Assembly (NCBI GenBank): GCA_947367115.1
Contig: CANBCW010000022.1
Location: forward strand, 1-33,805
From: an uncultured Clostridia bacterium
Lineage (GTDB): Bacteria; Bacillota; Clostridia; Oscillospirales; Oscillospiraceae
Direction of reading: 5' to 3'
DNA: 33,805 nt
The notes below the pieces were generated by a model. It saw only the letters and a list, made by a program, of their open reading frames with translations. It did no database searches and was not told the DNA's origin. This document shows positions 1 through 33,805 of the stretch, piece after piece. Positions within the stretch are counted from its first letter, which is position 1. The number at the start of each line of letters is the position of its first letter. A program made the position numbers and the translations under genes.

Positions 1-3000
1 TACCGATCCTTGGCGCTGTCGTACACCGCGCCGGGGATCACTTCCTCAGCGGTTTCCACGCTGATCTCGGTGGGCTGGGTCTTATAAGTGATCAGACCCA
101 TGGTAGCGGTGGACGCGTCGATGTTCTCGATCTTGAAGTAGCCGATGAACTGCACTTCGTCCTTCAGCGCCAGGGATGCGGAGCTCATGCTAATGGTGGG
201 AACTTCAATTGCTGTCTGTTTCACAGACACAACATTGCCGTAGGTATCCAGCGTGAAGGTTACAACGGCCTTCTTTTCCACACTCACCGTGGCGTTGGAC
301 GAAGGCCACTCAACAAAGTAATCGTCACTGGCGACCTTATACTCGTAGGAACCAGCCTCTAAGGTTACCGTCGCGGTGTAAATGCCATTGCCGCTTGCCG
401 TCATGGGCGTATCGGTACCCCAGTTATTGAAAGAACCACGCAGATATAGGGTATCGGGAACATAGTGAACCGCCAGTTTCTTGGTCTCACGGTCAAAGGT
501 AAAGGCATACTGGCCGCTGCGGGAAGTGGTAAGGGTACAGTTGTTGGCGGAAGTGTCCATGACCCAGGCTGAGTCACCGGTGTGATCGGTGATGGTGCCT
601 TCATTGCCATACCATTCGTTGTTATAGAGCACCTTGAACTCGTAAGTGCCGGCTTCCAGCATGATCGTCGTGGTAACCTTCTGGTCATCCACATGCATCA
701 TGTTGGGAGTGGGATTCCAGTTGTTAAAGTCACCGGCCAGAACCACATTGGACATAGTGCCGGGCTCATTGGGCTCGTCAATGGAAATCTGCAGTCCGCC
801 CACCTTGATCTCATTGAGCAGTACCAGGTCACCGGGGAGCGTACCCACAGCCAGCTTCAAATACCGCGCCACAAGGGGTTCCGCACTGTAATCGGCCTTG
901 AGCCAGTAAGCACTGGTCTGGGTCGAATCCACATCCATGGTCTGCTTGTAATCAAAGCTGACACCATCCGTGGAATAGTAAACATTGATATATCTGGGCT
1001 GTACCGCACCGGCATCATTGGCACCGGCAAACAGGTGGATGGACAGATCGGTGATCTCCGCCTGACCGCCCAGATCAATGGTGATAATGCCTCTTGCCGC
1101 GCCGGTAGAAGCATCGTTGACCGTCACGTTATCCACGGAGCTGTCGCCGCTGTTTCGGAACGCGAACCAGGAGGAGTTGTTGACATTGTACTGGAACACA
1201 TTGGAGGCCAAACCGTCATTCAGCAGAGCAGTAAAGGGAGAGCCCTCATAGTTCGTGTACACGGTTTCCTTGCCCATGGCGATATTGCTGTTGTCAGACT
1301 GAGAATAGCTGGTGCCGTACACTTCCACCTCACTGATGAGGACCAGCTCTCCCTCGGCTTCCACATCCAGCTTCACATACTGACCCACTACCGCGTCATT
1401 GGCAAGGTCAGCCCAATATCCGAAATCATCATACGGATTCAGGTTCATGGTGCCGTACTTCATATAATTGGTGCCGTCGGCGGAAACGGAGACAGTCACA
1501 GCGGTGGGGGTCATGCCCTCGGCGGCGCTGACAAACGCCAGGACATCGGTAATCTGGTAGCGGCTGCCCAGGTCGATGACCACGCTGCCGGTACCGTCAG
1601 CGGTATCCACACCGTACCAGTCCTCGATATCGCAGTTGACCAGGCTGCCGGTGTAGTCTGCCACAGCGTCGCCCTGGATCGTGGTGTTCAGGGCAATGTT
1701 TTCTTTTCCTGTCAGAGCGGTGCCGTAGACCTCCACCTCATTGATGAACACCCAGGTGGAGCAGTCAGAGGGGCCAACCGTCAGCCGGATATAGCGTCCG
1801 CAGATACCGGGGTTGGACAGGGTCGCCCAGTGGGAGGCTGTGGCCTCATAGTCCTGTACCATGCTGCCCATGCAGAGATAATCCACACCGTTGGTGGACA
1901 CATCGATATTGATATACATGGGCTGCGCCACGCTGGCTTCGTTTTCACCGGCGTAAATATGAACCTCATAGTGATCCAGCGCGTAAACATCGCCCAGGTC
2001 GATGATGATGGTGCCATTGCCTACATCATCCGTGTTTTGGTTATCGCCGGTGCAGGCAAAGCCGAACCACTCACCGGTGAAGGCCAGATCATCGGCATAC
2101 ACGCCATCGGTCAGATTGGCGATATGCGCAGCCGTTCCGGGGTCGATGACCGTGTAATCCTTATGCAGAGCCAAATTCTCAGGACCCGTGGTATCCTCGG
2201 TGCCGTCATCCGTATAGTCAACAAAGCTGACATTGGCAGCGATGGACAGATCCGTGGCGCCATCCGTGGGGCTGACACCGGAGAAGATAACCTGCTGGCC
2301 CACCTTTGCGGCATTGAGCATATTCCAATTGTACTTCGTGGTGGTAGTATCACCCACATGGCAGGCAATCAGCACCTGACCTTCCACGATCTCAATGTTG
2401 GAAGTCTCATCCGCGCAGCCATTGCCCTCGAACTTGTCCACCACGATCCACGCAGACTTGGCATTGTCCCACTGCGCGATCACATTGAGCGTGTAGTGGA
2501 CATTCGCATTGGCATGGGTCAGCAGGCCTTCATTGAAATCAGGGGTGAACAGGACAGCCTCACCGTTGTCAACATGCTCGTTTTCGCCGGTAATGATGGT
2601 GGCTTCAGCGGGGATAAACTTCAGGAAAGCCGCAGGCTCCACATAGGTATTGGCGTTCAGCGCGGTGCAGCCGGACAGCTTGACCGCATCGCCCACGGAG
2701 AGCTGGCTCAGAATCTTGTAGTTGGTGCCGGAGTATTCCACAGGGTTATCGCTGGCAGCAACGCCAGTCTCCCAGTCATGGCAGGCAACCAGCCATTCGC
2801 TTTCACCAAGCTGAATGCTCGGCGTGCTGCTGCCGGAGCCGTAGGAGATGGACTTGACCACGTTGATCTGCCGATCCGCATTCCACTCGAACACCACATT
2901 CAGCGTGTAACGGATGTTGGCGTTATCCACCGTGATCAGGCCGTTGTTCCAGCTGGGAGAGAAAATAAAGCAGTCACCGGCCTGAATAACGGAGTTTCTT

Positions 3001-4261
3001 CCATTGATATAGACACCCTGATTATTCTGGGCGATGGTGTTGGAGCCGGTGAGATACATCTCATTGCGCAGGAACGCCGCCGCGGCGATCAGCTCTTCCT
3101 CGGTGGCAGCAGCGTTATTCAGAACGGCGCAGGCCTCCTCGTAAACCTCACGGATGGTCATGATCTGGGCTTCTGAATAATCGTAGAACCAGATCTGCTC
3201 GGATTCGGTAATGGCCTTCTGCAGATTGACCCGGGCGGTATCCACAGCGTCCGTTTCGGTGGAGGACAACTGGATCACCCGGTCGGAGTTGTTGGCGATG
3301 TAGCCGGTAACGGTAGCGCCGGTGCTGCAAACGCCCTCGATCTTCAGGCGGCCGTTGCTGCATACTTCCGTGACCTCGAACATGGTAAACCGGGGCAGCA
3401 GATAGTCATAGGTCGTATCCGTTTCGGAGCCGTAGATGTACTTGGTCGCGTTAGCAACATACAGGCCGGGGGTGGGATTGCTGCCGGAGTAGTCGATTTG
3501 GGCAACAGAGCTGTTGGACTGGTAGGGCAGCACACCGTAGCCGTTAATGTAGGAAGTAGACAGAGAGTAGTTCTTGAAGTACACACCGCCGCCGTTGGTC
3601 TCCAGGCCGGATGCGTCGGAGGTGTTGCCCTCGACGGTGTAGATACGGCCGTCGGAAACATACAGGCAGATGCCGATGTGGGCAACGCCGTTGGAGTTCT
3701 GGAAAAACACCAAATCACCGTATTGGGGGGTATAGGAACCACCCTCGTAAGCGGAGTACTTATAGTAGCCCGCGCCCTTGAGCTGACGCACCCACTGGGA
3801 GCAGCTGATCTCTTTCCAGATGTAGTCGTAATCACCGGAGTGATAGCGAGCCAGGGAAGAATATGTAGCCTGATCCGTACAGTGGGACTGGTACAGGCAC
3901 CAGGACACGAAGCAGGCGCACCAGGGGTAATCGCTGCCGCCGTAGCCCAGACCCAGGTCACCCATGTTGTAGCTGAACTCAACATAGTTGGCGCTGCCGG
4001 AAACCTCGCCGGAGAAAGCGCCGTTGGAAGCGCCCTCCTGATAGCCCAGCTGGCTCAGCGCAATGGCGATCAGGTCAGTCCGGTTGTCACCGGTGATCGG
4101 AACACGCTTATAGTTCTCGTAATACACACCGCCGGCATAGGAGCTGGAGGGGCCGGACTGGGCACCGGGGCGATAGGTAGCCCAAAAGCGGGGCTCGCCA
4201 CGGAGATCAGAAGCACGACCGCCAGAACCACTGACAGCGTCCTTGTAAAGAATTTTCTCAC
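1..4261 (-). CDS. Large secreted multidomain protein, 3' end outside the window: signal peptide, CHAP-like amidase domain, helical region, F5/8-type-C (discoidin)-like repeats, two X25/E-set starch-associated-like modules. Signal peptide and body are in different frames (break near 4184-4187).
   Basis: Minus-strand reading gives MRKFFTRTLSVVLAVVLLISVASPAFG (GTG start at 4261), then in another frame ATYRPGAQSGPSSSYAGGVYYENYKRVPITGDNRTDLIAIALSQLGYQEG...YPWCACFVSWC...YGDLVFFQNSNGVAHIGICLYVSDGRIYTVEGNTS (CHAP-like). Later ...SVVIDLGSRYQITDVLAFVS... (discoidin-like) and VLAGDFNNWNPTPNMMHV / LYLRGSFNNWGTDTPM (X25-like). The body frame reads to base 1 in the parts I translated; it is missing from the ORF track because it runs off the edge. 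Confidence 0.75.
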
Positions 4262-4443
4262 GATAGATCATCTCCCATAAAAAATTTCTCATGCGTTCTC
4301 AGACTGCAGAAACTTATTATAAATTTTAGCAAATGAAGTAAACGATGTAAATATTTAATCGCTCGATTTTCGCCGCAGGCAACAGAATCGTGAAAAGTCG
4401 CAAAACCGCTTCGCACATCTGCACACTACTCACAAACAGCAAA

Positions 4444-4470
4444 ACGCCGCACCGGAAATCGGTGCGGCGT
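4444..4470. terminator. Hairpin just after the RHH gene stop; 11-bp stem
   Basis: acgccgcaccg-gaaat-cggtgcggcgt; U-tract weak. Near-identical to the hairpin at 5044-5078. Confidence 0.55.
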
Positions 4471-4474
4471 GCTG

Positions 4475-4678
4475 TCAGGCTTTGCGTGTAGGCTTCACAT
4501 TCACATCGGGGCTGATATCCCCATCGATGCTGCCATGCTTATCCTCAAACGCCTTAATGTTCTCCCGAACAAGGACGAGAATATGGCTGTTGACACTGCG
4601 GCCTTCATAATCCGCCACAAAGCCGATCTTTTTCAGCATTTCCTCTTCAATTCGGATGGACACGCTTTTTATCGCCAT
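4475..4678 (-). CDS. Ribbon-helix-helix (Arc/MetJ-type) small DNA-binding protein
   Basis: MAIKSVSIRIEEEMLKKIGFVADYEGRSVNSHILVLVRENIKAFEDKHGSI...: beta strand followed by two helices, as in Arc-like RHH proteins. Confidence 0.7.
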   Translation of the reverse strand: MAIKSVSIRIEEEMLKKIGFVADYEGRSVNSHILVLVRENIKAFEDKHGSIDGDISPDVNVKPTRKA

Positions 4679-4746
4679 AAAAAAACACCCCTAATGGATA
4701 TATTTTGTGTTTATTTTATGGCTTTTATATGTTATTATGTCCTTAT

Positions 4747-4765
4747 TAGATATACCGTATATCTA
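4747..4765. promoter_or_regulatory. 19-bp inverted repeat in the divergent RHH/82-aa intergenic region; candidate RHH operator
   Basis: TAGATATAC-C-GTATATCTA: perfect 9-bp arms around one central base, just upstream of the RBS AAGGAGG (4772-4778). Confidence 0.5.
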
Positions 4766-4787
4766 TAAACTAAGGAGGTACTTTATT

Positions 4788-5036
4788 ATGTCATCATCAG
4801 TTGAGATTTTGGCCCAGGAGCTGCCCGCACTGGCTGCGGCAGATTCCCACTGTTGGGAATGTCTTGCGGAAGTCGAACGTCGAACACCGGAATTTCTGCG
4901 CATTCGGGATAGGCTGACGGAAGAAGATCAGGAAGCGCTTGACCTGTATATCGCCGCCTGTGAAGAGCATCAATACAGCTTCGTCTATCCGGCATACGAG
5001 CTTGGTAAACGCCACCGCTATATTCTGGTAAAATAG
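4788..5036 (+). CDS. Uncharacterised 82-aa acidic helical protein, divergent from the RHH gene (possibly DUF6809-like, low certainty)
   Basis: RBS taaggaggta then ATG at 4788: MSSSVEILAQELPALAAADSHCWECLAEVERRTPEFLRIRDRLTEEDQEALDLYIAACEEHQYSFVYPAYELGKRHRYILVK. The track start at 4707 is unlikely. Confidence 0.7.
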   Translation: MSSSVEILAQELPALAAADSHCWECLAEVERRTPEFLRIRDRLTEEDQEALDLYIAACEEHQYSFVYPAYELGKRHRYILVK

Positions 5037-5043
5037 GCACCGG

Positions 5044-5078
5044 CAGCACGCCGCACCGAAAATCGGTGCGGCGTGCTG
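5044..5078. terminator. 16-bp perfect-stem hairpin between the convergent 82-aa and radical SAM genes; likely bidirectional terminator
   Basis: cagcacgccgcaccga-aaa-tcggtgcggcgtgctg. Confidence 0.6.
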
Positions 5079-5928
5079 TTATTCTGCCAGCGTGTCCGCA
5101 AGGGTGCGTATAGACCGGCGGTAGCTTTGGTTGAGGCGGCACATATACTCCGGCTTTCCGTCGAACCGGCCTGTCTCCGCGGCGGTAACAGCGGCGCAGT
5201 TGGTGCAGGTGCCCCGCAGCTCACATTCCCTGCAGTCCGGGCACAGGCTGATGGCGGCGGTCTTTTCCACGATCTCCTCCCACGCCCCGGTAAAGCCCTG
5301 CTCAAAAGGCCGCGCTGCGGGCGTATTGAGCATACCGCAGGGTGTCATGCGTCCATCCCATGTGATCCAAAACTGGGAACGACCGGCATAGCAGGCCATC
5401 GGATCCCCCGGCTCCATGGAGCAGCTCATGCTGATCTCGTCCCCGGTGCCCAGCCCCGCGGCGATGCGCCGAACCTGCTCCGTCGCCGCACAGCGTTTCG
5501 TAGCCCGCGGCCGACGCGCCGTAAACCGTAACATTGACCATAGCAGGGGGCAGCCGCCGGAACAGCGCCCGCAGCCCATCATCCAGCAGGCTTCCATTGG
5601 TGTTGATAGAGATCGAGAGCCCCATTTTTGTCAGTCCGGTATAGATCTCCTCAAAATCCGGGCGCAGAAACGGCTCTCCACCGGTGAGCAGCAGGAACAG
5701 CAGCCCCGCGTCCCGCGCCTGGCGGCCCATTTCCAGCCATTCCAGCGCCGTCCGCTCCCGACCAATGGCGGTCATCTGCTGGGGGGTCATGCGGATGTAG
5801 CACATTTTACACCGGAAATTGCACCGGGGGGTCAGCTCAAAAGCACCGCTGATGGGAACCGTCTGCAAAGCCGCTCTTGCGCTAAGCACCTGTTTGATTT
5901 GATAAACCTGATCCATAAGCAAACTCAT
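5079..5928 (-). pseudogene. Radical SAM protein (SPASM-like C-terminus), frame-shifted and apparently internally deleted
   Basis: Frame 1 (5302-5928): MSLLMDQVYQIKQ...FELTPRCNFRCKMCYIRMTPQQM...LTGGEPFLRPDF...VNVTVYGASAAGYETLCGDG. Then another frame (from 5079-5597): EQVRRIAAGLGTGDEISMSC...CYAGRSQFWITWDGRMTPCGMLNTPAARPFEQGFTGAWEEIV...CPDCRECELRGTCTNCAAVTAAETGRFDGKPEYMCRL. Combined ~283 aa. Confidence 0.7.
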
Positions 5929-5974
5929 TTCTAAACGGTTCTGCCGCCCTTCGCTTCCGGGGCGGTAGAGGACG

Positions 5975-6003
5975 ACCGACTTCAGCGGTACACTGAAGCC
6001 GGT
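5975..6003. promoter_or_regulatory. Intercistronic 11-bp hairpin between the peptide gene and the radical SAM gene
   Basis: accgacttcag-cggtaca-ctgaagccggt: 10 Watson-Crick pairs plus one position that is G-U on the minus-strand RNA. A second hairpin, ccgccc...gggcgg, lies at 5944-5965. No U-tract. Confidence 0.5.
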
Positions 6004-6013
6004 CTGTGGGTAT

Positions 6014-6286
6014 TTAGGATGTAAACGCCATATTGGCGCTGGTATGATAGCAGATCATATCCGTGTCTTTGGCAAAGCTTCCATGGATGCTGCAGCCGGC
6101 ATCCCAGAAATAGCCCTGCATCGCCAGGGAATAAACATGGCTGTAGCCCAAAGTTGCCTTGTCGCTGTCTGTTTTTACGCACTCGCTGCTGTTCATGCCG
6201 ATTTTCAGATAAGAACAGGCGGAAATCTGTTGGGTCAGGGCAAATTCCTCTACGGCAAATACCGGCTTGATGTAGGTTTTTTTCAT
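6014..6286 (-). CDS. 90-aa RiPP-precursor-like peptide with four Cys
   Basis: ATG at 6286 with AAGGAGGT upstream: MKKTYIKPVFAVEEFALTQQISACSYLKIGMNSSECVKTDSDKATLGYSHVYSLAMQGYFWDAGCSIHGSFAKDTDMICYHTSANMAFTS. ATGA overlap with the upstream gene's stop; followed by a radical SAM gene, with a PqqD-like gene in the same operon. Confidence 0.7.
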   Translation of the reverse strand: MKKTYIKPVFAVEEFALTQQISACSYLKIGMNSSECVKTDSDKATLGYSHVYSLAMQGYFWDAGCSIHGSFAKDTDMICYHTSANMAFTS

Positions 6287-9200
6287 ACTCTGACCTCCTT
6301 TCGGATCATCGGCACAATGGCCGCCAATCCAAACAGGCCAACACAAACCGCTGCCCACAGCAGGTCAGTCTCACCGGTTTTGGGGTTCTCCTCAATGGGC
6401 GCATCGCTGCCGGTATTGCCGCCGCCGGGCTGTTCCTCATCCGGCTGACCGGCGTTGGTGTTTTCCCGCAGGACGCTCTTCATGCGCAGCAGCTGCGTGA
6501 CCAGCGGGCAGGAAACCTCTGTCCAGGTATCCTCATTCAGCGGAGCCTGCAGGAGCACGCCATCCTCGTATTTATAGCGCACATTTTCTTCCGTTTTGGT
6601 CAGTGTGCCAAACTCCAGACCAACCGTCTTAACATTGGTAAAGGACACCATGCCGGAATTGACCTGAATGACCACATAGTAGTAATCGGAATCGCCATCG
6701 ACCTTCGGACAACTGCGGTAATCGACAGGGTAATACTGCTCCGTACCGCTGGTGCCCACGGTGATATTCACCCAGCCGTCACTGGTCCAGTAGCGAATCG
6801 AGGAGGCTCCATTGGTTTCCGTTCCGCCTTCAAAGTCGGATTCGTCCAGATCGTGAACGCCGATCTGCAGCAGACCCGCGGTATTCGCCGTGGTCTCCTT
6901 CACAAACAGAACCACCGCGTTGCTGCCGGCAGCGCCCATGTAGACCTCATTATTGGGGCCGGCGATGGCAAACTGCTGCAGGTTGCCGCTGGTGGCGCTG
7001 AACCAGCCCTCATTCAAATTCTCAGTAAAGGACCAGTGCTGACCGAAGGTGCCGCTCAGCGACGGCGTGCCATCCTCTCCCATCGTCAGGCCAATGGCTG
7101 CCGCCTTGCTGTCAAATACCAGCGTACGCAGCTCTGTAAACACGGCGCCCAGCTCCGCGCCATATTCATCGGCAGTGGGATCCTCCAGCGGATTGTAGAT
7201 CCGGATGCCGTCGATATACAGCTTCGTGGGCTTGACATAGGGGTTGAAATCCGAATCAAACTCATAGGTAGGAATACCGCTGATGGTAACCGAGAACGTG
7301 CCGTAGGGCAAATCTGTCAGCCGGAACACAGGAACCTGATAGACTTCATCCGTTTCAGGGGTCTGATCCGTACCGGTGGTGGTGATCTGATCAAATTCGG
7401 TGATGATCGGGTAGTATCGGGTCTGGGATGCCCCGCCTGTCTCAAAGACACCTGTCACAGCCACCTGAATGATGGCAGAGTCGGCAGCATTGGTGCGGCT
7501 GATCATCTCGAAGCCCGTTCCCTTGAAGGTGAACGCTGCGGCCTCCAGCGTTGTGGTCTGGCTTCCGGACAGCGTGATCTCAGCAATCGTGCCGCCGGAC
7601 ATGGTCACATCCGTGGATCCGGCATACACCTGGTCATGACCATACTGCTCACTCTGATCCGAGGCCTGCGCCTGATTGTGCTCGCTGGTAGGTGCAAAGG
7701 TATCCTTGTCCGTCTGATAAATAACCGCAGCAAAATCATCTTCATAGTACACCACATTGGCAGGCAGGAAGGTGATCTTTTTGAACATCACCGCTTCGTT
7801 CTGGATATTGGTGCTGCCGGTATTGCCCAAAACCGCGGCATCCGTGTAGCCGGCCTCACGGACGCGGAACGCAATGTAGATCGTATCCCGCTGATCCATG
7901 AACTCCTTGGGCGTATACGTCATGAAGACGCTGTCCTTGTTCGCATCAGCCGCGGGATCGAGCACGGCATAGCCCGCAGCGGTTCCGGCAGCATTGATGT
8001 TGATATTGCCCTGATAATCGGTATCCTGGGCGAAAATACCCCAAGCGAGGTTGCCGTTACCGGTCAGCGCATTGAAGCCGTTGACGCTGTTGTTCCCATA
8101 GCTGGGCACATTTGCCTCGTTGGTAATACCCAGCATCTCGAATACCGTCTCCCGGCCCGCCACGGTGTAAGTATCCTCGTTGAACAGCTCCCTGTACGTC
8201 AGCTCCACCCGCAGGCCGTAATCCAGCACATAGGTGTAAGACTGCACGTCCAGTACAAAGATCTGTACAGGAATGGTAGCCGTAGCGGTCTTATATACAC
8301 CGCCGAAGGTATAGGTGTACGCAATGTCCAGATAGATCAGTTTCACACCTGTGGTCTGGAAATCCGCGGTGATATTGCCGTCAGCGTCCAGGGTGATTTC
8401 ACCGGGCTGTAATTCGATGACCTGATTACCGCTCAGCGCCACGGTATTGATGGCCGTGATGGTATGCTCCACCAGATTGCTCAGCGGCGTATCCGCATCG
8501 TTGGCCGCGGCGGACACATCCGCCGCCAGAACGGCCTTGCTGATCATCAGGGCGTTGTCTCTCCAGTGATAGTACAGCGGCCGGGTCGGAACGTAGACGG
8601 TAAAATCTGCCTCGTCCTGCAGCGGCGCATTGTTGGTCGGTGTATTGGCAGGCGGGACGGAGTTGGTGTCATCGCGCTGGTAAGTGGTCACATCCACCGT
8701 ATTTTCGTACTTGCCGTCTGAAACCTGATCGTCGGTGGGCGTGTAATAAATCCCCTCAACCGTCAGCGTGCCGCCGGGTTCGACGACCAGTTTGTTCTTC
8801 AAATACTCCTGAAGCTCCTCGTTACTGGTAAAGGTGCGCTCCGTGACACCGCCGTCGGGATCCTTGTAAATAAACACCAGATCGGTGATATCCAGCGTTC
8901 CTCCGTCCTGATCCACGGCAGGGCTGTCGGTGGATACCTGCAGGCCGGACTCCGGACTGATGGAAATACCGCCGTCAGAATCACGGAAGGTGGGGTGAAT
9001 CTGGTTTGTATCTCCGGAATTGGTAAAGACGAAGTCATTTTTCACCGGCGCAGTGTCCGTAATATCCTGGCTGATGGTCTGCTGGATCGTCACAGGATCC
9101 CCCACTGCTGCATTGCTTGCCGCAGTGGATGTCGAATCGTTGCGCATATACGCTGTAACCGTCACCTGATTGCGGAACCCGCCGGCCTGGATATCCGCCG

Positions 9201-12200
9201 CGGTCAAGCGGTAGTAGATGCCGCTGACCGTCAGCACACCGCAGGGTGGTGTCGTATTTTCCTCCGTTTCGATAACCAGCTCATCCGTCAGGTAACGAAT
9301 CAGTTCTTCATCATCCGCGAACCGCTTCACTGTGGTATTGCCGTTTTTGGGATTTGTATAGGTGATGACCAGATCGCTGGCATCCAGCGCGCCGCCGTTT
9401 TTGTCGAAAACGGTGACCTGATTGGCACCATCTTTCACAACCAGGCCCTGATCCCAGCTAATCGTCACGCCGATGTCGCTGTCCGTAAAGGTAGGATGGA
9501 TCAGATTGGACGTGCCGGAGTTGGTCAGCGTAAAGTCATAGGCCACAGGTTCATCGGCATTGACGATCTCGTTGGTGTCCAGATCGGCATCAAACTGGGC
9601 GCCATCTTTCTCAGCGATCATGCCTTTCTCAACCACACGAATATTGGTGACAATTCGCATGTTGGAGCCCCAGCCGTGACGCTCCATGTAGTAGAAGTCG
9701 AAGGAGTAAACCTCGCCATCCGTCAGAGCCAGCGCATAATCGCGGGTGGTCGCCGTACCCGCTCTGACCTTGTCCCATGCGGCATCCACATAGTCGTTCA
9801 GGTTGATCTCAAACCCGGTAATGGCGTGGGCACCGCCGATATCCAGCACCAGCTGCCCATTGATGAACAGATAAACGTCATCATCGCCTTCAAAGTTGAA
9901 GAACAGCTGATCGTCATAGCTGTAGCGGAACTCACCGTTGCTGGCGATAACGTAGTTGTAGTTGCGGTTTTCATAGGTATCCGGGGCGCTGGCATCCGTA
10001 TTGGAGACGCCGTCGTCCTTCAGGTAGGGGCTGACCGTCATTTCCTGAGAGCCGGTCTGCGTGGACATATCAAAGTCATCCTCCCACACAGGCAGGAAGG
10101 GGTGCGCGCAGGCGTAGTTGGCTTTATCGTAGAACACGGAGGCCTTACCTGTAACAGCGGTATTTTTGATGACCTTATTGACGGTATCATAATACACGGC
10201 TGTCTTGGATCCGCTGGCGGTGGTACCGCCGGTGGTAAAGCCGGAGTCGAATACGAAGGCATCCACGATATTGCCCTGATCATCATCGACTTTCACGCCA
10301 GTCAGCTCCAGATAGTCGAACATATCCTGAGGCTCGTTATAGGAACCCGCCACGAACAGGTTGTTCAGCAGATAGTACGCCGCATCGCAGAAGGTATTGA
10401 TGCTCTGCTTGCATTCATCCCATGTGCCGATGAGTTTGTAGGGGTTGCCGTTCAGATCCTTGATCCCATTGGCAGGATCCAGCTTATAAAGCGTATCCGC
10501 ATAGGTGCCGATATAGTCATAGCTCAGTGTGCCATTATAGCTGAAGCCGTTCTTTTTGGTTCCGCTCATACGGCTGCGCAGCCAATCCGCCAGGTCACGC
10601 TCCCTCACGGTGCCGTCGTCCCTGGTGTAGCTGTAACGGTCGTGCGTCGTGCCCAAAACATAGTTATAGGCCCAGTATTCCGTACCGTCGATGGTGTTGG
10701 TCTGGGGGATCTCCAGCGTTTCCTTCAACATGTAAGCCAAATACTCGATGGTGACATCTCGGTATTCCGGTGCGTTGGTCACGGAGTTCAGGGTCGGCTG
10801 CACCAGACCTATGGTCGTGTGGCCGGTCACATAGCCGTAGAGCTTATAGGGATCGCCGCTATATGTAATCGAATTACTGGTGACGGTGGCAGTGCCGCTC
10901 TGGAGCTCCACATTCAGCTGGCCATAGTTGCCGCCGGAGGGATAATAGGTCGTCTTATTGATACCCTGCTCAATTTCGTCGTTGATACCGGCAATATAGT
11001 AAACACTGGCGGTATCTTTATCCAACAGGTTATTATAGTTTTCATTCCGGAAAGCGCCCAGGCCGTAGGCCTCCCAGCTGTAGTCAATGCTCGAGTTTCC
11101 GAAGATACCCGCACTGCCGTCAATGGTATACCAGCCGCTGGTCGGGACACCGCTTAAATTCTGCATCGTCCAGACCTTGCCCATCAGGAAGGACTGATAG
11201 GTATTCCATACACCGGGATCATTGCCGCCTTTCGGATATCCATTGGAGTTATAAGTCACCCAGGCACCGCCCCGGGAACCGCTCTGGAAGGTGAATACCG
11301 TGTTGTTGCCCATCTGGAAGGTCTTTGCGGCAGTACCGGTGGTATTGTATTTCTCCAGTACGGAACCACTGATATCAATGCTGGCAGTACCGGAATCCTT
11401 GTTCTGCGCATATTCAAAGAGCATGCCGTCATTGAGGTAGTCATAGATCTTAATGGGCATACGGATGGTATTTGTTTCATCCATGCTGTCCAGATACACG
11501 CCGGTGTCGCCGTTGTAACCCTGCTCGCTGCCTTCCGCTGCGATCTCATTGGCACTCATGGGCGTAAAGTACCACGCAGTATGGGTGATCTGATCTGCCC
11601 GGATCGAATTGGTGGCAATGCTGATATACAGGCATCTGCCGGTCAGCGCATTGCACAGATAGTATGCATTCTCCTGCCGGGTGATGCCGTCATCACTTCC
11701 CTCGGCATAGGTCGAATAGACCGGAATCGGAATCCAGTAGAACCGCAGGCGGTCGTCAAAGGAGTTGCTGGGCGAATCCACCACCTGAGAGAGCGCCACA
11801 TCCAGCGCGGTTGTTTTTCCGTTTCTGTCGCCAATGTAACGTCCGGTTTTGCTGTCAAAGAACGTCACATAGCCGCCGGAAGTCCAGTCAAACTGGAACA
11901 GCTGGGTGCCATCAGTGACTTTGGATGTATTGTAGCCCAGGCCGTCATAGCCGGTATCGTCCGTTTTGTTGGAGCCCTGAGGATGGGGTTCTGAGATTGA
12001 GCTGATGGACTGCCAATAGGTGTTATATACATTCTGAACGCGGTACGTGCCGCTTTCCAGCCGCCAGGCCTCACTATAATCCTGAATGGCCAGCCGGCGC
12101 AGCTCCCAATGGTTGTACGCACCGCTCTCCGTGACACTCAGATCCGTACCCGCGGTGGCCGAAGAAGCGGAGATGAAGCAATCATAATACTGATCCTGTC

Positions 12201-12695
12201 CTACATTCTGGATGGTATAGCTGCCCGCAGCGGGATCATAATTGATTCGCCACTGGGCGTATGGATTCCCGGTATTGCCATTGCTGGAAAAGGCGGGCTG
12301 GCTGTTGCCGTTCTGTGCCAGAAGTCTGCCGTTATAGATGCTCCGGATGGTATAGTAATGCCCCCATCGCCGGAAGCCGCAGTCAGGTCATAGGTACCGC
12401 CGTACTCAATGATCCAGCGCTGAGAATACCAGTGCTGCACCGTGGTCAGTTCCATCACAGTGCCGGCATCATACCCATTGTCCACAGGCGTAATGCACAG
12501 ATCCGTACCCGGAAAATAAATCTCGTATACGCCGTTGATCAGCTGGCCATCCTTGCCCGCGCCCAATGTGCCGGCATCCACCGTCGCAGCGCTGACCTCC
12601 TGTACGATGCCGGGCAAAGCCCCCAGCACCAGCGATGCCACCAGCACCACTGTCAGCAGCATTGACGAGCCTCTTTTCCAGTTGCGTGTTCTCAT
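6283..12695 (-). CDS. Giant cell-wall-anchored surface protein (~2,100 aa): signal peptide, RICIN-like N-terminus, fibro-slime/PA14-like domain, two tandem repeat modules, C-terminal NPKTG sorting signal. Frame break at the C5 tract 12361-12365.
   Basis: N-terminus MRTRNWKRGSSMLLTVVLVASLVLGALPGIVQEVSA, start 12695 with RBS GGAGG. RICIN-like text (LINGVYEIYFPGTDLCITPVDNGYDAGTVMEL...HWYSQRWIIEY...) shifts frame and continues GHYYTIRSIYNGRLLAQNG...YVTFFDSKTGRYIGDRNG, joining ORF 6283-11868. Contains FNFEGDDDVYLFINGQLVLDIGGAHAITGFEINLNDYV...YSFDFYYMERHGWGSNMRIVTNIRV and ends NPKTGETDLLWAAVCVGLFGLAAIVPMIRKEVRV. Confidence 0.8.
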
Positions 12696-12783
12696 CGTTC
12701 CTTTTCCTCCCTGAACCACTTTTTTTGCTCTGCGCCGGCAAGTTCCCCGGCTTCACGGCGGCAAAGCCGCCGAAACGTTTTCT

Positions 12784-13053
12784 TTATTCCTCGATCAGCA
12801 GACCATAGTGCCGGAACACAGCCAGCAGCTCCGCAAGATCTGTCCGGGCTACCTCCTCAGGTACATCGTACTCATCCAGCAAGGCAGCCAGCAGCGTATC
12901 CTCAGTCTGCTCCGTCTTCAGCAGATTAAAAATAAACACGCCGGTTTCATTCATTGCCGCGATTCCGCTGAGCTTTGCCGCCACAGCCCCCGTGGGCACG
13001 GCGATCTTCTCCCCCAGGATATCGCGCAGGCAGAAGCCCTCCACGATCCTCAT
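12784..13053 (-). CDS. PqqD-family RiPP recognition element protein
   Basis: MRIVEGFCLRDILGEKIAVPTGAVAAKLSGIAAMNETGVFIFNLLKTEQTEDTLLAALLDEYDVPEEVARTDLAELLAVFRHYGLLIEE: PqqD/RRE-like (..G..L..I.GE..VVP.G...G...LNETG..I..LL...). Confidence 0.85.
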   Translation of the reverse strand: MRIVEGFCLRDILGEKIAVPTGAVAAKLSGIAAMNETGVFIFNLLKTEQTEDTLLAALLDEYDVPEEVARTDLAELLAVFRHYGLLIEE

Positions 13054-13071
13054 AACGTTACCTCTTCCCTA

Positions 13072-13103
13072 CCGCTTTTAAAAAAAGCGGATACCGATCC
13101 GCT
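13072..13103 (-). promoter_or_regulatory. Leader with two mutually exclusive hairpins (terminator/antiterminator-like) upstream of the PqqD-like gene
   Basis: Minus strand: AGCGGAT-CGGT-ATCCGCT then TTTTTT (terminator-like); alternatively CCGCTTTT-TTT-AAAAGCGG, which uses the terminator's 3' arm. Confidence 0.5.
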
Positions 13104-13120
13104 GATATTTTTTCATAATC

Positions 13121-13149
13121 AGTATAACCCCATAAAATATAATTGTCAA
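13121..13149 (-). promoter_or_regulatory. Sigma-A promoter (proximal) for the PqqD/surface-protein/peptide operon
   Basis: Minus strand TTGACA (13149-13144), 17-nt spacer, TATACT (13126-13121). Confidence 0.65.
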
Positions 13150-13161
13150 CGATTTATAACC

Positions 13162-13192
13162 ATTATATCGTGTTATTGATCTGTTATGTCAA
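13162..13192 (-). promoter_or_regulatory. Second, upstream sigma-A-like promoter
   Basis: Minus strand TTGACA (13192-13187), 19-nt spacer, TATAAT (13167-13162). Confidence 0.4.
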
Positions 13193-13260
13193 TCAGTTTA
13201 GGTTCATTTTTATTCATCTTGCACAAATAGGAGCTTATAGTTTGTTAAGCTTCGCCAAAA

Positions 13261-13291
13261 AATAGCCCCGCTGAAAAACAGCGGGGCTATT
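13261..13291 (-). terminator. Intrinsic terminator for the upstream radical SAM gene
   Basis: 13-bp perfect stem aatagccccgctg-aaaaa-cagcggggctatt, with a T-tract on the minus strand. Confidence 0.8.
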
Positions 13292-13299
13292 CCGTTTTT

Positions 13300-14679
13300 T
13301 CATTCCGCTCTGGCGATCCACTCCAAATTCATGGCGCGTTCCTTCTCCGTTTCAGCGCCCTTCTTCCACTGGTGGAATTCATTGATCATGGCCTGTTCCA
13401 CATGACGGCGGTTCTTGACACGTTCCGCATCATCACACGGCGTCTTATTCGGGCATTTTTTCAGCCTGAGGCATTCCGGATAATAAAAGCAGCCGGCGCA
13501 TTCCGCAAACTCCTCGCGGCGCTCTTTCCAGCTTTCCGGCAGCACCTGATCCCGCTGTGTGGAGTCGATACGCCCCACAGACTCACTATCGGAGAAATGT
13601 ACGCACCGACCGATCTGGCCATCCGGCATAACGGTCATCGCGCTTTCGTTATCCGCCATACAGCAGTTTCCGGGCAGCTCTCTTTTCAGCCGCCGGTCAT
13701 TGATCAAACACAATCCACCGGCAATCAGCTTATCCTCTAACCGGTACTGCAGCTGCCGCAGCTGCTCCCATGTCTCCAAGTCGCTGCGCTGCGCCTCGGG
13801 CGATTTATTGTCAACGATGACGTGCGGATATACTTTCAAATTGCTTTTCCCCGCGAATCTGGCAGACAGCTCCCCGCACAAAGCCGCCAGATCCTCCGCG
13901 TTGCGGAAGTCCACATTCAACCGGATAATTACCATAATACCCGCATCCAACAACCGGGCAATATTGCCGGTCACCACCCGGTAAGCGCTGCCTTCCCGGT
14001 AAATAAACGCCTTATAGCGGTTATAGACCTCCTCTGTGCCGTCCAGGGTGATCTGAACCCATTTCAGCTTCCAGCTTTCCACTGCCTTTTGAACCAATTC
14101 ATCATTGAACAGGTATCCATTTGAAATCATTGAGGAGCGGAACGCGACTCCGTTTTCCCGGAGTCTGTCGCAGATCAGATCGATCGCCCGGTAGTTATAC
14201 AGCGGCTCGCCGCCAAACCAGTCGATCGCAACGTCCTTCCCGCCGCAGTTTGCAATTATAAAATCCGCTGTTTGGAGAGCGGTCTCATCGCTCATGGGGA
14301 TCCGGGAGCGTCCCAGCTCATAGCAATAAAAACAGCGCGCGTTGCAGTCGGTAGTCGTAAGAATGGTGTAATCGGTAATCCCCTTCGACTCTTTGCGCAT
14401 GGTTTTGTGTATCCAGCGCACCAAGCCAACCATTTTTTTCTCGTCCGTTTCCTCCGGAACAACAAACCAATGATCACGCAGATACTCCGATTCCACCGCA
14501 GCGGCATACTCTTCCCGCGTAAGCAGGAGCAGCTCCCGCGTCAGCACATTGAACAGCAGCACGCCGTCCTCCACCTGCTGAGCCATACAGTAACGGATCA
14601 TGCGGTAGCCGGAGCTGCCGCGTTTTGCCTTGCCCAAGATCTCCATAATGGTTTGATTGGCTCTGATGATTTGTTCCAT
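13300..14679 (-). CDS. Radical SAM/SPASM peptide maturase-like protein
   Basis: 459 aa; DYTILTTTDCNARCFYCYELG (CxxxCxxC), WFGGEPLYN, VQITLDGTEEVYNRYK; Cys-rich C-terminus ECAGCFYYPECLRLKKCPNKTPCDD. Confidence 0.85.
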   Translation of the reverse strand: MEQIIRANQTIMEILGKAKRGSSGYRMIRYCMAQQVEDGVLLFNVLTRELLLLTREEYAAAVESEYLRDHWFVVPEETDEKKMVGLVRWIHKTMRKESKGITDYTILTTTDCNARCFYCYELGRSRIPMSDETALQTADFIIANCGGKDVAIDWFGGEPLYNYRAIDLICDRLRENGVAFRSSMISNGYLFNDELVQKAVESWKLKWVQITLDGTEEVYNRYKAFIYREGSAYRVVTGNIARLLDAGIMVIIRLNVDFRNAEDLAALCGELSARFAGKSNLKVYPHVIVDNKSPEAQRSDLETWEQLRQLQYRLEDKLIAGGLCLINDRRLKRELPGNCCMADNESAMTVMPDGQIGRCVHFSDSESVGRIDSTQRDQVLPESWKERREEFAECAGCFYYPECLRLKKCPNKTPCDDAERVKNRRHVEQAMINEFHQWKKGAETEKERAMNLEWIARAE

Positions 14680-14867
14680 CGTTCCTGTCCTTTCCGCCGC
14701 GTCAACTTTGGCGCTTCTGTCCGCAAAACGAATATTCTAATACCATTATACACGAATATGGAAGGTTTTCAAGCCATTGCGGCGTGCAATCGAATGACAA
14801 GATCGCCGCAGAACATGGCGGGTACCACATTCTGCGGCGATACAATGAAAACACTTGATTATGCTGC

Positions 14868-17800
14868 TCAGGCAACCACCGTGATGGGAATGGCGATCGA
14901 CACCGGGGTGCTGAAGGTATCACCGTCGGCACCGGTGAGGGTCACGGTAATGGTCACGTCGCCGCTGCTTACAGCAGTGACCGTGCCGTTCTCCACCGTT
15001 GCCACACTGGCATCGGTAGTTCCCCAGGTCAGCTGGCAGTCCGTCACAGCAACACCGTTGACGGTGACGCAGAACGCCAGTTCCGCCGACTCCGCCGCGC
15101 TCAGCTCCGTCACGCTGGGCGTGATATTCAGAGATACCGTCTTTTCAGAAACCACTTCGCTGAAACACCACAGGCTGGTGGGCGCATAGCTGTACAGGCC
15201 CGCCGCATTGTAGTTTCCGCCGCCAAGCTGGTTCAGGTAGTAGTTGGTGCTGCCGGAAGACTTATTCGTGGGGTAAATGGTGAAGGTCTTGGCAGCAGAA
15301 TTGTACAAGCTCACCTTGTCGAAGATGTTTGCTTCGTCAACGGTGCCAAGCGCCACCTGATTTGAGGAATTGCAGACCAGATAATTGTCCGAGCCGACGG
15401 ATGTGCCGTAGAGCAGATGCGTTCCGTCGAAGTACCACACCGGAGCATCATTCAGGTCAAGGCCGGAGACGAGTTTCAGTCCCTGCGTGCCATTCAGACC
15501 GTGGTAGTCCGCATCGGTGGTGTAAACCATCGTGCCGGTCAGCGCAGCACCGGTGTTGCTCTCCGTGATCACATAGGGTACGCCGGTCTGCAGGGAATCG
15601 GTCTTGACCAGCTTTCCTTCCTGCACCACCGTCACAGAGTAGCCCGCGCCGCCCGCGTCGGTGACCCGCACGGTGATATCCAGGCAAAGTGCTTCACTCA
15701 GGGCTCTGCCATCGGCTTCCGTCAGTTTCACGGTAATGACCGCTTCACCGCTGTTATTGGCGGTGATCACGCCGCCGGAGCTGACGACTGCCACATTTCC
15801 GTCCGAGCTGCTCCATGTCAGGGTATAGTCGCTGACGGTTTTTCCATCCACCGTCACCACAGGAGCCACCGTAACTGTCTCGCCGGAACCGAGCGCAACA
15901 TTGCCGGGCGCAGCGCTCAGAGACACCGTCCGCTGAGGCAGCAGCCGGTTGAAGTGCCACTGGCTGTAATAAGCGCTGGAATACAGGCCCACCACATTGT
16001 AATTGCCGCCGCCCAGCTGGTTCAGATAGCTGGTGCTGGTGGCCGGAGCCATGGTAAAGGTGCTTCTGGACGTACTGTACAGTGCCACCTTATTGATGAT
16101 ACCCGCTTCATCGGAAGTGCCCAGCGCGACCTGATTGGAAGAATTATAGACCAGATAGCTGCCGTTGGCGCTGCCATAGCGCAGGTGCGTTCCGTCATAG
16201 TACCAGACAGGCGCGCTGTCCAGCTCATAGCTGGAAACGGTCTGCAAGCCCTGCACACCATTGAGTCCCTTGTAGCCGGAGCTGGTGGTATAGAGCATGG
16301 AGCCGGTCAGCGCGGCACCGCTGTTCCATTCCGTGATGACATAGGGAACGCCGGTCTGCAGGCTGCTGACACGCACAAGCTCCGCGTCCTGAACAGTGGA
16401 AGCGCTGATGGTACTCATGTCCACTGTCAGAGGGATCTTCACGCTGATCGGTGCGGTCAAGGCGCGGCCGCCCGCCGCTGTCAGCGTTGCGGTCACGGTG
16501 ACCTCCCCCGCCTTCAGCGCGGTGACGGTACCGTCCGCACTGACCGAAGCGACAGCGCTGTCACTGCTGCTCCAGCTGAGCGTATATCCATCCACAGCCA
16601 CGCCGTCCAGCTTGACCTGGGGTGTCAAAGTCATCTGACCGCCGGTCAGAATCGTGTCCTGGGGAGGTGTGACCGTCAGCGTCACCGTCTGCTCGCCCAC
16701 CAGCCGATCCAGATGCCAGTAGCTTCCGCCAGCAGAGCCGTAGGCCGTTGCGACAAAGTCGGAGGCCGTACCGCCATAGCGGTTCAGATAGTGGGTCGTT
16801 CCGCGGATCGCGAAATCATCACCGGAGTAGTGGGACACATACGCGGCGGTGGCTGCGTTGTAGCTGCCCAGCTCCACCACGCCCTGACTGCTGGAATCGC
16901 AGGAAATCAGCAGATACTGGTCGCTGTCCGCAGAGCCGTAGACCAGATTGCCGTCCTTGATGTACCACAGGTAGGCGGTATCCACACTGGGCTCACCGTC
17001 CAGCAGATAGCCCTTGTGGGTCTTGCTGCCGGATACCTTTTCGGCATACTCGGCGGTCAGCACATAGTGCAGCCAGGAATTCTTGTAATCGGAGATAATG
17101 TATGGTACGCCCTCCTCCAGCTCGGAGGCAGAGTCCACCCGATCCAGATAGGCTTCCGTCTTGCCGGTGGCGGTGGTCTGGCTGTTCAGAGCCGTGGCGG
17201 TGTAGGTTGCGGTGTAGGTTGCCGTCCCGGTGACCGTCGACACAGTGGGAGACCAACCGGCAAAGGTATAGCTGTACTGGCTGTCCGAAGCACGAACCGG
17301 GTCAGCGGGCGGGGTAGGCATCTGTCCATAGCTGACCGTACCGCTCTGCAGCACCGTACCGTCCCAATCGGCAAAGGTGATGGTGTATCCATTGGGCACC
17401 CACTGGGCGTACAGATGCACCACATCCCCATCCACCGCAGTGGTTTTCGCCACAACAGTCTGATCCTTGTAAACATACTTGGTGTAGCCGGAGGGCTGGC
17501 TGCCCTCAGCGTACCATCCTTCAGAGCTGCCATTGACGTAACGCCACTGACCCTGAGAGGAACGGTAAGCCGTCCAGCCCGCGAAGGCATAGCCGGTTCG
17601 GGTGAAGGAATTGCTCCGCAGCTTCGTATTGGTGCCGTAGGTCACTTCGGTATCGGCCATGGTGCCGGTGCCGCCGTTGGCATGATACTGGATGGTATAG
17701 GTAGGCGCGCTGGTGGGCGCATCCACCGGCAGCGTTTCAAAGGTATAGTCATCAAAGCTGGAAATACCGTCGTGGTTGGTATCGGAGGTAGTTTTACGAC

Positions 17801-18698
17801 GGTTCGTGCTGAAATACAGCTTGCCGTCCGTGGGACAGATATCGCAGCTTTCGATCTCAAACAGCGCGGAGTAGGCACCGCTGGTCACGCGGAACACCAG
17901 TACCTCCGTGGGATAGATGGTGCCGGCCGCATTGGACAGGTCGTAAACCATGATCACACTGCGGTTGAGATTGCTGCTGTCGCCGGTTACGGGGACAAAC
18001 AGCGTGTCCTTGTAATAGCCGAAGCCCTGATTCACATAATCACTCAGATCCACATACGAGCCTTTGATATAGACTCTAGCCTTGCTGATGGTGCAAAGGT
18101 AGGTCAGCTCAATATTGGCGCTGGTGGCACTGGTGCTGACGGAGCCGGTATAGAGGTTCATGCCCAGCTTGGTGATGAAGGTGATGACACCATTGGACAC
18201 GCTCTTAACCGCCAGAGCGGTGGCACAGGTCTCGGCACCGTTGTAGGTCAGGCTGTAGCTGGCGACTTTGGTCAGATTATTGCCCGAACGCTTCAGCCGC
18301 ACGATGGCGTTGCTGCCGGAATTGGTGGTAGCAACGAACAGGTTGGAGTAGCCATCAATGCCCCAGACATCCATATCATTGGCATGCCCCAGGTAATCAA
18401 AGTAATAGCTGCCCGCGTCGGCGTTGTACAGCTTGGTCGTGGTACCGGTGTCTTTATGGGTCATGGAGATAAAGGCACTGGTATTGCCGCTGTTAATCTT
18501 GACTGTGTACATGTAAGTAGAGCCGACCGCAAGTCCCTGCATGCTGGGGCAGGAGCCATAGTCATAGACCTTGCTCACATCAGTATAGTCTCCGTAAAAG
18601 TCGTTGACGGCATAGGCCTCAGGCGGGATAGCAACCAGCATCACCAGAAGCACTGCCGCAACCACGCAGGAAACCAGCCGTTTCATCATCTTGTTCAT
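14868..18698 (-). CDS. Large secreted repeat protein (1276 aa): signal peptide, InlB/Flg_new-like repeats, three tandem ~230-aa modules each ending in a Big_2-like Ig domain
   Basis: MNKMMKRLVSCVVAAVLLVMLVAIPPEAYA...; YTIQYHANGGTGTMADTEVTYG...YAFAGW; repeated ...SLQTGVPYVIT(E)...LNQLGGGNYN...TVSL...LTWSSSD..VA.V...G.VTA...GEVTVT. No obvious LPXTG. Confidence 0.8.
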   Translation of the reverse strand: MNKMMKRLVSCVVAAVLLVMLVAIPPEAYAVNDFYGDYTDVSKVYDYGSCPSMQGLAVGSTYMYTVKINSGNTSAFISMTHKDTGTTTKLYNADAGSYYFDYLGHANDMDVWGIDGYSNLFVATTNSGSNAIVRLKRSGNNLTKVASYSLTYNGAETCATALAVKSVSNGVITFITKLGMNLYTGSVSTSATSANIELTYLCTISKARVYIKGSYVDLSDYVNQGFGYYKDTLFVPVTGDSSNLNRSVIMVYDLSNAAGTIYPTEVLVFRVTSGAYSALFEIESCDICPTDGKLYFSTNRRKTTSDTNHDGISSFDDYTFETLPVDAPTSAPTYTIQYHANGGTGTMADTEVTYGTNTKLRSNSFTRTGYAFAGWTAYRSSQGQWRYVNGSSEGWYAEGSQPSGYTKYVYKDQTVVAKTTAVDGDVVHLYAQWVPNGYTITFADWDGTVLQSGTVSYGQMPTPPADPVRASDSQYSYTFAGWSPTVSTVTGTATYTATYTATALNSQTTATGKTEAYLDRVDSASELEEGVPYIISDYKNSWLHYVLTAEYAEKVSGSKTHKGYLLDGEPSVDTAYLWYIKDGNLVYGSADSDQYLLISCDSSSQGVVELGSYNAATAAYVSHYSGDDFAIRGTTHYLNRYGGTASDFVATAYGSAGGSYWHLDRLVGEQTVTLTVTPPQDTILTGGQMTLTPQVKLDGVAVDGYTLSWSSSDSAVASVSADGTVTALKAGEVTVTATLTAAGGRALTAPISVKIPLTVDMSTISASTVQDAELVRVSSLQTGVPYVITEWNSGAALTGSMLYTTSSGYKGLNGVQGLQTVSSYELDSAPVWYYDGTHLRYGSANGSYLVYNSSNQVALGTSDEAGIINKVALYSTSRSTFTMAPATSTSYLNQLGGGNYNVVGLYSSAYYSQWHFNRLLPQRTVSLSAAPGNVALGSGETVTVAPVVTVDGKTVSDYTLTWSSSDGNVAVVSSGGVITANNSGEAVITVKLTEADGRALSEALCLDITVRVTDAGGAGYSVTVVQEGKLVKTDSLQTGVPYVITESNTGAALTGTMVYTTDADYHGLNGTQGLKLVSGLDLNDAPVWYFDGTHLLYGTSVGSDNYLVCNSSNQVALGTVDEANIFDKVSLYNSAAKTFTIYPTNKSSGSTNYYLNQLGGGNYNAAGLYSYAPTSLWCFSEVVSEKTVSLNITPSVTELSAAESAELAFCVTVNGVAVTDCQLTWGTTDASVATVENGTVTAVSSGDVTITVTLTGADGDTFSTPVSIAIPITVVA

Positions 18699-18739
18699 AA
18701 ATGACTCTCTCCTTGGTCAGAATATGATTTTACACATAC

Positions 18740-18768
18740 AGCATACCAGCATTGCGCACTTTGTTCAA
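18740..18768 (-). promoter_or_regulatory. Putative promoter for the 14868-18698 gene
   Basis: Minus strand TTGAAC, 17-nt spacer, TATGCT. Confidence 0.4.
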
Positions 18769-18928
18769 GTGGGCGAAATGTACGATTTTCCTTCGCGTTT
18801 TTTGTTGCAGAAGCCAACTTTCCTATCAAAAACGCCTAATTCTCCCCATGATCATTCCACTCATACTCGCTGGTAAGTACTGTGACCGGCGCACCGAATG
18901 CCCCACACCATCAGAACATGGCTGATGG

Positions 18929-19016
18929 CGTTCAGGCGGCTGCCTTGGGGCGTTCAGGCGGCTGCCTTGGGGCGTTCAGGCGGCTGCCTTGGGGCGTTCA
19001 GGCGGCTGCCTTGGGG
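18929..19016. repeat. Four perfect 22-bp tandem direct repeats
   Basis: cgttcaggcggctgccttgggg at 18929, 18951, 18973 and 18995, no mismatches. Confidence 0.97.
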
Positions 19017-19022
19017 TAAGAC

Positions 19023-19052
19023 TTGACAAAATGAGTTTTTGGGGGTTATAAT
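19023..19052 (+). promoter_or_regulatory. Consensus sigma-A promoter for the 38-aa peptide gene
   Basis: TTGACA (19023-19028), 18-nt spacer, TATAAT (19047-19052). Confidence 0.8.
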
Positions 19053-19101
19053 AAAAAAGTACACCCAGCCAGTTATATCATGATATGGAGGAAAGCGTAC
19101 C

Positions 19102-19218
19102 ATGAAAAAAGCTTATTTGGAAGCAGAAATCCAGATCGTCCATTTTGAGACAGAGGATATCATTTCTACCAGCGACAAGCTGGATGAGGACGAGCTTCCG
19201 CTGATTCCTGCGGGCTAA
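19102..19218 (+). CDS. 38-aa short peptide, RiPP-precursor-like (not in the ORF track)
   Basis: RBS ATGGAGGAAAG then ATG at 19102: MKKAYLEAEIQIVHFETEDIISTSDKLDEDELPLIPAG*. Flanked by its own promoter and terminator; N-terminus resembles the 6014-6286 peptide. Confidence 0.75.
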   Translation: MKKAYLEAEIQIVHFETEDIISTSDKLDEDELPLIPAG

Positions 19219-19276
19219 GCCGGAATAATTGAACGAAGAAAAGAGCAGACCGATACGGTCTGCTCTTCCCCCTTTT

Positions 19277-19307
19277 CCCCGCCATCTTCGGATGGCGGGG
19301 ATTTTTT
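19277..19307 (+). terminator. UUCG-loop intrinsic terminator, preceded by a 12-bp hairpin at 19241-19267
   Basis: ccccgccatc-ttcg-gatggcgggg then attttttac; upstream aagagcagaccg-ata-cggtctgctctt. Confidence 0.9.
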
Positions 19308-20319
19308 ACGCAATACTGCTCCACTGCCAATCTGCCGCCCACCGGCGGTACTGCGAAACCGAAATCTCCAACCGGCGGCGCAGCCCATCCTCCCGCTTCA
19401 GGAAGGTGCGAAAACAGTCCGTCAGCGCGTCCTCCCGCTTTAGCGCCCCCACGCTGACCACCGTTTCCTGCCAGGAGCCGAACAGCATGCGTGCAATCCC
19501 CTGTGCACGGCTGCTAGATCCAACGCACAATCCCGGCACACCGCAGCTCCATGCCGCCAACGCCCCGGCTGTTCCCACACAGCAGCGGCACAGGGACAGA
19601 TCCCCCCGCAGCACCCGGCAGTCCCCATCCTCCCGGCGCAAGATCCGATCATTTTTCCCAAATTCCCTTTCAACGGCGGTAAGGAACAGACAGTCATTGC
19701 AGCATGGCTTGACGCAGTATGGAATCAAGGCGATCTGCATTGCGGTATTGTCCAAAAGCCAGCGAATCAGGTGGCAGAAGCTGCGGTACAGCAGTCCCTG
19801 CGATGCTTCAAACCGGCACACCGCCGGGCTCAGACACAGCCCCACCGTATCCTTCCGAAACGCTCCCCGCAGCGGGCGAAGCTGCCGCTCCACTAAAAAG
19901 GCCGGATCCGGCCCCAGCCGGACATTTTTCTCCAGCCCTGCGGTGTGAAGCGCCTCCAGGCTTCTCCTGTCCGGCACGATCACCGCATGAAACCGGCTCA
20001 GCTCCCGGGCGGATCGTCGTCCGATGCGCTCTGCCCCCGGTGTCCAACCCCAGAGAACCGTCCGTGTTCCCCGGCGCAGCCTGTCCACGCCGGCAGGCTG
20101 TGCTGTCACGCACCAGTCCCCCGACCCGATGCACCGCTCCGGCACCCCTGAAATGTGGCGGGTCAGGCCAGCCACCGCCCCCAGCCCATAGTGCCAATCT
20201 TCCTCCAGCCCCATTGAAAAAACCTCCGGACGCTCCGGCAGCACCCGGCAGATGCCCCGGATCCGATCCTCGCTGCCGTGATCCCCGCTGCCACCATGTC
20301 CCAAGAGATAATACCCCAT
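19306..20319 (-). CDS. Polysaccharide pyruvyl transferase-like (CsaB-type) protein
   Basis: MGYYLLGHGGSGDHGSEDRIRGICRVLPERPEVFSMGLEEDWHYGLG...; start 20319 preferred (GGAGG upstream) over the longer track ORF, whose extension overlaps a terminator. Confidence 0.6.
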   Translation of the reverse strand: MGYYLLGHGGSGDHGSEDRIRGICRVLPERPEVFSMGLEEDWHYGLGAVAGLTRHISGVPERCIGSGDWCVTAQPAGVDRLRRGTRTVLWGWTPGAERIGRRSARELSRFHAVIVPDRRSLEALHTAGLEKNVRLGPDPAFLVERQLRPLRGAFRKDTVGLCLSPAVCRFEASQGLLYRSFCHLIRWLLDNTAMQIALIPYCVKPCCNDCLFLTAVEREFGKNDRILRREDGDCRVLRGDLSLCRCCVGTAGALAAWSCGVPGLCVGSSSRAQGIARMLFGSWQETVVSVGALKREDALTDCFRTFLKREDGLRRRLEISVSQYRRWAADWQWSSIA

Positions 20320-20431
20320 CCCCGGCTCCCCCTCCATATGGTTCGTAGGTGCCATTATAAACCGAGCCGGAAGAATTGTTGGGCTAATTTTGTCAGTGGC
20401 AGAATATTTCTTTTCACCAGCGCATAAAATG

Positions 20432-20456
20432 TGATCCCCTGCCATCGGCAGGGGAT
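20432..20456 (-). terminator. Hairpin terminator after the solute-binding protein gene
   Basis: gatcccctgcc-atc-ggcaggggatc; a short T-rich stretch follows on the minus strand. Confidence 0.6.
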
Positions 20457-20464
20457 CCATTATC

Positions 20465-22000
20465 TTAGTCCTCAGTTATTTCCACATCAGCCAGGGTTTT
20501 TCCCATATGATAGAAGAATACACTGTCACGAGCCGGATTCAGGTCTGAGAATAGACCGCGCTGGGCAAAAATGGCATAGCTGCGGAACAGGATGGGGCAA
20601 AGCATGCCATCCTCCAGCACCTCCTGATGCAGCGTATAGTAGTTACCGGCGTTGGCTAAAGCATCCAGACACAGGGCATAAATTGCCGTGTCGCTCATGC
20701 CCCCAAAGCTCAGTGTTCCCTCAGAATCATAGAACGCCGACAGATCCATGTTGGATGACAGCTTGGTCTGCCCCAGATACAGGTCATACTTTCCCTTTTC
20801 CAGTGCCTCCAGATAATCCTCACCGTTCAGCTCTGAGGTCGTGACCTTCAGACCGCACTGGTTCAGAGCCTGCGCGATGCTTCGCGCCACCCGGAGCCGG
20901 ATGGTATCGTCGGTGTTTACCAGCAGCGTTACCTCTTTGCTGGCCAGGTTAGCGTCAGCCACCGCCTGCGTCAGCTTAGCCGGATCGTAGGCGTACTTCT
21001 GCGCCAGACCGGCGTTGTACCAAGGTGACTGGGGCGACGCAGGCAGTACCGCGCTGTAAGCAAAGCCGCGGTAATATGTCTCCACGATCGTGTCACGGTC
21101 AATGGCATAGGTCAACGCTGTGCGGATCTCCTTCGTGGAAAGCACGCCGCTCTTGCTGTTGCAGCCCAGATACAGGAAAATGCCTGTCTCGCAATCCCAC
21201 AGCTCATAGTCGCTGTGGAAATCCACATAGCTGCCGCTGCCGGGATCTGCGGTGACCAGCCCGAGATCGGAGAATTCGAATTCATCCCGAAGCTGGGATG
21301 TGTTTTGCCCCTCCACCAGCCGGATATGCTCCGAGGTTACCGGCAGAGCCGCGGCGCACCACCAGTCCGTCCGGCGGCGCAGCCGAAGCTGTTCTTCATA
21401 GGTTTCGTACAGGTATGGGCCGGTGCCCAGCGGCCGCTCCGCATCGAGCTGCGACTGCTTGACGATGGGCACATCCAGCAGCACCGGAAAATTTTCATAA
21501 GGCGTTTCCAGCTGCACCGTGACCGCCCCATCCTCCGTTGTACCAACGGACTTGACATAGCCGAAGCGGCCCTTGTAGATCTCGCTTTTCATCGCTGCCT
21601 TCAGGCTGGCCGCCACATCGGCCGCTGTCAGCACATCTCCATCCGGAAAAGTAGCCTCCGTCAGATAGAAGGTATAGGTCTTCATATCCTTGGACAGAGA
21701 ATAGCTCTTACACAGCACCGGGTAAACGTCGTAATCCGCGTCCACCGCAAACAGCCCCTGATAAATCAGATCAAACAGGTTCTGATTGATGTAATCCCCA
21801 CATTTATAAGGGTTCAGGCTTCTGTCTGGATAATAGGGCAGGCTCATCTCCTGCTCCGTAATACCGGAGGTGGGGGTGGTATTTTCATCCCAAGTCAGGC
21901 CATCGCCGGTGGGAACATAGACCGTTTCTTCCTCCTGACAGCCGGAAAGCAGCCCCGCTGCCAGCACAACGCTCAGCAGCAGTGCAACAAGACGCTTCAT
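20465..22000 (-). CDS. ABC transporter solute-binding lipoprotein, family 5 (oligopeptide/nickel type)
   Basis: MKRLVALLLSVVLAAGLLSGCQEEE (lipobox LLSGC); NQNLFDLIYQGLFAVD, TFYLTEATFPDGDVLTAADVAASL, IRTALTYAIDRDTIV. Confidence 0.85.
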   Translation of the reverse strand: MKRLVALLLSVVLAAGLLSGCQEEETVYVPTGDGLTWDENTTPTSGITEQEMSLPYYPDRSLNPYKCGDYINQNLFDLIYQGLFAVDADYDVYPVLCKSYSLSKDMKTYTFYLTEATFPDGDVLTAADVAASLKAAMKSEIYKGRFGYVKSVGTTEDGAVTVQLETPYENFPVLLDVPIVKQSQLDAERPLGTGPYLYETYEEQLRLRRRTDWWCAAALPVTSEHIRLVEGQNTSQLRDEFEFSDLGLVTADPGSGSYVDFHSDYELWDCETGIFLYLGCNSKSGVLSTKEIRTALTYAIDRDTIVETYYRGFAYSAVLPASPQSPWYNAGLAQKYAYDPAKLTQAVADANLASKEVTLLVNTDDTIRLRVARSIAQALNQCGLKVTTSELNGEDYLEALEKGKYDLYLGQTKLSSNMDLSAFYDSEGTLSFGGMSDTAIYALCLDALANAGNYYTLHQEVLEDGMLCPILFRSYAIFAQRGLFSDLNPARDSVFFYHMGKTLADVEITED

Positions 22001-22800
22001 TCTCTCCCCTCCTTGCAGACGATGATGGCTCCCTGAGAGCCCCGCAGTCCCTTGGTGACCCGGTGAGACCAGAATCGGTGGCTTTGACAAACGGTGCAGT
22101 CGGTGCTGATATCGATATGATGGACACCGGCTTGCCGCAGCGCCAACGCGTTGATTTCTTTAAGGTTTACATAATATTTTTCGCCGTTCGTCCGAATGAA
22201 GGGCTTTGCCTTCTCTCCGAAGGCCGCGATCATGGCATCCGGCACATCCGCATCCGTTTCGAAGCAGCAGAAGCCGATGTTCGGCCCGATGGCTGCCCGG
22301 ATATCCGCAGGATCACTGCCAAATTCCCGGGTCATGGCCGCTGCCGTCTTCGCGGCAATGGCCGCGGCAGTGCCGCGCCAGCCCGCATGTGCCGCGCCTA
22401 CTGCCCCGGTAACAGGATCGTGGAGCAGAATCGGCGTACAGTCCGCGGTGAAGATCGCAAGTCCCACCCCGGGTTCATTGGTGATCAGCGCATCACATTC
22501 CGGCAATTCCGGGCCATACAGCCCGGCGCCAGTCTCGTTCTGCCCTACCCGCAGCACGGTATCTGTGTGGGTCTGGTGGGACAGAACCAGCTTTTTCGGT
22601 TCAAATCCCAGCGCATCACCCAGAATCTGATAGTTTTTCAGTACATTTTCCCATTCATCGCCCCGGTGGATACCGATATTCAGGCTCTCAAGATACCCAG
22701 TACTCACGCCCCCAAACCGCGTGGTGAAACAATGCGGCACCGATATTCCTTCGGCGGTCAGAAATTCCAACGCACCGTATTTCATGGTCGTAATTGGCAT
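21997..22800 (-). CDS. pgeF: PgeF/YfiH-type polyphenol oxidase family protein (purine nucleoside phosphorylase)
   Basis: HCFTTRFGGVSTG, SHQTHTD, TADCTPILLHDPVTGAVGAAHAGWRGT, AAIGPNIGFCCFE. Confidence 0.9.
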   Translation of the reverse strand: MPITTMKYGALEFLTAEGISVPHCFTTRFGGVSTGYLESLNIGIHRGDEWENVLKNYQILGDALGFEPKKLVLSHQTHTDTVLRVGQNETGAGLYGPELPECDALITNEPGVGLAIFTADCTPILLHDPVTGAVGAAHAGWRGTAAAIAAKTAAAMTREFGSDPADIRAAIGPNIGFCCFETDADVPDAMIAAFGEKAKPFIRTNGEKYYVNLKEINALALRQAGVHHIDISTDCTVCQSHRFWSHRVTKGLRGSQGAIIVCKEGRE

Positions 22801-22821
22801 AGGATTCCCCTGCAGGTCAGA

Positions 22822-25569
22822 TTATTCGCCCATTTTTTCTTTCTGCATGCAGCACTTTTTATACTTCTTTCCGCTGCCGCAGGGGCAGGGATCGTTGGGG
22901 CCGGCCTTCTTCTCCTTTCGGACAGGCTGCTTCTTCACCTGCGCGTTGACGGCAGCGCCGGTGCCGGTCTCCTTGGCGACGCGTTCCCGCTTGACCTCCT
23001 GCTTAGGCCGCAGCTGCACCAGGAACATCCGGCGGACAGTCTCCTCCCGGATGGCCTGAATCATGGCCTGGAACATTTCGTAGCCCTCTTCTTTGTAAGC
23101 AATCACCGGGTCATGCTGGCCGTAGGCTCGCAGACCGATGCCCTGCTTCAGATCGTCCATGGCATCTATGTTGTCCATCCAGTATTCGTCCACCACCCGG
23201 AGCATGACCACACGCTCCAGTTCGCGCATAACACTGGGCGTAAAGGCAGCTTCCCGCTTCTCATAGGTCTGGACGGCCAGATCATAAAGCAGATCCGTCA
23301 CTTCCCCGGCATCCAGCTTACTCAGCTTTTCAGGCACTTCGCAGGCACCCTTCGGGAAGTATATCCCTTCAAACTGGGCAGTCAAAGTCTTGAATGCCTC
23401 TTCATCCAGATGGCCGGCACTGCTCATAGCAGTAGTCACCGCGGAGGAAACCACCTCACGCAGCATGCTCAGCATATTATCCCGGAGGCTCTCGCCATCC
23501 AGCACCTTCTGGCGCTGGGCATAAATGACCTCACGCTGGATATTCATAACATCGTCGTATTCCAGAACGTTCTTTCTGGCACGGAAGTTCCGGCTTTCCA
23601 CGTTTTTCTGGGCGTTTTCCACGGCATTGGACAGAATTTTTGCGTCAATGGGGGTGTTCTCGTCGATGCCCAGCGTATCCATCATGCCCATGACCCGGTC
23701 TGTAGAGAACAGGCGCATCAGGTCATCCTGCAGGCTCAGGTAGAAGCGGCTCTCGCCGGGGTCTCCCTGCCGTCCGGAACGGCCGCGGAGCTGATTGTCA
23801 ATACGGCGGGACTCATGCCGTTCGGTGCCGATGATGACCAAGCCGCCCGCAGCACGAACCTTTTCCGCCTCATCCCGGATCTCTGCTTTGTATTTTGCCA
23901 GCAGTTCCTCATACTTCTCACGGACAGCCAGAATCTCAGGATCATCCGTCTCAGCATAAGAATCGGCTTCTGCCAGCAGCTCCTCGGTGTAATCCAGCTT
24001 CCGCAGTTCATTTTTCGCCATGAACTCGGCATTGCCGCCCAGCACGATATCCGTACCACGGCCTGCCATATTGGTGGCGATGGTAACCGCGCCGAACTTG
24101 CCCGCCTGTGCCACGATCTGTGCTTCCTTCTCATGATACTTGGCGTTCAGCACGTTATGGGGCACGCCTGCCTTTTTCAGCAGCTTGCTGAGGATCTCAC
24201 TCTTTTCAATGGATACCGTACCAACCAGCACCGGCTGACCCTTGGCGTGGCACTCGATAACCTGATCGATGATGGCCTTGAACTTGCCCATCTCGGTCTT
24301 GTAGACCACATCCGTCCGGTCAATGCGGGCGATGGGACGGTTGGTGGGAATCTCGACCACATCCAGCTTGTAGATAGCGGCGAATTCCTCTTCCTCGGTC
24401 AGTGCCGTACCGGTCATGCCGGACAGCTTATCGTACAGGCGGAAGAAATTCTGGAAGGTGATGGTCGCAAGCGTCTTGCTCTCACCGGCAACGGTAACAC
24501 CTTCCTTAGCTTCGATGGCCTGATGCAGTCCCTCATTGTACCGGCGGCCGTACATCAAACGGCCTGTGAACTCGTCGACAATGATGATCTGCCCATCCTT
24601 GACCACATAGTCAATATCCCGCTTCATCAGACCCCGGGCCTTCATGGCCTGGTTCAAATGGTGGGACAGCGTCGTATTTTCTGCATCCGCCAGGTTTTCC
24701 ACTCCGAAATACTTCTCGGCCTTGGCGATACCTTCTGCAGTCAGGGACACGGTGCGGGCTTTTTCATCCACAAAGTAATCGCAGTCGTAATCATCCTGCA
24801 CTTCCTTCTCATCGGTCTTTGCAAAGACCTTCCGGCGCAGGGTAGAAACAAAGTAATCCGCCATCTCATACAGCTTGGAGGATTCCTCGCCCTTGCCGGA
24901 GATGATCAGGGGGGTACGGGCTTCGTCGATCAGAATGGAGTCCACCTCGTCCACGATGGCAAAGGCATGCCCCCGCTGGACAAGCTCCTGCTTGTAGATG
25001 GCCATATTGTCACGAAGGTAATCAAAGCCCAGTTCATTATTGGTGCAGTAGGTAATGTCGGCGGCATAGGATACCCGGCGCTCGGCGGGAGTCATGCCCG
25101 GAATGATCAGGCCAACAGACAGACCCATGTAGCGGTAGACCTTACCCATCCACTCCGAGTCACGCTTAGCAAGATATTCGTTCACAGTGACCACATGGAC
25201 ACCCTGTCCAGTCAGCGCGTTGAGGTAACAGGGCAGAATCGCCACCAACGTCTTGCCTTCACCGGTCTTCATTTCCGCAATTCGCCCCTGATGCAGCACA
25301 ATACCGCCAATGAGCTGAACCGGATAGGGCTTCATGCCCAGAACGCGCCAGGCCGCCTCCCGGATAGCGGCAAACGCCTCCGGCAGCAGATCATCCAGAT
25401 CCTCGCCCTGGGCTATGCGCTCCTTAAATTCAGCCGTTTTTCCCTTCAGCGCCTCTTCACTGAGGGCAGCGTATTCCTTCTCCAGTCCCAGAATCTTGTC
25501 CACCGTGGGCTGGATCTTCTTGATCTCCCGCTGAGAGCGGGTGCCAAACAGTTTTGTAATGAGTCCCAT
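22822..25569 (-). CDS. secA: Preprotein translocase ATPase SecA
   Basis: [18 protein letters not shown]...GEGKT...[14 protein letters not shown]...[30 protein letters not shown]-terminal [14 protein letters not shown]. Confidence 0.98.
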
Positions 25570-25692
25570 ATCGTTTCTCCTTATCGAAGTCATTCTTCAT
25601 TAGGCCATAGGCATGGATTTTATCCATTATACCACACCGCTTCGGAAAATAATAGATGATTTTGTAAACATTTTGCCCTTCTGATGCTGCAA

Positions 25693-25720
25693 AAAAGCTG
25701 CCGCGCGAGCGGCAGCTTTT
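25693..25720 (-). terminator. Intrinsic terminator after the TraX-family gene
   Basis: aaaagctgccgc-gcga-gcggcagctttt, with a T-tract on the minus strand. Confidence 0.85.
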
Positions 25721-25732
25721 GATGTATCACCA

Positions 25733-26506
25733 TTAGAAGCAGTACTTCCCAACCAGACCGATCGCCAGCAGCAGAACCGGATAGGCCAGATAATTGACGA
25801 TCTTATTCTCCTCACCGGGTTCCTCATTGTAGAAGTGAACCATCAGGAAGGTGATGGGAGCAGCAAGATAGAAGAGCGAGAACGCGGTACACAGGAACAT
25901 CGCCGCGCAGCCGCCCAAAATCTGCCATGTGCGCTTTTTGCGCAGAAGCCACAGCACCGTCACCATCACAACAACAGCCGCGGCATCATGGATGCGCAGC
26001 ATCTCGACCCAGAAGATCGCGATAACAACCACCAGAATTTTAATCAAAATATTCTTGATGCTTGTTCCGGCGTAGTAACGGAGCAGATAAAGCACGATCA
26101 GCGCCAGCACCATACCAAACACAGGGTTGCGGCTGTCCAGATCGATCCACTTGCCGCTCATGGCCAGGTTGAACGGAATTTCGCTCAGCACCGCCACGCC
26201 CGCGACGCGAAGGATATAATTCTTCAGGCTGGAGGTGTGCAGGAAGCCTTCCACCAGCAGGAAGGAGAAGATGGGCACACCGCAGGCCAACACAAACTGC
26301 AGGACGATTGCGACGGTAGCCAATGCCAGGTTTTCGGGGTTTTCCATCAGCTTCAGCAACTGCTCACCGGAATTGATGCCGACACCCAGATAACCGTTCT
26401 GGAGAATGCACTGTCCTGCCGTTCCCAAGGCGATAAACAGCAGTCCCCAGATGCGGATTGCCTGACGGGATGTGCCTCTGGGTCTATTCAGGGGTAGATT
26501 GTTCAT
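25733..26506 (-). CDS. TraX-family multi-pass membrane protein
   Basis: MNNLPLNRPRGTSRQAIRIWGLLFIALGTAGQCILQ...; hydrophobic helices and VAVLSEIPFNLAMSGK typical of TraX-type proteins. Confidence 0.7.
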   Translation of the reverse strand: MNNLPLNRPRGTSRQAIRIWGLLFIALGTAGQCILQNGYLGVGINSGEQLLKLMENPENLALATVAIVLQFVLACGVPIFSFLLVEGFLHTSSLKNYILRVAGVAVLSEIPFNLAMSGKWIDLDSRNPVFGMVLALIVLYLLRYYAGTSIKNILIKILVVVIAIFWVEMLRIHDAAAVVVMVTVLWLLRKKRTWQILGGCAAMFLCTAFSLFYLAAPITFLMVHFYNEEPGEENKIVNYLAYPVLLLAIGLVGKYCF

Positions 26507-26649
26507 AGAGTTGGGCTCCTTTGAGGGTATAAATAGATCAGGGATCTTGTAAAAGCCGATATTCCCGTGCGAAGATCGGTTTTTAGAAGATTCCGGAGCA
26601 AGAAGGCCCTTCCCGCCTTTCTGTGGCAGGAAGGGCGCAATGAAAATGA

Positions 26650-28311
26650 TTACTTGCTGGGAACCAGAACAGCGACGCCATAGGCGGGCATATTCAGGGT
26701 GGTGCCGTCCATCGCAACGGACTCGCCATTGGCGGACAGAGTCGCCACCAGTTTCCAATCCGCATAAGCGGACAGGTCAACCTTCGCGCCAGCCGTGTCG
26801 TCATCAATGTTCATCAGAATGATGCACTCCTCATCGTTCCACGTCTTGCGCATCGCGCTGACACAGCCCACATTCAGAGCGGTCTCAGCCGTGATTGCAC
26901 CGTGGGAGATGACAGGAAGGGCGTTGCGAATGGCAATGGCCTCCCGGTAGTAGTTATACACCGAGCTGGCATTCTGCTGCTGCTCGACCAAGCTGCCCAT
27001 GGGGTAGCCAACATCAGGCAGGCTGCACTCAGGAGGCAGATTGGTGGTGCCGTTATTGCGCTCAGCATTCCAGTACATCGGTGCCCGCTTGGAAGGATCG
27101 TTACCGCTGCCAGGCATTCCGATCTCCTCGCCGTAGTAGATGAACACGCTGCCGCTCATGAAGATATTCATAGCCGCAGCCATCTTGATACGGAGCTCAT
27201 CACCGGAAACAAATCCGTAGATACGGCCAACATCGTGGTTGCTCAGGAAGGGAGCATCGATATAATTGGGGTTGTTTTCGGAATAAGCCTTGTTTGCGGT
27301 CTGCAAAGCAGTTGCCCAACTGTTTACCATCGAGCTGTTGCCGCGGCCGTTGACGACCTTTACCAGCTTACCGTCCGAGTTGCCGAAGGGGTAATTAAAA
27401 ATGCTGGTAAAGCCGCTCTCATAATAGCTGCTGATAATGACATGGCTGTTTTCCCACACTTCAGCAACCATATACGCATCGGGCTTGATGGAAGTCGCGG
27501 TCTGCTGCAGCCAGTTCAGAACTTCAACGTTCTTGCTGACTGCGCCGGTGTAGAATTCCTTCGCCGCATCCACACGGAAACCGGCGACACCCTTATTGAG
27601 CCAGAATTCCATAACCGCCTTGACATCCTGACGCATATCCTCGCTGGCCCAGTTCAGGTCGGGCATGGCCGTGCTGAACTGGCACTCATAGTAATAGTTC
27701 TTGGAACCGGAAACTTTACTGTAGCCAGTCTTCGCCTCGGTGGCAAAATTGTAATAACCGAAGTACTTACAATCTTCCACATTGCCCAGCTCACCCGCGT
27801 CCAGTCCCCGAATATACTCACAAGCCTGCGTAAACCAGGTATTGTTGTAGCCGGAATGATTAACGACCAGATCAAGGATTACGTGGATATCACGCTTTTC
27901 GCACTCGGCCATCAGAGCATCGAAATCCTCCATGGTGCCGTACTGCGGGTCAATGCCGTAGTAGTCATTGACATCATACTTGTGGTAAGAATTGCTGGGA
28001 TGAATCGGCATCAGCCAAATACCATTGATGCCCAGCTCCTCCAGATAATCCAGCTTGGAAATGACACCCTGCAGATCGCCGATGCCATCGCCGTTGGAAT
28101 CGCAGAAGGAGTAAACGAAGATCTCGTACCAGGTGCGGTAGTTGTCATCGGGGCTGGTGCCCAGCTGCGCGTACTGCGCCAGACGCTCCTCCAGCAGCGC
28201 CAGCTCGTCCGGTTCCGTTGGTTCCGTAGTAGGAGAGCTGGTGGGCGTACAGCCCACCAGCATCATAACAACTAATACGAAACACAGCAGCTTCTTCAAG
28301 TGCCGTGCCAT
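26650..28311 (-). CDS. GH13 alpha-amylase family lipoprotein
   Basis: MARHLKKLLCFVLVVMMLVGCTP (lipobox); YEIFVYSFCDSNGDGIGDLQGVISKLDYLEELGINGIWLMPI, DLVVNHSG, GFRVDAAKEF, VAEVWEN, FLSNHDVGR. Confidence 0.93.
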   Translation of the reverse strand: MARHLKKLLCFVLVVMMLVGCTPTSSPTTEPTEPDELALLEERLAQYAQLGTSPDDNYRTWYEIFVYSFCDSNGDGIGDLQGVISKLDYLEELGINGIWLMPIHPSNSYHKYDVNDYYGIDPQYGTMEDFDALMAECEKRDIHVILDLVVNHSGYNNTWFTQACEYIRGLDAGELGNVEDCKYFGYYNFATEAKTGYSKVSGSKNYYYECQFSTAMPDLNWASEDMRQDVKAVMEFWLNKGVAGFRVDAAKEFYTGAVSKNVEVLNWLQQTATSIKPDAYMVAEVWENSHVIISSYYESGFTSIFNYPFGNSDGKLVKVVNGRGNSSMVNSWATALQTANKAYSENNPNYIDAPFLSNHDVGRIYGFVSGDELRIKMAAAMNIFMSGSVFIYYGEEIGMPGSGNDPSKRAPMYWNAERNNGTTNLPPECSLPDVGYPMGSLVEQQQNASSVYNYYREAIAIRNALPVISHGAITAETALNVGCVSAMRKTWNDEECIILMNIDDDTAGAKVDLSAYADWKLVATLSANGESVAMDGTTLNMPAYGVAVLVPSK

Positions 28312-28317
28312 AGGCAA

Positions 28318-29199
28318 TTAACCCTTGACAGAGCCGGACATGGCTTCCTGATAGAACTTCTGCGTGATGATGAACAGGATGGAGATGGGGATCGCCACCA
28401 GAACAGCACCGGCGCAGAAACGAGTGAACCAGTTGCCGATACGCTCCAGAGTCAGCATGGTATACAGGCCGATGGAGACGGTGTAGAACTGCTGATTGGT
28501 ACGGCAGATCAGCTTAGCGAAGATGAAGTCACACCAGGGACCCATGAACGCGGTGATGATCTGGTAAACCAGCATGGGCTTACACAGAGGCAGCGTGATT
28601 CTGGTGAAGGTCTGCCACTTGGTCGCACCGTCCAGATAAGCAGCCTCGTCCAGAGCCTTGGGAATGGTATCCATATAGCCCTTCATGACATAGAAGCCGG
28701 TACCGGCACCGGAGGAGAAGCAGATGATCAGAGCCAGGGGGATCATGTTGCCCTCGGTCAGCCCCAGCGCTTTCAGCAGGAAGTAGGTAGCGGTCATGGA
28801 CATGAAGCCAGGGAACAGGGTGATGACCATGGCCATATTCATATAGGGCTTACGCATCTTCCACTTCAGACGGCTCATGCAGTAGGAAACCGCCAGCACA
28901 AAGAACGTGCTGATAACACAGGAGCAAATGGAGATAATCAGCGTGTTCAGGAACATGCGGGGGAAGCTCAGAACAGCCGTGTCGGTAAACAGCTTGATGT
29001 AGTTATTGATGGTGTACTGAGCGGGGAAAAAGAGGGAGTAGTCGTTACTGTGGTTGAGGCCGCCGCGCAGACTCTGCGCAATCAGATACACAAAGGGCAG
29101 GACCCACACAACCGCCACGATTGCCAGGAAGATATGGACAATAATGTCCACAGTAATTCTCTTGGCCTTAACAGAGCTGGAAAGTTTATTCTTAGCCAT
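28318..29199 (-). CDS. malG: Maltose-type ABC transporter permease (MalG-like)
   Basis: EAAYLDGATKWQTFTRITLPLCKP (EAA loop); six-helix permease in a mal-type operon. Confidence 0.85.
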   Translation of the reverse strand: MAKNKLSSSVKAKRITVDIIVHIFLAIVAVVWVLPFVYLIAQSLRGGLNHSNDYSLFFPAQYTINNYIKLFTDTAVLSFPRMFLNTLIISICSCVISTFFVLAVSYCMSRLKWKMRKPYMNMAMVITLFPGFMSMTATYFLLKALGLTEGNMIPLALIICFSSGAGTGFYVMKGYMDTIPKALDEAAYLDGATKWQTFTRITLPLCKPMLVYQIITAFMGPWCDFIFAKLICRTNQQFYTVSIGLYTMLTLERIGNWFTRFCAGAVLVAIPISILFIITQKFYQEAMSGSVKG

Positions 29200-30611
29200 T
29201 ATTTAAAGCCCTCCTCGTCTTTGTAAGAGCCGGAGCTGCGGTAGGTCACCAGAGAAACGATTGCCAGGACGATGAAGGTGAAGATACCGATGACCGCTGC
29301 CAAGTTATATTGCTGTCTCTCTACACTCAGACGGTACAGCCAGGTAACCAGCAGGTCGGTCTTACCAGCGGAGCCTTCCAGTGTGAACGGGCCACCGCCG
29401 GTCAGCAGGAAGATAACGTTAAAGTTATTGATATTGCCAGTGAAGGAGGTGATGATGTAAGGCGTCATGACGAAGATCATGTAGGGCAGCGTGATGTTCA
29501 GGAACTGCTGCACCACATTGGCGCCATCGATTCTCGCCGCCTCATACAGATCGGCAGGGATATTCTTCAGGATACCGGTAACCTGCATGACAGTATAGGG
29601 AATACCGACCCACAGGTTCGCAACGATAACGAAAATTCTCGCATTGGTTGCAATGGACAGGAAGCGAATCTTCTCGCCGCCCATACTCTGCAGCATCGTG
29701 TTCAGGATGCCGTTATCGTCAAACATCTTGTTAATGATCAACAGAGAAATGAACTGAGGAACCGCGATGGTGAAGGACAGCATGGTACGCCAGAAGCCCT
29801 TGATCCGGGTGGTGGGCCGGTTGATGATCATGGCCATGAAGGTACCCAGGAAGAAGTTCAGGAACGTAGCGAAGAATGCCCACACCAGAGTCCAGCCCAG
29901 AACGGACCAGAACTGCTTGGCAATGACATTGCCAGACTGGAAGAGCTGAGCGAAGGTTTCGAGGCCGACCCAGTCGAACAGGTTCAGCTTATCGCCCACC
30001 TCAGAATAGTTTGTAAACGCCATGCAGATCATGTAGACCAGAGGAATAATGGTGAACACGACCAGCGCAACAAAAGGCGGAGTCATCAGAAGCTTATGGA
30101 TGTTCTCATCGAACAGCGCCTTAACGTCCTCAACAAAGGTATAGACCTTCTTGCCGGACTTCTTGTTGGACAGCGCCTGATAGCCGCTGCGGACAGAGGC
30201 GCGCCAAATCACCAGGAATGCCAGGATAATAAAGGCGAACACCACACCATACAGCAGGATCAGCTGAGAGCGGTCGCCAAAGACAGTCACATAGACCATC
30301 TCATTTTCATCAAAGACCGTAGCATCTGCACGATCACCCAGAGAGGGAAGCATCTGAATCCAGCCGATGCCGCTATGGGCAACACCGGAAATATCAGGGA
30401 TCATCGGAATCGCCAGCAGGCAGATCACACCGACTTCGATGGCCAGGAACAGCAGACCCTTGATAAACTGGCCCGCCACGATATTGCCAAGACCCATGAC
30501 CAGGCAGGAAAGCCAGACAACAGGGCCGCCGTTTTTCAGAGCGCTCAGCAGAGAGGTGGGATTCTTTTCTCTCTTCCGGGCGGCATCTGCTTTTGTCAAT
30601 TGATTAGACAC
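29199..30611 (-). CDS. malF: Maltose-type ABC transporter permease (MalF-like)
   Basis: YEAARIDGANVVQQFLNITLPYMIFVMTPYIITSFTGNINNFNVIFLLTGGGPF; GTG start 30611 with RBS GGGAG preferred over 30638. Confidence 0.85.
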   Translation of the reverse strand: MSNQLTKADAARKREKNPTSLLSALKNGGPVVWLSCLVMGLGNIVAGQFIKGLLFLAIEVGVICLLAIPMIPDISGVAHSGIGWIQMLPSLGDRADATVFDENEMVYVTVFGDRSQLILLYGVVFAFIILAFLVIWRASVRSGYQALSNKKSGKKVYTFVEDVKALFDENIHKLLMTPPFVALVVFTIIPLVYMICMAFTNYSEVGDKLNLFDWVGLETFAQLFQSGNVIAKQFWSVLGWTLVWAFFATFLNFFLGTFMAMIINRPTTRIKGFWRTMLSFTIAVPQFISLLIINKMFDDNGILNTMLQSMGGEKIRFLSIATNARIFVIVANLWVGIPYTVMQVTGILKNIPADLYEAARIDGANVVQQFLNITLPYMIFVMTPYIITSFTGNINNFNVIFLLTGGGPFTLEGSAGKTDLLVTWLYRLSVERQQYNLAAVIGIFTFIVLAIVSLVTYRSSGSYKDEEGFK

Positions 30612-30648
30612 GTAAACGTCTCCCTTCTTACTTATCACTATCTAAAAA

Positions 30649-30680
30649 TGGCGGCGGCCAGAGTTATCCAGCCGCCGCCA
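30649..30680 (-). promoter_or_regulatory. GC-rich intercistronic hairpin between malE-like and malF-like genes
   Basis: tggcggcggc-(12 nt)-gccgccgcca; no U-tract on the minus strand. Confidence 0.7.
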
Positions 30681-30716
30681 GGTGCTCTTAGTTAAGCGGG
30701 ATGAAATTCTTTAAGA

Positions 30717-31994
30717 TTACAGGGCGTCAGCGTTCATCTGCTCCATCATCTGGTCGACAGCCTGAGTGTAGTTATCCAGGTTGTAGTCGCCATTGAAGAT
30801 GTTGGCAGCGAAGACCTTAACGGGATCCCAGTACTTGCCCATCTCAGGCAGAGCGGACTGAACAACAGCGTTGTTCTGCATCGTGGCGATCTCAGCAACA
30901 GCCAGAGGATCAGCCTTGATGGTCTCGTTGTTGGCCAGGTTCTTGTGAGCGGGGATCACGCTACGCATGTTGTAACGCTCCAGCTGAGCTTCCTCGGAAG
31001 CCAGGAAAGCAGCGAACTCGGTGCAAGCCTTCTGCTTGCCGGAAACGGAACCGGAGTTGGGGTTAACGCCAACACACTTGGTGCCGCCCAGAGCGGTCAT
31101 CTTGTAGGTCTCACCCTCGAAGGTGAAGGTGGGCAGGGGAGCGATACCCAGGTTGTCACCCAGAGCAGCCTTCAGGCCGGTCTCGCCGCCGTAGGACCAG
31201 GAACCGGAGAAGATGGCGTCAGCAGTGCCGTCGCTCAGCTTACCAGCGTCCATGCCGCCGAAGATAGCCTTACCGGAGTTGACCAGGCCAGCCAGCTCGA
31301 TCATGTAACGAGCAGCCTTGTAGCCCTTCTCGCCGCCGAAGTCGATGCCGGCATCAGCGTCGTTACCAGCAGCGCCGAACACGGAGCCGCCGCAGCCCAG
31401 GAAAGCCCAGCCAGCGTTCCAGCCGTCGTTCATGGGCAGAACGACCATACCCTTCTCCAGCATGGTGTTCAGGGACTTGACATCTTCCTCAGTGTAGACA
31501 GTCTTGTCGTAGTAGGTGAACCAAACGTTGTTGGTCACAGGGAAACCATAGATGCCGCCATCGGTGTGGGTGACGGTGTTGATGCTGAACTCGGTGTTGT
31601 CGTTCTTAACCTGCTCCAGGAAAGAGCCACCCAGCCGGGACAGACCACCAGCGGTGATCAGCTCGCCCATCTGGTCGTTAGCGAACATGTAAACGTCAGC
31701 GGAGTCGGTGACATCGGTGACGACGTTAGTCTTAGCGTCGCCCTCGGAGCAGGACTCGTTGACCCACTGGATCTTGTACTCGCGATGGGCAGCCTCGAAA
31801 GCCTTCTCCATCTTGTCGAGCCAGTTGTTGTCGGCAGCCTGGTCCTCAGCGGGAGTCCAGACTCTAATCGTGAACTCCTTAACGGTGTTGTCGCCGCTAG
31901 GAGCAGTGGTGGTACCGGGAGTCTGGGTAGATGCGCAAGCAGCCATGCTCAGAACCATCAGAACAGCCAGCACCAGTGCAAGAATCTTCTTCAT
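30717..31994 (-). CDS. malE: Maltose/maltodextrin-type substrate-binding lipoprotein
   Basis: MKKILALVLAVLMVLSMAACAST (lipobox); YGFPVTNNVWFTYYDKTVYTEEDVKSLNTML, IFSGSWSYGGETGLKAALGDNLGIAPLPTF. Confidence 0.88.
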   Translation of the reverse strand: MKKILALVLAVLMVLSMAACASTQTPGTTTAPSGDNTVKEFTIRVWTPAEDQAADNNWLDKMEKAFEAAHREYKIQWVNESCSEGDAKTNVVTDVTDSADVYMFANDQMGELITAGGLSRLGGSFLEQVKNDNTEFSINTVTHTDGGIYGFPVTNNVWFTYYDKTVYTEEDVKSLNTMLEKGMVVLPMNDGWNAGWAFLGCGGSVFGAAGNDADAGIDFGGEKGYKAARYMIELAGLVNSGKAIFGGMDAGKLSDGTADAIFSGSWSYGGETGLKAALGDNLGIAPLPTFTFEGETYKMTALGGTKCVGVNPNSGSVSGKQKACTEFAAFLASEEAQLERYNMRSVIPAHKNLANNETIKADPLAVAEIATMQNNAVVQSALPEMGKYWDPVKVFAANIFNGDYNLDNYTQAVDQMMEQMNADAL

Positions 31995-32105
31995 TGCGAT
32001 TTTCCTTCCTTTTTAAGTATTTTTTATTTTAACTGCGCTTACGCAGTCAAAACCGTTTTCAGAACGCTCAGGGCGTAATGAACCCACAGCATTTCAGTGT
32101 TTTTG

Positions 32106-32134
32106 ATTGTATCACACAGGGTTTCATCTGTCAA
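32106..32134 (-). promoter_or_regulatory. Sigma-A promoter for the malE-malF-malG-amylase operon
   Basis: Minus strand TTGACA, 17-nt spacer, TACAAT; leader palindrome actgcg-ctta-cgcagt at 32032-32047. Confidence 0.65.
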
Positions 32135-32375
32135 TCACCGTTTGTGCATAATCAGCAATATGGACAATTGGCAATTTGCACCTTTGTGCAGTTTTACAAT
32201 CGCTTCCGGACGTTTTCTCCGCAGTTCCTCCCCCGCCGCGAAGCGTCCCCCGCGGCGCTCCTGGTCGTGCGCAGGGGGCTTCCCTCAAAAAACGCGCTGC
32301 ACCTTTTCGGGTCTGCGGAATAACATGGAATGTACGGCGAAGGCCGTAACAAAATCTTTCTTGGAGGTAACGATT

Positions 32376-32510
32376 ATGTGTGGTAATTCTTGGGGCGGTA
32401 ACGGTTGCTGGTGGATCATCATCCTGATCCTGCTGTTCTGCTGCTGCGGCAATGGCAACAACCTGGGCTGCGGCTGCGAAAATAACAACAATAACTGCGG
32501 CTGCTGCTAA
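32376..32510 (+). CDS. 44-aa Cys/Asn/Gly-rich membrane micropeptide
   Basis: RBS TTGGAGGT; MCGNSWGGNGCWWIIILILLFCCCGNGNNLGCGCENNNNNCGCC*; followed directly by a terminator. Confidence 0.75.
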   Translation: MCGNSWGGNGCWWIIILILLFCCCGNGNNLGCGCENNNNNCGCC

Positions 32511-32518
32511 AGCGCACA

Positions 32519-32548
32519 TGGGTGCCCCTCATGGGGCACCCAATTTTT
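32519..32548 (+). terminator. Intrinsic terminator
   Basis: tgggtgcccc-tcat-ggggcaccca then atttttat. Confidence 0.9.
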
Positions 32549-32606
32549 ATGCCCGGAATAATTCCCCTGCTCTGGGGCATTCTACTGCCAAAGAGGTGAC
32601 ACGAAC

Positions 32607-33284
32607 TTGATCTTATACTATTTTCGGACGGCGATTCTGTATCTTATCCTCATTGCCAGTGTGCGGATCATGGGCAAACGGCAGGTAGGACAAATGGAAC
32701 CGTCGGAATTTGTGGTGACCATGCTGGTGGCAAATTTGGCTTCCATCCCCATGCAGGACGAAGGCATCCCCCTGTTTTCCGGACTGGTGCCCATTCTGAC
32801 CGTGCTGGGTGCGGAGCTGGTATTGTCCACCCTTTCCATGGGTTCCATTCGGCTGCGCAAGCTCCTGTGCGGGAAACCGGTCATTCTGATTGAAAACGGT
32901 CATATCCTGCAGGAAAATCTGCGGCGCACCCGAATCACGGCCGATGAACTCACCGGCCACCTGCGTTTAAAGGAGGTACTGGACTTAAAAACCGTCCAAT
33001 ACGCTATTCTGGAGACCAACGGCGACCTGTCCGTCTTCCTCTACCCCGCCGATCAGCCCGCCTCCGCAAAGGCCGCGGGCATTCAGGCCGGAAAGCAGTC
33101 TCTGCCGGTGACCGTCATCGACGACGGACGCTTGCTGCGCGAAAACCTCCCTCTGGTAAAAAAGGACGAGGCCTGGGTGGACAAGGTGCTGCGCAGCCAT
33201 AACGCCACCCGGAATGAAACATTCCTGCTGACAGTGGACGGTATGGACAAGATACTGTGGCTTCCGAAGGAGGGGCGGAAATGA
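32607..33284 (+). CDS. DUF421 (YetF-like) membrane protein
   Basis: TTG start; RTAILYLILIASVRIMGKRQVGQMEPSEFVVTMLVANLASIPMQDEGIPLFSGLVPI...GKPVILIENGHILQENLRRTRIT. Confidence 0.9.
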   Translation: MILYYFRTAILYLILIASVRIMGKRQVGQMEPSEFVVTMLVANLASIPMQDEGIPLFSGLVPILTVLGAELVLSTLSMGSIRLRKLLCGKPVILIENGHILQENLRRTRITADELTGHLRLKEVLDLKTVQYAILETNGDLSVFLYPADQPASAKAAGIQAGKQSLPVTVIDDGRLLRENLPLVKKDEAWVDKVLRSHNATRNETFLLTVDGMDKILWLPKEGRK

Positions 33285-33661
33285 AACGGTTTTGGATCGG
33301 AGCGGCACTTCTGCTGGGTCTGCTGGCCGCAGGCATTTGGTCCATGACCGCCATGGATTCCGTCCACAGCGCCATCTCGGATGATCTGCGCGCATCTGCT
33401 CAGGCAGCGCAGTCTGAGCACTGGGATCAGGCAGACACGCTGGCTGCATCCGCCGCTTCACATTGGAAAGAATCCTGGCGCTTCAGTGCCGCCATGGCGG
33501 ATCACACTTCTCTGGATGAGATCGAAGCGCTCTTTGCGCAGGCAGAGGTGTACCGTCAAAACCGGGAGCGCATCGCTTATTCCGCCACCTGTGCCCAGCT
33601 TTCCAAGCTCATAGAGGCATTGGAAGAAGGCCATAGCCTGAGCTGGTGGAATCTGCTTTGA
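33281..33661 (+). CDS. DUF4363-like small membrane-anchored protein
   Basis: ATGA overlap with the DUF421 gene; N-terminal TM then helical region with HWKESWRFSAAMADHTSLDEIE. Confidence 0.65.
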   Translation: MKRFWIGAALLLGLLAAGIWSMTAMDSVHSAISDDLRASAQAAQSEHWDQADTLAASAASHWKESWRFSAAMADHTSLDEIEALFAQAEVYRQNRERIAYSATCAQLSKLIEALEEGHSLSWWNLL

Positions 33662-33699
33662 TATTGGCACGGTAAATTGTTGTTTGCGATAGTAAATAT

Positions 33700-33776
33700 G
33701 TCGCCCCGATGGGGCGACAGCGCCCTGCGGGCGCAATACCTTCCCCCGAGGGGAAGGTGGCCCGGCGAATGCCGGG
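33700..33776. repeat. Stack of four short palindromes; probable dispersed palindromic repeat element, edge truncated by the window
   Basis: gtcgcccc-gat-ggggcgac; gcgccc-tgc-gggcgc; ccttcccc-cga-ggggaagg; cccggc-gaat-gccggg. Confidence 0.7.
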
Positions 33777-33805
33777 TCGGAAGAGGAATGGCGACATCCT
33801 ACGAG

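Follow-up and report, generated by a model that had tools for sequence, protein, structure and literature searches.

Four perfect copies of a 22-bp sequence stand in front of a consensus sigma-A promoter and a gene for a 38-aa peptide. The question which this locus raises is whether the repeats are iterated operators, with a copy number that may tune peptide expression, as the original prediction had it, or a minisatellite beside a promoter which does not require it. The locus lies in a window of 33,805 nucleotides, by which we mean the whole stretch of DNA analyzed (contig CANBCW010000022.1 of assembly GCA_947367115.1). The host, an uncultured gut bacterium, belongs to the Faecousia group of Oscillospiraceae, its closest SecA sequences being those of Oscillospiraceae MAGs from 'Lapin' samples (84%) and of Candidatus Faecousia (79-80%). 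The assembly, a draft in 157 contigs which is 87.8% complete, is probably a MAG, as are its closest relatives. In such a metagenome bin the array could be an artefact with a wrong copy number or a chimeric join, and copy-number errors are common at repeats. However, the array of 88 bp is shorter than a typical read, the terminator and promoters around it form a coherent set and the peptide belongs to a genuine family, and we hold an assembly artefact to be highly improbable.

The repeat array and its promoter

The copies of the unit CGTTCAGGCGGCTGCCTTGGGG (18929-18950, 18951-18972, 18973-18994 and 18995-19016, + strand) are identical. TRF called the array at 18927-19016 with 4.1 copies, 100% matches and a score of 180, starting at 18927 rather than 18929 because the preceding GG continues the array register. 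Head-to-tail order, a unit longer than 10 bp and high identity are the features by which minisatellites are recognized, and all three are present here. Six base pairs (TAAGAC) separate the array from TTGACA at 19023-19028, which is followed, after an 18-bp spacer containing TTTTTGGGGG, by TATAAT at 19047-19052. The four copies and the promoter (+ strand, 12 of 12 consensus positions) were thus confirmed exactly as predicted, and no other site in the 33.8 kb of the window reaches 12/12 on either strand. Relative to the start site, predicted at about 19059, the array would extend from about -43 to -130. The peptide MKKAYLEAEIQIVHFETEDIISTSDKLDEDELPLIPAG is encoded at 19102-19218 (+ strand) behind a GGAGG ribosome-binding site, and a strong intrinsic terminator with an 11-bp stem and a T run is predicted at 19276-19301 (+ strand), with a second perfect hairpin just 5' of it (about 19244-19270). 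These predictions agree with the claim that the promoter drives the peptide, whose gene has the appearance of a short monocistronic unit. The promoter itself looks constitutive and not activator-dependent, because both its -35 and -10 hexamers are already perfect.

The unit has a GC content of 73%, compared with 36-45% in the surrounding intergenic region. The array matches itself exactly over 68 bases at period 22, which cannot be due to chance, because upstream of 34 other peptides of the same family, three of them in the host's own genome, no tandem repeat was found and exact self-matches at periods of 8-79 reached at most 14 bases. Zero divergence had been taken to imply either recent expansion or active homogenization. 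The lack of differences over 66 comparable sites is in accordance with a young array, but its upper 95% bound is about 4.4% divergence per site and therefore homogenization of the copies is not implied. Just before the array lies a 7-bp inverted repeat, CCATCAG-N7-CTGATGG (18908-18914 and 18922-18928), which ends exactly where the array starts.

The array could also act through its structure, as a cruciform, slipped hairpins or a G-quadruplex affecting supercoiling, promoter melting or replication. Each unit carries one GGGG tract on the + strand, which makes four tracts at 22-bp spacing, with a further GGGGG at 19041-19045 in the promoter spacer. The + strand of the array folds slightly better than shuffled sequences (z = -2.0) and a hairpin with a 4-bp stem is possible in each unit. 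Loops of 18 nt would, however, leave any G-quadruplex weak, the - strand folds as its shuffles do (z = 0.2) and the hairpin of a unit is worth only about -3 kcal/mol, all of which makes a structural or insulating element quite improbable. Three other candidates were rejected. The + strand frames are open across the array because the unit has no stop codons, but the small ORFs which result (18882-19019 and 18898-19026) have no plausible ribosome-binding site and the 22-bp unit shifts the frame, which argues against coding sequence. A structured RNA is contradicted by the lack of any Rfam match and by the location upstream of the predicted start site, and a CRISPR-like array by the lack of spacers.

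Occurrence of the unit and conservation of the locus

Allowing up to two mismatches, the unit occurs in its own genome only as the four copies of the array, and hence at none of the other short-peptide genes near which the original prediction proposed to search. Neither the 84,980 species genomes searched nor the viral contigs of IMG/VR gave an exact match to the 22-mer, though the own or very near genomes were possibly left out of these sets. The genus was represented by 136 species genomes including the host's, one genome per species. No array of the 22-mer was found in the 135 congeners, which contain isolated near-matches with 2-3 mismatches in 10 genomes (12 sites, compared with 4 for reversed-pattern controls). 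The unit is therefore not a common dispersed repeat, a reading which the original prediction had named as one possible refutation. Phage or plasmid origin was likewise set aside, as no match to 18780-19330 was found in phage or plasmid records. We estimated the repeat content of the host from sampled stretches of about 525 kb (24% of the genome), in which this is the only perfect array with a period of at least 13 and at least three copies; sequences of relatives, about 0.7 Mb in all, contained none. The remaining arrays of high identity and 2.5 or more copies in the host sample and the relatives have periods of 9, 12, 15, 18 or 36, which are divisible by 3, as would be expected inside coding sequence.

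The region in which the array lies is divergent. On the other side of it a large secreted protein with Big_2 and Flg_new repeats is encoded at 14868-18698 (- strand). The only full-length relative of this gene within the genus is that of the genome G010 (69% identity in amino acids, about 70% in nucleotides). The similarity extends through the divergent promoter to 18789 and then stops, and the corresponding locus of G010 has neither the repeats nor the peptide. The predicted promoter of the secreted-protein gene, TTGAAC-N17-TATGCT (18740-18768, - strand), falls inside the conserved 18700-18789. A conserved block common to G010 (18763-18789, AAAATCGTACATTT.GCCCACTTG) lies upstream of and extends into the -35 of the secreted-protein gene, and is a possible operator of it. 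Partial relatives of the gene in G058, G049, G027 and G084 (the last with a doubtful start) have no array in about 420 bp upstream. Judging by these comparisons, the array sits in an unconserved, lineage-specific part of the intergenic region. A role of the array for the secreted-protein gene is unlikely, because this stretch is not conserved and is more than 150 bp away from the divergent promoter.

For the peptide promoter, in turn, an iterated operator would mean a regulator which binds each 22-bp unit cooperatively upstream of the -35 and activates or represses, with copy number tuning the output. The position of the array would suit such a role, as would the perfect identity of its copies, a weak dyad in every unit (AGGCGGCTGCCT, 10 of 12 bases complementary) and the restriction of the unit, within its own genome, to the peptide promoter. 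The period is indeed near two helical turns, as had been argued for copies facing the same side of the helix, but at 10.5 bp per turn each copy is rotated by about 34 degrees and the four copies by 103 degrees. Moreover, the unit is absent from all paralogous peptide genes, from other promoters and from the related locus in G010. In the only operator class compared, the LytTR type, the best 9-mer match is 7/9, which 61% of shuffled units also reach. The perfect consensus of the promoter also speaks against an operator, and it would be uncommon for a regulator to have just one target, of four copies. The claim of iterated operators thus finds no backing at other genes, and we consider it unlikely. 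Its more specific form, in which an iterated operator confined to this lineage sets, through its copy number, the dose of a RiPP-like precursor made from its own strong promoter, we consider improbable.

The peptide and its family

The window peptide has no Pfam match, its leader motif was not found in a search of the literature, and no NCBIfam family covers the family peptides (best E = 0.035). In the family alignment a leader of about 24 aa is conserved (consensus MKK.[FY].EPE.EI..F..EDVITTS) while the tail, which is DKLDEDELPLIPAG in the window peptide, is variable. A loose search, in which some matches are weak, found family peptides in 36 of 136 Faecousia-group genomes, about a quarter of the species. 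Their lengths are 28-72 aa across the genus (e.g. L077, L079, L080, L081, L082 and L042), and three further members are present in the host's own genome (two on contig C33 and one on C13). Upstream of 34 other family peptides no perfect consensus promoter was found, and with a tandem repeat in front of only 1 of 35 members a family-wide association of repeats with the peptide is refuted, while an association confined to the window peptide is compatible with this count. Several tail types are shared: DEDELPPV.., FNGGA.H, GSGDS.DF.D.FPGL and NPNCENEGPAGDAFL. The last is found at L042 (G010:C8, about 538-1650), where five successive family peptides have different leaders and nearly identical tails. 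A lipoprotein adjoining the G030 peptide (L077:8867-9283, - strand, the same as L006:1056-1472) ends in DDDELPPVPVG, close to the tail of that peptide, LDEDELPPVVIG. As the two end nearly alike, a tail of this kind may serve both proteins as a signal for processing or sorting.

A PqqD (PF05402) protein is encoded within 5 kb of 15 of the 36 family peptides, compared with 0.49 expected at random, the list of 36 having been chosen by eye from the family search, with one added from C33 and weak matches included. The neighbors further include radical SAM/SPASM proteins, NTP_transf_5 proteins, ABC transporters and a P-loop protein which is HprK-like by eye and has no Pfam or NCBIfam match. The window peptide is about 6 kb (6.3 kb) from its own PqqD-family peptide-binding protein (12784-13053), which is encoded on the opposite (-) strand, and 4.4 kb from a radical SAM protein resembling peptide maturases (13300-14679, - strand). 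Two features expected of RiPPs are therefore found: the alignment of 35 members gives a conserved leader and a variable core in a short ORF, and linkage to RRE/PqqD and modification enzymes holds at the level of the family. Because the family clusters with PqqD-type RiPP recognition proteins, the peptide is probably an unclassified RiPP-like precursor and a candidate for a new family, and it is probably chemically modified.

Elsewhere in the window, a radical SAM gene at 5079-5928 (- strand) seems to be split in two, with ORFs at 5302-5928 and 5079-5597 which overlap and are read in different frames, and this suggests a frameshift or an assembly error. It is adjoined by an ORF for a Cys-containing peptide of about 90 aa (MKKTYIKPVFAVEEF..., 6014-6286, - strand). 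A similar peptide of G050, MKKEYQKPDFVFEDF... (L080:16570-16869), precedes both a family peptide and a gene for a radical SAM protein.

The preferred reading and known systems

We favor, with a probability of roughly 0.6, the reading of the array as an intergenic minisatellite, young and specific to its lineage, which lies beside the strong sigma-A promoter of a RiPP-type peptide and is not required by it. Slippage during replication, or recombination, would have turned a single GC-rich 22-bp unit, itself capable of a small hairpin, into four copies within that part of the divergent intergenic region which is not conserved. The adjoining promoter would make a short monocistronic mRNA for the peptide without needing the array, and the conserved N-terminal leader of the peptide would be bound by the PqqD-like protein, the C-terminal core or tail being variable. 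We infer the slippage origin, the dispensability of the array for regulation and the modification of the peptide. Two points speak against the minisatellite reading: perfect identity and a distance of 6 bp from a perfect -35 would likewise be seen in a control array under selection, and such arrays are rare in the host's own genome, where a general tendency to slippage is thus not demonstrated. Tuning of peptide expression by the copy number of the array is possible. As one more intergenic minisatellite the array is of modest importance, placed where an effect could matter, and it would matter if its copy number proved variable and changed peptide output. The peptide family is of wider interest, as it consists of short leader-bearing, PqqD-linked peptides with exchangeable tails outside the NCBIfam families.

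LytTR-type operators (AgrA/ComE/PlnC) of peptide genes are direct repeats with a period of about 21-22 bp just upstream of the promoter. The window array is likewise made of direct repeats at such a period upstream of a peptide promoter, but it has no 9-bp box above chance, four copies instead of two and a perfect -35. With PqqD/RRE-dependent RiPP clusters (NCBIfam lasso_PqqD, HPr-rel-A PqqD; radical SAM maturases) the locus shares short leader-bearing precursor-like peptides and the kind of gene neighbors, namely PqqD, radical SAM, NTP_transf_5, HprK-like and ABC genes, although the PqqD and radical SAM matches are here below the curated cut-offs of the named NCBIfam systems. In Neisseria a TAAA tract upstream of the nadA promoter tunes expression through the spacing of regulators (PMC2791445; reviewed in PMC3899988). 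Both are tandem arrays in front of a bacterial promoter, and a change in copy number could in principle alter how many regulator sites there are or how far apart they stand. The nadA tract, however, is a 4-bp microsatellite with shown copy-number variation, NadR and IHF sites and measured changes in expression, while the window array has a 22-bp unit and is known here from a single sequence without an assigned regulator. The nadA tract can serve as a precedent for tuning by promoter arrays and not as evidence for the array described here. The closest likeness is to intergenic minisatellites (unit >10 bp; PMC3899988), with which the array shares perfect head-to-tail copies, a single locus, an intergenic location and lineage specificity. 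No defining difference from them was found, and the sole special point of the window array is the 6 bp which separate it from a perfect -35.
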